Assembly (NCBI RefSeq): GCF_020723905.1 | Contig: NZ_DYHZ01000003.1 | Span: 62,001-126,000, forward strand | Direction: 5' to 3' | DNA length: 64,000 bases | Origin: Anaerolinea thermophila | GTDB lineage: Bacteria > Chloroflexota > Anaerolineae > Anaerolineales > Anaerolineaceae | Part shown: positions 1-64,000 of the stretch, piece by piece | How the letters are laid out: each line of letters opens with the position of its first letter | Numbering within the stretch: position 1 is the first letter of the stretch | The notes under the pieces: model-generated | Database searches by the model: none | Told to the model about the DNA's origin: nothing | What the model saw: the letters and a program-made list of their open reading frames with translations, nothing else | Position numbers and translations under genes: made by a program

Positions 1-429
1 TTGCTCCATTAAAACAGGTTTAAAAAGTTCAAGAGGGAATTGAGACATCTTTGCCTCTCCCAACTGGAGAAGAGTGTTTTCAGACTGTAGGGCGTCCTGT
101 CGCAATTTCCCCAGTTGAATTCCACAGCAGATATCAGGGAACGGAGATAGCCAGTATCGGCTGTAAGTAAACATTTTTACCGCTCCCCGGTAATTTCCCC
201 TTAGAATGTGATAATAGGCTAGCCCTATCTGGAGGATACCGCGATACACATGTCGAAGTGCTCCTTTTTCTGCCCGCCAGGCAATTTCTAATTCTTCGTG
301 GGCTTCAAAATATTGCTTTTGATTGAATGCTTGAATCCCGCGAATGGCGGATGGATGGATTTTCCCTTTGCATGCTTCCATGGCTTCTTGTGGGGTACAG
401 GGTGATTCTTTATCAGTCAGGTTATTCAC
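1..429 (-). CDS. DUF309 domain protein, 3' end cut by window edge
   Basis: The minus strand is open from a GTG at 429 to base 1 (143 codons, no stop), so the gene runs out of the window. The translation contains the DUF309 core: FNQKQYFEAHEELE at about residues 36-49, then a tryptophan, then GILQIGLAYYHILRGN with the conserved HxxE and YYH pattern. Family members are small helical proteins of unknown biochemical role. The start is uncertain: an in-frame ATG at 381 would shorten it by 16 residues, and neither start has a strong ribosome binding site. It is divergent from the aminotransferase at 507. The family call is from recognised motifs only. Confidence 0.75.
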   Translation of the reverse strand, partial: MNNLTDKESPCTPQEAMEACKGKIHPSAIRGIQAFNQKQYFEAHEELEIAWRAEKGALRHVYRGILQIGLAYYHILRGNYRGAVKMFTYSRYWLSPFPDICCGIQLGKLRQDALQSENTLLQLGEAKMSQFPLELFKPVLMEQ

Positions 430-458
430 GTTTACACACCGGGTGATAGATTGCAGAG

Positions 459-466
459 ATTATAAT
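459..466. promoter_or_regulatory. candidate -10 box shared by divergent genes
   Basis: The 8-mer ATTATAAT reads as TATAAT on both strands (461-466 on plus, 464-459 on minus) between the divergent DUF309 and aminotransferase genes. No convincing -35 box lies 16-18 bp away on either side, so this is a weak call. Confidence 0.3.
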
Positions 467-506
467 ACAATAACATTGGCAAGTTCCAACAGAAAGGAAA
501 CCCAAT

Positions 507-1859
507 ATGATAAACATCTCGGATGAGGATATCCTTTCAGCCTCTCTGGAAACCAACTTTTGGACCTGGTCCGCTCAAGGTAAAGTCAACCCAATTCCAG
601 TAAAACGGGCTGAAGGGGTTTATTTTTGGGACGTTCACGGGAAGAAGTATCTGGATTTCAACTCCATGGTGATGTGTGTGAATATTGGACATGGAAATCA
701 GCGGGTCATTGAGGCAATTGCATCCCAGGCAAGGGAACTTGCTTTTGCAGGTCCAGGGATGGCAACCCGTCCTCGGGCAGTTCTGGGAAAATTATTGCGA
801 GAAATTGTCCCCGAAGGGCTCACCCATTTTCTTTATACCCTTGGTGGGGCAGATGCCAATGAGAATGCCATCAAACTTGCCCGGGCATACACCGGGCGCC
901 CCAAAATTCTTACCCGTTATCGTTCCTATCATGGAGCGACCCATGGAGCGCTTGCTTTGACTGGTGATCCCCGGCGGATAGCCTGGGAGCCGATGGTGAT
1001 GCCTGGAGTGGTTCATTTTCTGGATCCGTATCGTTATCGCTCCACATTTCACACCCATCATCCAGAAGTGACTGAAGAACAGTTCTCGCAGGATTACCTT
1101 AATCATCTGGAAGAAATCATCCAGTATGAAGGACCTCATACCATTGCGGCCATTTTGCTGGAAACCGTAACCGGAACCAATGGCGTGATTGTGCCTCCAA
1201 AAGGATATCTCGAAGGGGTGCGTGCCATTTGTAATCGGTATGGAATCTTATTGATTTGCGATGAGGTGATGAGCGGATTTGGGCGAACAGGGCGCTGGTT
1301 TGCTGTGGATCATTGGGGCGTTAAACCCGATTTAATGACCATGGCAAAGGGGCTGACTTCAGGGTATGCCCCTTTAGGCGCTGTAGCCATGCGACGAGAG
1401 ATTTTCGAGTTTTTCAGGGATCGTGAATATGTGGGAGGGTTAACGTTCAATGGACACCCCATCTCTTTAGCGGCAGCCGCGGCGGTGATCGAAGTAATGA
1501 AAGATGAGCATCTGGTTGAACATGCCGCCGAAATGGGAACCGTTATGAAAGAAATGCTGGATGAACTGGTAGAAAGGCATCCCTCCGTCGGAGAAGTTCG
1601 TTCGATTGGTTTGTTTGGGGCCATCGAACTGGTGAAAAATCGTAAAACGCGGGAACCGATGGCTCCATTCAATGGTTCCAGCCCTGAAATGACAGCTCTC
1701 CGTAAATATCTTCTGGATCACGGGGTATTTTTGTATACCCACTGGCATACTGTATTGCTTCTTCCGCCATTGATTATTACGCCGGATCAACTACGTGAGG
1801 GGTTTGAGGTGATTGATCGTGCTCTCGAGATTACGGATCGAGCCACTGGTGAAGTGTAA
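507..1859 (+). CDS. class III PLP-dependent aminotransferase
   Basis: A 450-residue fold-type I aminotransferase of class III (ornithine, beta-alanine/taurine:pyruvate, GABA type), expected to be cytosolic. Visible landmarks are the PLP phosphate region near GGADANENAIKLAR, the cofactor aspartate in LICDEVMSGFGRTG, and the Schiff-base lysine K281 in MAKGLTSGYAPLGA. Length matches the family. The start ATG at 507 has AAAGGA about 10 nt upstream. The long insertion with STFHTHHPEVTEEQF is typical of omega-amino-acid:pyruvate enzymes, but substrate cannot be read from sequence. It stands alone, 63 bp before trxB, possibly co-transcribed with it. Confidence 0.85.
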   Translation: MINISDEDILSASLETNFWTWSAQGKVNPIPVKRAEGVYFWDVHGKKYLDFNSMVMCVNIGHGNQRVIEAIASQARELAFAGPGMATRPRAVLGKLLREIVPEGLTHFLYTLGGADANENAIKLARAYTGRPKILTRYRSYHGATHGALALTGDPRRIAWEPMVMPGVVHFLDPYRYRSTFHTHHPEVTEEQFSQDYLNHLEEIIQYEGPHTIAAILLETVTGTNGVIVPPKGYLEGVRAICNRYGILLICDEVMSGFGRTGRWFAVDHWGVKPDLMTMAKGLTSGYAPLGAVAMRREIFEFFRDREYVGGLTFNGHPISLAAAAAVIEVMKDEHLVEHAAEMGTVMKEMLDELVERHPSVGEVRSIGLFGAIELVKNRKTREPMAPFNGSSPEMTALRKYLLDHGVFLYTHWHTVLLLPPLIITPDQLREGFEVIDRALEITDRATGEV

Positions 1860-1922
1860 CTTTTAGGGTGAGACATCGTCTAATAAAAGGTGTATTTTTG
1901 AATCCTGAACAAGAGGTGAATT

Positions 1923-2897
1923 ATGGACTTCAACCTGATCAATTTGACTTCACATGCCGAAGAAGAGAAAGAGCACCATCCTTATAAAGTGGTGATTTTA
2001 GGCTCAGGACCTGCCGGGCTTGCTGCGGCGCTCTACGCCGCTCGCGCAGAGTTAAATCCACTGGTGCTGACAGGGATGGAACTGGGAGGACAGGCGGCTT
2101 TGACCCACACTATTGAAAACTACCCGGGTTTTCCAGATGGCGTAGGCGGTTCTCAACTGGGTGAACTGTTTCAAAAACAAGCCGAGAGGTTTGGCGCTCG
2201 GATTGAGTTTGATATTGCCAGTAAGGTGGATTTATCCCGGCGTCCCTTTGTCATTGAAACAGAAAGTGGACAGGAAATAAAAGCCCAGACCCTCATCATT
2301 GCTACAGGAGCAAGCCCCAATCATCTTAACGTGCCGGGTGAAAAAGAACTGACTGGCAAAGGCGTTTCTTACTGTGCCACATGCGACGGATGGTTCTTCA
2401 AAGATAAAGAGGTTGTGGTCATTGGCGGGGGGGATAGCGCTTTGGAAGAAGGGCTCTTCCTCACCCGTTACGCAACGAAAGTGACCATTATCCATCGTCG
2501 GGATACTTTACGGGCTGGAGCCATTTTGCAATCCCGTGCCAAAGCCAATCCAAAAATTCAATTTATCTGGAACACGGTGGTTACAGAAATTCTGGGGGAG
2601 GATGCGGTAAAAAGTGTAAGGTTGAAGAACGTGGTCACCGGAGAAGAGAGTACCTTCCCAACAGATGGCGTATTCATCTTCATTGGTCATAAGCCGAATA
2701 CTCAGCTCTTTATGGGGCAACTGGAGATGGATGAAGGCGGTTATATCATCACCGACAAGAAGATGCAAACCAGTGTTCCCGGGGTTTATGCGGCTGGTGA
2801 AGCGGCTGATCCGATTTATCGGCAGGTCATCACCTCTGCCGGGATGGGGGCTGCGGCGGCAATGCAAGCTGCGCGCTTCCTGGAGGAACACGAATAA
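1923..2897 (+). CDS. trxB: thioredoxin reductase (NADPH)
   Basis: A 324-residue low-molecular-weight flavoprotein that passes electrons from NADPH to thioredoxin. The FAD dinucleotide motif GSGPAG lies at residues 27-32, the redox-active CATC at 151-154 (in YCATCDG), and the NADPH motif GGGDSA at 168-173. The C-terminal FAD motif is GVYAAGEA. About 20 acidic/His-rich residues precede the usual start, but the ATG at 1923 has a good AAGAGGTG site, so I keep it. It ends at a strong hairpin facing the convergent LysM gene. Confidence 0.95.
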
Positions 2898-2898
2898 A

Positions 2899-2970
2899 AA
2901 ATGTGAGTTTGAACAAAACAGGCTGCCAGTTCATATTGCTGACAGCCTGTTTTGTTATATTCTCACATTT
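2899..2970. terminator. bidirectional terminator hairpin
   Basis: A two-tier inverted repeat separates convergent trxB and the LysM gene. The inner 14-bp stem pairs 2912-2925 with 2943-2956; an outer 9-bp stem pairs 2899-2907 with 2962-2970. T-rich stretches flank the stem on both strands, so it can stop transcription in both directions. Confidence 0.8.
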
Positions 2971-2972
2971 CC

Positions 2973-4088
2973 TTATTTACTTGCCCAGGCAAACACTCGC
3001 TCGGCACTCACGCTTCCTGCAGGTTCCCAAATGGGTTCGTTGGTCTCTTTATTTGTTCCGGTTTGGCGGACCGGCAGGACGGACCAGCGGAAAATATGAA
3101 GTTTCCCATCCGTTGGACGCAATTCCTCAGGGATGATGTACTTTGTGTCGGTTACGTATGCCACAAATTTCCCTTTACTGCTATCGGTTGCGTCAATCAG
3201 GGTGACGGCGTAGGCTTCATTGGGCCTCAGTTCGCCGACGGCTGCCCACTGCAGGGTGATGATGTCATTCTGAGACAGGAATGAAGCACCATCGGTTGGA
3301 AGCAACAGATTAGGGGCCGGGTAAGGGGGAATAGGGGTGGGTGTAGGAGTGGGTTTTGGTCCACGCTCGCACAACGGGATGATCAATTTTTGTCCCGGGA
3401 AAATGATGTCACCGGGTAATCCATTGTAATCTCTGATGGCTTGAGCGCTCACTCCGTAATTTGCCGAAATTTTGCTCAGCGTATCGGTTTCGGTAACGGT
3501 GTACTCCAGTTTTTCACAGGATGCTTCGGCCTGTTGAGTTGGATCCAGCGTGTTTGTCGGAAGAGGAGTAGGGGTTACCGTTGGATAGGGGATGAGAAGG
3601 GTCTGTCCAACTACCAGTGTATCACAGGCCGCTGGAAGTTTGTTGAGGATGATGATGCTTTGCACCGATACATTGAAAGTAGAGGCGATAGAAATACACG
3701 TATCCAGAGGGGCTACTTTGTATTCAAACGGCGGACGTTCTGTAGCGGTTGGCTCCAGAGTTGCCGTTGGGGAGGGTGTCGGTGTCAGAGTCTGTGTCGG
3801 TGTGATAGAAGGTGTCAGGGTGGGCAACGTAGCCGCTTGAGGGGCTGGCTGAGTAAATTGATACACAGCATAAACCGTTCCTGCACCCACTGCCAGGAGC
3901 AGAATAATCAGACCCAGAAGGGCAGGAAGGCTGAGAGTAATTTCAGGAATGCCCCTCTCTTGTGTTGATTTCCCTTCACTTTCAATGAGCACCGTACCGC
4001 AAACTGTACAGCGGGGTGCATTGTTTGCCAGTCGAGTCCCACAGGTGGGACAAATTTTTGTGTTTGGTGATTGGGTTTCGCCAGTCAT
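2973..4088 (-). CDS. zinc-ribbon, single-TM protein with two LysM domains
   Basis: A 371-residue membrane-anchored protein. The N terminus has a zinc ribbon (C13-x2-C16 and C27-x2-C30), then one transmembrane helix at about 53-77, a Thr/Pro-rich linker, LysM 1 at about 120-168, a second Pro/Thr linker, LysM 2 at about 190-240, another TP-repeat linker and a C-terminal beta-rich domain from about 260. LysM domains bind peptidoglycan or related glycans, so the C-terminal part is expected outside the membrane and the zinc ribbon inside. ATG 4088 has TAAGGAAA just upstream. Function beyond cell-wall attachment is not evident. Confidence 0.85.
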   Translation of the reverse strand: MTGETQSPNTKICPTCGTRLANNAPRCTVCGTVLIESEGKSTQERGIPEITLSLPALLGLIILLLAVGAGTVYAVYQFTQPAPQAATLPTLTPSITPTQTLTPTPSPTATLEPTATERPPFEYKVAPLDTCISIASTFNVSVQSIIILNKLPAACDTLVVGQTLLIPYPTVTPTPLPTNTLDPTQQAEASCEKLEYTVTETDTLSKISANYGVSAQAIRDYNGLPGDIIFPGQKLIIPLCERGPKPTPTPTPIPPYPAPNLLLPTDGASFLSQNDIITLQWAAVGELRPNEAYAVTLIDATDSSKGKFVAYVTDTKYIIPEELRPTDGKLHIFRWSVLPVRQTGTNKETNEPIWEPAGSVSAERVFAWASK

Positions 4089-4460
4089 AGTTTCCTTATT
4101 TACCAGAATGAACGGGTACTCCCGACTGCTGGCATTATACCATACTCAAATTTCAGTTTTTCCAATCCCTTTGGATTGGAAAGGAGAAGAAAAAAGTGAT
4201 ATTTTGCATCATTGACTCAATAGAAAAAATCATATAATTTTAATTTTGAAATAGTTTTACTGGAAAAACCCCTTATAAGTACAAATCATAATGTGGTGTG
4301 GACCTGGCGTTTTCCGGATAAAGGGGAATTTGGAAAACTGCTGATTAAGTTCATTTCCGACCGGTTATTGAATATAACAAGGAGGTGTGTAAAGAGAGGA
4401 TTTTCCTGCAGAAAAATCTCAAACCAATTTGCATTTTAACATCCAAAGGAGGAACGGACT
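4089..4460. other. 372-bp intergenic region upstream of the aldehyde oxidoreductase gene
   Basis: This AT-rich gap lies between the divergent LysM gene and the oxidoreductase gene. I see a candidate promoter (4212-4238), a small hairpin around 4364-4379 (GTTAT/ATAAC arms) and a strong AAAGGAGG site just before 4461, but no ORF. Its length leaves room for a leader RNA; I could not match it to a known riboswitch by eye. Confidence 0.5.
4212..4238 (+). promoter_or_regulatory. candidate sigma-70-type promoter
   Basis: TTGACT (4212-4217) and a perfect TATAAT (4233-4238) are separated by 15 bp, shorter than the optimal 17. If used, the transcript would carry a leader of over 200 nt before the oxidoreductase gene. 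Confidence 0.4.
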
Positions 4461-6224
4461 ATGTGGATTGTCAGAATTAATATGACGGATCGGAGCGTCA
4501 AATTTGAAGATGTGCCAGAGAAATATAAATACCTGGCAGGGCGAGGATTGACCTCTCATATCATTTATGATGAAGTGCCTCCATTGGCACATCCATTGGG
4601 ACCAAGCAACAAACTGGTTTTTGCCACTGGGATAGTCACCGGAACATCCGCGCCTACTTCCGCACGCGTCTCTGCAGGCGGTAAATCTCCCTTGACTGGC
4701 GGTATCAAGGAGTCTAATGCAGGGTCACCCTGGGCGCATGATCTGGCAGTGATGCGGATCAAGGCGTTAATCCTTGAGGGGCTCCCGGAAGATAAGAAGA
4801 CATTCTGGGGTATTCATCTTTCCTGGGATGCTGACGCAGGGAAACCCAGGGTGGAATTCTTTGATGCCACTGAGTACACCGGAAAAGATCTCTATGAGGT
4901 ATCGCCGAAATTGTTTGAACGCTTTGGGGATCGCATTTCCTTTGCCGGTTGCGGGGTTTCTGGCGAGTACGGTTATGGGAATGCCGGCATTGTCTACAAT
5001 GATCTGGCAAAGCGGCCGAGCCGATACTCCGGACGTGGTGGCTTGGGCTCTGTAATGGGGAGCAAACGCGTCAAGTTCATCGTGATTGACGCAAAAGGAG
5101 CGCCAGGAGTTGAAATTGTAGACAAAGCCCTCTTTGATGAAGGGCGCAAGAAGATGATTGACGCTATCCGCTCCCATGACATTACCAAACCGAAAGGCGG
5201 CTTGAACTCTTTTGGCACGGCGGTGCTCATCAATATCCTCAATGAGGCTGGCGGTTTGCCCACGCGTAACTTCTCCAGCGGACGTTTCGAAGGTGCAGCA
5301 AAGATTGCAGGAGAAGCCCTGTTTGAGACCAATAAACAGCGTCTCGGAAAAGAGTTATACAACCACGCTTGCAGTCCAGGGTGCATCATTCAATGCTCCA
5401 ACACTCTCTACGACGAGAATGGTAAGGAGATTACATCCTGTGTTGAGTATGAATCGGACTGGGCTCTGGGCGCAAACTGCGGCATTGATGATCTGGATGC
5501 CATTGGTGAGATGGTGCAATTGTGCAATGCCTATGGTCTGGATACCATTGAAACAGGATGCACCATTGCCGTGGCTATGGAAGCCGGAGTGATTCCCTTT
5601 GGTGATGCAAAAGGAGCGATCCAGTTGATCCATGAAATGGGCAAAGGCACTCACATGGGACGCATTTTAGGCGCAGGCACTGAAACAGCCGGGAAAGTTC
5701 TGGGAGTGACACGTGTTCCGACTGTGAAAGGTCAAAGCATGCCTGCCTATGAACCACGCGCAGTGAAAGGCATTGGCGTGACCTATGCGACCACTACCAT
5801 GGGAGCAGACCATACTGCTGGATATACCATTGCCCCTGAAATTCTGAGTGTGGGTGGCAAGGCAGATCCGCTGTCCAACGAGGGGAAAGCCGCGTTGAGC
5901 CGCGCCTTCCAGGCTACTACGGCCTTCATTGACTCTTCCGGGCATTGTCTGTTCATTGCCTTCCCCATTCTGGATATTGCCAGCGGGTATCAGGGCATGA
6001 TTGATGAATGCAATGGCGTTTTAGGCACCAAGTGGACGGCGGATGATGTTCTGCGCATTGGGGGAGAAATCCTCAAAGTCGAACGGGCCTTCAATGAAGC
6101 CGCTGGCTTCACTAAAGCCCATGATCGCGTGCCGGAGTTCATGAAGCGCGAGCCGTTACCACCGCACAATCAGGTCTTTGATATTCCTGATGAGGTGCTT
6201 GACGCTGTGTACGCGGAACTCTAG
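4461..6224 (+). CDS. tungsten-containing aldehyde:ferredoxin oxidoreductase
   Basis: A 587-residue enzyme of the AOR family, which oxidises aldehydes to carboxylic acids with ferredoxin, using a bis-pterin tungsten (or molybdenum) cofactor and one [4Fe-4S] cluster. The N-terminal AOR domain shows AGRGLTSHIIYDEVPP and the pterin-binding SARVSAGGKSPLTGG. Cluster cysteines are probably C304, C308 and C312 in ACSPGCIIQCS plus C496 in DSSGHC. The spacing is CX3CX3C rather than the textbook CX2CX3C, which I recall from a distinct subfamily. AAAGGAGG precedes the ATG. Next comes the matching radical-SAM maturase and two MoaD-like genes, supporting a tungsten cofactor. The substrate is unknown. Confidence 0.9.
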   Translation: MWIVRINMTDRSVKFEDVPEKYKYLAGRGLTSHIIYDEVPPLAHPLGPSNKLVFATGIVTGTSAPTSARVSAGGKSPLTGGIKESNAGSPWAHDLAVMRIKALILEGLPEDKKTFWGIHLSWDADAGKPRVEFFDATEYTGKDLYEVSPKLFERFGDRISFAGCGVSGEYGYGNAGIVYNDLAKRPSRYSGRGGLGSVMGSKRVKFIVIDAKGAPGVEIVDKALFDEGRKKMIDAIRSHDITKPKGGLNSFGTAVLINILNEAGGLPTRNFSSGRFEGAAKIAGEALFETNKQRLGKELYNHACSPGCIIQCSNTLYDENGKEITSCVEYESDWALGANCGIDDLDAIGEMVQLCNAYGLDTIETGCTIAVAMEAGVIPFGDAKGAIQLIHEMGKGTHMGRILGAGTETAGKVLGVTRVPTVKGQSMPAYEPRAVKGIGVTYATTTMGADHTAGYTIAPEILSVGGKADPLSNEGKAALSRAFQATTAFIDSSGHCLFIAFPILDIASGYQGMIDECNGVLGTKWTADDVLRIGGEILKVERAFNEAAGFTKAHDRVPEFMKREPLPPHNQVFDIPDEVLDAVYAEL

Positions 6225-6240
6225 TCTCTTTTGATTGGTT

Positions 6241-6284
6241 AGAAAATGGGGTGGGCAGAGGATTTCTTTGCCCCCCCATTTTCT
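6241..6284 (+). promoter_or_regulatory. intercistronic hairpin between oxidoreductase and maturase genes
   Basis: A 16-17 bp inverted repeat (arms 6241-6257 and 6269-6284) sits just after the oxidoreductase stop. No T-run follows, so it may attenuate or stabilise the upstream mRNA rather than terminate. It also argues against a start at 6246 for the next gene. Confidence 0.55.
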
Positions 6285-6299
6285 CAACGGGAGGATATT

Positions 6300-7487
6300 A
6301 TGCCCAAAGTCGTAGCGGATGGAGAAGGACGGCTTCAACTCCCTCTTTCGTTTCTGGAACGCCGTCAAATGCCTCCGGGAGCGGAATACTGGCTGGATGA
6401 ACGCGATGGAGATTTAATTCTCCACCCCCGGCGACCCGACGTGAGAAAACTCTACATTGAGCCGACTACGGGTTGTAATTTACATTGTGTGACCTGCATT
6501 CGGAATGTCTGGGAAGATGAAGAAGCCCAGATGTCCATGGAAACCTTTGAACGGATTTTGGAAGCCATAGATCGGTTACCGGAATTAAAGAGAGTGGTCT
6601 TTACCGGTTTTGGCGAGCCGCTCACCCATAAACATATCTTCGAGATGATCGAGGAAATTCGCCGTCGGGGAATTGCAGTAACGGTTGGAACAAATGGCTT
6701 GTTATTGAACGAGGACAGGGCGCGTAAACTGGTAGAGGCAGGGGTGGACCGACTTGTCATTTCGGTAGATGGGGTGAAACCGGAAACTTATTCCAGTGTG
6801 CGAGGCGCGATGCTGGCGCAGGTACTGGAAAACATTCGCCGCGTTAACCAGATTAAGAGCCAGATGGCAACGGTGACCCCGGCTTTAGGGATCGAATTTG
6901 TTGCCTTAAAGAGCAATGTAGAGGAATTACCTCATCTGGCTGGATTGGCTTCCCATTTGAATGCGGCTCGCATTCTGGTCACCAATGTGTTACCCTATAC
7001 TGAAGAAATGCTTCACGAAGTTTTGTATGGCTATGAACCTCAGGCACCATTGAAAGGAGGGTCCTGTCCTGTGCGTGCCAGCGGATGGGTGATGTGGGGA
7101 ACCCTGGATATGCCCCGCATGCACTGGGGAGCAGAGCGACGTTGTCGTTTTGTCTATGACCGTGCAGTGGTGGTGGGATGGGATGGCGGAGTGTCTCCCT
7201 GCTATGCTTTTTCGCATAATTACCATTACTTTGCCATTGATGGATTGCGAAAAAAGGTTTCTCGATACCTGTTGGGTAATGTGAACGAAACCCCACTGGA
7301 CGAAATCTGGATGAGTGAAGAGTACGTGCGCTTTCGAAGTGAAGTGATGGGCTTTCATTTTCCTTCCTGTCCTGACTGCGACTTAAGAGAAACTTGCGAC
7401 TTGCGTCAAAGAAATGAAGGATGCTGGGGGTGGAACCCTTCCTGCGCAGATTGTTTGTGGGCACAGGATATTGTTCGTTGTCCTTAG
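6300..7487 (+). CDS. radical-SAM/SPASM maturase of tungsten oxidoreductase
   Basis: A 395-residue protein. Residues 1-45 resemble an AbrB/SpoVT-type swapped-hairpin domain (GRLQLPLSFLERRQMPPGAE). The radical-SAM CX3CX2C motif is C59NLHCVTC66, followed by VVFTGFGEPL. The C-terminal SPASM-like region is Cys-rich (CPDCDLRETCDLRQ, then more Cys pairs to the end) and probably binds auxiliary Fe-S clusters. Its place right after an AOR gene matches the family annotated as tungsten cofactor oxidoreductase radical-SAM maturase, whose exact chemistry is not settled. I chose ATG 6300 because GGGAGG precedes it; the upstream in-frame codon lies inside a hairpin. Confidence 0.85.
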   Translation: MPKVVADGEGRLQLPLSFLERRQMPPGAEYWLDERDGDLILHPRRPDVRKLYIEPTTGCNLHCVTCIRNVWEDEEAQMSMETFERILEAIDRLPELKRVVFTGFGEPLTHKHIFEMIEEIRRRGIAVTVGTNGLLLNEDRARKLVEAGVDRLVISVDGVKPETYSSVRGAMLAQVLENIRRVNQIKSQMATVTPALGIEFVALKSNVEELPHLAGLASHLNAARILVTNVLPYTEEMLHEVLYGYEPQAPLKGGSCPVRASGWVMWGTLDMPRMHWGAERRCRFVYDRAVVVGWDGGVSPCYAFSHNYHYFAIDGLRKKVSRYLLGNVNETPLDEIWMSEEYVRFRSEVMGFHFPSCPDCDLRETCDLRQRNEGCWGWNPSCADCLWAQDIVRCP

Positions 7488-7496
7488 GAGGGTAGG

Positions 7497-7742
7497 GTGG
7501 AAGTCAGGGTTAAGTTGTATGCGACGCTGGTCCGATACGTGGAAGGTATCCGTGCAGGACAGCCAATCTCTTTAAATTTGCCCGAAGGTTCAACAATCCG
7601 GGACGTTCTAACGGTATTAAAAATTCCAGAAGAAGAGGTCAAAGTGGCCTTTGTGGCAGGACGTGCCTGTCCATGGGATACGGTACTGAAAGATGGTGAT
7701 GAAGTGGGGATTTTTTCGCCGATTGGAGGTGGAAAATCATGA
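7497..7742 (+). CDS. MoaD/ThiS-family sulfur carrier-like protein
   Basis: An 81-residue ubiquitin-like protein with the MoaD/ThiS pattern: an LPEGSTIRDVL segment, then VLKDGDEVGIFSPIGGGKS at the C terminus. MoaD donates sulfur to molybdopterin through a C-terminal Gly-Gly; here two residues (KS) follow the GGG, so processing or another role is possible. It starts with GTG at 7497 preceded by TTAGGAGGGT and overlaps the next gene by 4 bp (ATGA). Context suggests a role in tungsto-pterin assembly for the upstream oxidoreductase. Confidence 0.8.
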   Translation: MEVRVKLYATLVRYVEGIRAGQPISLNLPEGSTIRDVLTVLKIPEEEVKVAFVAGRACPWDTVLKDGDEVGIFSPIGGGKS

Positions 7743-8119
7743 CAATTCGCATAGATGTGTGGCTGTACGGCGAACTGGCAAAGTACGGAGGGGAACAGGC
7801 AAAGGCCGGGTTTGCCAATCTTCAGATAAACCTTCCTGAAGGAGCAACGGTAGCCGATCTTCTCACGCAAATGAAGATGCCCACAGAGGAACGGGGCATC
7901 ACTTTCATTAATGGATTGCTCAGTGCCATGCCGGGTGTGCAACCAGATTTAGCCCATGTGCTTCATGACGGTGACAGGGTAGCATTTTTCCACCTGCGCA
8001 GTATGTGGCCCTTCCAGTATCGCCATGGAGCCAGTATGATCGGCGAACTGGCTCAGGAATTAACCAGCAGAGAGGACAAGGGAATACACCACGATTATCG
8101 GCATGAACGCTCAGGATAA
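7739..8119 (+). CDS. second MoaD/ThiS-like protein without C-terminal GG
   Basis: A 126-residue protein with a beta-grasp domain over residues 1-90: LPEGATVADLLTQMKMP and VLHDGDRVAFFHL match the MoaD/ThiS fold. The C terminus continues about 36 residues and lacks Gly-Gly, so it cannot be a classical sulfur carrier. It may be a structural partner or scaffold for its 81-residue neighbour, with which it is translationally coupled. Its 3' end overlaps the convergent response-regulator gene by 9 bp. Confidence 0.7.
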   Translation: MTIRIDVWLYGELAKYGGEQAKAGFANLQINLPEGATVADLLTQMKMPTEERGITFINGLLSAMPGVQPDLAHVLHDGDRVAFFHLRSMWPFQYRHGASMIGELAQELTSREDKGIHHDYRHERSG

Positions 8120-9178
8120 TGCCATAGCGCTGGAAATACAGTCTTCCAGAATCGTTTTCAAGGTCTTCACGTCTAAATCTTTTTTATCGATAAAGGCTAT
8201 CGCACCGGCTTCCATGCCTAACCGATGGAACTCTCGATCCGGATAGGCGCTGATTAAAACTGTCCGGGTTTGAGGGGAAACTGTCCGGACACGACGGGTG
8301 CACTGTATGCCGTTTTCTTCCCCCCTCAAAACCACATCTATGAAAGCCACGAGGGGTTTGATTTTCTGCGCGATCATGACTGCTGATGCAATATCACCGC
8401 TTTCGTAAATGGAAATCTGGGCGTTTAATTTCCCGATCACATGTGCCAGTTGTTGCCGAAAACGGGGGTTGTCGTCCACAATTAATACCCCAATAGGAAA
8501 ATCTGCTTTGGATGGGCGTTCAGGGGCATTGGGAGAAGAGGGGGTGTGGTGTCCTAGTAATTCGGGGTGCTGGTTGAGGTAATTTACCGCTTCCAGGCGG
8601 CTTTGGACGTTCAATAAACGGTACAGGCGGGTCAGATGATTTTCAATGGTTTTTACTGATAATCCTGTAAGCCGGGCAATTTGCTGATTATCTTTTCCTT
8701 CCCACAGATACAACAAAATTTCCTGTTGTCTTGAGGTTAGGCCTGGGGTGGAAGAATTGGATAGCGCATGCACAAGTTTGCCAATCAGAGGGCTCGAAAT
8801 CCAGTGTTCGCCATTCAAAACCCGTTGCACCGCAAGTTTCAGGTCATTGAGCGGTTGATCTTTGAGATGATAACCGTGAACACCGGCGCTCAACAGTCCC
8901 TGCACATACACATTATCATCATAGGCGCTGACCACTAAAATCTTGAGATTGGGATAATTTAACCGAATAGAATGAATTGCCGGTATGGGGTCAAAGTCCG
9001 GCATGGTCACGTCAATTAATACCAGATCGGGGAGATGTTTCTTGATTTCCTCCTGTAACGATTTTCCGTCCCCGACTTCAGCAACCACTTGAAGATGCTC
9101 GATTTCTTCTAGAACACGGCGAATACCCGCTCTGACTACTTCGTGATCATCAGCAAGTAAGACCCGGTACGCACTCAT
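8111..9178 (-). CDS. response regulator with REC-HTH(LuxR)-REC architecture
   Basis: A 355-residue NarL/LuxR-type regulator with two receiver domains. REC1 (about 1-125) has acidic D10/D11, phosphoacceptor D56 in LIDVTMPD and K106. A LuxR-type HTH follows at about 145-205 (LTSRQQEILLYLWEG, then GLSVKTIENHLTRLYRLL). REC2 (about 228-350) has VDD at 234-236 and D281 in FIDVVLRGEENG. The usual order is REC-HTH alone, so a C-terminal second receiver is unusual. Its likely kinase is the ABC-kinase fusion at 11317, transcribed divergently. A TATAAT lies exactly 7 nt before the ATG, suggesting a leaderless transcript. Confidence 0.85.
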   Translation of the reverse strand: MSAYRVLLADDHEVVRAGIRRVLEEIEHLQVVAEVGDGKSLQEEIKKHLPDLVLIDVTMPDFDPIPAIHSIRLNYPNLKILVVSAYDDNVYVQGLLSAGVHGYHLKDQPLNDLKLAVQRVLNGEHWISSPLIGKLVHALSNSSTPGLTSRQQEILLYLWEGKDNQQIARLTGLSVKTIENHLTRLYRLLNVQSRLEAVNYLNQHPELLGHHTPSSPNAPERPSKADFPIGVLIVDDNPRFRQQLAHVIGKLNAQISIYESGDIASAVMIAQKIKPLVAFIDVVLRGEENGIQCTRRVRTVSPQTRTVLISAYPDREFHRLGMEAGAIAFIDKKDLDVKTLKTILEDCISSAMALS

Positions 9179-9185
9179 GGAAATG

Positions 9186-9193
9186 ATTATAAT
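9186..9193. promoter_or_regulatory. shared -10 box between regulator and importer genes
   Basis: ATTATAAT reads TATAAT on both strands. On minus (9191-9186) it lies exactly 7 nt from the regulator ATG at 9178, which would give a transcript starting at or next to the start codon. On plus (9188-9193) it could serve the permease gene at 9267. Confidence 0.45.
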
Positions 9194-9266
9194 ACCCCTT
9201 TAGGGGAATTCCCTGTGTCTATTGGGGGATTCCTTACTTGTTTTCAAAGCCCTGGGAAGGTATTTT

Positions 9267-10304
9267 ATGAATCACATGGTTTTCCTTTCAAAGACAGAGA
9301 CGATGAGAATGTGGATCAAACGTCTGGGACAACTGTCCTTCAGGAAAGTATTTTATTCATTCCTTGTTCGTCAGGATGTCATTTTAGCAACGGTTTTGGT
9401 TCTCTTAATTGTGATCTTGTCTTTTTCAACCCAGACCTTCCTGACCCGCAATAACTGGCTAAACCTCATGCGAAATTTTGCCTGGATTGCCCTGGCGGCT
9501 CTGGGACAGAGTATCGTCATCATTACAGGAGGGATTGACCTGTCAGTGGGCGCGGTGATGGCACTTGCCAGTGTGGTCACCGCGTTTGCTTTAACCGGAG
9601 GGCTTCCGGTAAGCCTTTCTATAACGCTGGGGCTGGCGGTTGGTGCGTTCATTGGCTTGGTCAATGGTTTCTTTATTGCTAAAGTTCGTCTCCCTGCTTT
9701 TATCACCACGTTAATTACCATGAGCATCAGCCGGGGGATGATCTTCGGGTTGACACAGGGTTGGCCCGTTCGTGACTTACCCGCGTCTTTTCGTGCGCTG
9801 GGTTTTGATTTTGTCCTTGGTAATTTTCTCATCCCCGTCTCTCTGGTGATAGCCCTGGTTTTAGCGTTGCTGGTTGCCTTTGTGATGAACAATACTGTAT
9901 TAGGTACGTATATTTTTGCCCTTGGAAACAGTGAGCGGGCAGTGGTCGTCGCCGGGGTTGATCATATTCGGGTGAAAACCCTGGTTTATGTGATGAGCGG
10001 AGTACTTGCTTCGGTAAGCGGTTTATTACTAACTGCCAGGTTAGGCGTTGCCGCCCCTACCGCCGCCGAAGGGTATGAGTTGAGTATTATCGCTGCTGCG
10101 GTGATCGGCGGTGCGAGCCTGTTTGGCGGCGAGGGTGGGGTGATTGGAGTTTTACTTGGCGCGGCTTTTATCCAGGTGCTGAATAATGCCCTGGTTCTGT
10201 TAGGAATTGCGGCACACTGGCAAACTGCCGCTCTTGGTGTTGCGGCTCTGGTAGCCTTACTGGCGGATTACTTTAGACGCAGGAAGATTCTCCAGGAGGA
10301 GTGA
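9267..10304 (+). CDS. ribose-type ABC transporter permease (RbsC family)
   Basis: A 345-residue inner-membrane permease of the BPD_transp_2 family (ribose/xylose/AI-2 class) with about 8-10 hydrophobic helices. The family signature [13 protein letters not shown] is clear, as is the late [14 protein letters not shown] loop. I chose ATG 9267 because GGAAGG precedes it by about 7 nt; an upstream TTG at 9222 is possible but lacks a good site. It is first in an operon with a binding lipoprotein and an ATPase/kinase fusion. It may transport sugar, or act mainly as the membrane part of a sensor. Confidence 0.85.
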
Positions 10305-10309
10305 GCAAA

Positions 10310-11320
10310 ATGCGCTTCCGTATCATGCCTCTCTTCCTGTTGCTCCTTCTGGGTTTATCTGCCTGCCAGCCTTCTGGTTCCAATCAGGATGGTGGGGTTC
10401 GTACGATAAGAATTGCCTGGATCCCCAAAGCCCTGGATAACCCCGTATTTGAACTGGGAAGGAAAGGTGCTTTTCAGCGGGCAGAAGAACTGTCTGCCTT
10501 TGGGGATGTAAAAGTTGAGGTGATCTACACCGGCTCGGTGAGTTCAGATGCCATGGAACAGGCAAGGGTAGTTGAAGATATGATAGCCAGGAAGGTGGAT
10601 GCTATCGCTATTTCCTGTAATGACCCCGTAGCCTGTATTAATCCAATCAACCAGGCGGTTGATGCCGGCATTCCGGTGATGACATGGGATTCGGATTCCC
10701 CCCAAAGCAAAAGGTTTGCATACCTGGGAGTGGATAATGTAGAAGGCGGTAAGCAAGCCGCAAGATTGTTAATTCAGGTAATGGGTGATTCGGGCAAGAT
10801 TGCCATCCTCACCGGCGTACCCGGAGCCTATAACCTGGAAGAGCGTATTCGCGGTTTTCGTGAAGTCATTGATCAATATCCTGGCATTGAAGTAGTTGCC
10901 GTTCGTTCCACCAACGATGATATTAACTTGAGTGTGCAGGTTGTTGAAGAAACCATGCAAGCCTATCCTGACTTAAACGGATGGTTCTTTGTGGGCATGT
11001 GGCCCCTGCTGGCTGGCAGAGGAGCAATGCCGTTATGGGAACAGGCTGCGTTACACGGCAATCTGAAAACCGTTTCCTGGGATACCATGCCCGAAGAACT
11101 GGAATTTCTCCGGGATGGATACGTATCCGGATTAATCGATCAAAATTGTTGGGCATGGGGATACGATACAGTCCAGGTTCTGTACGATAAATTAGTTCAT
11201 GGAAAATCTACCCCTGCTTTCATTGATGCCGGCTTACGTGTGGTGACGCAAAAAGATGTCGAAGCCATGATGAAAATGTGGGGATCGGGAGATTTTCCTT
11301 CTGCCGGAGGGAAGCCGTGA
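10310..11320 (+). CDS. sugar-binding lipoprotein (RbsB/periplasmic-binding-protein-4 type)
   Basis: A 336-residue solute-binding lipoprotein. A hydrophobic signal ends in the lipobox LSAC (about residues 15-18), followed by a Ser/Gly linker and a two-lobed binding domain ([45 protein letters not shown]), typical of ribose-class proteins. ATG 10310 has AGGAGGA 9 nt upstream; an in-frame GTG at 10301 is too close to that site. It overlaps the following ATPase/kinase gene by 4 bp (GTGA). I infer that it senses a sugar for the associated two-component system. Confidence 0.85.
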
Positions 11321-12927
11321 GCCAGGAACCGTTGTTACGGGTCATTAACCTGACCAAAACATTCGGCACTCTGACTGCTGTCCAGAATGTGAGTTTTGAT
11401 CTTTACCCTGGAGAAGTGGTTGGACTGGCTGGTAGCATCGGTTCTGGAAAATCAGTCTTGATTCTGATGCTTGCGGGATTGTATTCGCCGAACAACGGGG
11501 ATGTTTATTTTGGCACGCAGCGACTGCACTGGCCCTTCCATGCCAAAGATTATCAAATCGGTGTGATTCACCAAAAACCTGAACTGGCAGATCGTCTGGA
11601 TATTACCAGCAATTTGTTCCTGGGACACGAAATGGGTATGCCTTCGTTCTTGGGCTGGTGGCGCATTCCGGATCGAAAACAGATGGATGAAAAAGCCTGC
11701 CAGATCCTTCAGCAATTGGATATAAAAGTTTCAAACCTGCATCAACGGGTGGGTGAACTATCCAGCGAACAACGTCAGATGATTGCAATTGGCAGATTAC
11801 TGACCCACCCTGTGAAACTGGTTATTATTGATGAGCCTACCATTCTCCTGTCTTATCCCAATCAGCAGCGTCTCTTGAGTCTTGTCCAATCCTGGAGAAA
11901 CCAAGGGGTGGCTGTGCTGTTCAGCAGTAACAATCTCGATCATCTGTTTCAGGTCAGTGACCGCATCCTGATCCTTCGGCAGGGACGAAAAGTGGCTGAA
12001 CTGGATACCGATCACACATCCCGGGAAGAGGTTGTAGCCGCTTTATTTGGGTATGATGATGGGCGTGACTTAACACCAGCGCTCTGGGCTTTAGATGGCA
12101 TTTATCGGACGCGCGAGTCGATGGAACGCTTGCGTTATTACCAGATGTTGCTGGAAAAAGATCTTGCGGCACAGGATTCGTTGAACCGTCAGTTGTTTGA
12201 GCAATTATCTGAACAATTGCGCACCCTGGATCAAGCCAATTTAGCCCTTCAGGAAGCCCATCGGCGTTTACTTTCGGAAAGAGAAGAGGAAAGAAAATCG
12301 CTTGCGCGTGAACTCCATGATGATGTCATTCAGGATTTGTTGAGTGTCAATTATCGTCTTGAAGAGATTGAAGAAAATTCAACCAGTTTAAAGGGAGATC
12401 TGGCTCAAATTCGAGAACAGATCCGGCGTCTGGTGGGAGAAGTTCGACAGATTTGTGGAAACCTTCGTCCGCCTACTATTGACTCTTTAGGGTTAGGCGC
12501 TGCTATACAATCATATGCTCAGGAGTGGTCTGATCGTACAGGTATCGAAGTCCATCTGGATCTGGATCCCAATCTTGGGCGTTTGCCAGAGTTAACCGAA
12601 CTTTCCATTTTCCGAATTATTCAGGAAGGGTTGAATAATGTCTGGAAACATGCTCATGCCACGAGAGTTGAAGTAAAAGTTCAACATACGTCCCCACGTA
12701 CATTGCTGGTTTCAATTATGGATGATGGTCAGGGAATTCCGGAACAATTAGATCTGAATGAATTGAACGCTCATGGCCATTATGGATTGCTGGGAATTAA
12801 TGAAAGAGTCGCATTGCTGGGCGGACGTTTTCGCCTTCAGCATCAACCGGGAGGTGGAACCCTGTTACAGGTAGAGATTCCTCACCCCCGTGTCGAAACC
12901 GTAATGTTGAATCAACTCGATGTCTAA
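11317..12927 (+). CDS. ABC transporter ATPase domain fused to a NarL-type histidine kinase
   Basis: A 536-residue fusion. Residues 1-245 are a sugar-type ABC ATPase: Walker A GSIGSGKS at 39-46, Q-loop Q86, Walker B LVIIDE ending D172-E173. The signature is degenerate (LSSEQ at 148-152 instead of LSGGQ) and the switch histidine is replaced (N205 in FSSNNLDH). A coiled-coil linker spans about 265-325, then a HisKA_3 dimerisation domain with H334 in [13 protein letters not shown], and a HATPase with EGLNN, DDGQGIP and YGLLGINER. RbsA-type ATPases carry two nucleotide-binding domains; here a kinase replaces the second. Start is GTG 11317, with GGAGGG upstream. I infer a transporter-coupled sensor kinase acting on the divergent regulator. 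Confidence 0.9.
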
Positions 12928-12994
12928 AGGAGGTGATGCTCAGGAAACAAGATTTCAAATATTGCCCATCTGCTACAACCTTTGTCAAGATTCG

Positions 12995-13000
12995 TATAAT
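12995..13000 (+). promoter_or_regulatory. candidate -10 box of xylF
   Basis: A perfect TATAAT lies 25 bp before xylF, followed by a GGAGAGG ribosome site. No -35 box is visible at 16-18 bp, which would fit an activator-dependent promoter, plausibly controlled by the adjacent two-component system. Confidence 0.45.
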
Positions 13001-13024
13001 ATTAACACTTGAAGGAGAGGAAAA

Positions 13025-14149
13025 ATGCAAAGCAAACTCTATCGCTCATTGATTGTGATCGTCGTGATCGTCATGGCGCTCACCACCCTGTTGGGGTGTT
13101 CTGCCCCGGCAAACACTGGTGGCGGAAAAACCGAGAAGATCAAAGTCGGCCTTTCGTTCTCCGATTTTGCAACCGAACGCTGGAAGAATGAAGAGCAGTT
13201 GATGCGCAAACTTCTGGAAGAGAAGGGATACGAGGTCCTCTCTCAGGAAGCCAACCATGATGTCAAACTGCAGAATGATCAGGTTGATAACATGGTCAGC
13301 CAGGGCGTAAAAGCCCTCATCATCGTTCCAGAAGATGGTGATGCCATCGTCACGGCAGTTGAGAAGGCCGCAAAAGCCGGCGTAAAGGTTATTGCTTACG
13401 ATCGCTTGATTAAGAGCACCAGCATTGCAGCGTACATTTCCTTCAACAATGTGGAAGTGGGACGCCAGCAGGCTCTGGGTGTCATGAAAGCCCTGGACAT
13501 CGACAACTGGGACGTGGCTTCCAAAGGGAAGGCTCGTGTGGTGAAACTCGGCGGTAGCCCGACCGATAACAACGCGATCCTCTTCCGCAAAGGGCAGGAT
13601 GAAATCCTCCAGAAGTACATCGATGAAGGCAAGATCGAAATTGTGGCGGACCAATGGGTGGATAACTGGGATCCTGCCAATGCTCTGAAGATCATGGAAA
13701 ACATCCTGACCGCACAGAAGAATGACATTGATGCAGTGGTGGCGTCCAATGATGGTACGGCTTTAGGTGCATTGCAGGCTCTGAAGGCTCAAAAACTGGC
13801 TGGTGTGGTACCGATTTCCGGTCAGGACGCGACGGCAGATGGCTGCAATAGCATTGTCAAAGGCGAATTGACGGTCACCATTTTGAAGGATATCCGCGAT
13901 CTGGCGCCGCTGGCAGTGGATCTGGCAGACAAACTGATCAAAGGTGAGAAAATCGAAGGCTTGAAGAATTACACTATGGCTGAACTCACCAATGATCCCA
14001 GCAAGACCGGTGAGGTACCCTGCTACTTCCTGCCGGTTTCCCAGGTCACCAAAGATAATGTGTACGAACTGGTTGTGAAGAGCGGTTTCCAGAAATACGA
14101 AGATGTCTACCGCGACATTCCTGAGGATCAGCGTCCTCCCAAACCATAA
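13025..14149 (+). CDS. xylF: xylose-type sugar-binding lipoprotein
   Basis: A 374-residue substrate-binding lipoprotein of the XylF/ChvE class. The signal peptide ends in LLGCS (Cys at about residue 25), followed by a Gly-rich linker. Family landmarks are GVKVIAYDRLI, VVASNDGTALGALQAL and VPISGQDAT, which match D-xylose-binding proteins well, although glucose, arabinose or galactose specificity cannot be excluded. GGAGAGG lies 5 nt before the ATG. It leads a binding protein-ATPase-permease operon and is followed by a GC-rich hairpin, a common way of raising the level of the binding-protein mRNA. Confidence 0.88.
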   Translation: MQSKLYRSLIVIVVIVMALTTLLGCSAPANTGGGKTEKIKVGLSFSDFATERWKNEEQLMRKLLEEKGYEVLSQEANHDVKLQNDQVDNMVSQGVKALIIVPEDGDAIVTAVEKAAKAGVKVIAYDRLIKSTSIAAYISFNNVEVGRQQALGVMKALDIDNWDVASKGKARVVKLGGSPTDNNAILFRKGQDEILQKYIDEGKIEIVADQWVDNWDPANALKIMENILTAQKNDIDAVVASNDGTALGALQALKAQKLAGVVPISGQDATADGCNSIVKGELTVTILKDIRDLAPLAVDLADKLIKGEKIEGLKNYTMAELTNDPSKTGEVPCYFLPVSQVTKDNVYELVVKSGFQKYEDVYRDIPEDQRPPKP

Positions 14150-14168
14150 GTTAACTGACTGATACCTT

Positions 14169-14194
14169 CCCCGGCTCCCTTCGGGGAGCCGGGG
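14169..14194 (+). terminator. stable UUCG hairpin between xylF and xylG
   Basis: A perfect 11-bp GC-rich stem (14169-14179 with 14184-14194) is closed by the tetraloop TTCG. No T-run follows, so it is more likely an mRNA 3'-end stabiliser or partial terminator that favours xylF over the downstream transporter genes. Confidence 0.6.
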
Positions 14195-14228
14195 GTAACT
14201 TTTAGCAGAACAAGTGAGGAGAGAGCCT

Positions 14229-15764
14229 GTGGAAGATAATATTCTGGAATTTCGCAATGTAACCAAACGATTCCCGGGTATCGTTGCCTTGAATGACGTC
14301 TCATTCACGATTAAACGTGGGGAGATTCACGGCATTTGTGGCGAGAACGGGGCTGGAAAATCCACCCTGATGAAAATCTTGTCCGGGGTATATCCTTATG
14401 GGACATATGAGGGAACGATTCTATACGATGGGAAAGAACTGCGCCTTCAAGATCGCTCCATCCGTCAAGCCATTGAAGAAGGGATTGCGATTGTTTATCA
14501 GGAATTGACTCTCGTTCCGAATATGACCGTAGGGGAAAATATCTTTCTGGGTAAAGAACCCCTTTTGCCCAATGGTTCCATTGATTGGGACCGGCTTTAC
14601 GCGGAAACAGCGAAAATTCTGGAGAAATACCGGTTAGATATCCAGCCACAGGCGATTGTGAAATACCTAGGTGTAGGGAAAATGCAAATGGCAGAAATTG
14701 CCAAAGCGCTTGCTGAAAACGCCAAGGTTTTGATTCTGGATGAGCCCACAAGCGCCTTAACCGAAGCCGAGGTAGATAAACTCATGGAGATTCTCCAGAC
14801 GCTCAAGGAGCATGGCGTTACCTGTATCTATATTACGCACAAACTGGAAGAGTTTTTCCGCATCACCGATTCCATTACGGTGTTGCGAGATGGAAAAGCC
14901 ATCATCACTGCCCCAACCCGGGAACTTAATTTGGAAAAACTGGTCAGTTACATGGTTGGGAGAGAGATGAAGGAGCGTTTCCCTAAAGGCAATCGTCATC
15001 CGGGGAAAGTCATTTTTGAAGTTGAAAATTTGCACGCCATTGATCCCAATGACCCTGAGAGGAAAATCTTGAATGGCGTGAGTTTTGATTTACGCGAAGG
15101 AGAAATTCTTGGAATTGCCGGACTGATGGGCTCTGGGCGTACTGAACTTGTGACCACAATTTTCGGCGAGTATGGAAAAATTACTCAAGGAAAGATTCGG
15201 CTGGATGGAAAAGAGATCCAAATTCACAGCGCTCGAGATGCAATGAGACATGGCATCAGCCTTGTACCGGAGGACCGGAAAGGTATGGGACTGGTGCTGA
15301 TGCAATCCATTTTGAAAAACATCTCCCTTCCCAATTTAGATCGTTTTGCCTCGTTCATGCGCATCAATGAACTGGCAGAACTGAAAGCGGCTGTTACCCA
15401 GGCTAAAAATTTGGCCATTAAAGCATCCACTTTACAAGCGCCTTGCGATTCTCTATCTGGGGGTAACCAGCAGAAAGTGGTTATTGCCAAGTGGTTGTTG
15501 TCTTCTCCGCGTATCCTGATTATGGATGATCCTACACGGGGCATTGATGTTGGGGCAAAGTACGAAATTTACAAGTTAATGAATGAACTGGCAGAGAGAG
15601 GCGTGGCAATTATCATGATTTCCTCTGAATTAGAGGAAGTTCTGGGGATGAGTGATCGGATTGTAGTTATGCACGAAGGACGTTCCAATGGGTGTCTTTC
15701 CATTCATGAGGCTACCCAGGAGAAAATCATGACTCTGGCTACTGGCATTGCTGAGATGGTATAA
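14229..15764 (+). CDS. xylG: xylose-type ABC transporter ATPase, two nucleotide-binding domains
   Basis: A 511-residue cytoplasmic ATPase with the duplicated layout of RbsA/XylG/MglA. Domain 1 has Walker A GENGAGKS, Q-loop YQE, and Walker B ILDEPTSALTEAE with the switch His in YITHKLEE. Domain 2 has GLMGSGRTE, a canonical LSGGNQQK signature and ILIMDDPTRGIDVGAK. It energises sugar import by the neighbouring permease. I chose GTG 14229, preceded by AGGAGAG with 6-nt spacing, over GTG 14214. The intact motifs contrast with the degenerate ATPase domain of the kinase fusion upstream. Confidence 0.9.
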   Translation: MEDNILEFRNVTKRFPGIVALNDVSFTIKRGEIHGICGENGAGKSTLMKILSGVYPYGTYEGTILYDGKELRLQDRSIRQAIEEGIAIVYQELTLVPNMTVGENIFLGKEPLLPNGSIDWDRLYAETAKILEKYRLDIQPQAIVKYLGVGKMQMAEIAKALAENAKVLILDEPTSALTEAEVDKLMEILQTLKEHGVTCIYITHKLEEFFRITDSITVLRDGKAIITAPTRELNLEKLVSYMVGREMKERFPKGNRHPGKVIFEVENLHAIDPNDPERKILNGVSFDLREGEILGIAGLMGSGRTELVTTIFGEYGKITQGKIRLDGKEIQIHSARDAMRHGISLVPEDRKGMGLVLMQSILKNISLPNLDRFASFMRINELAELKAAVTQAKNLAIKASTLQAPCDSLSGGNQQKVVIAKWLLSSPRILIMDDPTRGIDVGAKYEIYKLMNELAERGVAIIMISSELEEVLGMSDRIVVMHEGRSNGCLSIHEATQEKIMTLATGIAEMV

Positions 15765-15789
15765 ATTTCTACCGAAACGAGGAATACCT

Positions 15790-16992
15790 ATGGCTACAAT
15801 AAGTGAAACCAAATCACGAATCAATCTCTGGGAAGAGATTCTGAAACGCTTTCGTCTCAATATTCAGACCTACACCATAATTCTGGCATTGGTGGCAATC
15901 TGGATTCTATTCACAATTTTGACCGGCGGTGCCTATTTAAAACCTCAAAATTTCTCAAATCTTTTCCGTCAAATGACCGTAACCTCGTTCCTTGCGGCAG
16001 GGATGGTTCTGGTCATTGTGACGGGAAACATTGACCTTTCCGTCGGAAAACTGGCAGGTTTTGTTTCGGTAGTGGTAGCGTATTTTCAGGCAAATATCTG
16101 GAATCATCTGTTACCCAATCAACCTCTCATTGCTGCTGCTCTTTCGGTCCTGGTTGGTTTAGGCGTCGGTACCCTTTTTGGAGTTATCCAAGGTTATATC
16201 ATCTCTTATTTGCAGGTACCCTCTTTCATCGTTACTCTGGGAGGAATGTGGATCCTCAACGGTGGGATTTTGATTGTCACTGAAGGGAAAACCATTCCGG
16301 CAAACCAGCCAGCGTTTTCAGAGATTGCTCAGGGATATCTTCCTTCATGGCTTGGATGGGTTTTGGCCATTGGGGTGGTCATTTTGCTCTTCTACTCTAT
16401 GTTGCGAAGCCGACAGCGAAAGCGCCAGTACGGGTTTGAATTGTCCAGTCTTTCTTTAGATATTTTGACAACGACATTCTTTTCCATTCTGGTGATCGTT
16501 TATGTGTATATCGTCAATATGTACAATGGCGTTCAAACGCCGGTGCTCTTGCTGGCAATTACAGCCGTTCTGATGTCTTATATCTCCAGCAATACGCGCT
16601 TTGGACGATATGCTTATGCGATTGGTGGCAACCGTGAAGCGGCGCGGCTTTCTGGTATCAACATCCGTAAAAATATTTTCATGATTTTTGTTCTGATGGG
16701 GTTCCTCTCGGGAGTTTCAGGCATTGTCCTGGCTTCCTACGTTGGCTATGGCACTATTGCGGCGGGGACCGGTTATGAGTTGGATGCAATTGCCTCTTGT
16801 ATTTTGGGCGGTACCTCTACGCTGGGTGGTGTAGGTACTGTCTTCGGTGCCATGATTGGTTCCCTTATTATGACCAGTCTGACTAATGGACTTCAGATGA
16901 TGAACGTCCAGCCCGCCTGGCAGTATTTGCTTAAAGGGATTGTGTTGATTCTGGCAGTTTATGCTGACGTTTACTTCAAGAAGAATCGTTGA
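15790..16992 (+). CDS. xylH: xylose-type ABC transporter permease
   Basis: A 400-residue polytopic membrane protein of the BPD_transp_2 family, about 10-12 helices. The signature GNIDLSVGKLAGFVSV and the late loop GGTSTLGGVGTVFGAMIG are present. Its length and extra central hydrophobic segments fit XylH rather than the shorter RbsC type. ATG 15790 is preceded by GAGGAA and follows xylG by 25 bp; an in-frame ATG at 15748 would overlap xylG and lacks a site. It forms the import channel with XylF and XylG. Confidence 0.87.
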   Translation: MATISETKSRINLWEEILKRFRLNIQTYTIILALVAIWILFTILTGGAYLKPQNFSNLFRQMTVTSFLAAGMVLVIVTGNIDLSVGKLAGFVSVVVAYFQANIWNHLLPNQPLIAAALSVLVGLGVGTLFGVIQGYIISYLQVPSFIVTLGGMWILNGGILIVTEGKTIPANQPAFSEIAQGYLPSWLGWVLAIGVVILLFYSMLRSRQRKRQYGFELSSLSLDILTTTFFSILVIVYVYIVNMYNGVQTPVLLLAITAVLMSYISSNTRFGRYAYAIGGNREAARLSGINIRKNIFMIFVLMGFLSGVSGIVLASYVGYGTIAAGTGYELDAIASCILGGTSTLGGVGTVFGAMIGSLIMTSLTNGLQMMNVQPAWQYLLKGIVLILAVYADVYFKKNR

Positions 16993-17073
16993 TATTGCCT
17001 GATTGATCTAGCGCAAAAAGGATAATTTAAGACCGGTGTACAATTCCCTGAAAAACAATCAGGAGAAATCAGG

Positions 17074-17262
17074 ATGATCCAATCAAAATTGCAATGTGTT
17101 TTTTGTGGTGTTGATCATGAGACTGTGCCGCTGATTTCATTGCGATATCGAGACGAAACCTATTTTATCTGTCCGCAACACTTGCCGGTGCTGATTCATA
17201 ACCCTCAGATGCTGGAAGGGAAATTGCCCGGAGTAGAAAATTTAGAGGGGCATGACCATTAA
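17074..17262 (+). CDS. small protein with zinc-binding motif, unknown function
   Basis: A 62-residue protein with C8VFC11 near the N terminus and CPQH around residues 34-37, together a plausible Cys3His zinc site. The C terminus is acidic and ends in HDH. AGGAG precedes the ATG and a strong bidirectional terminator follows, which supports a genuine gene. I recognise no named family. Confidence 0.65.
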   Translation: MIQSKLQCVFCGVDHETVPLISLRYRDETYFICPQHLPVLIHNPQMLEGKLPGVENLEGHDH

Positions 17263-17276
17263 ACCCGGATGACCAC

Positions 17277-17319
17277 AAAAAAAAAACGGGGGTGCACCAT
17301 ATGGCACCCCCGTTTTTTT
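17277..17319. terminator. bidirectional rho-independent terminator
   Basis: A 9-bp GC stem (17287-17295 with 17304-17312) is flanked by 10 A on the left and 7 T on the right, so it works for the small zinc-protein gene on plus and the kinase gene on minus. Confidence 0.9.
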
Positions 17320-17321
17320 GA

Positions 17322-19085
17322 TCACTGCCGGGAAATTGGTTTTGAGGGTGGATTGATGGAAGCGGGCTGGGAGGATGGCTCGGAGACGGCAGATTTCCGT
17401 TTTTTCTTTACGTTTCCTCCATCCCCATAATAGTAGTATTGATAGTATGCGTAGTTCCGATAGTAATAATGGGAGTTCTTGGGGCTAATCCCATTGACGA
17501 CCACACCGAGAATCCTTGCATTTACCTGTTGAAGTTGTTCCACGGCTTGAATCAAGGCTGATTGTTTGGTCGTCCCTACTTTAACCACCAGCAGGACGCC
17601 ATCAACAAGAGGCGAAAGCACCGCTGCATCGGTTACTGAAAGCACTGGCGGAGTATCCAGGATGATCATGTCCGTGTCATTTGCAACAGCCTCAACGATT
17701 TCTTTCATTTTCCGGGAACCGAGGAGTTCCGAAGGAGTGGGTGGGGTGCCGCCGCTTGGAATGACTTTGAGGGTTTCTAATCGGGTTTGCTGGATTGTGC
17801 CGTTCAAAGACAACGGGTTTTGAATAAAGAGCCCTGAAAGGCCTTGCCGGTTGTCCAGTCCCATTATTTTGTGGATTCGTGGGCGTCGTAAGTCAGAATC
17901 AATCAAAACACAGCGATTGCCGCTTTGAGCGATAACCACTGCAAGGTTGATTGCCACGGTGGTTTTCCCATCCTCTGGGGTAGGGCTGGTGACCATAAGC
18001 ACGCGGATGGGGTGATCTACGCTGGCATAACGAACATTGGTACGCAGGGATCGGAAAGACTCCGTGACGGGTGAACGAGGTGCACTCAGTGCTATTGGCT
18101 CTCCCTGTTTCGGGTCAAAGGTGTGAATAGTGCCAATAACCGGGAGTCGGGTTTGTGAGGTGATCCAATCAGGAGATTTAATCGTGTCGTCAAGGAAATC
18201 GACTGTAAAGACAATGCCTATTGCCAGAAAAACCCCAACCAGTGCCGCCAGAGCCGTATTCCTGAAAGTTTGTGGACGTACAGGTTTCTCTGGTGGGGTA
18301 GCAGGTTCTACCTGAATAATGCTGGTGATGTTTTGGGCTTCTGCCAGACGAATTTGTTCATAACTGGCTAAAACCGATGCATAAATCTGGCGGTATTGCG
18401 CCAGCCTTGTTTCCAGACGGTCAATCTCTGCCTGATTGATTTGACGTGCAAGATTTTCAATGGCGGTTTCGCTTAAGGAACCGTTTGCTGCATCAGGGTT
18501 CGTCCGTTTGACTTCTGAAACATTCTCTTGCAGAATTTTCTCCAGGGCAGTTGAATTTTCCTGTATTTGTTGTTCCAGGTAAGACAACTGGTTTTGCAAA
18601 TTTTCCTTGGATGCCTTAAATCGGGAAATTTGCATTTCCTGAAGTTGTTCTGCAAAGGCGTTAACCAGTTCGTTAGCGAAATCAGAGGCGTAGATGGGAT
18701 TCACATCCTCAACGGTGATTTGCATTAATTGAGTGTCGCGAACAGGTGTTACCTTAACATCGTCGATTGTGTAAGGTAGATTTAATTTTTGCGTGACCTT
18801 GAGCAGCAAAGGCTGTTTGGTCATCATTTCGGCATACGTACGAGTGAGTTTTTCGTTGGTGAGGATAATTGCTGTGGAATCGTAATACTGACCAGATCTA
18901 CCCTCATTGACAAGGATAGTGGTTGATGCAGCATATACCGGTGTTTGAAGCAAACTGAAGATCAGGGCTCCGCTTCCTGCAAGGACTCCAGCCAGTACAA
19001 TGAACCACCCCCATTGCCATAACAGCCAGAGATATTGACGCAAATCGGTAGATGGTTGTTGAGTCGGTTCTAAAAATTCGTCCAT
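17322..19085 (-). CDS. polysaccharide co-polymerase/tyrosine autokinase (Wzz-BY-kinase fusion)
   Basis: A 587-residue membrane protein controlling exopolysaccharide chain length. Wzz-type N terminus: TM1 at about 27-46, an extracytoplasmic region with coiled coil at about 145-245, a proline-rich segment near 260-272, TM2 at about 278-296. The bacterial tyrosine kinase domain follows: Walker A' SPTPEDGKTT at 367-376, A'-type motif VLIDSDLRRP near 393-402, Walker B MIILDTPP further on. The C-terminal tail is very Tyr-rich (YYYRNYAYYQYYYY), the usual autophosphorylation cluster. In many Firmicutes these parts are separate proteins. It is divergent from the sugar-transferase operon it probably serves. 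Confidence 0.92.
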   Translation of the reverse strand: MDEFLEPTQQPSTDLRQYLWLLWQWGWFIVLAGVLAGSGALIFSLLQTPVYAASTTILVNEGRSGQYYDSTAIILTNEKLTRTYAEMMTKQPLLLKVTQKLNLPYTIDDVKVTPVRDTQLMQITVEDVNPIYASDFANELVNAFAEQLQEMQISRFKASKENLQNQLSYLEQQIQENSTALEKILQENVSEVKRTNPDAANGSLSETAIENLARQINQAEIDRLETRLAQYRQIYASVLASYEQIRLAEAQNITSIIQVEPATPPEKPVRPQTFRNTALAALVGVFLAIGIVFTVDFLDDTIKSPDWITSQTRLPVIGTIHTFDPKQGEPIALSAPRSPVTESFRSLRTNVRYASVDHPIRVLMVTSPTPEDGKTTVAINLAVVIAQSGNRCVLIDSDLRRPRIHKIMGLDNRQGLSGLFIQNPLSLNGTIQQTRLETLKVIPSGGTPPTPSELLGSRKMKEIVEAVANDTDMIILDTPPVLSVTDAAVLSPLVDGVLLVVKVGTTKQSALIQAVEQLQQVNARILGVVVNGISPKNSHYYYRNYAYYQYYYYGDGGNVKKKRKSAVSEPSSQPASINPPSKPISRQ

Positions 19086-19164
19086 GGAAAAAATAATCCC
19101 CTTCTAAATTCTTGCCCCGTCGATTTAGTATATCAAACATTTTCCCTGATAAGAGTATTAATTG

Positions 19165-19173
19165 TGATACAAT
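19165..19173 (+). promoter_or_regulatory. candidate extended -10 promoter
   Basis: TGATACAAT fits an extended -10 element (TGnTATAAT) with a poor -35 region. It lies in the 217-bp gap between the autokinase and the sugar transferase genes and would give a leader of about 120 nt. Confidence 0.35.
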
Positions 19174-19302
19174 TTGGGCTATCCCTTGTCTGCCTAATCG
19201 CATTCATTCATCTTGTAATTATCCTGCAATCTGCAAGGGGGAAACTGGTTCTATTTTTTGTGTTAGGATAATAAATAGGACTTGCCAAAGGATGGGGGAA
19301 CT

Positions 19303-20970
19303 ATGGCTGAAACGGCAATTCATGATACTTTTCCCGTATACACCTCTCGTTCCGGAGTTTTTCGCTGGATAGATGAGTTTCTCCGCCGTGGGTTAGATAT
19401 CTTCTGCTCCCTGGTTGGCTTAATCACCCTTGCGCCATTCTTCCTGATGATTGCTTTTATGATTAAGCGAGACAGCCCGGGTCCAGTATTTTATCGGGGA
19501 CAAAGGGTTGGAAGGCATGGGAAAATTTTCAAAATTCTAAAATTCCGGACAATGTACGAGACGCCTGTGACGTATTCGGGGTTACCCATCACAGCCAGGG
19601 GGGATAATCGGGTTACCCCCTTTGGGAGATGGCTCCGGGATACGAAAATCAATGAACTTCCGCAATTGTGGAATGTTCTGGTCGGAGAAATGAGCCTGGT
19701 TGGTCCACGCCCGGAGGATCCTGAACTGGTTCATTCCTGGGATCCAGAAGTCAGAGCACAACTCCTATCGGTTCGGCCCGGAATTACCAGTCCTGCTTCT
19801 GTTTTATACCGGGACGAAGAATCCCTGTTGCAGAGTGCTTCGGTTTTGGAGCAGTACTTTCAGGAGATTCTTCCATCCAAACTCAGATTAGATCAACTGT
19901 ATCTGCGGTATCGTACTGTATTTACGGATGTAGATGTTATCTTCTGGACTCTTGTTGCTTTACTCCCGAGATTGCGCAAGGTAAAAATTCCTACCCATCT
20001 TCTGTACTGGGGACCTTTTGCTCGTTTGTTCAGCCGGGCATTAAATTGGAGTGTATTGGATTTCTTCATTTCCTTACTCGCTGTTTGGATCACAGCAGTG
20101 GGATGGAGAATATTCGTGGGTCCCCTGAATCTGGGGTGGGGATATGCTCTGGCATTGTCGTTTGGCATGGCATTATGTTTTACTCTTACAAATTCTTTGT
20201 TCGGTTTAACGCAAATCTCCTGGTCAAAAGCGCCGCCTTCGGCGGTTTTTGAACTGATGGCTTCAGCAGGTATTGCTCTGGTTCTCCTGGCAAGCCTCAG
20301 TATTGTTGGGGGCTTTGCAGAAAAATTACCCCTTCCTGTGCTTTTCGTCTCCGGTGCTCTGGCACTCGGCGGCTTTATCGTGGCTCGCTATCGTGAGAGG
20401 TTAATCACCGGGTTAGCCAGTCGCTGGATGACCCTGACCAAACCCAGGTCTTTGGGTGAAAGAGTGCTTATCATTGGAGCAGGCGAATTGGGCGAAATGG
20501 CAAAGTGGTTTTTCGAACGAGGTGAATTAGCCAGAGCCTATCATGTGATCGGCTTTGTGGATGATGATCCTCGTAAAATTGAGATGAATGTGAGTGGCAA
20601 GAGAGTATGGGGTACTACTGAGGCTCTACCCGATCTGTCACAAAAGTTTGATGTGGGATTGATAGTGTTTGCTATTCAACAAATTACTCCCGGACAAAAA
20701 CAGCGAATTTTGGAAATTTGCCGAAAAACATCTGCGAGGCTGATCATTTTCCCTGATCTGATGTCTGCAGTATGGGATTTTATTCGTCAGGAAAACACAC
20801 CTGCGGGATGGACGAAAAAATTTGTTCAGCAGGATGTGTTCAATCTGCGCAGCAAAATTGCCGAAATCGATGCTCTCCTGGAACGGGGAGACATAACCGA
20901 AGCCAGAAACCAGTTAGCCCAACTACAAAATACCATCGCAGAGGAGGAACATGGAAAAAAGTCCTTATGA
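19303..20970 (+). CDS. polyprenyl-phosphate sugar transferase with C-terminal TM/Rossmann region
   Basis: A 555-residue membrane enzyme expected to start glycan assembly by moving a sugar-1-phosphate to undecaprenyl phosphate. The catalytic domain comes first: one hydrophobic segment at about 36-56, then KFRTM at 80-84, INELPQLWNV near 116-125 and VGPRPEDPE at 133-141. After about 240, several hydrophobic segments (to about 362) lead into a Rossmann domain (IGAGELGEMA at 391-400) that resembles the N-terminal halves of WcaJ and CapD proteins. In WcaJ the order is reversed. ATG 19303 is preceded by GGGGGA. The next gene overlaps by 20 bp. Confidence 0.88.
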   Translation: MAETAIHDTFPVYTSRSGVFRWIDEFLRRGLDIFCSLVGLITLAPFFLMIAFMIKRDSPGPVFYRGQRVGRHGKIFKILKFRTMYETPVTYSGLPITARGDNRVTPFGRWLRDTKINELPQLWNVLVGEMSLVGPRPEDPELVHSWDPEVRAQLLSVRPGITSPASVLYRDEESLLQSASVLEQYFQEILPSKLRLDQLYLRYRTVFTDVDVIFWTLVALLPRLRKVKIPTHLLYWGPFARLFSRALNWSVLDFFISLLAVWITAVGWRIFVGPLNLGWGYALALSFGMALCFTLTNSLFGLTQISWSKAPPSAVFELMASAGIALVLLASLSIVGGFAEKLPLPVLFVSGALALGGFIVARYRERLITGLASRWMTLTKPRSLGERVLIIGAGELGEMAKWFFERGELARAYHVIGFVDDDPRKIEMNVSGKRVWGTTEALPDLSQKFDVGLIVFAIQQITPGQKQRILEICRKTSARLIIFPDLMSAVWDFIRQENTPAGWTKKFVQQDVFNLRSKIAEIDALLERGDITEARNQLAQLQNTIAEEEHGKKSL

Positions 20971-21949
20971 AGGTGCCCGTGTGTTTGTGACGGGTGCAGG
21001 AGGTTTTATTGCCAGTCATCTGGTCGAACAACTGGTGTTTCAAGGTGCATCCGTTCGGGCATTTGTGCGGTATAACTCAAGAGGAGATTACGGGTTGCTC
21101 CGGTATATTCCCGAGCCGACACTCCGAAAAGTGGAAATTTGTTTTGGCGATCTTCGGGACTATGACGCCATTCTTCATGCTGTGCGCGGCATGGATATTG
21201 TTTTTCATCTTGGCGCACTGATCGCAATTCCGTATTCCTATTTACACCCTCGTGAAGTCGTTGAAACCAATGTGTTGGGTACATTCAACATTTTACAGGC
21301 CTGTCGGGAAAATAAAGTGGAGCGTCTGGTTCATACTTCAACCAGTGAAGTGTATGGGACAGGGCGTTATGTTCCGATGGATGAAGGACACCCGCTTCAA
21401 GCCCAATCGCCATACGCGGCAAGTAAAATTGCCGCAGACAAACTGGCGGAAAGTTTTTTTTGCACCTATGATCTCCCTGTCGTAACCATCCGTCCTTTCA
21501 ATACCTTTGGCCCCCGACAGTCTGCCAGGGCTGTGATTCCTACAATCATTTCTCAAGCACTTGCCGGGCAAAAAATTCGTATTGGCAACCTCACTACAAA
21601 GAGAGATTTTACTTTTGTGCTGGATACAGTTCGAGGATTCCTCATGGCGGGAAGTATTCCAGGAATAGAAGGGGAAACCTTTAACCTCGGAACCGGTAAA
21701 GAGATCAGTGTAGGGGAAGTCATTACTCTGACTGCTAGGATACTTGGGAAAGAATTGATGGTGGAGCAAGATCCAGAGCGTTTTAGGCCGGAAAAATCGG
21801 AGGTGATGCGCTTGCTTTCGGATTTTTCGAAGGCTCGGGAAAGTTTAGGGTGGTCTCCCAAATGGTCGTTTGAGGAAGGGCTGAAACAAACCATACAATG
21901 GATTCGCGAGAACTTATCCAGTTATCCAGTTCATACTTATCAACGCTAG
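20951..21949 (+). CDS. NAD-dependent nucleotide-sugar epimerase/dehydratase (LegB-like)
   Basis: A 332-residue extended short-chain dehydrogenase. The NAD motif TGAGGFIASHL starts at residue 14, the catalytic TSTSEVYG at 129-136, and YAASK at 155-159 supplies Tyr and Lys. NTFGPRQSARAVIPT closely resembles the LegB/NAD-dependent 4,6-dehydratase subgroup that makes a 4-keto-6-deoxy sugar nucleotide, as I recall it. The following nucleotidyltransferase and DegT aminotransferase fit such a pathway. It overlaps the sugar-transferase gene, with GAGGAGG upstream of the ATG. Confidence 0.82.
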   Translation: MEKSPYEGARVFVTGAGGFIASHLVEQLVFQGASVRAFVRYNSRGDYGLLRYIPEPTLRKVEICFGDLRDYDAILHAVRGMDIVFHLGALIAIPYSYLHPREVVETNVLGTFNILQACRENKVERLVHTSTSEVYGTGRYVPMDEGHPLQAQSPYAASKIAADKLAESFFCTYDLPVVTIRPFNTFGPRQSARAVIPTIISQALAGQKIRIGNLTTKRDFTFVLDTVRGFLMAGSIPGIEGETFNLGTGKEISVGEVITLTARILGKELMVEQDPERFRPEKSEVMRLLSDFSKARESLGWSPKWSFEEGLKQTIQWIRENLSSYPVHTYQR

Positions 21950-21960
21950 GGGGGTAAAAG

Positions 21961-22695
21961 ATGAAAGCGGTTGTTCTTGCTGGGGGTAAGGGGACCCGTC
22001 TTGCGCCATATACTCGTATTATCCCCAAACCCATGTTACCTGTTGGAGATAGAGCCATCCTTGAAATTCTGTTGCTTCAGATGAAACGTGCCGGCATCCA
22101 GGAGGTTATTCTGACAGTAGGGCATCTTTCTGGGTTAATGAAGGCTTATTTTCAAGATGGTCAGCATCTGGGTTTACGCATTTGTTACAGTTACGAAAAT
22201 TGCCCACTTGGAACGGCAGGCCCGCTGGCAATGGTGGAAGGCTTGGAGGATACATTTCTGGTCACGAATGGAGATGTTTTAACAACATTGGATCTCCAGG
22301 ATTTGTTGAAGTTTCATGCTCGTACAGGTGGAATAGCAACAATTGCCACGCACCGAAGAAAGGTATTCATTGACTTAGGGGTTATTCATGTCAATGGTGG
22401 ACATGAAATTGTGGATTATATTGAAAAACCTACTCTGGAATATCAGGTGAGTATGGGGATTTACGTATTTGAGCCCCGTGTTCTGCGCTACATTCCTAAA
22501 GGAGAATATCTTGACTTTCCCGATCTGGTAAAAACCTTGCTTGCTGTGGGTGAAAAGGTGGTTGCCTATCCCTTTGATGGCTACTGGAAAGATTTGGGAC
22601 GACCGGATGATTACGAGCAAGCCAACCTCGATTTTGAACAGATCCGCAATCAGTTATTACCGGAGGAAACTTCATGGAATGGCGAGTGCCTTTAG
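21961..22695 (+). CDS. sugar-phosphate nucleotidyltransferase
   Basis: A 244-residue GT-A-like nucleotidyltransferase (RmlA/GlmU/mannose-1-phosphate guanylyltransferase family). The signature LAGGKGTRLAPYTRIIPKPM occupies residues 6-25; the metal-binding VTNGDVL and WKDLGRPDDY are also visible. It activates a sugar-1-phosphate with an NTP for the glycan pathway. No hexapeptide-repeat domain follows, so it is the short form. Base and sugar specificity are not readable. It starts 11 bp after the dehydratase gene and overlaps the aminotransferase by 22 bp. Confidence 0.87.
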   Translation: MKAVVLAGGKGTRLAPYTRIIPKPMLPVGDRAILEILLLQMKRAGIQEVILTVGHLSGLMKAYFQDGQHLGLRICYSYENCPLGTAGPLAMVEGLEDTFLVTNGDVLTTLDLQDLLKFHARTGGIATIATHRRKVFIDLGVIHVNGGHEIVDYIEKPTLEYQVSMGIYVFEPRVLRYIPKGEYLDFPDLVKTLLAVGEKVVAYPFDGYWKDLGRPDDYEQANLDFEQIRNQLLPEETSWNGECL

Positions 22696-23813
22696 CCGAT
22701 ATTGATTATGGCCAGGAAGAAGCCAATGCCGTTTTAGGTGTACTGCAACGAAAATGGCTTACGATGGGAGAGGTAACCCAAACCTTTGAAAAAGCCTTTG
22801 CTGAGGCACATGGTGCAAGGTTTGCTTTTGGAGTTACCAATGCCACGGTAGCGTTACACCTTGCCTGCCTGGCATTAGATATCCATTCTGGAGATGAGGT
22901 TATCGTTCCATCCCTGTCGTTTGTTGCCACCGCCAATGCAGTGCTTTATACAGGGGCAGAGGTTCGTTTTGCTGATGTTATCGGATTGGATGAATTAACT
23001 ATTGATCCGGAGGAAATTCGCAAGCAAATTACCCCAAAAACCAGAGCCATTATGGTGATGCATTATGGCGGTTATCCATGCCGGATGGAGGACATTTTAA
23101 CCATTGCCCATGACTATCATCTTTACGTCATTGAGGATGCTGCTCATGCTCCCGGAGCAAGTTTGAATGGAAAATCTCTGGGAGTATGGGGAGACGTGGG
23201 GTGTTTCAGTTTCTTCTCGAATAAAAATCTTTCCACGGGTGAAGGAGGCATGATTCTCACCAACCGGGAAGATCTAGCCGAAAAAATCCGGCTGCTCCGT
23301 TCCCACGGAATGACCACTCTCACCTATGACCGTCATCGAGGACACGCTTTCAGTTACGATGTCCTGGCGCTTGGATACAATTACCGCATTGACGAAATTC
23401 ATTCCGCATTAGGGATCGAACAGTTAAAAAAACTTTCCAGGAACAATGCTCTGCGAAAGAAATGGTCAGAGTTATATTGGAGGGAGTTAGCCGATTTACC
23501 CCTCATTTTCCCGTTTGCGAAAAGTAATGGACAATCTGCATGCCACCTGTTTCCAGTGATTCTGCCACGAGCTGTAAACCGTGAGCGCTTCATGCAGTCT
23601 ATGAAAGATCAGGGTGTACAGACTTCCATTCACTATCCACCGATTCATCAATTCTCGTATTATCGTTCACGATACAATCAGGTTGTTTTGCAGAATACAG
23701 AACAGGCTGGATTAAGAGAGGTAACTCTCCCTCTTTATCCTACGATGGGGGAAGAAAAAGTGATGTTGGTGGTAGAGGCTGTTCGAACTGCACTGAGAAA
23801 AGCCCAGGATTAA
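22674..23813 (+). CDS. DegT/DnrJ/EryC1/StrS sugar aminotransferase
   Basis: A 379-residue PLP enzyme that aminates a keto-sugar nucleotide. Landmarks are GDEVIVPSLSFVATANAV (about 73-90), the cofactor Asp in VIEDAAHAPGA (D155) and the Schiff-base lysine K184 in FSFFSNKNLSTGEGG. The likely substrate is the product of the upstream 4,6-dehydratase. GGAGGAAA precedes the ATG inside the previous gene. Its stop overlaps the convergent GH13 gene by 4 bp. Together with the two genes before it, it should supply an amino-deoxy sugar for the surface polysaccharide. Confidence 0.88.
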   Translation: MEWRVPLADIDYGQEEANAVLGVLQRKWLTMGEVTQTFEKAFAEAHGARFAFGVTNATVALHLACLALDIHSGDEVIVPSLSFVATANAVLYTGAEVRFADVIGLDELTIDPEEIRKQITPKTRAIMVMHYGGYPCRMEDILTIAHDYHLYVIEDAAHAPGASLNGKSLGVWGDVGCFSFFSNKNLSTGEGGMILTNREDLAEKIRLLRSHGMTTLTYDRHRGHAFSYDVLALGYNYRIDEIHSALGIEQLKKLSRNNALRKKWSELYWRELADLPLIFPFAKSNGQSACHLFPVILPRAVNRERFMQSMKDQGVQTSIHYPPIHQFSYYRSRYNQVVLQNTEQAGLREVTLPLYPTMGEEKVMLVVEAVRTALRKAQD

Positions 23814-25219
23814 TGAACTTCCCAGATGGCAAATCCAAAAGGAAGGAATAAATCATTCCCTGATTGGTTTTCTCGGGTCTTGTATCCTTCTGCCCAGATG
23901 GGGCTGTGTTGGGGAAGGTTATCATGTTTTAACCTGGCAAACCGTTTTGTAGGATTTGCCCAGATGAGAAGGGATTGTTCCTCTCCATGCCATTGCCACC
24001 CGCACATGACTGGATGACTGGTGGGTAATGCTTCAAAATGTCCGGATAATTCAGGGCGGTTGAGCAAAACCAGCAATTTTTTATAAAATGCTAAAACCTC
24101 TTCAGAAGGATTTTCTTCAGGACGTCTCCCCAGAAATACAGGCAATCGAATAGAGCGCCCTTCCATTTGCCCTTCGTGGAGCATAAATATTCCCGGCGTG
24201 GTTGCGGTCATGATTGCCGCCAGTTTCCATTGACCGGAAGGAAATGCCATCACCGCTCTCATTTCGTCGTGGTTTTCAATAAAACGCACCAGATGGGTTT
24301 GATAATGGACCGGTTTTGCCAGTTGGGTACGAATTTGTTTGGGGGCGCGCCCTTTAATGAAATCATATAGTCTTTTGTCATAGCAGGCGTCGAATCCCTG
24401 TGCCAGAAGTTCGGGTTCCGTGTCCCAGTACGCTTCTGCCATGAAAAAGAAATGAGGGTGAACTTCCTTTACTGCAGGGAGAATTTCTTCCCAGTAGTCT
24501 TTGTCTGGTGGGGCTATGTGGTGATGGCTCCAGGTTCGTGGGAAAATTGAATTCAGCATCAACATAGCCATATCCACACGAACACCGTCACAGATTTGAC
24601 CAATTTCTATCAGCGTTTGGATGGTGGCCTGTCTGAGACCGGGATGGCAGGCATTTAACTGAACAACATCTTGCCAGGCGGGGAAATTGGGGTCTTTTCC
24701 CCTGGCAAAGATGGATTTCCCAATCCGAATATAGGCATCAGGATTTTGACGAAGATCCTTTTCTGTACCTTGAATAAAATATTCAGGATGGTCCTGCGTC
24801 CAAGGATGATCGGGTGCTACATGATTGGGAACAAAATCGAGAATGAGGCTCATTCCCCGGTCATGGAGTTCTTTCCGAGCCTTCAGGATTCCTTCTGTCC
24901 CTCCAAATCGTTCGTCTACTTTGTAATCCTGTACGCAGTAAGGCGATCCAATGGTGTCAGATGGGGAATAATCCTTTAAGACCTGTTTAAATTCCTGCAC
25001 CAGTTGAGGGTTCTGTAAGGCAATTTGTGTTCCTAAAGGACTGCGCTTCCAGACACCCATTAACCAGATTAGATGGAATCCTGATCCTTGCAATCGATTC
25101 CACTCCTCTTCAGGTACGGTGTTAAGCGTGATGGATTTTCCGGTCTTTAGAGAAAGTTCTTGAAGCCAGACAGCCGTGTTAATTTCGTATAGCAGGGGTT
25201 TGGGTGGAAGAGATTTCAT
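23810..25219 (-). CDS. GH13 family alpha-glucan-active enzyme
   Basis: A 469-residue (beta/alpha)8 glycoside hydrolase. Conserved region I is DFVPNH at 128-133; region II VRVD gives the nucleophile D216; E262 in FMAEAYWD is the acid/base; D318 in ENHDE is the third catalytic residue. All three are present, so the enzyme should be active. No N-terminal carbohydrate-binding domain and no signal peptide are seen, suggesting a cytosolic enzyme. I use ATG 25219, preceded by AAAGGAGAG; it overlaps the EamA gene by 41 bp. The exact subfamily is unclear. Confidence 0.85.
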   Translation of the reverse strand: MKSLPPKPLLYEINTAVWLQELSLKTGKSITLNTVPEEEWNRLQGSGFHLIWLMGVWKRSPLGTQIALQNPQLVQEFKQVLKDYSPSDTIGSPYCVQDYKVDERFGGTEGILKARKELHDRGMSLILDFVPNHVAPDHPWTQDHPEYFIQGTEKDLRQNPDAYIRIGKSIFARGKDPNFPAWQDVVQLNACHPGLRQATIQTLIEIGQICDGVRVDMAMLMLNSIFPRTWSHHHIAPPDKDYWEEILPAVKEVHPHFFFMAEAYWDTEPELLAQGFDACYDKRLYDFIKGRAPKQIRTQLAKPVHYQTHLVRFIENHDEMRAVMAFPSGQWKLAAIMTATTPGIFMLHEGQMEGRSIRLPVFLGRRPEENPSEEVLAFYKKLLVLLNRPELSGHFEALPTSHPVMCGWQWHGEEQSLLIWANPTKRFARLKHDNLPQHSPIWAEGYKTRENQSGNDLFLPFGFAIWEVH

Positions 25220-26156
25220 TTGCTCTCCTTTTTTCTGTATGAATTTGCTGAATATCATTGATTCTCAACAAGATCACACCTGAAAGAATTAACAGGCTTC
25301 CAAGTACCTGGTCGAAAGTAAATCGTTCTCCAAGCAGCACATAGGATTGTAAAGCGGTAAAAGACGGTTCAAGGGTGGCTATGAGGTTTGCAACGCTGGC
25401 GGGCAGGTAATTCAGGCTATAGGTGTACAAACCATACCCTCCTATTGTAGGGATCAGGGCTAAAAGAAACAGAACTGTCCAGCCATCCCATTGGTTTCCC
25501 AGCCAGAGAAGATTACGGCTTCCAACCCAGTTAATGGGGAATAGAAGGTTGGTGCCAAGGAGAAAAATAGCGGCAATGAGAAAAGTGTATCCCAGTACGG
25601 TTGGGGTTGGAATATCCTTTTTTGAGGCAAAACGTCCAAACAGAGTGTAACCGGCAAAGGCAACACCCGACAATAGCCCTGTAAGAATTCCGACTGGATT
25701 GGAATTCCAGTGTTGAACCTGATGTGCCCCGGATACCAGGATACAACCGATCACGCTGAAGCAAATAGCGATAATTTTGGGAAGACGCAAGTCTTCCCGC
25801 CAGATGAGCCATCCAAAAATCGCAGTAAATGCCGCTGAACTGTAAGCAAGAACAGTAGAAATTGCGGCTCCATTCAAAAAAACCGAGTAAGTCCAGAGGC
25901 AATTGAACACAGCGAGGAGTGCTCCATACCCGGTGAGGAATAAAAGCGTAGATCGTTGAATCTGGAGGAGGGCTGGTTTGAGGATGGTGACAGCCAGCAG
26001 TACAATCCCGGCTGTAAATAAATCCCGCCAGAATGCCAGAATCAGTGCCGGGATTTGATACTCCTGGCTTAAGTAACGAATAAACACTGCTGTGGCAGAC
26101 CACAGCAGTGTGCCTACCAGAGCAATGCTATAACCTTTAGAGCGTGGGGTTTTCAA
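25179..26156 (-). CDS. EamA/DMT-family transporter
   Basis: A 325-residue membrane protein with about ten hydrophobic helices arranged as two EamA repeats (early WSATAVFIRYLS and late ANLIATLEPSFTALQSY segments). The drug/metabolite transporter superfamily exports metabolites or amino acids; substrate is unknown. The start is TTG 26156, preceded by AAGGA. It sits between two glycosidase genes on the same strand. Confidence 0.82.
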   Translation of the reverse strand: MKTPRSKGYSIALVGTLLWSATAVFIRYLSQEYQIPALILAFWRDLFTAGIVLLAVTILKPALLQIQRSTLLFLTGYGALLAVFNCLWTYSVFLNGAAISTVLAYSSAAFTAIFGWLIWREDLRLPKIIAICFSVIGCILVSGAHQVQHWNSNPVGILTGLLSGVAFAGYTLFGRFASKKDIPTPTVLGYTFLIAAIFLLGTNLLFPINWVGSRNLLWLGNQWDGWTVLFLLALIPTIGGYGLYTYSLNYLPASVANLIATLEPSFTALQSYVLLGERFTFDQVLGSLLILSGVILLRINDIQQIHTEKRRANEISSTQTPAIRN

Positions 26157-26171
26157 AGAAACATCCTTGGC

Positions 26172-28175
26172 TTAAATGGTTTTCGTAAGAACGGCAACTC
26201 CATAAGGAGACAGGCGAATCTGACCGGCGATACGCTTCCCGCTGATATGATCATCGTAAGTGTTGTTGTCCAGTTTAACCAGTTGTTCCGCCTGGGTATG
26301 ATTGACAATGACAAAAACTTCTTTGCGGTCGTACGTTCTTACGCGGCGGTACACGTGGACTCCAACCGGCGCTTCAAACATTCCGTTCACGCCCGCACTT
26401 GAGGCAACCCTCTTAAGAAATGCGAACATGGCGGTTTCATCCAGATAAGCGCCAACGTAATATACGATTCCGGCTTGATGGTTGTGTACTGTGATGGCAA
26501 CCTGTCCATCAAGCCATCCATTGGAGGAGCCATATGTCGCTACGGGAAGGGTGAAATCGTGGTCTATGATTCTGATCCGTTCAGCCCAGATTCGTGCCTT
26601 GCCGGTAAACCAGTTCCCGATCACGGGGACGTCTTCGTTGATGGCATAAAAGTCTTCCACCTCGGCGCCTGTAAGGGGTGTCAGGAATGCAGGCGGGCGC
26701 AATGGATGGAAAGCATTATCGCGGTTTTTCACGGCGGTGCGGGAGCCAAGTACCAGATGTCCTCCGTTCTCCACAAACGCCTTGAGGTGGGCAACCCGTT
26801 TTTCGTCAACAATGGTCAGTGAGGGAGCCAGGACAATCTTGTATCCTTCCAGAGATTGATCCGGAGAAATAATATCTACGGGGATGTTCAACTGGCAAAA
26901 AGGACGATAATATGCCATCAGATGGGCTACATAATCAAAATCCCGGTGATGTTTTTGCCATGAAATGGACCAGCGGCTTTCATAGTCATTCATTACAGCA
27001 ACCCGGGATTCAACCTGCGTATTTTCAAACAAAGAGGATAGTTGCCTGAATTCGCTGGCAATTTGTTTCACTTCCTCGAAGAAAGGTCTGGGCTGCCCCG
27101 ATTGATCGATTAACGTACCGTGAAATTGTTCCTGCCCGTTCAAGGCAGAACGCCATTGCCAGTACAGAACTGCATCAGCCCCTTTGCCAATAGCCTGCCA
27201 CGCCATTGTTCTGGCTTCGCCCTTATAAAGCGGGTTGTTGATTTTTGCCCAGTTAACGGTATTGGGTTGGGTTTCCATGACCCAGAAGTTTTTCTTTTTG
27301 AATCCCCGGGTAAGATCATGGGTGGCACTGGAAAAAACAGGTTCGTTATGTCCCATGCCAATGTACCAGTCCCAGGAAACCATATCCAGATCCGCAGCCA
27401 TTTCATAATGATCAAGCCCGTCAAACCACCCCATAAAGTTATGGGTGACCCAGACCTGTTCGTTCAAATGCGGTTTGAGAAGATCGATTTGTAATTTTTG
27501 GAATTTTCGATAACTCTGAGTGACAAACCGTTTCCACTCCAGCATCAAACCGGGATTGTGAGGACCAATTGGGATTGGAATTTGTTTCCAGTCGCTGTAG
27601 GTCTGGCTCCAGTAAGCAGTTGTCCAGCGACGGTTGAGTTCATCAAAGGTTTTGTATCTATCTTTGAGATATTCCTGGAAAAGGGAGTGACAGTGTTCAC
27701 AGTAACAAATCCGATTGAACTCGTTGTCAATTTGCCAGCCAATTACGTTCGGGTTACTTCCAAAGTGCTCAGCCATGGCTTTAACCAGCCTGGCGGTTGC
27801 CTCATGAAATGCACTGGAGTTGACACAATAATGGCAACGGTTTCCAAACTGAACTTTTTTGCCTTCCTCATTGGTTGCCAGGATCTCCGGATGTTCACTC
27901 ACCAGCCACGCGGGAGGTGCAGCCGTTGGGGTTCCCAGCACCGTGCGAATATTGTGCAGGGCAAGAAGGCTAATGGCATGATCCAGCCATTCAAACTGGA
28001 AGTTTCCTGCAGATGGTTCCAGACTGGACCAGGCAAATTCGCCCATTCGAACCACGCTGATCCCGAGTTCCTGCATGAGGCGGATATCATTGAGCCATTG
28101 TTCAGATTTCCAGTGTTCCGGGTAGTATGCCGCGCCAATGTGAAGGACTTTTCGAGATGGACTTTGTGTGCTCAT
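26172..28175 (-). CDS. GH42 beta-galactosidase
   Basis: A 667-residue retaining beta-galactosidase of family GH42. The start of the domain (AAYYPEHWKSEQW at about 15-27) is typical. The acid/base E152 lies in GWQIDNEF and the nucleophile E301 in FWVMETQP. Zinc-site cysteines of many GH42 enzymes are present (C114, C157, C159, C162). Trimerisation and C-terminal domains follow. No signal peptide, so probably intracellular cleavage of imported beta-galactosides. AGGAGAG precedes the ATG. Confidence 0.93.
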   Translation of the reverse strand: MSTQSPSRKVLHIGAAYYPEHWKSEQWLNDIRLMQELGISVVRMGEFAWSSLEPSAGNFQFEWLDHAISLLALHNIRTVLGTPTAAPPAWLVSEHPEILATNEEGKKVQFGNRCHYCVNSSAFHEATARLVKAMAEHFGSNPNVIGWQIDNEFNRICYCEHCHSLFQEYLKDRYKTFDELNRRWTTAYWSQTYSDWKQIPIPIGPHNPGLMLEWKRFVTQSYRKFQKLQIDLLKPHLNEQVWVTHNFMGWFDGLDHYEMAADLDMVSWDWYIGMGHNEPVFSSATHDLTRGFKKKNFWVMETQPNTVNWAKINNPLYKGEARTMAWQAIGKGADAVLYWQWRSALNGQEQFHGTLIDQSGQPRPFFEEVKQIASEFRQLSSLFENTQVESRVAVMNDYESRWSISWQKHHRDFDYVAHLMAYYRPFCQLNIPVDIISPDQSLEGYKIVLAPSLTIVDEKRVAHLKAFVENGGHLVLGSRTAVKNRDNAFHPLRPPAFLTPLTGAEVEDFYAINEDVPVIGNWFTGKARIWAERIRIIDHDFTLPVATYGSSNGWLDGQVAITVHNHQAGIVYYVGAYLDETAMFAFLKRVASSAGVNGMFEAPVGVHVYRRVRTYDRKEVFVIVNHTQAEQLVKLDNNTYDDHISGKRIAGQIRLSPYGVAVLTKTI

Positions 28176-28201
28176 GATTCTCTCCTCTTCTCTACCTTGT
28201 T

Positions 28202-29050
28202 TCAGAGATTTGTTCTACAGGTGTTTTCGAGAACGCCAATGTCTTCAATCTCCATGTGAAGAAAATCGCCATCCTTGAGAAATACGGGTGGTTTCCGGAA
28301 AACGCCAACGCCATCCGGAGTGCCGGTTGCAATAACATCTCCCGGTTGCAGGGTAAAAGAATGGGAGAGGAAAGAAATTAATTCCGCTACACTGAAAACC
28401 ATTTCCGAGGTTGAGGAGTCCTGCATGGTGACCCCATTCAATTTTGTGGAGAGGTGAAGGCGCTGTGGATCCGGGATTTCATCAGAGGTGACGATCCAGG
28501 GACCCATCGGACAAAAAGTGTCCAGACTCTTTGCGCGTACCCATTGACGATCCCGGAATTGAATATCCCGTGCAGAGACATCGTTGACAATAGTGTAACC
28601 AAACACAAAGTTTAATGCTTCCTGCGGTGCAACGTTCCGGGCAGTCTTTCCTATGACTACCCCCAGTTCCACCTCGAAATCCACCTGTTGGGTCACCTCA
28701 ACACTCCAGCAAATGTCCTCACAGGTTCCAATGATCGAGGAGGAGAACTTTGCAAAAACCACAGGACGCTCGGGAATGGGAACATTTTGCTCGCGGCAAT
28801 GGTCTCGATAATTCAACCCAATACCAATAATTTTCCCAGGGTTGGATAGTGGTGCTTTTAATTTGACCTCAAAAAACCTTTTTTGTGGAAAAGAGGTTTT
28901 CCTGGCCAATATTTCTGACAGGAGATTTTTCCCTCCTTGAATAATATATTCAATGGAGGGGAAACTTTGCAGTGGAAGCAGAAAAACTTGCTCTCCCTCT
29001 ACGATACCGACCTGCTTGTGATCTCCCTGTTGAATAGTAGCAAGTTTCAT
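28202..29050 (-). CDS. fumarylacetoacetate-hydrolase family protein
   Basis: A 282-residue FAH-family enzyme. Metal ligands appear in DFEVELGVVIGK (E-x-E) and the catalytic loop in GYTIVNDVSARDIQ; the SLDTFCPMGPW and VIATGTPDGVG motifs are standard for C-C-bond hydrolases and decarboxylases acting on acylpyruvates or 2-keto-3-deoxy sugar acids. The reaction here is unknown; its place among sugar enzymes and beside a hydroxyacid dehydrogenase suggests sugar-acid catabolism. It starts 8 bp after the GH13 stop, with no clear ribosome site. Confidence 0.82.
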   Translation of the reverse strand: MKLATIQQGDHKQVGIVEGEQVFLLPLQSFPSIEYIIQGGKNLLSEILARKTSFPQKRFFEVKLKAPLSNPGKIIGIGLNYRDHCREQNVPIPERPVVFAKFSSSIIGTCEDICWSVEVTQQVDFEVELGVVIGKTARNVAPQEALNFVFGYTIVNDVSARDIQFRDRQWVRAKSLDTFCPMGPWIVTSDEIPDPQRLHLSTKLNGVTMQDSSTSEMVFSVAELISFLSHSFTLQPGDVIATGTPDGVGVFRKPPVFLKDGDFLHMEIEDIGVLENTCRTNL

Positions 29051-29058
29051 ATTGGTGT

Positions 29059-30516
29059 CTATTGCATGGAAAGAATAGTGCCAGTGAACGGTGCTAGTTG
29101 ATATTTCAGGAAAAACTCTTCCGTTAGATGGATTATCTCTCCACTGAAGAGATTCTTAAACCGTTTTCCCTCCAGAACCGATTGTTGGATACGAAGTTCA
29201 ATGGTTTGTGTTCGAGGGCTATTGTTTACCAGTACTACGAGATAGTCCTTTCCCTGTTTCCGGGCATAGGCTAACCATTGATCTTGTGCCTCGAGAATTT
29301 CCCATTCTCCATCTCGAAGGGCTGGGTGCTTCTTGCGAATTTCAATCAGAGATTTAAAGTAATTCCTTAATTCCAAATCCCATTGCGAGGAATTCCATGG
29401 GAAACCACGCCGGCAGTCCGGATCTTTTCCACCTTCCATGCCAATTTCATCACCGTAGTAGATGGTAGGTGCGCCTGGATAGGTAAACATGACCAATGCT
29501 GCAAGGCGAAGTGCTTCTTTGCGTCTTCCCACCAGACTGAGAAAGCGAGCAGTGTCATGACTATCAAGCAAATTCATCTGTGCCTGCACAGCGGGAAGGG
29601 GGTAGAGGTTCAGAAGTGAAGTAATTTGCCGGGCAAAGGATGGTGCATCTTTGACAAAAAATTCAGGCCCATGTCCTCGCCAGTGTCCAACTAAATCCTC
29701 TTGGAGGTGTTCTCCTCCAAAGAAACTCCATAGTGCATAAGTAAAGAGATAATTCATTACCCCGTCAAATTGATCTCCCTGTAACCAGGGCCGGGCATCC
29801 CAGGGGATTTCTCCGGTAATGTAAGCATCTGGATTCACGGATTTGATTACATTGCGAAACTCTTCCCAGAATCCGGATTCCTTGATTTCGAAGGGCACAT
29901 CCAGACGCCAGCCATCAATTCCCTGTTCAATCCAGTAACGACCGACATCCATGATGAATTTTCGGACCTGGGGGTTAGCATGATTGAAGGTCGGCAAAGC
30001 GGCGATGCTCCACCAGCATTCATAACGCGGTTTTCCTTCATAGGCGTTCAGCGGGAAGCCGTGGATTTTAAACCAGTCCAGGTAAGGGGATTGTTTTCCG
30101 CATTCCAAAATATGGTTGAACTGAAAAAAACCCCGGCTGGCATGGTTAAAAACTCCATCCAGTACAATGCGGATATTTCGGCGATGGGCTTCTTTGAGCA
30201 GAGTCTGAAAGGCTTTATCTCCTCCCAGGAGAGGATCTACTTTGAAATAATCGTGAGTGTGGTAACGATGATTGGAAGCAGACTGAAAAATGGGGGTGAA
30301 ATAAATCGCGGTGATCCCTAAATCCTGAAGATAATCCAGATGTTCAACCACTCCCATTAAGTCGCCGCCTTTAAATCCATGTGGAGTGGGGGGAGCGTTC
30401 CAGTCCTCTAAATTGGCTGGTTTTTCTACCTGAATACTGCTGGCAAATCGGTCGGGAAAAATTTGATAAAATACCGCGTCATGAACCCATTGAGGTGTGG
30501 CGAACTGAGTATCCAA
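29059..30516 (-). CDS. GH13 neopullulanase/cyclomaltodextrinase-like alpha-glycosidase
   Basis: A 485-residue GH13 enzyme starting with WVHDAVFYQIFPDRF, typical of the neopullulanase/maltogenic amylase group. Region I is DGVFNH at 120-125, the nucleophile D206 is in GWRLDVPFE, E236 is in ITGEIPWD, and D321 is in LLDSHDTAR. The N-terminal CBM34 domain usual in this group is absent. No signal peptide. It likely hydrolyses maltooligosaccharides or cyclodextrins in the cytosol. The start is TTG 30516 with a strong AGGAGGGG site. Confidence 0.88.
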   Translation of the reverse strand: MDTQFATPQWVHDAVFYQIFPDRFASSIQVEKPANLEDWNAPPTPHGFKGGDLMGVVEHLDYLQDLGITAIYFTPIFQSASNHRYHTHDYFKVDPLLGGDKAFQTLLKEAHRRNIRIVLDGVFNHASRGFFQFNHILECGKQSPYLDWFKIHGFPLNAYEGKPRYECWWSIAALPTFNHANPQVRKFIMDVGRYWIEQGIDGWRLDVPFEIKESGFWEEFRNVIKSVNPDAYITGEIPWDARPWLQGDQFDGVMNYLFTYALWSFFGGEHLQEDLVGHWRGHGPEFFVKDAPSFARQITSLLNLYPLPAVQAQMNLLDSHDTARFLSLVGRRKEALRLAALVMFTYPGAPTIYYGDEIGMEGGKDPDCRRGFPWNSSQWDLELRNYFKSLIEIRKKHPALRDGEWEILEAQDQWLAYARKQGKDYLVVLVNNSPRTQTIELRIQQSVLEGKRFKNLFSGEIIHLTEEFFLKYQLAPFTGTILSMQ

Positions 30517-30580
30517 AATCCCCTCCTGAGATGATGCTGAATTTAGTTTTTGCAGATTTTATTATAAATCTAAAGGGGGG

Positions 30581-31567
30581 TTACCATTGTTGGTTATACA
30601 CCTGCGGGTTTGCGCAAAAAGGTAACCGTTCCCTTTTCAACCCGGCAATTAGATTCTGCACAGCCATAACCGCCATCTGATTCCTTGATTGGACACTTGC
30701 ACTGGCAATATGGGGGGTAATGATAAGGTTGGGAAGTTCCAGAAGTGGGCTGTCCATTGGAATCGGTTCGGGTTCGGTCACATCAATCGCTGCGCTACGG
30801 ATTTGCCTGGTCTTAAGAGCATGGTATAAGGCGTCTGGGTCCACAACTCCACCGCGCGCTGTGTTGATCAGGATGGCATCCTTTTTCATCAGGGAAAATT
30901 CTCTTTCCCCGATCAGGTGATAAGTGCTTTGGGTAAGAGGTACGTGCAATGTGATGAAATCAGCCTCTCGAAGCACAGTTTCCAGAGAAGCGTATTCTAC
31001 TCCCAGGGTTTCTTCGATTTCTGGAATCCTCTTGGTGTCAGTATAAAGTACGCGCATGTCGAACCCTCTTGCTCGCCGGGCTACAGCCTGACCAATCCTA
31101 CCAAATCCGATGATTCCTAAAGTAGCGTGGGAAACATCCATCCCCAGAAGAATGCTCGGTCCCCAGGTTTTCCAGTTCCCTTTTCGGGTATATGTATCGG
31201 CTTCGGTCACACGCCTTGCTGCTGACATGAGCAGTGCCCATGTGAAATCAGCAGTTGCATCGGTGAGTACCCCCGGAGTATGTCCAACGGGAATCCCGCG
31301 TCTTGTTGCGGTTTCTAAATCGATGTTATCGACTCCCACAGCGTATTGGCTGATCACCCGCAAGTGGGGGGCACTCTCTATCAATTCACGATCCACGCGA
31401 TCCGTGAGTAAGCAGAGCAATCCCTGAGCGTTTTGGATGCGCTCTTTCAGGACTTCGTAAGGCGGAGGGAGTTCGCCTTCCCACAGGTCAATTTCGACCT
31501 GACCGGAAAGCATTTCCAATCCGATGTCCGGGATTCTTCGGGTCATAAATATGCGCGCTCTTTCCAT
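30581..31567 (-). CDS. D-isomer-specific 2-hydroxyacid dehydrogenase
   Basis: A 328-residue NAD(P)-dependent oxidoreductase (glyoxylate/hydroxypyruvate reductase or phosphoglycerate dehydrogenase-like, without ACT domain). Landmarks are YAVGVDNIDLETA, the Rossmann motif GFGRIGQAVARR, the catalytic Arg in NTARGGVVD, Glu in VTEPEPIP and His in ITPHIAS. I place the start at ATG 31567: a TATAAT lies exactly 7 nt upstream and overlaps the region that an upstream ATG (31585) would have to translate, so the message seems leaderless. It probably serves sugar-acid or glyoxylate metabolism. Confidence 0.88.
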   Translation of the reverse strand: MERARIFMTRRIPDIGLEMLSGQVEIDLWEGELPPPYEVLKERIQNAQGLLCLLTDRVDRELIESAPHLRVISQYAVGVDNIDLETATRRGIPVGHTPGVLTDATADFTWALLMSAARRVTEADTYTRKGNWKTWGPSILLGMDVSHATLGIIGFGRIGQAVARRARGFDMRVLYTDTKRIPEIEETLGVEYASLETVLREADFITLHVPLTQSTYHLIGEREFSLMKKDAILINTARGGVVDPDALYHALKTRQIRSAAIDVTEPEPIPMDSPLLELPNLIITPHIASASVQSRNQMAVMAVQNLIAGLKRERLPFCANPQVYNQQW

Positions 31568-31574
31568 AAGGTTG

Positions 31575-31580
31575 ATTATA
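31575..31580 (-). promoter_or_regulatory. -10 box 7 nt from start codon (leaderless promoter candidate)
   Basis: On minus, TATAAT (31580-31575) is followed by 7 nt and the ATG at 31567, with no ribosome site. The transcript would begin at the start codon. Confidence 0.5.
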
Positions 31581-31661
31581 ACCATTCATTCAGAGTTCGG
31601 GAATTTTTACCAGATTTTTTTACGGGTCTCGATGTAATTTTGTGCGAATTGTTTTTCCCCC

Positions 31662-31690
31662 TTGACGTCTGGAAACGGGGCGGGTAGAAT
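31662..31690 (+). promoter_or_regulatory. sigma-70-type promoter of rpmF
   Basis: TTGACG (31662-31667), a 17-bp spacer and TAGAAT (31685-31690) form a near-consensus housekeeping promoter 55 bp before the rpmF start. Confidence 0.75.
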
Positions 31691-31744
31691 TAGACGGCTT
31701 TTGTATAGAAATTGACCAAAGATTTGAGAAATCGGAGAGTTGGC

Positions 31745-31933
31745 ATGGTTCCTCATCCAAAAAGAAAACACTCACAAGGACGCCGCGATCGTCGTCGCTC
31801 ACAAGATACGTTGAAGAGCACCAATCTGGTTGCCTGCTCGAATTGCGGTGAACTGCGCCTCCCCCACACCGTATGCCCAAACTGCGGACATTATAAAGGC
31901 GTGGAAGTGGTCGCTCGGGAAAGCAAGAAATAG
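31745..31933 (+). CDS. rpmF: 50S ribosomal protein L32
   Basis: A 62-residue protein with the L32 start VPHPKRKHSQGRRDRRRSQ and the zinc-binding form of the domain (CSNCGELRLPHTVCPNC). It is a structural part of the large ribosomal subunit. ATG 31745 follows GGAG and fits the family start exactly; a longer in-frame start at 31712 is unnecessary. It has its own promoter and a hairpin behind it, so it is a single-gene unit. Confidence 0.96.
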   Translation: MVPHPKRKHSQGRRDRRRSQDTLKSTNLVACSNCGELRLPHTVCPNCGHYKGVEVVARESKK

Positions 31934-31954
31934 CCTGGCGTTTTTCCTCCTGAT

Positions 31955-31991
31955 ACGAGCAAGCGCGGAGAAACTATCCGCGCTTGCTCGT
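31955..31991. terminator. terminator-like hairpin between convergent genes
   Basis: A perfect 15-bp stem (31955-31969 with 31977-31991) with a 7-nt loop lies between rpmF and the convergent small membrane protein. T-runs are weak, but position and strength fit a shared terminator. Confidence 0.65.
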
Positions 31992-32004
31992 GTTAAGGAA
32001 TTCA

Positions 32005-32217
32005 TTACAGTGCCCAGGCAAGCATAATCCCAAAAATCGCCAGAATGATGCCGAGGTGCAGGAATAAATTGGTCTGTGCAAGCCATCCCGAAGGTACAAG
32101 GACGTTAAGAAGGAAATTCAATACGATGAGCAAGATGCCTGTGAGGGGTAAAAGTCCCTTACGGGGTGCAAGAAATTCGGAAAGACGGTCTAGCAGTTTA
32201 GAAAACAGGTTCAACAT
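32005..32217 (-). CDS. small membrane protein, unknown function
   Basis: A 70-residue protein with two predicted helices (LLPLTGILLIVLNFLLNVLV and LGIILAIFGIMLAWAL) after an amphipathic N terminus. ATG 32217 overlaps the hflX stop (TGATG), and AGAGGA lies 9 nt upstream, so it is translationally coupled to hflX. No family recognised. Confidence 0.65.
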   Translation of the reverse strand: MLNLFSKLLDRLSEFLAPRKGLLPLTGILLIVLNFLLNVLVPSGWLAQTNLFLHLGIILAIFGIMLAWAL

Positions 32218-33572
32218 CAAACAGTTTCCTCTTTAGCCGTAGGCTTTTCCTCGTTGAATAAATAGGGTTGGAAGCGGGCTAATAACCTGCCCGGTAAATT
32301 TCCTTCAATTAAAACACCACCTCGAGTATGTTCAATTCGTTTTACCTGACCTTGATCGTGAAACAGAGAGATGAGATTCCCTTCCTGATACGGAATACGA
32401 ACTTTAACAGGCTGGTAAGTCTCAAAGAGTTCCTGATTGACGAGGGAAAGCATTTCGTTAATGCCGATCCCTTTCAAGGCTGATATGGCTAATACAGAAC
32501 CTGAAAAGTTTTTGAGAACTTCTTCTGCGGCTTTCGGATCAGGTAGACGGTCAATTTTATTCAAAAGTGTAATGACAGGGATATGGTCTGCCTGGATTTC
32601 TTTCAGCGTATCATGAACTGCCTGCGCCTGCTCAAAAGCGTTGGGATGGGTAATATCTACCACATGCAACAGCAAATCAGCCTCGGCAATTTCTTCCAGA
32701 GTAGCCCGAAAGGCTGCTACCAGTTGGGTGGGTAACTTTTGAATAAAGCCTACCGTATCCGTAAACAGGGCTAAATGTCCTCCGGGTAATTCCACCCGGC
32801 GAGTGGTCGGGTCAAGGGTGGCAAATAACTGATCTGCAACGTAAACATCTGCATTTGTCAGTCGGTTCAGCAGGGTGGATTTACCCGCGTTGGTATACCC
32901 AACCAGCGCAACCACAGGAATTTGAGACCTCTGTCGTTGTGCGCGATAGCGCATCCGGTGCGCCCGTACTTTTTCCAGTTCTGCTTTCAGTGTGGCAATC
33001 CGTTTCCGGATTTCGCGCCGGTCCACCTCCAGTTGGGTTTCGCCCGGGCCACGCAGACCAACTCCCCCCATGCTTCCAGTTCTCCCACCGCCTCCACCAG
33101 CCTGGCGGGCCAAGTGGGTCCATGCGCGGGTCAGTCGAGGCAGACGATATTCGTATTGCGCAAGTTCGACCTGTAGAATGCCTTCTCGTGTGCGGGCATG
33201 CTGGGCAAAGATGTCCAGAATCAGGGCTGTGCGATCCAGAATGCGCACATTGGGACCAAGCCTTTCTTCTAGTTCTCGAAGGTGACGGGGAGAGAGCTCG
33301 TTGTCAAACAAAACCACCTGGGCAAGTGTTTCCTCAACCAGAATCTTGATTTCCTCAATTTTTCCTGATCCAATATAGGTATCAGGATGAGGAGCATCCA
33401 GCTTCTGTGTTGTCTGCCCTACGACTTCCAGTCCAGCAGTTTCTGCCAGGAGAGCCAGTTCTTCAAGAGAGTCTTCTAAAGGTAAAAGAGAACGCTCGTT
33501 TCGCAACTCTACGCCGACGAGGAATGCTCTTTCACGAGGTGGAGAAGTGGGTTCTGGAACTTTCTTAGCCAT
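32217..33572 (-). CDS. hflX: GTPase HflX
   Basis: A 451-residue ribosome-associated GTPase that rescues stalled or heat-damaged ribosomes. The N-terminal HflX domain includes TYIGSGKIEEIK and the Gly-rich GGGGGRTGSMGGVGLRGPGE loop. The G domain has G1 GYTNAGKST, G3 DTVGF and G4 NKID. Full length for the family. It starts 5 bp after the aminotransferase stop without its own ribosome site, so it is probably coupled; the small membrane-protein gene follows. Confidence 0.95.
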   Translation of the reverse strand: MAKKVPEPTSPPRERAFLVGVELRNERSLLPLEDSLEELALLAETAGLEVVGQTTQKLDAPHPDTYIGSGKIEEIKILVEETLAQVVLFDNELSPRHLRELEERLGPNVRILDRTALILDIFAQHARTREGILQVELAQYEYRLPRLTRAWTHLARQAGGGGGRTGSMGGVGLRGPGETQLEVDRREIRKRIATLKAELEKVRAHRMRYRAQRQRSQIPVVALVGYTNAGKSTLLNRLTNADVYVADQLFATLDPTTRRVELPGGHLALFTDTVGFIQKLPTQLVAAFRATLEEIAEADLLLHVVDITHPNAFEQAQAVHDTLKEIQADHIPVITLLNKIDRLPDPKAAEEVLKNFSGSVLAISALKGIGINEMLSLVNQELFETYQPVKVRIPYQEGNLISLFHDQGQVKRIEHTRGGVLIEGNLPGRLLARFQPYLFNEEKPTAKEETV

Positions 33573-33577
33573 GCATT

Positions 33578-34771
33578 TTACCGTTTTCCAAGCCAGTTTT
33601 TTAATCGCTTCATGGCTTCTTCAATGCGCTCGGTTGGGGTTCCCAAAGAAATTCTGAGATAGCCCTCTCCGTATTTTCCATACACAATTCCAGGCGTAGT
33701 ACTTACCCCGGTTTCTTCAAGAAGCCGATTACAAAATTCCACGCTATTCTGGTGGGGAGAGGGTAGTTTTGCCCAGACATAAATGGCAGCAGGGGGAGGG
33801 GTAACCTCGAACCCGATCTCGCGCAAGGTAGAAACAATTAAGTCTCTGCGTTGCAGGTAGATGGCGTTCCGTTCTTCCAGCCAGGATTGATCCCCTGATA
33901 AAGCGGCAATTGCTCCATCAATCACCGGTTGAAAATGCGCCGAATCCGCCTGGCTCTTGTATGTGTGCAGGTATTTTATCACCTGAGGATTGCCTACCGC
34001 CATGCCCAGACGCCACCCCGCCATGTTATAGGTTTTGGAGAGCGAGTTGAACTCTACCGCAACCTGCCTGGCTTCAGGAATTTGCAGGATGCTGGGGGCT
34101 TGATACCCATCGTAACAAATATCCATATAAGGGGCATCATTGGCAATCAGAATGTGATATTTGAGCGCAAAATCTACAAGTTTCTCATAAAACTCCATTG
34201 GAGCAATTGCCCCGGTGGGGTTGTTTGGGTAATTAATCCAGATAACTTTGGCTTTTTTCCGCACCTCTTCAGGAATTCGATCCAAATCGGGTAAGAAGTC
34301 ATTTTCCTCGAGTAAAGGCAGAGGATAAACCTCTGCTCCGGCAATGATGCTCGCGCTGGAATATACCGGATAGGCAGGATCGGGAACCAGAGAAACATCA
34401 CCCGGATTCAGAATAACCTGTGCCAGGTTGAATAGCCCTTCCTTCGAACCGATCAGCGCCAAAATTTCGGATTGTGGTTCAAGAGATACACCAAAGCGGT
34501 GTTGATAATAGTCAGCCACGGCTTGTTTGAAAGCAAGGGAACCTCCCATTTGCGTATAGCCATGAGTGTCATGGCGTCGTGCAGAACTGACCAGTGCCTC
34601 AATGATAAACGGGGCAGGAGGCAAATCCGGAGACCCCATATCCAGGCGAATCACATCGACGTTTTTGGCTCGAAGTTCGTTGATTTTTTGGTTCAGTTGG
34701 GCAAAGAAGTACGGTTTGAAAGATGCAATACGATCTGCCGGTTTAAACATCATTTGTGTGAATCCTGTCAT
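33578..34771 (-). CDS. class I/II aminotransferase, LL-diaminopimelate aminotransferase-like
   Basis: A 397-residue fold-type I PLP enzyme. The N terminus FFAQLNQKINELRAKNVDVI and RLDMGSPDLPPAPFI resemble the DapL/LL-DAP aminotransferase group, which converts tetrahydrodipicolinate to LL-diaminopimelate in one step. The PLP lysine is in NSLSKTYNMAGWRLG and the phosphate/carboxylate Arg in YLRISLGTP. Family-level assignment is safe; an alanine- or aspartate-type role is possible. No strong ribosome site is visible before ATG 34771. Confidence 0.8.
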   Translation of the reverse strand: MTGFTQMMFKPADRIASFKPYFFAQLNQKINELRAKNVDVIRLDMGSPDLPPAPFIIEALVSSARRHDTHGYTQMGGSLAFKQAVADYYQHRFGVSLEPQSEILALIGSKEGLFNLAQVILNPGDVSLVPDPAYPVYSSASIIAGAEVYPLPLLEENDFLPDLDRIPEEVRKKAKVIWINYPNNPTGAIAPMEFYEKLVDFALKYHILIANDAPYMDICYDGYQAPSILQIPEARQVAVEFNSLSKTYNMAGWRLGMAVGNPQVIKYLHTYKSQADSAHFQPVIDGAIAALSGDQSWLEERNAIYLQRRDLIVSTLREIGFEVTPPPAAIYVWAKLPSPHQNSVEFCNRLLEETGVSTTPGIVYGKYGEGYLRISLGTPTERIEEAMKRLKNWLGKR

Positions 34772-34784
34772 GGTAAGTAAATTC

Positions 34785-36026
34785 CTAAAAGAGCGATTTT
34801 TTTACAGGTTTATTTGTGAGCGGGGCTAAAAGGCGTGCCATTTTTTCATCGGGTGGTTGGGTGATTAACGGCAAAAGAATATGAAACGTCGACCCGGGAC
34901 AGGTTTTTTCATCAAATCCCGGAGATTCTACCCAGATTGCTCCACCGTGGGCTTCCACGATTCCCCGGGCAATGTGCAAACCCAGCCCGGGTCCCCCTCC
35001 CTTAAACTTGGTTTTACTGCTGGAATGAAGATCGGTTTTTCCCAGCCGTGCAAATTTATCGAATATGAGCAACTGATCTTCAGGATCGATGCCAATCCCT
35101 GTATCCTTAACGATCACTTCGATGAATCCAGGGAGTTTTCTGCCATCTACCGTAATGGATCCACCGTCCGGGGTGTACTTGATGGCGTTTGTAAGCACAT
35201 TTCGGAAGACCTGTAATAGGCGTTCTGGATCTCCGAAGGTCATTTCCCCACTGCCGGGGAAGTCTTGAATGGTAAGAGTTTGCTGTCTTTCCTGAAGCAC
35301 ACCGTGAAGTTCATTTTCCAGTACATGGAGAATCCTGTTGATCCACACAGGCTGGAAATTCAGGGAAAGCAAATTATTATCAATCAGCGATACGTCAATC
35401 ATGTCGTCAATAATGGCTTTCAAACGCCTTGTTCCATTATGAATCCCATTCAATAAATCGAGTTCATAAGCAGTCAAATTGCGACTGTTTAAAGCGTCTC
35501 TCAGCATGGCAGCATACCCATCTACCAGTGTGAGAGGGGTTTTCAATTCATGCGCTGCAACAGCAATGAAATCTGACTTGCTCTGGTCCAGTTTTTCCAG
35601 AGTCTGTTGAACCTGTTGTAACTGTTCGGATATGGCTCGAATCCGTACTTCCATTTCCATTTGGAAGGCGCGCCGAAAGCAGTACAGAAATATCGGTAAT
35701 AAACCACTAAGAACGACAATAGATTGCTCAGGTTTTAAGTGTTCTTCGCAAATTTTACTGGTGAAGAGAAGCAAATCCCCGATAAAATCTACCAGACTGC
35801 TGGATACATCTGGTGATTCAGTTTGGGGTAAAGCCTCTGCCCATGCAGAGAGAATTGGATCCATCCAGGAATGAGTCCCGGTTTCCAGTGAAACTTCTAA
35901 CCGGTCAAAGAACTGCTCCAGTTGTTCACGTAAATCTTCCCGAATGTTTGCTGCCCGCGCTAAGGCTTGGGGTGAACGTTGCACCCAGGGTTGCCGGATT
36001 TCATGAAGCAGTTCAATCTCTTGCAT
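34785..36026 (-). CDS. sensor histidine kinase (HisKA/HATPase)
   Basis: A 413-residue kinase. The N-terminal 150 residues are helical without a clear sensory domain; one hydrophobic stretch (SIVVLSGLLPIFLYCF) may contact the membrane. The phosphoaccepting His is in AVAAHELKTPLTLVDGY; the ATP-binding domain shows FRNVLTNAIKYTPDGGS, VKDTGIGIDP and GGGPGLGLHIARGIVEAHGG. No response regulator lies next to it, so it is an orphan here. I prefer ATG 36026 to an upstream start at 36095 that would overlap the peptidase gene; a TAAACT box 8 nt upstream hints at leaderless expression. Confidence 0.82.
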   Translation of the reverse strand: MQEIELLHEIRQPWVQRSPQALARAANIREDLREQLEQFFDRLEVSLETGTHSWMDPILSAWAEALPQTESPDVSSSLVDFIGDLLLFTSKICEEHLKPEQSIVVLSGLLPIFLYCFRRAFQMEMEVRIRAISEQLQQVQQTLEKLDQSKSDFIAVAAHELKTPLTLVDGYAAMLRDALNSRNLTAYELDLLNGIHNGTRRLKAIIDDMIDVSLIDNNLLSLNFQPVWINRILHVLENELHGVLQERQQTLTIQDFPGSGEMTFGDPERLLQVFRNVLTNAIKYTPDGGSITVDGRKLPGFIEVIVKDTGIGIDPEDQLLIFDKFARLGKTDLHSSSKTKFKGGGPGLGLHIARGIVEAHGGAIWVESPGFDEKTCPGSTFHILLPLITQPPDEKMARLLAPLTNKPVKKSLF

Positions 36027-36072
36027 ACAGGTATAGTTTACCCCCAGATTTTGGTTTTGCCAATTTGATGTG

Positions 36073-36984
36073 TTATTCTTCACGGAAATTTCCATGATAT
36101 TTGACTAACCATTCCAGAAGGGTATCTCCTACCGCCTTAAGACTTTTAGGGGAAACTTTATCAGGGGTATCGCTGGTGGTGTGCCAGTATGGATAATCAA
36201 AATCAATGATATCCACAGCAGGAATGCCTTTTTGGATGAATGGAATGTGATCATCAATCAGACTCGGACCCGGCTCGTTAACGAAAATAGAACCGTAACC
36301 TAATTCCTGTGCTATTTCCCACAATGTTTGTTGTAATTCTGGAGTGGAATTTCGCTCAAGAGGAAGACGCAGATCAGTATCGCCGACCATATCCACAATG
36401 ACCACTGCCTGGGGATTCTCCAATAAGGTTTCGGCAAGGACTGTTGAGCCTTGAATCCAGTCTTGTTGACGGATTTGCCCTTGATCTTCAGCGTCTAAAA
36501 ACACCAGAACAACTTCAACGGGTAAATCAGGTGGGATGACTCTTGCCAGTTCGAGTAATACGGCAACCCCAGATGCCCCATCGTTTGCACCAGGAACGGG
36601 CAGGTTTTGTTTTTGGGGGTCTGGATCGCGGTCGGCAAATTCCCTGGTATCATAATGAGCGCCTAAAAGAATCAGCGGTTCACCCTGATTACGGTGAGCA
36701 ATCAGGTTAAGGATAGGAAATTCTGGCGTCCCCTCTTGTTGAATTTCTACAGACCAGCCTGCCCGGTTCAGTTCGTCGCTCAGCCAGGTGAGCATCTGTT
36801 GATGCCCATCGCTTCCTGGATGACGTGCTCCAAATGAGACCTGGGTTAGGACATCCTGGTATGCACGCTCGGCATTAAATGTGGTTGGGGCGAGCACAGG
36901 CTTGCGGAACACCCACAGCAACAAAATCATACTAAGGGTGGCAAGCAAGATGGTCAGAAGGATGCGAAATTTTTTTTGATTCAT
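36073..36984 (-). CDS. M28 family peptidase, glutaminyl-cyclase-like
   Basis: A 303-residue zinc enzyme with an N-terminal membrane anchor (about residues 7-25) and an M28 catalytic domain. Visible metal/active-site motifs are [37 protein letters not shown] and a late [13 protein letters not shown]. The layout and DAEDQG resemble glutaminyl-peptide cyclotransferases, which make N-terminal pyroglutamate, as well as M28 aminopeptidases. The active domain should be extracytoplasmic. The ATG overlaps the trmFO stop (ATGA) and has GGGAG upstream. Confidence 0.82.
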
Positions 36985-38348
36985 GGCTCCCTGTCTGTGA
37001 GAGCAATCTGGTTTTCTTCTGCCCACACTTTCAAATCAATTAATGCTCTCTCTACATATTGTAGCGCACGTTGTGATTTTCCTGGTGCCGGGGAAGGCAA
37101 TGGAGGTAGGATACCAAAATTGGCTTTCATGGGTTGAAAGTCCTTAAGAGAAGCGTGAGTCACATAGTGGCAGAGTGCTCCCAGCATAGTTGTTTCCGGG
37201 AGCGGGACTGGAGTCTCCCCTTTCAAGACTCGGGCGGCATTGATTCCTGCCAGTAAGCCCGTTGCGATATTTCCCATGTACCCTTCTACGCCCGTGATCT
37301 GCCCGGCAAAGAAAAGATCCGATCTCTGATGAAATTGTAAGGTTGGGTGTAAAAGAACTGGAGAAGCCATGAATGTGTTGCGATGCATCTGCCCATAGCG
37401 GACAAACTCGGCATTTTCCAGTCCCGGGATCATTCTGAAGACGCGACGTTGTTCAGGGAACGTCAAATTAGTTTGAAAACCAACAAGATTATACAGAGTT
37501 CCAGCAACATTATCCTGACGCAGTTGAACAACCGCATAGGGGCGTTTGCCTGTATGGGGATCACGCAGTCCAATGGGACGCATAGGACCAAAGGCAAGCG
37601 CTTCCTTTCCACGTGATGCCAGTACCTCAATGGGCAAGCACCCTTCAAAATATTCATGGGCGCCTGCTCGAACCCCCAGATTGATTTCATCTTCAAATGC
37701 GCGGAGAGGAATCCGTTCTGCAGAGAGAAGGGCTTCAATAAAATGTTCATATTCTTCCCGGGTCAGCGGGCAGTTGATGTAATCTCCTTCTTCAACCACT
37801 CCACGCTGGTATCGAGAGGCTCGGAAGGCTTTCTCCATGTTAATCGTTTCTGCGCGTACAATTGGCGCAATGGCGTCGTAAAAGAATAAGTGTTCGGTTC
37901 CTGCCAGTTCCTGGATTGCCTTCGAAAGTGCCGGGGAGGTCAGGGGACCCGATGCAATAATGGCTGGCTGTGAAGGGATGTCGGTATATTCTTCACGGAT
38001 GAGCCGAATGTTGGGATGAGACTCTATTCTTTCAGTAATGGTTTTGGCAAACAGGTCCCGATCCACAGCCAGCGCGCCCCCAGCGGGGAGAGAACATTCT
38101 TCAGCAATCTGAAGCAGTAAAGAACCCAGGAGCCTTAACTCTTCTTTTAGCAGTCCTGAAGCGCGATCAATCAGTTTAGATCCCAGGGAATTTGAACACA
38201 CCAGTTCCCCAAGCCATGGGGTGGTATGAGCCCCGGTGCTTTGCCTGGGACGCATTTCAAACAAATCTACCTTAAAACCTGCCTGAGCAACCTGCCAGGC
38301 AGCCTCTGACCCTGCCAGTCCGCCGCCAATGATGATGATATCTGCCAT
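36981..38348 (-). CDS. trmFO: folate/FAD-dependent tRNA (uracil-54-C5)-methyltransferase
   Basis: A 455-residue flavoprotein that methylates U54 of tRNA with methylene-tetrahydrofolate. The start [19 protein letters not shown] carries the FAD GxGxxG motif; [24 protein letters not shown] and the late [19 protein letters not shown] are diagnostic for TrmFO. ATG 38348 is favoured because TAAAAT lies exactly 7 nt upstream with no ribosome site, suggesting a leaderless message. It is divergent from rpoN and coupled to the M28 gene. Confidence 0.95.
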
Positions 38349-38355
38349 AGGATGT

Positions 38356-38361
38356 ATTTTA
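38356..38361 (-). promoter_or_regulatory. -10 box 7 nt from trmFO start (leaderless promoter candidate)
   Basis: On minus, TAAAAT (38361-38356) is followed by 7 nt and the trmFO ATG, the same spacing as in two other genes of this window. Confidence 0.45.
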
Positions 38362-38390
38362 CCAAAGCAGGAAGAAAAAACAATTGGACC

Positions 38391-38406
38391 TGGTATAAAA
38401 CTTGCA
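38391..38406 (+). promoter_or_regulatory. sigma-54-like -24/-12 promoter upstream of rpoN
   Basis: TGGTAT-N5-TTGCA has the GG and GC dinucleotides exactly 10 bp apart, as sigma-54 requires. It differs from the stronger site at 42993 mainly in TGGTAT versus TGGCAT; both continue TTGCAAC. It may let sigma-54 control its own gene. Confidence 0.5.
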
Positions 38407-38429
38407 ACCTTCAAGAAATGATATATACT
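38402..38429 (+). promoter_or_regulatory. alternative sigma-70-type promoter of rpoN
   Basis: TTGCAA (38402-38407), 16 bp and TATACT (38424-38429) form an acceptable housekeeping promoter that overlaps the -12 element of the sigma-54-like site, so the two could compete. Confidence 0.45.
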
Positions 38430-38449
38430 CTCTGAAAGAGGGAAAACCT

Positions 38450-39853
38450 ATGCTTCACCATCTTCCCCTGCAAACCATTAAACCGCTTACAACGGCACAC
38501 CTGGCTCAGACGATGAGTCTGTTGAGCTTGACCGCCGCTGAATTACAGGAACAGATTGAGGCAGAACTTGCCTCGAATCCGGCGCTGGAGATGCTGGATG
38601 AACTGCGTTGTCCCGTTTGTCATAGAAAACTTCCCAGGCAGGGAATTTGTCCGGTTTGCAGTCAGCCTGTGCTGAGTCAGGGGGAAGAAGCAGTGGTTTT
38701 CGTCTCTACTCGTGAGGTGTACACCGGGTTTGGCGAGCCACAGGACGATGAGGATCGAGAAGATAACGGAGCATTGGAAGAAGAAAGTTTAGCCGTACAT
38801 GTATTTCGTCAAATCGCTCCAGATATTCCTTCCGAAGATCGGAAAATCGCCGCTTTTCTGCTTACCCATCTGAATGAGGATGGCCTGTTGACGATTTCTC
38901 TTCAAGAAATTGCCTCATATCACCACATTCCTGTGGAACGGGTACGAAACATTCAGCGGGTTATTCAACGCGCTGATCCGGTTGGTGTGGGAAGTGTTGA
39001 CCCTAAAGAGGCTCTTCTCGCGCAACTCAGTCTCCTGGAAGAGACTCAACCCGTTCCGGCTCTGACTCGAAAAATGATTGAGGAAGGTTTGGATTTGCTC
39101 TCTCGTCATCAGTTCCATGAACTGGCGCGCATGATGAAAGTGTCGGTAGGGGAAATTCAACGCATTGCCTCTTTTATCAGCAAGAATCTGAATCCTTACC
39201 CGGGGCGATCTTCGTGGGGAGAGTCTAAAGGAGGACGAATTGCCAACCAGCAGGTTTTTTACAAACCGGATATTTTGATTACTTTATCCACAAATGGTGA
39301 TCAAGAAGTCCTGGTTGTCGAAATTCTCTTCCCACTGTGGGGAACGTTGCGTGTGAATCCCTTGTATCGTAAGGCAATCCAGGAAGTTGATGAAGAATTG
39401 AAAGAAGATATGCGTCAGGATTTGGAACGCGCTTCTCTTTTTGTGAAATGCCTTCAACAGCGCAATCACACCATGCAAAGATTGATGCAGCGGATTGTTG
39501 CCTGGCAAAAAGATTTTATCTTGAAGGGAGACAAGTTCTTAAAACCCCTGACCCGGGCGCAGATTGCCAAAGAATTAGGCGTGCATGAATCTACGGTTTC
39601 GAGAGCCGTAGCCAATAAGGCTGTACAATTGCCCTCAGGTAAAATTATCCCGTTGGCAGATTTTTTTGATCGAAGTCTTTCAGCACGAATAGTTCTGAAA
39701 GAATTAATCATGCACGAAACCAAACCCCTCAGTGATGCAGAACTGGTGAAACTGATGGCGCAACGGGGTTATGAGGTCGCCCGTCGTACCGTTGCAAAGT
39801 ACCGGGCAATGGAAGGAATACTGCCAGCCAACCTTAGAAGGGCGTGTTATTGA
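38450..39853 (+). CDS. rpoN: RNA polymerase sigma-54 factor with inserted zinc ribbon
   Basis: A 467-residue sigma-54. Region I (about 15-48) is rich in Gln/Leu (HLAQTMSLLSLTAAELQEQI). Between region I and the core-binding domain lies an unusual zinc ribbon, CPVC (54-57) and CPVC (67-70), in place of the usual acidic region II start; an acidic stretch follows. The HTH region shows QIAKELGVHESTVSRAVANK, and the RpoN box is ARRTVAKYR at 444-452. It directs polymerase to -24/-12 promoters that need an AAA+ activator. ATG 38450 follows GAGGG. The kinase and activator genes come next on the same strand. Confidence 0.95.
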   Translation: MLHHLPLQTIKPLTTAHLAQTMSLLSLTAAELQEQIEAELASNPALEMLDELRCPVCHRKLPRQGICPVCSQPVLSQGEEAVVFVSTREVYTGFGEPQDDEDREDNGALEEESLAVHVFRQIAPDIPSEDRKIAAFLLTHLNEDGLLTISLQEIASYHHIPVERVRNIQRVIQRADPVGVGSVDPKEALLAQLSLLEETQPVPALTRKMIEEGLDLLSRHQFHELARMMKVSVGEIQRIASFISKNLNPYPGRSSWGESKGGRIANQQVFYKPDILITLSTNGDQEVLVVEILFPLWGTLRVNPLYRKAIQEVDEELKEDMRQDLERASLFVKCLQQRNHTMQRLMQRIVAWQKDFILKGDKFLKPLTRAQIAKELGVHESTVSRAVANKAVQLPSGKIIPLADFFDRSLSARIVLKELIMHETKPLSDAELVKLMAQRGYEVARRTVAKYRAMEGILPANLRRACY

Positions 39854-39860
39854 CACAAGT

Positions 39861-41816
39861 ATGAATTCAAGCGAGAAAGGATTTCGCATAAGTCCACCTT
39901 GGGGAAAATCTCTCCAGGGTTATGAAGATTTAACCCGATTGTTGAGTCTGGTTTATCAACCCTCTGTTTTATTCATTCAGCCAGCGGGACAGTTATTGTT
40001 TGCCAACTCCGCATTTCTGGAATGGACCGGGTGGGACCTGGGAGACATTCTGAGTCATAAATGGATTTGGCTGTTAAATGAAACCACCATTCCTAAGGGT
40101 GATGGGGAAGAGGGTTTCCTCACTCATATCCGTTGTAAACATCGTGATCCACACCTTGCGCGTGTTCGTCTGACAGATGTTGATCACGATGGCAAACGAT
40201 ATACCATTGCCTTCTTTTCCCCCGAATCATCTCCCCGGGCAGAACGAGAAAGGAAATTTGAGGATCGCTTGCTGGATGTAATGGAAAAAATTTCCAGCAT
40301 TTCGCTGGAAACTTCTCTCCAGCATTCTCTTAAGTACATTTGCGCAATGGTTTCTCGTCTGCTCGAAGTCGAGGCTTGTGCTTTGTATCAGGTCAGTCCG
40401 CTTTCTCCCCAAATGGTCAAAATTTGCGATAGTGGGGTGCAAGAAATCTTTCCCCCAGTCATGACTCTGGCGGATCTGGTACGTCTTACGGGGATCCAAA
40501 TCTGGACTCCTGGACGACGCGCCTTAACACTGGTTCATCGTTATGGACAGGAGCAGGGGCTTACTTTTGTTGCCAGTGCTTCATTGGGAAATGCGGGCGG
40601 AGCGATTGGTCTTCTGGTCCTGGGAGGGAGAGGCGAAGTTCGAGAAGAAAGGGTTTTATCCACCCTCCGGATGCTGAGACGCCAGATTGGCGCATTTTTA
40701 GAAAATCATCTCAAGGTTGAGGTGATTCAGGAACGTTTACTTGCAATTCAGCAGGAGTTCGATGTCCTGGAAGCCGCAATTAATGGAGTGGAGGAAGGCA
40801 TATTCATTCTCAAACCTGACCTGCGCATTGATAAGATAAATCAGAGCGCTGAATGGTTGTTCGGCTATGCCCAATATGAAATTATTGGTGTACCTGTTGA
40901 CAATGTGCTGATCGGTTCGGATCGCCTTCGCCCGGCTTTAGAGGCGGCGTTGGAGGGGATCCCCATTCACACCATTGGGGATTTATCCCTTCATCGCCGG
41001 AATGGGGTATCCTTCCCGGCGGTCGTTCAGGTGGTGAGGGTGCCGGCAGAGGGAAAAGTAAATGCCCTGGTTGTGCTGGTTACAGATATCAGTGAAGGAG
41101 AAGCGATTAGAATTCGTACTCAACAACTGGAACAGCGTGCTTTGCTTGGAGAGGTGACTTCGGTGTTTGCTCACGAAGTACGCAATCCCATTAATAATCT
41201 CTACACGGGGCTGCAGGTGCTTTCGGCTACGCTTCCACCTGAAGACGCTACCCAGGAACATCTGGCGCGTTTACAGCAGGATTGCGTTCGATTGAATAAC
41301 TTAATGGAATCCGTTCTCAACTTCTCAAGGAACACCCAGTACAAATTTGAACCTGTAGACTTAAAAGATTTCCTTCAACGCATTTTAGATCGGTGGCGTC
41401 CGCGCTTTGGGAAGGTGAATGTGGAAGCCCAGTTATTTGTTCAGGAAGGTACTCCCAAAGCCTTTGCTGATCCCCGGTCGTTGGAGCAGGTATTTACCAA
41501 TTTAGTCAGTAACGCAGTGGATGCAATGAGCAAAAAAGGCGGGCACCTGACCATTCAGGTTTCGCCCAAAGTTGGACCTACGGGAAGGAATGAGGTTGTG
41601 GTTGCGGTATTAGACGATGGACCGGGCATTCCTGATGAAATTCGTGACCGTATCTTTGAGCCTTTTGTAACCACGAAATCCAGCGGGACCGGTTTAGGGT
41701 TGGCGATCACAAAAAGAATTGTTACCGCCCATCATGGAAGCATCAAAGTCAATTCCTTCCCTGGCGGCACAGTCTTTGAGGTTACTTTGCAGGCATATTC
41801 AGGAGAGTCAACATGA
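39861..41816 (+). CDS. PAS/GAF-type histidine kinase, NtrB-like
   Basis: A 651-residue soluble kinase. Domains in order: an N-terminal PAS (about 20-120, LFIQPAGQLLFANSAFLEWTG), a GAF-like region (about 145-300), a second PAS (about 325-430), HisKA with His in FAHEVRNPINNLYTGLQV, and HATPase with FTNLVSNAVDAMSKKGG, DDGPGIPDEIRDRIFEPF and TGLGLAITKRIV. No membrane helix is evident, so the signal is likely cytoplasmic. It begins 7 bp after rpoN, without a good ribosome site, and overlaps the activator gene by 4 bp, so the three genes form one operon. It probably phosphorylates the adjacent regulator. Confidence 0.88.
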   Translation: MNSSEKGFRISPPWGKSLQGYEDLTRLLSLVYQPSVLFIQPAGQLLFANSAFLEWTGWDLGDILSHKWIWLLNETTIPKGDGEEGFLTHIRCKHRDPHLARVRLTDVDHDGKRYTIAFFSPESSPRAERERKFEDRLLDVMEKISSISLETSLQHSLKYICAMVSRLLEVEACALYQVSPLSPQMVKICDSGVQEIFPPVMTLADLVRLTGIQIWTPGRRALTLVHRYGQEQGLTFVASASLGNAGGAIGLLVLGGRGEVREERVLSTLRMLRRQIGAFLENHLKVEVIQERLLAIQQEFDVLEAAINGVEEGIFILKPDLRIDKINQSAEWLFGYAQYEIIGVPVDNVLIGSDRLRPALEAALEGIPIHTIGDLSLHRRNGVSFPAVVQVVRVPAEGKVNALVVLVTDISEGEAIRIRTQQLEQRALLGEVTSVFAHEVRNPINNLYTGLQVLSATLPPEDATQEHLARLQQDCVRLNNLMESVLNFSRNTQYKFEPVDLKDFLQRILDRWRPRFGKVNVEAQLFVQEGTPKAFADPRSLEQVFTNLVSNAVDAMSKKGGHLTIQVSPKVGPTGRNEVVVAVLDDGPGIPDEIRDRIFEPFVTTKSSGTGLGLAITKRIVTAHHGSIKVNSFPGGTVFEVTLQAYSGEST

Positions 41817-42982
41817 GTCTGACAATATTAGTTGTGGATGATGAAGAGAACTTTCGAGTGAATACCGAGCGCTACCTTGAAACGCGAGGTTATGAAGTCA
41901 TCGGCGCTTCCACTTTACAGGAAGCCCGTGAGACACTGGTCAAGGGCGTGGCAGATATTGTTCTGCTGGATGTTCAATTGCCCGATGGGTATGGGCCGAA
42001 TCTGCTTTACGAAACTGCTCAAATGGCATTCCGTCCGCCAATTATCCTCATTACTGCATACGGGGATATTGATATGGCTGTAGATGCCATGCGCAATGGA
42101 GCCCATGATTTTCTGACAAAACCTGTTCAATACAACCAGTTAGAAAAATCAATTCAGCGGGCAAGTGAAATTGTAACCATGCGGAGAGAGTTACTTCACT
42201 TGCGTCAGGCTCAAAAGAGCCAAAATTTTGTTGTTGGGAAGAACCCAAAGATGCAATCTGTTCTGGCGATGGCGAAGCGAGCCGCTGAATTATCCGTTTC
42301 GGTTCTCATTACCGGTGAGACTGGAACAGGCAAAGAAGTACTGGCAAAGTATATCCACGCGAGCGGTCCTCGAGCGAATAAACCCTTTGTTCCGATTAAC
42401 TGTGCGGCAATTCCGAATACCATGCTGGAGGCGGAATTGTTTGGTTATGAACCTGGTGCGTTTACCGGTGCAGAAAAACGCAAACACGGTTTGATGGAGG
42501 TTGCGGATGAAGGGGTTCTCTTTTTAGATGAAATTTCTTCTATGCCGATGGATATTCAAGCCAAAATGCTCCGTGCGCTGGAGGAACGTGCTTTCCGGCG
42601 GGTAGGGGGCTTGAATCAGGTGAAAGTGGATGTTCAAATTGTCGCCGCATCGAATCGCGATCTCACCCAAATGATTAAAGATGGGCATTTTCGTGAAGAC
42701 CTGTATTATCGGTTAAAGGTTGTGGATTTGCATTTATTACCATTGAGAGAAAGGAAAGAAGACATTCCAGAACTGGTCGTTTTCTTTATTCGCCAAAACA
42801 ATATGAGATTGGGAATGAACGTTCGTGATGTGACACCACGAGCGATGGAAGTGCTCATGAAATACCACTGGCCCGGAAATATCCGCGAATTGAGTAATTC
42901 TATTGAGCGAGCAATGCTATTCTGTAATGGTGAAGTGATCGACCTTCCCGACCTTCCCGACTTGAATATTCATTCTTCCTGA
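41813..42982 (+). CDS. NtrC-family sigma-54 activator lacking a DNA-binding domain
   Basis: A 389-residue regulator: receiver domain (about 1-120) with phosphoacceptor D53 in LLDVQLPDG, then the AAA+ domain with Walker A GETGTGKE (168-175), the sigma-54-contact loop GAFTGA (215-220), Walker B FLDE (237-240) and the arginine-finger region FREDLYYRL. It ends at NIHSS shortly after the WPGNIRELSNSIERAM segment, so the Fis-type helix-turn-helix of NtrC is absent rather than mutated. Such activators (compare FlgR of Helicobacter) can work from solution. It lies directly upstream of a sigma-54 promoter. Confidence 0.92.
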   Translation: MSLTILVVDDEENFRVNTERYLETRGYEVIGASTLQEARETLVKGVADIVLLDVQLPDGYGPNLLYETAQMAFRPPIILITAYGDIDMAVDAMRNGAHDFLTKPVQYNQLEKSIQRASEIVTMRRELLHLRQAQKSQNFVVGKNPKMQSVLAMAKRAAELSVSVLITGETGTGKEVLAKYIHASGPRANKPFVPINCAAIPNTMLEAELFGYEPGAFTGAEKRKHGLMEVADEGVLFLDEISSMPMDIQAKMLRALEERAFRRVGGLNQVKVDVQIVAASNRDLTQMIKDGHFREDLYYRLKVVDLHLLPLRERKEDIPELVVFFIRQNNMRLGMNVRDVTPRAMEVLMKYHWPGNIRELSNSIERAMLFCNGEVIDLPDLPDLNIHSS

Positions 42983-42992
42983 AAAAATTATC

Positions 42993-43008
42993 TGGCATAG
43001 TTTTTGCA
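42993..43008 (+). promoter_or_regulatory. sigma-54 (-24/-12) promoter
   Basis: TGGCAT-N5-TTGCA is a near-perfect sigma-54 promoter, with GG and GC 10 bp apart. The expected transcript start is near 43019, some 26 nt before the ATG at 43045. It drives the membrane protein-TPR-protease operon and follows directly on rpoN and its activator genes. Confidence 0.85.
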
Positions 43009-43010
43009 AC

Positions 43011-43044
43011 GTTGCCTCCCGAGAGTATTCAATCGGGAGGCAAC
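43011..43044 (+). repeat. 12-bp perfect inverted repeat at the transcript start, covering the ribosome site
   Basis: GTTGCCTCCCGA (43011-43022) and its exact complement (43033-43044) are separated by 10 bp. The right arm includes the GGGAGG ribosome site and ends at the base before ATG 43045. The left arm mostly precedes the predicted sigma-54 start, so it may be a DNA operator, or a translation block on read-through transcripts. Confidence 0.75.
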
Positions 43045-43368
43045 ATGTTTCAACTCAATGTCGAACAGTTCTTGATGCTTATGGCTGTCAGTCTGCTCGT
43101 CCTGGGGGTGATCTCTCTTGCGGCGGGGGTTCTCATCCTGACTTTTCGAGTGGGTGGAAAAGATATTCATACACTTGCCAGCCAGACGGCACGTATGGCT
43201 CAAAAAGGGATTGCCGAGGATATCGCTGGTCTGGTGGGGAACGCTTCTGCACTTCTGGAAGCACTCAATCAATTGGTGCGCACGACATCTGGTGTGGGGG
43301 TTTTTCTCATTCTGGTTGGCTTTATGCTGTTCGCTTCTGCTTACTCACTGGTCACCATGGTGCCCTAG
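43045..43368 (+). CDS. small two-helix membrane protein of the sigma-54 operon
   Basis: A 107-residue protein with helices at about 10-34 (LMLMAVSLLVLGVISLAAG) and 83-104 (GVGVFLILVGFMLFASAYSL), separated by about 50 residues that include an Ala-rich amphipathic stretch. Both termini would be on the same side. No family recognised. First gene after the -24/-12 promoter, with GGGAGG before the ATG, and 9 bp before the giant TPR gene. It could anchor the TPR proteins to the membrane. Confidence 0.7.
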   Translation: MFQLNVEQFLMLMAVSLLVLGVISLAAGVLILTFRVGGKDIHTLASQTARMAQKGIAEDIAGLVGNASALLEALNQLVRTTSGVGVFLILVGFMLFASAYSLVTMVP

Positions 43369-43377
43369 GAGGATCCC

Positions 43378-46300
43378 ATGAATAATGCTCAATTCATTGA
43401 TGGGCTAAAGCAATTTATCCCGGCGGAACAAATTCCATGGGTCTTGGCAGCAATTCGTCAGGATGAATGGCTTGAACAATTCCTGCAGGGCAGTGATGTT
43501 TTCCCTTTATTGAGGAATGTTCTTGGGGAAGACCCGACAACCTGGTCAATTGGAAAAATTGCCTTATTCTCTCTGTACCGGCAGGAATTCACAGAGAATT
43601 CTGGTCAGAGTGACTTCCAATCATTGATCGTGAATTCAGCCAATCGTGCTGAGGAATTACTCAAGGACGTTATCGCCAGAAGAAAAAAGCCTGTCTCACT
43701 TGAGGAGTATGCATTGCTGGGTATCGCCTTGAAAAACCTCGCTGAGATCAAAGGCTGGAAAGGAACATTTGAAGAAATCCTTAACAGGGATATCCGCGAT
43801 TTTTATCATTCTTGGAAGACAGCCGTTGTGATCAGTGGAGATTTGCAGGAAAACCCTCTCCAATGGGTGCAAACCCTTTTTGTTGAGTTTGACGACCCGT
43901 TAATTTTGGGGTGGGGAATCCACTGGCTATCCGTGCGTTTTCTGCCACTGGATAAAAAGATTGAAATCACCGCAGAGATACTGGAAAAAGCCTCGGCGGT
44001 AGTTCAGATAGAGGTTTTACAACGTCTTTCTTCCAGGGGGTATCAGGGATGGAGCCAGAAGGTCGCGGGGATTTTATTAGAAAATCATCCGCTCCTGTCT
44101 CGCTATCGTTCCAAAGTGGATTTGGATCGTCTCACATCAACCGGACTGTTGCAGTACGCATTATCTCTTCAACAATTAGCAACTTTATCCTCTCTCGCTG
44201 GCAACAATTCTCTTTCCGAATCGGTTTTGAGAGCCGCTCAGCATGCTATGCAATACTGGCAGTTAGAAGGCACTCTTCAACACGTCGTTTTGAGCCACAA
44301 AGATCTCGATCCATCCCAGGTGGAATATCTGGCTCAAAAAGTTTTTTCTGCCAATCTTTCCTCAAAAAAGTTAAAACAAATTTTAGGCGGTATTTTGTTC
44401 AGTCATCCTGAAGCAGAACACTTTGGAGTTGTCGATTCGTTGGAAAATGTTGAAGAGCCCGTATTACTGCTACTAAAAGCACAGAAACAGTTGTCTCAAG
44501 GCAATCTTTCGGTTGCGCTTGAACTGGGAAGGCTGGCTACTGAACAATTTGAAAATTTCTTAAAGGAATCGTGGGCAAAGCACCCGATTTCCTTTTCTGC
44601 TCTGGACTGGCAGGTTTTCGTACAAGGTCTGATCCAGCTGGGGCTTACCAGCGAAGCCTTGCGTTGTGCCGAAGGACTTCTGGCTTTACGTCCTGCGGAC
44701 ACACAATTGTTGCGGCTTGTCAGTGATATTCACATCAGACTGATGAATGAGGATCAAGCCTACCAGGCTGGCAAAATGGCTTATGAACTGGAGCCTGGCC
44801 AGGTGGATTTATGTCGTCACTTCGCACAGGTTTGTGAAACTACGAGGCGATGGCAGGAAGCACAAGCCCTGTGGAAAAAGTTGATTGCTTGTGCTCCAGT
44901 GGATAACAAGAATCTCAATCTGTATCTTTCTTTTGTTCGTTCCTCATTCTTTGCGGATGATCACCAGACAGTTATCCAGACCTGTAAAGTCATTCTTGAG
45001 CAATATCCGGATTGTGGTGAGGCTTATGGCTGGCTGGGTAAGGCGTACTTAAAACTGGAGGACGGGGAAAATGGTATTGCCTGTCTCACTCGTGCCACCC
45101 TGTTGCTACCTGAAGATGAGCGGTGGTGGCTATCTCTTGCGGAATATTGGTTGTCGAAACAGGATATTCCATCCGCATTGAACACATTAAAGTCTGCTGT
45201 GATGGCAGTTCCTGAAAGTGGTTCGATTTATTACCACTTGGGTAATTTGCTTTTACATCAACATCAAACATCTGAAGCATTGATTTATCTCAGAAAAGCC
45301 TCCGCTTTGCATCCGGAAAATCCAGAAATTGCTCTTCGGTTGTGTCAGGCGCTCCATGGCTTGGGATATCTCCAGGAAGCACGCCGGGTATTGGAGAATT
45401 TGAAAGGGAAATGGAATGTTCACCCTGAAATGGCTTATGAGTATTCCCGGATTGCCGTTGAGCAAAAAGACCATGAAAATGCTCTGGATGCTTTAGAAAT
45501 GGCAGTCCGCACAGAACACCCTCAAAAAGAGTGGATCTTTGAATATGCACGGTTTCTGTTGGATCATGCTGATTTACCCGGTGAACAAATCCATTTCCGG
45601 CTGGAGCAAGCCGAGACTCTGCTCAGGAATTTGGTTTCTCAGTCTCCATCGGATGAACTCACGCTTCTCCTGCTGGCTGAAGTGCTGGTTCGTAACCGTA
45701 AAACGGAAGAAGCCCATGCCATATTCTCGCAACTTGCCGAGAACGCGGAATTTATACAAAGTGCCCTGGGATGGAAAGTGTTATATGGTTTGGGTGTCAC
45801 TCTTTTGGAGATGGGTGATCACGAAGCCGGAGTAGTTTTCCTGAAGGATGCCATTACCAGACAACCAGAGAATCCAATCCTGCTCAAAGATTATGCAGAA
45901 GCCTGTGTAAAGGCTCGTCTTTATCAGGAGGCAATCAATGTAGGAGAACTGGTTTGTCGTTTGACCCCAAATGACGTGGAAAATGGAGAATGGTTTGCCC
46001 GGCTGGCGATTCAGTTGGAGAAGCCCACTTTAGCCATTGAAAAGTACACCCAGTTAATTGAAGTGGAACCCCATCGCCTTGACTTAAAACTTGCCCTGGC
46101 AGGTTTACAGGTAAAAACTGGAGCGATTGATCAGGCTTCAGGAGTACTGGAAAGTGTGGTTCAAGCCGAGACCCTGGATGATGACCTTTTACGAAAAGCA
46201 GGCTATTTATATTTGAGCATGGAGAGATTACCACAGGCAATCCAGGCATTTGAAAAAGCGCTGGCAGTCTCACTTGACCCTTCTCCTGAATTATTAAAAG

Positions 46301-48672
46301 TTCTGATGAGGGTTTATGAACAGGTGGGCAGAGTGGATGACGCCGTCAGGTCAGGGGAAATGGCAGTCCGTGCTGGCAAAGATGATCCTGAAGTTCATCT
46401 TGAGTATGCTCGCCTGTTATCTCGCTTAGGTCGAGACACGCTTGCTCAAACCACTCTTCTCCATGCGTTATCGCTACCAACTGCCAGTGACCCCATCCTC
46501 CGTTCGGCGATACATAAAGAGTTAGCCCAGATTTGCTGGAAGCAGGAAGACTTTTTAAACGGTTTAATGTATGCAGAGATGGGGTTATTGGAGAATCCAC
46601 AGTCGATTTCTTTGCAATATCTGCAAGGTCTCCTGACAACCGCACTCCTGCAGTGGGAGAAAGCCCAGCAATGGGTACAGGCAGTACCTCTGGAAAAAGA
46701 GTGGCTCTCTGAGACGGATGGAGTGAGCTCATTGATCCTCAAAGGACATCTCTCTCTCACTCAACAACCTGCGGAGACGGAAAAGGTTCTTCAATTGCTG
46801 GAAGAAGGCGGGATTACATCGCCAGAGTATAAACTTCTTAAGAGCCGCTACCTGGCAAAAGCCGGGCAATACAACGAGGCAAGACACATCCTGTCAACAA
46901 TCCCGCCAGAATTGGACAAAGAATGGAATTTATGGAAGATCAGCGCCGAACGAGAGAGTCTGTGCTTCTCCACTGCTTTGCAGCATGCTCGCGAATTTGT
47001 TCAGGAGCATCCTGAGCACTTATGGGGAATGCTGGAATTTGTAAAGTGTGTGACCATTGGAAAGGAAATCAGTCAATTGAGCCGGATGCTCAAGTTGAAA
47101 ACTGGTGGAGAACTCTCTCCAATTGTTGACGAATTGGATTGGGAAAAAGCCGATCAGATGATTCAAAAGTTGACCGGGCTGGTAGTTTCAGAAGAACTTC
47201 GTGGCTGGTCAATCCGCTTGAAGGTAGCCTTCGACCCCACTCCAGAACATCTGAAAATGCTTGCCGGGACAGTCCATTCAGCTGAAGAGGCTTCCTGTCT
47301 GATCCAGGGATTGCGAGCGATAGGGAACCTGCAAACCGCTCTTCAGATTGCTCATCCTTATTTGAAAAATGAGGCTGTTCGTTTTCAGCAAGCCCTCTGT
47401 TACATGGGTAAGGACGTATCTAAAGGATTTGAAATTGCCCGGGGATTAATTGAGGAGAAACCACAACACCCGCTTTATCAGGCTTTGTTCTCATTCCTTG
47501 CCAGAGATGCGGGAGAGACAGATTCAGCCTATCAGGCAATTTTGTCCGCCATTGCTCAATACCCGGACGAACCGGAATGGTATGCTCTCGCGGCAGAACT
47601 GGCAATTGAGTTGGGGAATTTTGAAGATGGAGTTAGCCACTGGGAAAAAGCAGTTTCTCTCCGACCTGAACGCTCTGACTATCTGCTCGAGTTGGGTTGG
47701 GCATACATGATGAGCGAATCCTATGAAAAAGCCGCTGCCATTTTGCTACGAGCCACAAAGATGGAACCCTCTAATTCATCTATCTGGTTCAATCTTGCCC
47801 AGGTATATAAACATCTTTCCCGTTTTGAAGACGCTATTACATGTGCTTTGCGCGCCAGCGAGGTCGATCCGACGCATATACAGGGGTTTATTCTGGCATC
47901 AGAGCTGTCCCTGGAAAATGGGAACCTAGACCTCGCCCGGAAATACGCTGAAAAGGCTTTAGAGAGGGACGAGTTGAACCCGAAAGCCCTGATGGCAATG
48001 GTGAAAGTCTATCATCACCTTGGAAAAGACGAACAAAGTTTATCTATGCTGGAAAGCATGCAGGGAAAGATGCCGCCTGTACTGGAACTTGATCTGGAAA
48101 AGGCTTCTCTCATTTACCAACTGCGTGGTGCACAGTCGGCATATCCGCTTACTCTGCGTCTGGTAACAGAGTTTCCTGAGGATGCCGCCAGTTTGGCTTT
48201 ACATGCCCGGGTTTTAGCGGACTTAGGGGATATCAAACAGGCAGAGCGTTTTGCATTCCGTTCATTGCGGCAGGAACCGAACCAACCGGAATTAACCCTT
48301 TCACTGGTCAGGATGCAGAGAAACGGTGGACAACTGGATCAGGCAGTACATCTGCTTACACAAGCCATTACACTCGATCCACAAAATATTGACCTTTACA
48401 TCGAACTTGGAGAGATTTACGCTGAACGGCGTGAGTACGATCTTGCTTTGCAGACTTTCCACCATGTTATCCGGATCGCTCCTCAGGATCCACGCGGTTA
48501 CTACCGTACGGCATTGATCTTGCGGGATGGAAAGGACTTTGCCGGCGCTGAAATGATGCTACAACATGCCGCAAAACTAGCCCCAGATGATGTCACCATT
48601 CACAGACAACTGGTGAGTGTCATGGCACTGAATCTCATTCATAAATCCCAGGAAGCAGGAGCCGCCTTATGA
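43378..48672 (+). CDS. giant tetratricopeptide-repeat protein (1764 residues)
   Basis: A 1764-residue alpha-helical repeat protein. From about residue 360 to the end it is almost all TPR-like units, with repeated patterns such as GEAYGWLGKAYLKLEDGENG, SIYYHLGNLLLHQHQTSEAL and IDLYIELGEIYAERREYDLA; the first 350 residues are helical but less regular. No signal peptide, membrane helix or catalytic motif is seen. TPR arrays are protein-binding scaffolds. TAGGAGGA precedes the ATG, and the stop overlaps the protease gene by 4 bp, so the two are made in a coupled way and probably interact. Confidence 0.88.
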   Translation: MNNAQFIDGLKQFIPAEQIPWVLAAIRQDEWLEQFLQGSDVFPLLRNVLGEDPTTWSIGKIALFSLYRQEFTENSGQSDFQSLIVNSANRAEELLKDVIARRKKPVSLEEYALLGIALKNLAEIKGWKGTFEEILNRDIRDFYHSWKTAVVISGDLQENPLQWVQTLFVEFDDPLILGWGIHWLSVRFLPLDKKIEITAEILEKASAVVQIEVLQRLSSRGYQGWSQKVAGILLENHPLLSRYRSKVDLDRLTSTGLLQYALSLQQLATLSSLAGNNSLSESVLRAAQHAMQYWQLEGTLQHVVLSHKDLDPSQVEYLAQKVFSANLSSKKLKQILGGILFSHPEAEHFGVVDSLENVEEPVLLLLKAQKQLSQGNLSVALELGRLATEQFENFLKESWAKHPISFSALDWQVFVQGLIQLGLTSEALRCAEGLLALRPADTQLLRLVSDIHIRLMNEDQAYQAGKMAYELEPGQVDLCRHFAQVCETTRRWQEAQALWKKLIACAPVDNKNLNLYLSFVRSSFFADDHQTVIQTCKVILEQYPDCGEAYGWLGKAYLKLEDGENGIACLTRATLLLPEDERWWLSLAEYWLSKQDIPSALNTLKSAVMAVPESGSIYYHLGNLLLHQHQTSEALIYLRKASALHPENPEIALRLCQALHGLGYLQEARRVLENLKGKWNVHPEMAYEYSRIAVEQKDHENALDALEMAVRTEHPQKEWIFEYARFLLDHADLPGEQIHFRLEQAETLLRNLVSQSPSDELTLLLLAEVLVRNRKTEEAHAIFSQLAENAEFIQSALGWKVLYGLGVTLLEMGDHEAGVVFLKDAITRQPENPILLKDYAEACVKARLYQEAINVGELVCRLTPNDVENGEWFARLAIQLEKPTLAIEKYTQLIEVEPHRLDLKLALAGLQVKTGAIDQASGVLESVVQAETLDDDLLRKAGYLYLSMERLPQAIQAFEKALAVSLDPSPELLKVLMRVYEQVGRVDDAVRSGEMAVRAGKDDPEVHLEYARLLSRLGRDTLAQTTLLHALSLPTASDPILRSAIHKELAQICWKQEDFLNGLMYAEMGLLENPQSISLQYLQGLLTTALLQWEKAQQWVQAVPLEKEWLSETDGVSSLILKGHLSLTQQPAETEKVLQLLEEGGITSPEYKLLKSRYLAKAGQYNEARHILSTIPPELDKEWNLWKISAERESLCFSTALQHAREFVQEHPEHLWGMLEFVKCVTIGKEISQLSRMLKLKTGGELSPIVDELDWEKADQMIQKLTGLVVSEELRGWSIRLKVAFDPTPEHLKMLAGTVHSAEEASCLIQGLRAIGNLQTALQIAHPYLKNEAVRFQQALCYMGKDVSKGFEIARGLIEEKPQHPLYQALFSFLARDAGETDSAYQAILSAIAQYPDEPEWYALAAELAIELGNFEDGVSHWEKAVSLRPERSDYLLELGWAYMMSESYEKAAAILLRATKMEPSNSSIWFNLAQVYKHLSRFEDAITCALRASEVDPTHIQGFILASELSLENGNLDLARKYAEKALERDELNPKALMAMVKVYHHLGKDEQSLSMLESMQGKMPPVLELDLEKASLIYQLRGAQSAYPLTLRLVTEFPEDAASLALHARVLADLGDIKQAERFAFRSLRQEPNQPELTLSLVRMQRNGGQLDQAVHLLTQAITLDPQNIDLYIELGEIYAERREYDLALQTFHHVIRIAPQDPRGYYRTALILRDGKDFAGAEMMLQHAAKLAPDDVTIHRQLVSVMALNLIHKSQEAGAAL

Positions 48673-51296
48673 ACTCAACCGTCAATGGGAATCCTGAAAT
48701 CGTTCAACGTTCAACTTTTCTCTTTTTACTTCGTCTTGCGCTGGATGCAGAAGCATACCAGTTTGGGCGTCAGGCATCATTGCACTGGCTTTCTGTTTAT
48801 CCGGGTGACCTGGAAGTGCGCCTTTTTTACGCCAAAATGCTGGCAGGGGAAGGAAAAACTGACCAGGCGGTAGGATTGTTGAAAAAACTGGTTCTCATTG
48901 ATCCTGAGTTCCTTGAAGCATATCGGGAAATGGCTCGGATCACTGCAAATAAAAGCCCGGATGAATACCGGGAAGCGGTATCGGCTTTGTACTTACTGGG
49001 AGATGAAATTCCTTCCTCTCTTCCACTGGCGGAGTGGGCTTTACCTGCTTATAGCCTGCTCAAAATGGGAGAAGGGGCAAAACTGGGCGGTGAAGAGGCT
49101 CAAAGCGTTCTCTTTCGTCATGCAGGTTTACCCCTGATTGCAATCTGGATGCATTTGAAAACCTTGCTTTCTGCCGTCCCTCAGGAAACTGCCACAGCCT
49201 TGTTGGAGTATTACCATCAACAGTTTGAAGAATGCGTTCCGATTGGTTTGGTTTTAGCGGATTTATGGATGAAGCAAGGGAAAGAAGAAGACGCCATAAC
49301 CCTTTTTCATCACTGTGTGGCTCTGGATATTGCCGGGCAGACCGTTAAGCGCTTATGGGGAAATGACCACCCTTACCGCTCCCTTTGGTTGAGTGAACTT
49401 TCTATCCCATTTGATTTACCCGTTCCTGCTCGGGTTGCTGTGCGGTTTCGCGGAAACTGGCTCGAAAGTGGTACTCTCATGAAAGATACCTCTTCTGAGA
49501 CAGTAGCAGAGCAATGTGAACAGGATGAAGAGAAAAAGGTAGAGGAATCCAGTTATTTCCAGAGGGATTCTGAGAACAAACGTGTGACACATGAAGAGAA
49601 AGTCGAATACCACACCTCGCAAGAACGGGAGCATGTTTTTCAGGATCAGGAATTACAGGCCATTGAACAGGAACTGGATCGGGTAGCCAGGCGTTTAAAG
49701 AAAAGCGGGATCTCACGGTTAGATGGGCGGTTTCCACTGTATGTCATATTTTCTTCGTGGAAAGGTTTGGAGCAACAATATGGCACCCAGACCACAAAAA
49801 TTATTGATCTGGAACTTCATCGGTTGGGGGAAGTCATCCAGAAAAGAACTGGTTGGCGATTTTTAGTTTTTTATCCCGATCATTCCCCATCGGTAAAATC
49901 ATTAGGGATGGAACCTGTTTCCAACCGGGATCCCTGGTCATTAAAACTGGCGCTTCACGATTTAGACCAGGCTTTAGCAAAAAAAGGTGAAATGATCGGC
50001 GCCCTCTTGATTGTTGGAGGGGCAAATATCGTTCCTTTCCATGCCTTGCCCAATCCCACGGATGATTATGATCAGGTCATTTATTCGGACAATCCATATG
50101 GAACCCTGGATTCTAATTATTTCATTCCTGAGTGGCCTGTTGGACGTTTACCGGGAGTTGATACCACAGCCGATGCTGGACTTTTGATTGATTCAATCCG
50201 AAGCCTGATTGCCTATCATCAGCGAGGTGGAAACTCGAATGGAAATGGTTCATCGTTCCTGGCTTTTTGGAAAACGTTTCTGCGGTTCATAGGTATTCAG
50301 AAGAATTTACCCAATATTGGGTATTCAGCCGCTGTATGGCGCAGATCCTCTGTGGCTGTTTTCCGTCCTGTTGGCAATCCTCAACATATTCTCATTTCTC
50401 CGCCCCAGGATGCCACCAGTCTGAATGTGGATCGCCTGCTCAAGCCTGAACTGGTGTACTATAACCTTCATGGCTTGGAAGATACCGGGGAATGGTATGG
50501 GCAACGGGATCCATTTGAGACCGGCGAATATGTGGATTACCCGGTAGCCCTTTCTCCTGCGTTGCTGAAGCGCAATGGACATGCTCCGCGGGTGATTTTC
50601 AGCGAAGCGTGTTACGGCGGACACATTTTGGGGAAAACGGAGGATCAGGCACTGACTTTGAAATTCCTTTCTGTGGGAACTTTGGCTGTGATTGCCTCAA
50701 CCGCGATTTCATACGGTTCGGTCAATACCCCATTAATCGCGGCTGATCTTCTGGGGAATTACTTCTGGCAGGAACTACGCAATGGAAGAACTGTAGGAGA
50801 AGCATTGATGTTAGCCAAGATTGAACTTGCCCGGGAAATGAATCGACGTCAGGGATACCTTGACCCGGAAGACCAGAAGACTTTGCTCTCCTTCGTCCTA
50901 TACGGTGATCCACTGGTTCGTTTGCAAGCCGCCAGTCCTCGAAGAAAGTCGGCTTTCCGTTTGAAAAAATCCCCCCTGATTCGCACTGCCGGGGAGACTG
51001 AAATTTTCGGGACAACTCTTGCTGTTAATGAGCAGGTGGTTGCTCAGGTTAAACAGATGGTGCGTGAATACCTGCCGGGAATTGAGAGTGCGGAAGTGAA
51101 GATTCTCTCCTGCACCCTTCCTGAGGAATTGCCCGCGCAAAAGAGCAAAAATGGAGGATCTGGACCGCGGTTAAGCGAAAAATTTGTGGTTGCCATGTCC
51201 AAAGAAATTCCATATGCCCGATCTATCCATCGCCACTACGCTAAAGCCACAATTGATTCGCAGGGTAAAGTCATTAAGCTGGTAGTGTCTCGATAA
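48669..51296 (+). CDS. TPR protein with clan-CD cysteine protease domain (C25/CHAT-like)
   Basis: An 875-residue protein. The N-terminal 250 residues contain TPR-like helices (FYAKMLAGEGKTDQAVGLLK), then a charged, probably disordered stretch at about 275-345. The C-terminal half is a caspase/gingipain-like fold: a strand with GALLIVGGANIVPFHALP, DDYDQVIYSDNPYG, the catalytic His H601 in YYNLHGLED and the nucleophile C648 in FSEACYGGHI. His-Gly and Ala-Cys with these spacings mark clan CD. No signal peptide or zymogen site is obvious, so it looks intracellular. Coupled to the giant TPR protein (ATGA) and under the same sigma-54 promoter. Substrate unknown. Confidence 0.85.
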   Translation: MNSTVNGNPEIVQRSTFLFLLRLALDAEAYQFGRQASLHWLSVYPGDLEVRLFYAKMLAGEGKTDQAVGLLKKLVLIDPEFLEAYREMARITANKSPDEYREAVSALYLLGDEIPSSLPLAEWALPAYSLLKMGEGAKLGGEEAQSVLFRHAGLPLIAIWMHLKTLLSAVPQETATALLEYYHQQFEECVPIGLVLADLWMKQGKEEDAITLFHHCVALDIAGQTVKRLWGNDHPYRSLWLSELSIPFDLPVPARVAVRFRGNWLESGTLMKDTSSETVAEQCEQDEEKKVEESSYFQRDSENKRVTHEEKVEYHTSQEREHVFQDQELQAIEQELDRVARRLKKSGISRLDGRFPLYVIFSSWKGLEQQYGTQTTKIIDLELHRLGEVIQKRTGWRFLVFYPDHSPSVKSLGMEPVSNRDPWSLKLALHDLDQALAKKGEMIGALLIVGGANIVPFHALPNPTDDYDQVIYSDNPYGTLDSNYFIPEWPVGRLPGVDTTADAGLLIDSIRSLIAYHQRGGNSNGNGSSFLAFWKTFLRFIGIQKNLPNIGYSAAVWRRSSVAVFRPVGNPQHILISPPQDATSLNVDRLLKPELVYYNLHGLEDTGEWYGQRDPFETGEYVDYPVALSPALLKRNGHAPRVIFSEACYGGHILGKTEDQALTLKFLSVGTLAVIASTAISYGSVNTPLIAADLLGNYFWQELRNGRTVGEALMLAKIELAREMNRRQGYLDPEDQKTLLSFVLYGDPLVRLQAASPRRKSAFRLKKSPLIRTAGETEIFGTTLAVNEQVVAQVKQMVREYLPGIESAEVKILSCTLPEELPAQKSKNGGSGPRLSEKFVVAMSKEIPYARSIHRHYAKATIDSQGKVIKLVVSR

Positions 51297-51329
51297 CAGG
51301 AAAATACGGGTTGCCTCCTCTCTTGGTTG

Positions 51330-51358
51330 TTGGGCGAGAGTCATTGACTTTCGCCCAA
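51330..51358 (+). terminator. hairpin after the sigma-54 operon
   Basis: A 13-bp stem (51330-51342 with 51346-51358, one G-T wobble) with a 3-nt loop lies 33 bp after the protease stop. No T-run follows, so termination may be partial. Confidence 0.5.
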
Positions 51359-51383
51359 CTGACTTAAATGGAAAAAGATTTTA

Positions 51384-51412
51384 TTGTCAAGGCATGCACG
51401 CTCGCTTATAAT
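51384..51412 (+). promoter_or_regulatory. sigma-70-type promoter of alaS
   Basis: TTGTCA (51384-51389), a 17-bp spacer and a perfect TATAAT (51407-51412). It lies inside the N-terminal extension that a start at 51368 would imply, which rules that start out. Confidence 0.8.
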
Positions 51413-51451
51413 ACTCTTCCAGGTAATACCCATATCAGGAGCAGGGTTTTT

Positions 51452-54187
51452 ATGAAAAAATGGACTGGTGCTGAAATTCGAAAGACTTTCATTGATTTCT
51501 TTGTGGAAAGAGGGCATACCTTTGTCCCTTCATCTTCGTTGGTACCGGGTGGTGATCAAACCCTTTTATTCACTAACGCTGGAATGGTTCAGTTTAAGGA
51601 CGTGTTTTTAGGTACTGACCATCGTCCATATTCCAGAGCAGTCAATTCCCAGAAATGTATGCGGGTTGCCGGTAAACACAACGATTTGGATGATGTGGGA
51701 AGGGATGATACCCATCACACTTTTTTTGAAATGCTGGGAAACTGGTCTTTTGGTGATTATTACAAAAAAGAAGCGATTGCCTGGGCTTGGGAATTGCTGA
51801 CTCAGGTGTATCAACTGGACCCTGCTCGATTGTACGCAACCTGTTTTAAGGACGAAAAAGGAGAAATTCCAACGGATGACGAAGCCGCCGAGGTGTGGCG
51901 TTCTCAACCTGGCTTTAATCCCGAGCATGTTCTTTTCTTTGGAAGAAAAGATAACTTCTGGGAAATGGCTGATACCGGTCCCTGTGGTCCCTGCAGCGAA
52001 ATCCATATTGATCGTGGACCTGAAGCATGCGATAAAAAAGGGGTGCCTGGGCATGTCTGCCGGGTTAATGGGGATTGCAAACGTTTCCTGGAAATCTGGA
52101 ATCTGGTTTTCATTCAATATAATCGCTTGAGCCCATCTGAATTGGAACCTTTACCTTCTCGTCATGTGGATACAGGGATGGGTTTTGAGCGGCTGGTTTC
52201 CCTGTTGCAAGGGGTAAATTCCAACTATCGAACCGATTTACTCTGGCCTCTTCTGCTTAAAACGCAGGAATTAACAGGTCATACCGATGCGGAACGGGAA
52301 GCCAACATTACCCCGTACCGGGTGATCGCAGATCATGCTCGTGCCGCTTCATTCCTGATTGCGGATGGTGTGGTTCCGGGAAATACGGGAAGAAATTATG
52401 TATGTCGAATGATCATCCGACGTGCGGCGCGCTTTGGCGGAAAAATTGGGTTGAAGGAACCATTCCTTGCTAAAGTGGCTGAAGTGGTTATCCAAAACTA
52501 CGGGGATTTTTATCCGGAACTGGTGCGGAATCGCAATGCCATTCTGGATGGTTTGACCCGAGAAGAGGAGCGATTCCAGAGAACGCTTGAGTCAGGAATG
52601 AGAGAACTTCAGGCGAGTCTGGACGAATTGAAGCAAAAGAACGAGAAAATTCTTGACGGTAGAAAGGCTTTTGACCTGTATGCCACTCACGGCTTGCCGC
52701 TCGAATTAACCCGAGATATTGCTCAAGAGCAGGGGCTGGATGTGGATCAACAGGGCTTCCGAGATGCAATGGAAGAGCATCGTCTTGCTTCTGGCGCTGG
52801 TAAAGCCTTTGGACCTCTTGGTGGAGAAGATGTTGATCTGTATCGTCCTGCCCTGGAGCAACTGCAAGCCGAAGGAAAGATTGGGAAAGAAGGGGTCGAA
52901 TACAACCCTTATGAATGGCTGGAAGTGGAAGGTGAACTCCTGGCACTTTTCCGCGAAGGTGAACGAGTTTCCTCAGCCTCTGAAGGGGATCATGTCGAAG
53001 TCCTGTTACCCCGTACGGGTTTTTATGTGGAGGCAGGCGGACAGGTTTCAGATGCAGGCACGATTGTATCTGCCAGCGAGCCGCGCTGGGAAATTCGTGT
53101 TACCGATATGCGGAAGCCTGCGGCGGGCGTGATTGTTCACGTTGGAGAAGTTGTCCGAGGGACTCCTTCGGTTGGGGATATCGCTATTGCCCGGGTTGAT
53201 GTTCAACGTCGGCGGGATATCATGCGCAATCACACGGCCACCCACTTGCTTCATGCAGAATTGCAGGAAGTACTGGGTGAACATGCTCGCCAGGCAGGCT
53301 CTCTGGTTGCTCCAGATCGTTTGCGCTTTGATTTCACCCATCCAGAGGCGTTAACTCCTGAGCAGATCGAGCGTATTGAAGCCGGCGTTAACCGCGCAAT
53401 TTTGGAAAATATTCCTCTGCAGACTCGGGTGAAACCCCTTCAAGAGGCGATCGCTGAAGGCGCAATGGCGTTGTTTGGTGAAAAATATGGTGAAGTGGTT
53501 CGCACGGTGTTAATTGGTGAGACCGATCCGCTTTCTTACGAATTATGCGGAGGTACACATGTCCATGAGACGGGCGATATTGGAATCTTCCTGATTGTCA
53601 GCGAAGGAAGTGCCGCTGCAGGTGTCCGTCGTATTGAGGCTGTGACGGGTCGTGGGGCTTATGAACTGGTACAAAAGCGCTTCCGTCAATTGCGCAAAGC
53701 CGCTGAGGTGCTCTCCTCTTCGATGGATGAAGTTTCAGAACGTGTGGAAAGCCTCATGGAGGAGATGTCTGGATTACGCAAGACGCTGACTTCTTTACGC
53801 CAGCAGATGGCTTCTCTTGCATTTGAACAGGATCTGGAAAAAGTCAACTTCATTGAGGATGTGGCTGTTCTGACCAGTTTCATCCAGGGAGTGGATGCCG
53901 ATACCTTGCGGTCACTTACGGATCGCTTCCGCCAGCGATATGCTACTGGCGTGGTTGTCCTGGCGAGCGTGGTGGAGGGCAAACCTGTGATCATTGGAGC
54001 CCTTTCAGATGATCTGGTTAAACGTAATTTCCATGCAGGCGATCTGGTGAAACGCGTTGCAGCAGTTGTGGGAGGTGGCGGAGGAGGACGTCCTACGCTT
54101 GCCCAGGCAGGGGGACGAGATGTCACCCGCTTGTCGGAGGCCCTTGACCAGGCAATTGTTTATGTCAAGGAAAAACTAAAGAAGTAA
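51452..54187 (+). CDS. alaS: alanyl-tRNA synthetase
   Basis: A 911-residue class II aminoacyl-tRNA synthetase that charges tRNA-Ala. The start MKKWTGAEIRKTFIDFF is the normal family start. The aminoacylation domain has SSLVPGGDQTLLFTNAGMVQF; the editing domain carries NHTATHLLHAEL and CGGTHVHETGDIG with the zinc-binding His and Cys residues; the C-Ala domain contains the Gly-rich GGGGGGRPTLAQAGG. Full length. AGGAG precedes the ATG and a separate promoter lies at 51384. Confidence 0.97.
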   Translation: MKKWTGAEIRKTFIDFFVERGHTFVPSSSLVPGGDQTLLFTNAGMVQFKDVFLGTDHRPYSRAVNSQKCMRVAGKHNDLDDVGRDDTHHTFFEMLGNWSFGDYYKKEAIAWAWELLTQVYQLDPARLYATCFKDEKGEIPTDDEAAEVWRSQPGFNPEHVLFFGRKDNFWEMADTGPCGPCSEIHIDRGPEACDKKGVPGHVCRVNGDCKRFLEIWNLVFIQYNRLSPSELEPLPSRHVDTGMGFERLVSLLQGVNSNYRTDLLWPLLLKTQELTGHTDAEREANITPYRVIADHARAASFLIADGVVPGNTGRNYVCRMIIRRAARFGGKIGLKEPFLAKVAEVVIQNYGDFYPELVRNRNAILDGLTREEERFQRTLESGMRELQASLDELKQKNEKILDGRKAFDLYATHGLPLELTRDIAQEQGLDVDQQGFRDAMEEHRLASGAGKAFGPLGGEDVDLYRPALEQLQAEGKIGKEGVEYNPYEWLEVEGELLALFREGERVSSASEGDHVEVLLPRTGFYVEAGGQVSDAGTIVSASEPRWEIRVTDMRKPAAGVIVHVGEVVRGTPSVGDIAIARVDVQRRRDIMRNHTATHLLHAELQEVLGEHARQAGSLVAPDRLRFDFTHPEALTPEQIERIEAGVNRAILENIPLQTRVKPLQEAIAEGAMALFGEKYGEVVRTVLIGETDPLSYELCGGTHVHETGDIGIFLIVSEGSAAAGVRRIEAVTGRGAYELVQKRFRQLRKAAEVLSSSMDEVSERVESLMEEMSGLRKTLTSLRQQMASLAFEQDLEKVNFIEDVAVLTSFIQGVDADTLRSLTDRFRQRYATGVVVLASVVEGKPVIIGALSDDLVKRNFHAGDLVKRVAAVVGGGGGGRPTLAQAGGRDVTRLSEALDQAIVYVKEKLKK

Positions 54188-54206
54188 TGGACATTTTGCT
54201 GAAATA

Positions 54207-54237
54207 GAAAAGCGCTGGATTTTGCCCAGCGCTTTTC
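54207..54237. terminator. bidirectional terminator
   Basis: A 12-bp stem (54207-54218 with 54226-54237) lies between the convergent alaS and aminopeptidase genes, with T-rich sequence on the plus side and A-rich sequence on the other. Confidence 0.75.
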
Positions 54238-54242
54238 TTTAC

Positions 54243-55685
54243 CTAAACAGGTTTGCTCTTTTCGAGAAATTCGAGCAATAACCGAACGCCAAAACCACTG
54301 GGTCCTTTGGGGATATACGGCAAATCCTTTGGCGTGCTGGCTACACCAGCAATGTCAATGTGTGCCCATGGAATATCATTCTCTACAAATTGCTGAAGGA
54401 ATATTCCTCCCAATATGGCGTGGCCTTCTCGACCTCCTGAATTTTTCAAATCGGCGTCATCGCCTTTCAAGGCTTGCAAATACTCTTCATCCAGAGGTAA
54501 TTGCCACAGGCGTTCTCCGGTTGTCTCTCCAGATTGAATGAGGTTTTGAATAAGTTCTCTGGAATTCCCCATGATGCCACCAAATACCCGTCCTAATGCA
54601 ACAATGACTCCTCCCGTCAAGGTGGCAAGATCTACAATAGCGCTGGGGTTATAGTGCTTTTGGGCATATGTGAGGACATCAGCCAGGACGAGCCTGCCTT
54701 CAGCGTCTGTACTGATGACCTCAACGGTTTTCCCCGATAAGGTCGTCAGGATGTCATCCGGGCGATAGGCTGTAGAAGAGATCATATTTTCTGCTGCACC
54801 AATGATACCCACAACATTCACAGGAAGTTTCAACTGAGATATTGCCTGCAGAGTGGCAATCACTGCGATACCGCCGCATTTATCATATTTCATCCCCTGA
54901 ATGTTGGTGGTGTCTTTCAGAGAATAACCGCCGGTGTCAAAGGTAATGGCTTTTCCAGCCAGAACAATGGGGGATGAACCAGAATGGTCTCCCTGATATT
55001 CCAGGATGATCATCCGGGAGGGAGTCTGACTGCCTTTTCCAACGGCTAAAATTCCGCCTGCGCCTATTTCAGCCAGGGCTGTTTCATCGAGAATGGTACA
55101 TTTTAATCCGTTATCCACAGCAAGGGTTTGTGTCCATTCAGCCAGAGATATCGGGTTGATCACATTTGCAGGCTCGTGAGCCCAGTCTCTGGCAAGATAA
55201 ACGGACTGAGCCATGATGATCAGGCGTTCTATCACTTTTTCCAAACCTTCAGACAATTCTTTAGGACGAAGGAAAAGGGTAATGGGGGACTGGGTTGAAT
55301 GATCCTGTTTGTAACGGTGGAACTGATATGCTCCCAGAAGAATCCCTTCCAGGAGGGCGTTCAGTGCGTCAAATTTTTCTTTTTCGTATAGCCATTGAGT
55401 GGTTAAATCCACTGTTTTTACCGGGTGATTGACCAGCCATTTTCCAATCGAACCGCCTGCTTTGCGGTAGGTCTCCAGATTGATTTTGTCCGGTTTTCCT
55501 AAGGAGACGCTCAGGCAATTTCTTCCTTCTTTCCTGGATAGCAGATATTCTCCAGTAGAAGTTGGTTCCTCCAGTTTAGGCGGGTCAGAAGGAATTACCA
55601 GTGTGACTTCCAGTTCAGCGGGACGTTCATCAACGGCGAGCTTGATTTGAACTGGCAGAGCAGGGCGGGAAGGTGTTGATATCAT
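54243..55685 (-). CDS. pepA: leucyl aminopeptidase (M17)
   Basis: A 480-residue cytosolic metallo-aminopeptidase that releases N-terminal amino acids. The M17 catalytic core is clear: GKAITFDTGGYSLK (metal-binding Lys and Asp), MKYDKCGGIAV and the signature STDAEGRLVLADVLTYA with catalytic Arg. The final WAHIDIAGVAS is also typical. ATG 55685 follows AAGGAGG by 7 nt and overlaps the upstream gene's stop (TGATG). Confidence 0.93.
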   Translation of the reverse strand: MISTPSRPALPVQIKLAVDERPAELEVTLVIPSDPPKLEEPTSTGEYLLSRKEGRNCLSVSLGKPDKINLETYRKAGGSIGKWLVNHPVKTVDLTTQWLYEKEKFDALNALLEGILLGAYQFHRYKQDHSTQSPITLFLRPKELSEGLEKVIERLIIMAQSVYLARDWAHEPANVINPISLAEWTQTLAVDNGLKCTILDETALAEIGAGGILAVGKGSQTPSRMIILEYQGDHSGSSPIVLAGKAITFDTGGYSLKDTTNIQGMKYDKCGGIAVIATLQAISQLKLPVNVVGIIGAAENMISSTAYRPDDILTTLSGKTVEVISTDAEGRLVLADVLTYAQKHYNPSAIVDLATLTGGVIVALGRVFGGIMGNSRELIQNLIQSGETTGERLWQLPLDEEYLQALKGDDADLKNSGGREGHAILGGIFLQQFVENDIPWAHIDIAGVASTPKDLPYIPKGPSGFGVRLLLEFLEKSKPV

Positions 55686-56854
55686 CAATTTTCCTCCTTA
55701 GATGATGTCAATGAACGGGGAGATTTTCCTCGAATTTCCCATAGAATGATTTCTGGTGGACAGAGAAATCGCACCCGCGGTGCTGCTTTTCCTTCCAATC
55801 CAATCCCGCGGGTTATATAAAGAACCAGATCGCGAATCTGGTACCTCCCGGATTGAAATTGCCTGCCATACAAAGAAGCGGTGAATACCGGACCAATGAT
55901 CGGAAGGCAAACCTGTCCGCCATGGGTGTGTCCTGATAACATCAGGTCAAAAGGATATCTAGCGGCATTGGGAGCTAAATCCGGTGAGTGATACAAAAGG
56001 ATAGAGAAGGCATTTGGAATGTTTTGAGCGAGGGTCTGCAACACTGGTTCATCAAGAAATGGGCGATGACTGCATGGAAGTCCGGTGATTGCAATCGGCA
56101 CGGAGTCTTTTTCGACAATCACGGTTTCGTTTTTAAGCCAGTAAACGGATAATCCTGCCAGAAGATCTGGGACAATGTGCTCAAGGTCAACCGCTTCAGA
56201 GCCGGTTACAGCAAAAACACCCAGTGGCGCATTCCACTCCTTAAGAATTTCCCTTACCTGTTGTACGGCAACAGGATCCTCATTATAGGATAGATTCAGA
56301 AAATCTCCTGAAAAAAGGATGAGATCAGGTTTTAGTTGTTGAATATATGTGTTTAACTGCTTCTCCCTTTGAGTAATTCTTTCCAGATGAAGATCGCCTA
56401 AATGCAAAACACGCAGGGAGAATCCTTCAGGACATTTATCTGTCTCCAGCGTCTGGTAGGTTACAGTCAATTTTTGGGGTTCAATCCAGAACCCGTAGAT
56501 GACCAGAATTGTCCCAATCAGTTCAAAAAGAACCCAGATGGGAAAAGGAAATAATACGAAAGGCAATCGGAGTAGAGCCAGAATCAGGGTGGGGGGTTTT
56601 GATGGTCCGAAAGAAATTTTCTTTTTGGGAAGAAAATAGAGGAGAAGCCAATCTCCAACAAAAAAAGCAAAGAGGATTAAAGTCTGTCCATAATTTGGAT
56701 ACGTGACTGAGGTAGCCAGCAGGAAAAGGATAATGCTGAAAAGAGAAGCCGGGATTTTTTCGATTTCATCAAATTTTCGAAGGATGCGATCGAACTCATT
56801 ATTGAGTGTTCCCGGGAAGTGTTTTCGTTGAGAGAAATCTCGAATTTCGTCCAA
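55685..56854 (-). CDS. membrane-anchored metallophosphoesterase
   Basis: A 389-residue protein with 3-4 N-terminal hydrophobic helices (about 30-120) and a calcineurin-like phosphoesterase domain. Metal motifs seen are LHLGDLHL (D-x-H), LFSGDFLN (GD), LLYHSPDL and SGHTHGGQ. The GNH(E/D) motif that bridges the two metals is replaced by GSEA, so the metal centre is altered. The family includes YkuE/LpxH-like enzymes. The start is uncertain; I chose TTG 56854 because AAAGG precedes it and a promoter (56892-56920) lies within the longer version. Confidence 0.72.
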   Translation of the reverse strand: MDEIRDFSQRKHFPGTLNNEFDRILRKFDEIEKIPASLFSIILFLLATSVTYPNYGQTLILFAFFVGDWLLLYFLPKKKISFGPSKPPTLILALLRLPFVLFPFPIWVLFELIGTILVIYGFWIEPQKLTVTYQTLETDKCPEGFSLRVLHLGDLHLERITQREKQLNTYIQQLKPDLILFSGDFLNLSYNEDPVAVQQVREILKEWNAPLGVFAVTGSEAVDLEHIVPDLLAGLSVYWLKNETVIVEKDSVPIAITGLPCSHRPFLDEPVLQTLAQNIPNAFSILLYHSPDLAPNAARYPFDLMLSGHTHGGQVCLPIIGPVFTASLYGRQFQSGRYQIRDLVLYITRGIGLEGKAAPRVRFLCPPEIILWEIRGKSPRSLTSSKEEN

Positions 56855-56891
56855 GTGAAGATGCCTTTCTAAAGGGAAACCATTACAGGGA

Positions 56892-56920
56892 TATATAACC
56901 GAAAGACGGCAATTCGTCAA
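56892..56920 (-). promoter_or_regulatory. sigma-70-type promoter of the phosphoesterase gene
   Basis: On minus, TTGACG (56920-56915), a 17-bp spacer and TATATA (56897-56892). It supports a start downstream of 56892. Confidence 0.6.
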
Positions 56921-56944
56921 ATGGCTGGAAAAGTCTCGCAACAA

Positions 56945-56964
56945 CCCCCCGCGGAAACGGGGGG
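56945..56964 (-). terminator. GC-rich hairpin after the pilin-like gene
   Basis: A 7-bp all-GC stem (56945-56951 with 56958-56964) with a 6-nt loop lies 8 bp beyond the pilin-like stop. The T content beyond it is low (TTGTTG), so it is a moderate terminator call. Confidence 0.55.
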
Positions 56965-56972
56965 CTGTGTCT

Positions 56973-57119
56973 CTAAATCTTCTGGACGACGTTGCTGAAC
57001 ATTTGCCCGACGGCAGGACCTAAGAGTGCAAGAACAACCAAAACAATGACTGCAACCAGAATGATAATTAAGGCATACTCTAAAAGTCCCTGCCCCCGTT
57101 CTCTTTGGGCGACAAGCAT
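56973..57119 (-). CDS. Flp-type pilin-like small protein
   Basis: A 48-residue protein: a short basic leader, then GQGLLEYALIIILVAVIVLV and a short tail. A Gly followed five residues later by Glu and Tyr at the start of a hydrophobic helix is the class IVb (Flp/Tad) prepilin pattern; cleavage would fall after a Gly near residue 9-11. The ribosome site AAAGGAGGTGG is excellent, and a hairpin follows. No Tad secretion or prepilin peptidase gene is nearby, so it is an orphan pilin in this window. It would sit in the membrane or assemble into a pilus. Confidence 0.75.
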   Translation of the reverse strand: MLVAQRERGQGLLEYALIIILVAVIVLVVLALLGPAVGQMFSNVVQKI

Positions 57120-57188
57120 ATTTGACCACCTCCTTTCTCTTCCTTGTTACAGTAATCATACATAATTTGCCAGAGGTTATAAAGCAGT

Positions 57189-57202
57189 TTACAAATTTGT
57201 AA
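57189..57202. repeat. 14-bp perfect palindrome upstream of the pilin-like gene
   Basis: TTACAAATTTGTAA is a perfect 14-bp palindrome about 70 bp upstream of the pilin-like ATG. It may be an operator for a dimeric regulator; AT-rich palindromes also arise by chance. Confidence 0.4.
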
Positions 57203-57250
57203 TGATTTATCAACAAATGGTTCTTATCAGAGGACTGAAGATCCGTGAAA

Positions 57251-57294
57251 TGCAAAAGGCTGTCTGATCCAGAAAGACCAGACAGCCTTTTGCA
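57251..57294 (-). terminator. terminator of the gcv operon
   Basis: A perfect 16-bp stem (57251-57266 with 57279-57294) with a 12-nt loop lies 14 bp after the gcvPB stop; the arms include TTTTGCA on the minus strand. Confidence 0.75.
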
Positions 57295-57307
57295 ACGAGA
57301 AATCGCA

Positions 57308-58774
57308 TTACTTTTGTTCTTCGGGAATCCAGCAACAAAGCACAAGGTCTTTTGCTGCTTTTACTTCGTCCACCCGACGTACAGGTGTATGATGGGGGGC
57401 AGATTTCAGAAGTTCGGGCTGTGTGTGCGCTTCCTCAGCAATTTTGATCATTACGTCGGCAAAAGCGTCAAGGGTCTGGCGGCTCTCCGTTTCGGTTGGC
57501 TCAATCATCAAGGCATCGTGGACGATGAGCGGGAAATAATTGGTGGGCGGATGGAAATCATAGTCCATCAAGCGTTTGCTGATGTCCAGTGCAATGACTT
57601 CTGGAGCATCCTCCCATTTCCCTTCGACGACAAACTCATGCATGCAAATACGGTCATAGGGGATCTTGTAAGTCCCACGAAGGCGGGCCTGGAGGTAGTT
57701 GGCATTCAGAACGGCATTTTCTGCAATTTTGCGAAGGCCCTCTGGCCCGTGCATGGCAATATAGGTATATGCTCGAACCATGATGCCAAAGTGCCCGTAA
57801 AAAGACTTCACCCTGCCAATGGAGTGTTTGGGTTCTACAAATCCGTATAACGGAGGGTAATCTTCATCCCCTTCTTCCAGAACTTCTACAACAGGACCGG
57901 GCAGGAAGTCTTTCAAACGATCAGAGGCTCCAACCGGCCCTGATCCCGGTCCTCCACCACCATGCGGGGTAGAGAAGGTTTTATGCAGGTTGAAGTGCAG
58001 GACATCAATCCCCAGGTCGCCCGGTCGGGTAATTCCTAAAAGGGCATTGAGGTTGGCACCATCCCCGTATACCAGCCCTCCGGCTTCATGAACCAGACGG
58101 GTAACCTCGAGAATGTTCTGGTCGAACAACCCCAGGGTGTTTGGATTGGTGATCATGATCCCGGCGATAGTGTCGTCCAGCAGTGTTCGCAGCACCCCAA
58201 GATCCACATTCCCCTGTTTGTCCGTTGGTACAGGTACGACCTCAAATCCGCTCATTGCAGAAGTTGCCGGATTGGTGCCGTGGGCGCTATCTGGAATAAG
58301 GATTCGGGTGCGTTTGGTGTCTCCACGATGTTGATGGTAAGCCCGAATCATCAAAACCCCCGTCAATTCCCCATGGGCTCCCGCAGCGGGTTGCAGACTG
58401 ACTGCGCTGAAACCGGCAATTTCCTTCAGCCATTCCTGAAGATGATACATCAGATATAAACTTCCCTGCACGGTTTCTTCAGGTTGCAAAGGATGGACAT
58501 AGGCAAACCCCGGAAAGCGCGCTGTGGCTTCGTTGATTTTGGGATTGTATTTCATGGTGCACGAACCCAACGGATAGAGCCCGTAATCAATACAATAGTT
58601 CAAACGCGACAGACGGGTGAAGTGGCGTACAACATCCACCTCGGACAACTCAGGCAGAGGAAGATTGTCCCTGAGAAGTTCTACCGGAAGGGGAGTTAAT
58701 GGCACATCCGCTTGCGGGAAGGTTACTCCGGTTCTGCCTGGGCTGGATAGTTCGAAGATTGTAGGCTCACTCAT
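57308..58774 (-). CDS. gcvPB: glycine dehydrogenase (decarboxylating) subunit 2
   Basis: A 488-residue subunit of the P-protein of the glycine cleavage system, a PLP enzyme that decarboxylates glycine and passes the aminomethyl group to lipoyl-GcvH. The PLP lysine is in HFNLHKTFSTPHGGGGPGSGP; YPLGSCTMKYNPK and PDSAHGTNPATSAM are typical. ATG 58774 has GGAGG 8 nt upstream and overlaps gcvPA by 8 bp. In many bacteria P-protein is a single chain; the two-subunit form is seen here. Confidence 0.96.
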   Translation of the reverse strand: MSEPTIFELSSPGRTGVTFPQADVPLTPLPVELLRDNLPLPELSEVDVVRHFTRLSRLNYCIDYGLYPLGSCTMKYNPKINEATARFPGFAYVHPLQPEETVQGSLYLMYHLQEWLKEIAGFSAVSLQPAAGAHGELTGVLMIRAYHQHRGDTKRTRILIPDSAHGTNPATSAMSGFEVVPVPTDKQGNVDLGVLRTLLDDTIAGIMITNPNTLGLFDQNILEVTRLVHEAGGLVYGDGANLNALLGITRPGDLGIDVLHFNLHKTFSTPHGGGGPGSGPVGASDRLKDFLPGPVVEVLEEGDEDYPPLYGFVEPKHSIGRVKSFYGHFGIMVRAYTYIAMHGPEGLRKIAENAVLNANYLQARLRGTYKIPYDRICMHEFVVEGKWEDAPEVIALDISKRLMDYDFHPPTNYFPLIVHDALMIEPTETESRQTLDAFADVMIKIAEEAHTQPELLKSAPHHTPVRRVDEVKAAKDLVLCCWIPEEQK

Positions 58775-60122
58775 GACTGAAATCCTCCATAACATCCCGC
58801 AAGGTTTCTATTTCTTCGCGAGAAATCATCTCGGTTACTGCGATCAACATGGCGTTTTCCAGCCCCGGGTATTCTTTCGAAAGATCGTACCCGCCCAGAA
58901 TGCCATATTCTAACAATGCCTGATTGATCTCGCTAACCGGTTTGGGACAGCAAACCACAAACTCATGGAAGAAGGGGGCGTTTGAGCATACTTTGAAACC
59001 AGGAATTTGGGCAATTAAGTCAGCGGCGTAATGGGCTTTCTGATAGCAGAGTTCTGCAACCTGTCGAAGTCCTTGTTTCCCCAGGAGGCTGAGGTAAACC
59101 GTGGAGGCTAAAGCCATCAGTCCCTGGTTAGAGCAGATATTGGAGGTGGCTTTTTCGCGGCGGATGTGTTGCTCGCGTGCGGTAAGTGTGAGTACGTAGG
59201 CACGCTTTCCTTCCTGGTCTACCGTTTCGCCTACCAGTCTTCCTGCAATCTTTCTCACAAACTCTTTTCGGGTGGCAAAAATGCCCAGGTACGGCCCGCC
59301 AAAGGACAAAGGAATACCTAAAGGCTGTCCCTCTCCGATGACAATATCCGCACCGAACTCCCCTGGAGGTTTCAGTAACCCTAAGGCTAATGGATTGACG
59401 GCAACAGCAAACAATGCTCCTGCCTGATGTGCGGCATTTGCCAACTGGGTGTAATCATAAATTCTACCCAGAAAATCCGGGTATTGAACTATGACCAGTG
59501 CCGTGTTGTCGTCAACAAGGGGAAGTAGACCTTCAGGACCGGCAAGGGGATCGCAATCAACGCACTCATCACCGGTGATCGTCAATTGCGTGTATCCTTG
59601 CATATAAGTACGAATCGTTGCTCGATATTGGGGGTGCAGGGCATGAGAGACCAGAACTTTTGTGCGCTTTCCTCTGAAGTGGTGGAACGCCATGATGACG
59701 GCTTCCGCAGCAGCGGTTGCGCCATCATAATGAGAGGCATTGCAAACCTCCATTCCCGTCAGTAATGCCATCAGGCTCTGGTACTCAAAAATTGCCTGTA
59801 AAGTTCCCTGGGACACCTCAGGTTGATAGGGGGTATAGGCAGTGAGAAATTCCCCGCGTTGAATAATGGCATCAACAACTGCCGGGATGTAATGATGGTA
59901 GGCACCTGCGCCGAGGAAGCAGGTTAAGTCTCGCACAGAGGAATTTGCCTGTGCCAGTTCGGAAAGGTGGGAAAAAACTTCCATCTCGGACAAGGCCGCT
60001 GGAAGATTCAATTTTGGAAATCGATATCCTTCTGGAACATCTGTGAACAGGTCTTCGATCCGTTCCACCCCAATCTTTTTGAGCATGATGTCACGATCGG
60101 GATCCGCATTGGGGACGAACAT
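58767..60122 (-). CDS. gcvPA: glycine dehydrogenase (decarboxylating) subunit 1
   Basis: A 451-residue first subunit of the split P-protein. FVPNADPDRDIMLKKIGVE is the standard start, followed by FLGAGAYHHYIPAVVDAI and SQGTLQAIFEYQS. It pairs with GcvPB to form the active site. ATG 60122 overlaps the gcvH stop (TAATG) with AGGAAGGGAG just before it, so translation is coupled to gcvH. Confidence 0.96.
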   Translation of the reverse strand: MFVPNADPDRDIMLKKIGVERIEDLFTDVPEGYRFPKLNLPAALSEMEVFSHLSELAQANSSVRDLTCFLGAGAYHHYIPAVVDAIIQRGEFLTAYTPYQPEVSQGTLQAIFEYQSLMALLTGMEVCNASHYDGATAAAEAVIMAFHHFRGKRTKVLVSHALHPQYRATIRTYMQGYTQLTITGDECVDCDPLAGPEGLLPLVDDNTALVIVQYPDFLGRIYDYTQLANAAHQAGALFAVAVNPLALGLLKPPGEFGADIVIGEGQPLGIPLSFGGPYLGIFATRKEFVRKIAGRLVGETVDQEGKRAYVLTLTAREQHIRREKATSNICSNQGLMALASTVYLSLLGKQGLRQVAELCYQKAHYAADLIAQIPGFKVCSNAPFFHEFVVCCPKPVSEINQALLEYGILGGYDLSKEYPGLENAMLIAVTEMISREEIETLRDVMEDFSHE

Positions 60123-60514
60123 TAGTGCTCCCTTCCTGAACAATAGGATTCATATCCTGCAGCGTCCATCAAATTGTCCAGTTCGGACGGATTGCTCATT
60201 TTTACCTTGATCATCCAGGCGGCGCCGTACGGGTCTTTATTGACCAGTTCAGGGGAATCTGCCAGGGCTTCGTTGATGGCAATGACTTCACCGGATACAG
60301 GACTGTTGATATCGGCGGCGGCTTTTACGGATTCAACGGTGGCAATTTGTTGTTTGGATTTGATAGTATCTCCAACGGAGACAATCGCTTCAAAAAAAAC
60401 TACATCTGAAAGGGAATCCTGTGCATAGTCCGTGATGCCAATTGTGGCAACATCTCCCTCCACTTTGACCCACTCATCCGTTGTAGCATACTTCAATTCA
60501 GCAGGGATGTTCAT
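60122..60514 (-). CDS. gcvH: glycine cleavage system H protein
   Basis: A 130-residue lipoyl carrier protein. The lipoylated Lys lies in ATVESVKAAADINSPVSGEV, with YATTDEWVKVEGDVATIGIT as the typical start. It shuttles the aminomethyl group between the P and T proteins. First gene of the operon behind the glycine riboswitch, with TAGGAGGT before the ATG. No gcvT is present in this window. Confidence 0.97.
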   Translation of the reverse strand: MNIPAELKYATTDEWVKVEGDVATIGITDYAQDSLSDVVFFEAIVSVGDTIKSKQQIATVESVKAAADINSPVSGEVIAINEALADSPELVNKDPYGAAWMIKVKMSNPSELDNLMDAAGYESYCSGREH

Positions 60515-60556
60515 GAGATACCTCCTATGTGAAATTATGAAATGGAAAATGATAAA

Positions 60557-60582
60557 GGCACGGCTGATTTCTCAACCGCGCC
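60557..60582 (-). terminator. riboswitch expression-platform hairpin
   Basis: On minus, an 11-bp stem (two G-U pairs) closed by GAAA is followed by TTTATCATTTT, between the second glycine aptamer and gcvH. It has the place and form of an intrinsic terminator that glycine binding would relieve. Confidence 0.7.
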
Positions 60583-60755
60583 TCTGTTTCTAACCTGAGA
60601 GATTCACCCAAAGCGGGTTTGCCCCTTCGGTGTCTTTACAGACTCTCCAGAGTGGGACGGAAACCGGGTCCTTTTTACCTGAGAGATTCGCCTGCATATG
60701 GCTTGCCCCTTCGGTGCCCCTGATCAGGGTCTCTTCCCGGAATCCCTGCCGGCTC
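60583..60755 (-). ncRNA. tandem glycine riboswitch
   Basis: Two copies of the glycine aptamer core lie in tandem on minus: ACCGAAGGGGCAA at about 60715 and 60633, each followed by AATCTCTCAGGT (about 60687 and 60605); the first copy adds AAAAAGGAC. Each is preceded by a GAGAG-type element. This is the gcvT motif; glycine-responsive control of the downstream gcvH-gcvPA-gcvPB operon is well established for the class. Boundaries are approximate. Confidence 0.92.
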
Positions 60756-60804
60756 TTATCATTCTACGGGAGTGAAGTAGAAAAGTCAAGACTTTTCCTG
60801 GGAA

Positions 60805-60837
60805 AACATCAGGCGAGAATTTCTCTCGCCTGATGTT
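60805..60837 (-). terminator. rho-independent terminator of secDF
   Basis: A 14-bp perfect stem (60805-60818 with 60824-60837) with a 5-nt loop, followed on minus by TTTTCCC, 7 bp beyond the secF stop. Confidence 0.8.
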
Positions 60838-60844
60838 CTAAGGT

Positions 60845-61771
60845 TTATGCTGATGCGGGTTTTGGTCCCCGTTTGAACCAGTTTCTCCATTCGCCAGATT
60901 CCCAGATAACCAGCGTTGGTGCGGCGATGAAAATGGAGGAGTAAGTTCCCATGAACAACCCTACCAGGAGGATGATGGAGAACTCACGCAGGGTGATTCC
61001 ACCGAACAGAGCCATGGCTAACAGCATGTACTCCACGGTCATCAACTGGGTATTGATGGATCTCTGGAGGGTTTGCACGATGGAGTGGTTGGCTAATTTT
61101 TCAAAGTCCAGTTTGCGGTAAATTTGAGAATTTTCCCGGATGCGGTCGAAGACGACTACCTTGTCCTGCACCGAGAAGCCGATCACGGACAGCAGCGCGG
61201 TAAGGAAGAGGGCATCAACCTGCCATCCAAAAAGGAGCCCACCAATAGATACCAGGCTGATCACCACCAGCACGTCATGGATCATGGCAATAATGGCACA
61301 CACACCATATCGAAAAGCGTTATGAACGCCACGAAATGCCCAGGTGATGTACAGAATCACTGCCAGCGCCGCAATAGAAACAGCCAGTGTGGCTCGACCG
61401 GCAACTTCTTTCCCAATGGTGGGACCTACACTTTCAAAACGACGAATGGTAACTTTATCGTTGAACCGGGAATTCATTGTCTGAAGGACACTGGCACGTG
61501 TTTCTTCATCTATAAAGGAAGAGCGAATCAGGAGCGTGTTATTTCCAGTCGTGGTCACCTGGGCATCTGTAATTCCCAAATCATTGTAGAGCGCAACCAC
61601 TTCTGCTGGGGCTGGAAGTGTGTTTGAAGCAAATTCTACTTCGAGAAGTGAACCACCTTTGAAATCAATCGAAAGGGGCAAACCAAAAATGGCCATCACA
61701 ATCAGCCCTGGGAGGATGAGAACCAGGGAGATGGCAAAGAACAGGTAGCGTTTTCCAAGAATATTCAGCAT
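60845..61771 (-). CDS. secF: protein translocase subunit SecF
   Basis: A 308-residue membrane protein of the SecDF complex, which uses the proton-motive force to help Sec-dependent export. TM1 is at about 12-32, followed by SIDFKGGSLLEVEF, a periplasmic P4 domain, then five helices carrying ALLSVIGFSVQDKVVVFDRIREN, the family's ion-conducting signature (usually DTVVVFDR; here QDKVVVFDR). Ten bases after secD. Confidence 0.95.
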   Translation of the reverse strand: MLNILGKRYLFFAISLVLILPGLIVMAIFGLPLSIDFKGGSLLEVEFASNTLPAPAEVVALYNDLGITDAQVTTTGNNTLLIRSSFIDEETRASVLQTMNSRFNDKVTIRRFESVGPTIGKEVAGRATLAVSIAALAVILYITWAFRGVHNAFRYGVCAIIAMIHDVLVVISLVSIGGLLFGWQVDALFLTALLSVIGFSVQDKVVVFDRIRENSQIYRKLDFEKLANHSIVQTLQRSINTQLMTVEYMLLAMALFGGITLREFSIILLVGLFMGTYSSIFIAAPTLVIWESGEWRNWFKRGPKPASA

Positions 61772-61781
61772 AGTTCGCTCC

Positions 61782-63176
61782 TCAGTCTAGAATGCCAAAC
61801 CATTTCAGATGTTTGGCTTGAGGTTTGAGGCGATCAACCAGAATGTACATAAAGGTGCGGGTGACCACCAATGCGCAGAAGAGAGAGACAAAGATACCTA
61901 CTCCCAGGGTAAAGGCAAATCCTTTCACAATCGTTGCTCCAAACTGAGAGCCAAAAATGAAGAGAATAACCACAGTGATGAGAGTGGCAATGTTCGAGTC
62001 GCGGATAGAGGGCAAAGCCCGTTTCCATGCCAGATCCAGTGCCTGTGTGAAGGTCCGACCAGCGCGCAATTCTTCCTTCAAGCGCTCAAAAATCAGAATG
62101 TTCGCGTCCAGAGCGCTCCCTGTACTGAGTAAGAAACCGGCAATGCCGGGCAGGGTCAGAGTGACGGGGATGAAGCGGAACAGGGTAAGCGTGATGAGTG
62201 CATAAACAAGCAGAGACAGATCCGCCATTGTACCGGGTAATCGGTAGTAAATTCCCATGAACAGAATCACAATGGTAAAGCCGACAAACCCAGCCAGAAG
62301 ACTCTTCTGCAAAGAGTCGCGCCCCAGTGTTGGGCCAATAACCCGACTTTCTACCACCTTGAAGGGAATTGGTAAGGCGCCATAGCGCATTTGAATGGCA
62401 AGGTTGTTGGCAGTTTCGATGGTGAAATTGCCAGTGATTTGTCCCTGCCCACTGGGAATACGTCCCTGTACGCGGGGAGCAGAGATAATTTTCTTGTCTA
62501 ATACGATTGCCAGAATCTTTCCAATGTTATTGCTGGTGTATTCATCAAAAATCTTTGCCCCTTCATCCGACAAGGTGAAATCAATCACGACTTCACCGGT
62601 TGTGGGGTTACGCGAAACCACCACGCTCTTAAGATCTTTCCCCGTCATGATGGTGTGATACACCGTAGTGGAAGCAGGTTGTGCCTCTGCTTCTGTGCCT
62701 GGGGCGGTGGTGGTATCTGCAGGCTGGCTGGAAGCGCTGGTTTGCCCGAAATCGGTCAAAATGACATCCCCTTCCTTGAGGTTTTCTGGATTGTCTTGCA
62801 AATCCACAAATTCCAGCAAGCCAGTTTCTTTGATGACTGCTAAAACTTTTTCAGGGTCACTTAAGCCAGGGAATTCTGCCACAATCCGGCGTTCTCCAGC
62901 AACCTGAAAGAGGTTTTCACTGACGCCCAATGCATTGGTGCGATTTTCGAGAATGGTGCGAGCATCTTCAAGGGCTTGGGGGTCAATGGGGGTGTTGGCA
63001 GGTAAATCGGCTTCCAGTAAGACCTGAACGCCGCCCTGCAGGTCGAGACCTAGAACCAGGTCCATACTGCGTTCAAAATTACCAATTTTGATTTGTGGGT
63101 GTCCCGGGACATTGAACCAGATGGTCAGTCCAAGCAGGAGGACAATTAGAGCCAGAGTGAAATAGTAACGCCTCAT
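61782..63176 (-). CDS. secD: protein translocase subunit SecD
   Basis: A 464-residue partner of SecF. The N-terminal helix, [15 protein letters not shown], a shortened extracytoplasmic P1 domain with a Thr/Ser/Ala-rich insert, and six helices with [20 protein letters not shown] (the conserved D-x-N-x-x-I-F-E-R region) are present. ATG 63176 follows GGAGGAAAGGA; an ATG at 63194 lies upstream in frame but is less well placed. An operon of its own with secF. Confidence 0.95.
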
Positions 63177-63226
63177 TCCTTTCCTCCGATGCATACAAAT
63201 GCCAGCCTGCGGCTGGCGCTGGAGCG

Positions 63227-63232
63227 ATTATA
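63227..63232 (-). promoter_or_regulatory. candidate -10 box of secD
   Basis: On minus TATAAT (63232-63227) lies about 50 bp before the secD start. The leader would contain an inverted repeat at 63201-63217 (GCCAGCC/GGCTGGC). No clear -35. Confidence 0.4.
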
Positions 63233-63235
63233 CCC

Positions 63236-63619
63236 TTATTGAGGGGGGATGAGTAGGGGAAAATGTTTTTGAAGAAATTCGTAAACTTGTTGAAAAACCT
63301 CTTCCTCTGTGTAAGGGTCGGTCAGAAGATAAAAGTGACAGTGTGCGCGTGCATGGCGTAAACGTCTTTGCTGTTCCAGGTATTCCCCTTCCGTCCAGTT
63401 AAAAGTGCGCCGTTTGAGGCTGACCGGATAACTCACATCCAGAAAAATCAATACATCTGGATTGGTCAGTCGTTGCCACATATCCTGCACGTAGGAATGT
63501 TCCTGGGCAATATGCCGTGCTGGTATATTGTGGCTTGCCAGATTGCGAATCAGAGTGGACTTTCCAGCAGTACAGGGACCGACAACTCCAATAACAGGAA
63601 AGGACTTAATGGTTTTCAT
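63236..63619 (-). CDS. small P-loop NTPase/kinase-like protein
   Basis: A 127-residue protein with a Walker A motif GPCTAGKST near residue 14, a probable Walker B strand VLIFLDVS and several Arg residues after it (RRTF, QRRLRHARAH), resembling small nucleoside/shikimate-kinase-like proteins. The function is unknown. ATG 63619 overlaps the upstream gene by 14 bp with no clear ribosome site; TTG 63625 is an alternative. Confidence 0.7.
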   Translation of the reverse strand: MKTIKSFPVIGVVGPCTAGKSTLIRNLASHNIPARHIAQEHSYVQDMWQRLTNPDVLIFLDVSYPVSLKRRTFNWTEGEYLEQQRRLRHARAHCHFYLLTDPYTEEEVFQQVYEFLQKHFPLLIPPQ

Positions 63620-64000
63620 TGACAATCAAATGGATTTGTCCTGGAGGACCAAATATTGCCAGCGAAGCACCCTGAGCGATTTTGAGATGCCCTTCGGGGT
63701 GAAAGGCTATCTGCCCGTTTTGTTGTAAAAATACCACACTGACGCGAAATTGTTCTTCTACCTCATTGATACTTCTTCCAATAAGACTGGAAGAAGGGGT
63801 GACCAGAATCTTTGCCAGGGTATGCGGTTTTCCCTCGATAGAGATAGGAGGAGTCATATCAATCCCGGCGGCTGTAGCCGCAAATATGGGGGCTGCAAGA
63901 CCAGTAGCGCTAAAGGCTTGGAAACCGAACTGTTTCTGAAGCGAATCGGCAAACTCATCATCAAAAATACGCACGATCACCTGAATGGCCGGGTTAATTT
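63606..64000 (-). CDS. TrkA-type RCK protein or channel domain, 5' end outside window
   Basis: The frame is open to the end of the window. The visible 131 residues hold the end of a TrkA-N (NAD-binding) domain (NPAIQVIVRIFDDEFADSL, then FSATGLAAPIFAATAAGI) followed by a TrkA-C-like domain (ILVTPSSSLIGRSINEVEEQ to LAIFGPPGQIHLIVNENH). Such RCK regions gate potassium channels or act in transporters; which one needs the missing 5' part. Confidence 0.75.
   Translation of the reverse strand, partial: INPAIQVIVRIFDDEFADSLQKQFGFQAFSATGLAAPIFAATAAGIDMTPPISIEGKPHTLAKILVTPSSSLIGRSINEVEEQFRVSVVFLQQNGQIAFHPEGHLKIAQGASLAIFGPPGQIHLIVNENH

Follow-up and report, generated by a model that had tools for sequence, protein, structure and literature searches.

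The 64,000-nucleotide stretch of DNA analysed here, which we call the window, encodes a protein that joins a sugar-type ABC ATPase domain to a complete NarL-type histidine kinase. We refer to this protein as ABC-HK (Table 1), and the system around it is probably a sugar receptor derived from an importer, one that does not pump and that has a two-component system of its own. At the level of sequence, the case is built on the architecture of the chain, the loss of catalytic residues, the retention of residues that bind nucleotide and of those that follow the Q-loop, and an intact kinase. Added to these are a regulator that co-occurs with the fusion, a changed loop in the permease and a palindrome found in relatives.

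Table 1. Features of the ABC-HK locus, with positions numbered along the window
Feature	Positions	Strand	Basis
Putative cognate response regulator, REC–LuxR-type HTH–REC	8111-9178	-	Pfam Response_reg (two stretches) and GerE
Divergent promoter region	9179-9266	.	Operator-like sequence TAGGGGAATTCCCTGT at 9201-9216
Permease 1, BPD_transp_2, RbsC-like, HK-linked	9222-10304	+	Pfam; ribose permease model 214.9 bits, cut-off 398
Substrate-binding protein 1, Peripla_BP_4	10301-11320	+	Pfam; best model rhamnose-binding 106.3 bits, cut-off 342.25
ABC-HK, probable pseudo-ATPase NBD fused to HisKA_3/HATPase_c kinase	11317-12927	+	One intact ORF, Pfam, alignment of 79 fusions
NBD, residues 1-250 of ABC-HK	11317-12066	+	Motif reading, model, alignment
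Helical linker, residues 251-324 of ABC-HK	12067-12288	+	Conservation (60 sequences), model
Kinase, HisKA_3 325-386 (H334) and HATPase_c 429-524	12289-12888	+	Pfam, alignment
Binding protein 2, second importer, XylF/ChvE-like	13025-14149	+	xylF 321.9 bits, cut-off 389.55
Two-NBD ATPase, second importer, XylG-like	14214-15764	+	PRK13549 694.5 bits, cut-off 699
Permease 2, second importer, GguB-like	15748-16992	+	328 bits, cut-off 450; canonical loop GGNREAARLSGI

The ABC-HK reading frame encodes 536 amino acids and begins at a GTG that shares bases with the TGA stop of the binding-protein gene upstream; an in-frame GTG farther 5', at 11278, is a possible alternative start. The initial annotation had described a sugar-type ABC domain and a complete NarL-type kinase in one chain, and had proposed a domain search as a check. 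Pfam finds all three domains, ABC_tran at residues 22-175 (90 bits) and, at the residues given in Table 1, HisKA_3 (47.6 bits) and HATPase_c (47.2 bits). The motifs that it had named are also there: GSIGSGKS (Walker A) occupies residues 39-46, LVIIDE (Walker B) occupies 168-173, and ELHDD at 332-336 contains H334. Neither the Pfam scan nor the predicted structure contains a membrane domain, and the highest hydropathy value over 19 residues is 1.72, with a single such segment above 1.6. The predicted structure has a mean pLDDT of 86.5 and a pTM of 0.60; both halves are confident, with blocks of the nucleotide-binding domain (NBD) mostly at 92-98. When the model was searched with Foldseek, the best 50 of 1797 matches were ABC ATPase chains; by sequence, the kinase part taken by itself matches VraS and DesK.

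A chain of this kind could come from a frameshift or from an assembly error that joined two genes, a concern raised from the start along with the related one that the two parts might always be separate in homologues. Both can be set aside, because we recovered 79 fusions from many genomes, and in 78 of these the match extends over more than 93% of the window protein. They come from the window's genome, from Brevefilum sp. KA23 (L039) and from 76 further genomes, one of which (G338) contributes two copies. In all we examined 82 stretches: 79 with a fusion, one with a fragment only (L147) and two regulator loci (L148 and L149). Three of the 63 places found by the class search lie outside the 79, two of them partial (G598 and G648) and one a fragment (G477).

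Searching 301 genomes of the phylum, which we take to be Chloroflexota, partly from the Brevefilum record, gave matches spanning both halves in 23 genomes (L009-L031) among the matches listed. Within the class, 61 of 396 genomes match ABC-HK at E <= 1e-60, some of the matches being cut by contig ends, and these fall in 44 of 222 genera. At least two classes of this phylum carry the fusion. Against spread by plasmids, no record among 72,556 plasmids had one place covering 80% of ABC-HK. A scan of genome contigs with short peptide patterns gave six loci and one full fusion, that of Brevefilum sp. KA23; such patterns find close relatives only, so the scan says little about other phyla. In a tree of 49 representative fusion NBDs and 34 controls, all the fusions form one clade (support 100/100), and on this tree the fusion arose once among the sequences compared. 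Its NBDs group with canonical single-NBD sugar ATPases and not with either half of the XylG-type proteins, although the fork that decides this is weak (74/78). The idea that a kinase had replaced the second NBD of a two-NBD ATPase, of which ABC-HK would be a truncated form, is to that extent not favoured.

What kind of ATPase is joined to the kinase? In the window protein both Walker motifs are intact and Q86 occupies the Q-loop. The signature at 148-152 reads LSSEQ, degenerate against LSGGQ, and the H-loop reads SNN instead of SHx, with Asn at position 205. These two departures, absent from the initial annotation, proved to be key features of the domain. Not one of the 79 aligned fusions has the H-loop His. 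At position 151, where LSGGQ has its second Gly, 78 fusions have Glu, one has Asp and none has Gly, and the catalytic Glu (Glu173) is found in only 35, with Asp in 32. Residues expected to hold nucleotide fare differently. The Walker A Lys (K45) is kept in 73 fusions and lost in five, one further sequence being cut by a contig end at that point; the Walker B Asp (D172) is kept in 77 and the Q-loop Gln in 69. The FLGxE stretch that follows the Q-loop, also present in working relatives, is conserved too (L102 and G103 in 77 of 79 each, E105 in all 79). In an earlier alignment, motif counts did not differ clearly between types of locus.

Controls came from the same neighbourhoods. Fifteen of the 19 single NBDs called at fusion loci were used (four were dropped at 28-30% identity), and in all 15 the Lys, Gln, Ser, second Gly, Asp, Glu and His are in place, the first signature Gly being present in 14. 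For two-NBD ATPases we used 37 of the 41 called, the remainder being dropped for low identity or length. Every first half has the Lys and the His, with a degenerate signature that is mostly LGVG; every second half has LSGG, but Arg in place of Lys and Ser in place of His.

The ABC domain of the fusion is therefore, by its motifs, probably a conserved pseudo-ATPase that mostly retains its nucleotide-binding residues. Since Glu is nearly invariant at position 151, the pattern suggests that an acidic signature residue has been maintained rather than reached by random decay. In human CFTR the G551D substitution, Gly to Asp at this same signature position, blocks ATP-driven closure of the NBDs. With the His missing and the signature acidic, the domain should dock and in most cases bind ATP but should not power transport, and ATP binding would not be universal, given the five fusions without the Walker A Lys. 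Nor does the partner matter greatly: with any second NBD, one composite site would have no His and the other a charged signature, and ATP hydrolysis would not be expected of such a pair. Measured against the CUT2 (ribose/xylose-type) ATPases, the fusions have the ABC_tran fold with both Walker motifs and do not have the intact hydrolysis site of signature, catalytic Glu and H-loop His. The best curated model for the NBD, PRK13549, gives 149.2 bits against a cut-off of 699, the models here being for two-NBD proteins. The working importer ATPase of the initial annotation is thus probably not what this domain is: no H-loop His in 79 fusions and an acidic signature in every one disfavour an enzyme that is still active, against 15 of 15 single-NBD controls that are intact.

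In the window a regulator gene on the minus strand is followed, all on the plus strand, by permease 1, binding protein 1, ABC-HK and then a complete second importer. Permease 1 has no ATPase gene of its own before the fusion. Its listed start is TTG at 9222, and ATG at 9267 is likely to be the true one. Binding protein 1 has a lipobox-like LSAC, read by eye, and orthologs in the same position at four other loci (L045, L046, L047 and L048). The second importer looks like a xylose or multiple-monosaccharide system; its scores all fall short of the curated cut-offs. Sequence comparison with solved chains gave no match to either permease at E 0.01 and none to the two-NBD ATPase at E 1e-40.

Permease 1 differs from ATPase-linked permeases in a loop, residues 234-246, where the usual GGNxEAAxxSGI is altered and the window reads ERAV. 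We compared 67 permeases across the loci (of 71 called, five were left out because of their length or low identity; one fused chain, from L163, was added). Among the 17 that lie upstream of a fusion with no adjacent ATPase gene, 16 have lost the GGNxEAA-type loop and nine read ERAL, whereas the ATPase-linked permeases keep it in 50 of 50 by a relaxed pattern and in 47 of 50 by a strict E-A/S-A one. The lone HK-linked permease that keeps the loop (L135) sits on a contig that starts 191 bases before it, so an adjoining ATPase gene may have been cut off. One locus, L150, has two permeases of one family, GGNEQAA in the ATPase-linked copy and GSSERAL in the HK-linked copy, and only the latter has changed. 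The permease-1 genes are one lineage, so the count reflects mostly one event, plus a change in a separate permease lineage at L175 (GGNQNAA). In the model of permease 1 (mean pLDDT 91) the loop falls in short helices, 226-236 and 238-243, between long ones, and the best fold match, a weak one, is BtuC (E 0.0099). In BtuC, such short helices contact the ATPase.

Elsewhere the arrangement varies. Taking the gene directly upstream to be one on the same strand within 1200 bp, we found a second-type permease before 23 of the 79 fusions, the regulator before 19, binding protein 1 before nine, permease 1 before six and none of the called genes before 22. No spare permease is present in seven loci (L058-L064) that we take to be Chloroflexus-like, and in others; docking there would compete with a live ATPase. 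In a rival reading ABC-HK would join a working importer beside its live ATPase, in a mixed NBD pair or as an extra subunit, and report transport much as BceS does for BceAB, permease 1 being a later specialisation. An ATPase gene adjoins the permease in 20 of the 23 loci where a second-type permease directly precedes the fusion, the Walker A Lys is kept in 21 of 21 of a subset of such fusions, and loci with an HK-only permease are a minority. We nevertheless consider such a flux sensor unlikely, though the strongest of the rivals, since a fusion that spoils both composite sites, by its missing His and its acidic signature, should stall the motor with any NBD, and since no ATPase lies between permease and fusion in the permease-1 operons.

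A cytosolic sensor of energy or nucleotide, in which the NBD reads ATP and ADP with no permease and tunes the kinase, strikes us as improbable. The nucleotide-binding residues are mostly kept, ABC-HK has no membrane domain and some fusions (L051-L056) have no neighbouring permease, all of which would suit it; the altered loop of the partner permease and the retained FLGxE stretch point instead to docking. The frequent linkage of the fusion to CUT2 importers speaks against it as well, as does L163, where permease and binding protein form a single 705-residue chain directly before the fusion. Least probable of all is a bifunctional protein whose active ATPase powers permease 1 while the kinase half signals: its Walker motifs are intact in the window and no other NBD lies between permease 1 and the binding-protein gene that follows, yet His is absent and the signature acidic in all 79 fusions, where 15 of 15 single-NBD relatives keep both.

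The receptor reading also needs a path from the NBD to the kinase. Two helices, 254-284 and 289-354, join the halves in the predicted structure, at lower confidence, and nine residues of the linker are invariant in 60 sequences (P254, W257, A258, L272, Q300, L311, Q312, R317 and E323). The kinase half is, by its residues, intact: H334, N441, G471, G473 and G490 are each present in all 79 fusions and G493 in 72, so that the HisKA_3 phospho-His and the HATPase_c N and G boxes of a NarL-type kinase are all in place. MctS (136.2 bits), UhpB (117.2 bits), LiaS and NarX are its best named relatives, and each scores far under its curated cut-off.

A REC-HTH-REC protein is apparently the dedicated partner of this kinase. 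Of 23 fusion genomes, all 23 have a single match to it at E <= 1e-40. Across the 396 genomes of the class the fusion occurs in 61, the regulator in 62 and both in 58 (Fisher p 8e-61, a value that ignores the relatedness of the genomes). Three genomes have the fusion and no regulator (G505, G549 and G587), with a truncated regulator piece preceding the fusion of G549 (L180), and four have the regulator and no fusion (G361, G388, G411 and G480). In 57 aligned regulators, from 62 called after five short or dissimilar ones were dropped, both phospho-acceptor Asp residues (D56 and D281) are always kept. The best model is MctR, at 169.7 bits and far below its curated cut-off. A putative cognate REC-LuxR regulator, as NarL-type kinases have, is thus present, the pairing being judged by co-occurrence. 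Nine stretches have no regulator or permease nearby (L051-L056, L146, L158 and L171), some of them truncated where the contig stops. The genomes of L051-L056 carry the regulator at another place, not beside the fusion. In both regulator loci that we fetched, L148 and L149, presumably Herpetosiphon-like, an importer adjoins the regulator.

The divergent promoters offer a candidate operator for this regulator. An inverted repeat, GGGGA-N2-TCCCC, occurs in 14 of 32 divergent regions against at most two in five plain shuffles, and a longer palindrome, TAGGGG-N4/5-CCCCTA, at no more than one mismatch, occurs 43 times in a 35.6 kb promoter mask and six times in 1134 kb outside it. That is a 228-fold enrichment for a post-hoc mask, one widened to the promoters of the binding-protein and permease-1 genes after sites had been seen there; the first mask, upstream of the regulator only, gave 66-fold and sites in 25 of 57 loci. 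Inside the wider mask 37 of 62 eligible loci have the palindrome and 25 do not. The spacer is A/T-rich (82%), and in the Chloroflexus-like loci the palindrome lies before the binding-protein gene. Four of the outside sites (L066, L161, L187 and L188) are some 270-440 bp before a binding-protein reading frame, another (L046) is about 820 bp before an ATPase frame, and the last (L184) is near no called gene. Genome-wide, exact palindromes occur in 25 of 61 genomes with the fusion (a count made by eye) and in 45 of 335 others; by Fisher test they are enriched, but they are not specific by themselves. The window's own copy, given in Table 1, is degenerate, with three mismatches, at the place where relatives carry the palindrome, and it is weak, about 0.03 such sites being expected in 88 bp for each spacing. 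A promoter scan for sigma-70-like sites found no excess over shuffles (13 against a mean of 12.2). We suggest that the palindrome is a candidate operator bound by the REC-HTH-REC regulator, and TAGGGGAAATCCCCTA is a putative operator sequence for it.

From all this we infer that ABC-HK docks, binds ATP without hydrolysing it and passes phosphate on, that the regulator binds the operator and that a sugar is the ligand; the scheme would run as follows. A cytosolic ABC-HK without a membrane domain would have its NBD as input module, docked on a CUT2 permease at its short cytoplasmic helices. In the window that permease would be permease 1, for which there is no other ATPase in the operon, with binding protein 1 outside. 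When the sugar-loaded binding protein meets the permease, the permease would change conformation, and this movement, rather than ATP hydrolysis, would shift two docked NBDs. The helical linker would pass the shift to the DHp dimer and so alter autophosphorylation of H334, from which phosphate would go to the dedicated regulator. Acting at TAGGGG-N4/5-CCCCTA on the divergent promoters of regulator and importer, the regulator would set expression of the real sugar importer. Pump and sensor would thus be separate copies of an importer in the window. Where permease 1 is absent, ABC-HK would probably dock on the transporting permease itself, and in many relatives the permease of the pump may serve in this way. 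The initial annotation's proposal that substrate capture is read as phosphorylation thus plausibly survives, for an ABC-HK beside a permease and a binding protein; the putative regulator, the altered permease loop and the palindrome are additions to that annotation. We give roughly even chances to the fullest form of the idea, that a whole ABC importer has become a non-pumping receptor, with its binding protein, a permease with an altered loop and a hydrolysis-dead ATPase as the input of a kinase.

How does this compare with what is known? CUT2 ATPases such as XylG, RbsA and the single-NBD FrcA-like proteins belong to the same NBD family; in ABC-HK the hydrolysis motifs are lost and the second half is a kinase. 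UhpB/UhpA and MctS/MctR share with it a NarL-type kinase and regulator. In the UhpB/UhpC/UhpA system, UhpC is a homolog of secondary transporters, not an ABC protein. In CbrA (SLC5-STAC-HK) and Ks-Amt5 (Amt-HK), too, a histidine kinase has recruited a transport module for its sensory input (PMC7096432; PMC5764959). The fused part there is a membrane transporter, a domain absent from the ABC-HK chain, whereas here it is the soluble ATPase subunit only, with permease and binding protein separate and with its ATPase motifs lost. In the Bce module the BceAB transporter and the BceS kinase control each other (PMC10314905), BceS being a separate membrane kinase. ABC-HK has NBD and kinase in one soluble chain, and its partner is of the sugar-importer type, the neighbouring permease being BPD_transp_2. 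XylFII-LytS is a kinase activated by a binding protein (PMC6321045), and other such kinases are known (PMC11113362). The likeness of XylFII-LytS, TorT-TorS and LuxP-LuxQ to our system is a sugar-type binding protein as likely ligand receptor; in these systems it contacts the kinase's own ligand-binding domain, which ABC-HK does not have, so that a permease would be needed between binding protein and kinase. None of the transporter and transporter-kinase families that we tested has all its defining features in ABC-HK, which would work like a sensory transporter; contact between permease and kinase has indirect support from the altered loop and from the single chain of L163. A fusion of an ABC ATPase to a kinase was not described in the full-text literature that we searched, several of the searches being strict and most subscription papers lying outside their coverage.

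Transporters that signal are already known; here an importer's ATPase subunit would have become the input domain of a kinase. The system allows a direct test of how far the movement of a permease alone, without ATP hydrolysis, reaches the NBDs, and it presents a modular sensor of sugar for which both regulator and operator are predicted. If the receptor reading is true, the loss of catalysis and the matching change in the permease would be a natural separation of an importer's sensing from its pumping, and ABC-HK would stand for a class of its own among transmembrane receptors, one that runs the coupling machinery of an importer as pure conformational signalling.

At loci of relatives of ABC-HK, the pseudo-ATPase domain joined to a HisKA_3/HATPase_c kinase, in Chloroflexota genomes, permease and binding protein share one chain in one case and sugar-binding domains are repeated in tandem in others (table below). 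Long binding-protein ORFs similar to that of L133, the one covered by the domain scan, also appear in the ORF listing at other loci.

Features at the loci of ABC-HK and its relatives (L-numbers) and in the window
Locus	Coordinates	Feature	Details	Source
L163	2748-4865	Permease and binding protein, one chain	BPD_transp_2 56-324, Peripla_BP_4 404-665	
L177	9645-11414	FG-GAP/UnbV_ASPIC repeat protein	Between permease and ABC-HK	
L150	11820-14765	Three tandem sugar-binding-protein domains, 981 residues	Divergent from REC-HTH-REC regulator	Pfam
L153	1070-4024	984-residue ORF	Resembles L150 triple-domain protein	ORF listing
L133	1003-3249	Importer binding protein, single chain	Two tandem Peripla_BP_4 stretches	Domain scan
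Window	3311-3590	TAGGGG boxes, two clusters	Direct orientation; away from ABC-HK locus	
Window	14168-14195	Terminator-like hairpin, 12 pairs	Between binding protein 2 and ATPase genes	

The TAGGGG motif also occurs outside the locus, as in the two window clusters (coordinates of L067 are those of the window). A genome-wide count in G451, a genome without a fusion match, returned 23 exact TAGGGG-N4/5-CCCCTA palindromes, with CAAAG among their spacers; these are probably an unrelated repeat. In the window's second importer, the hairpin could allow higher expression of binding protein 2.
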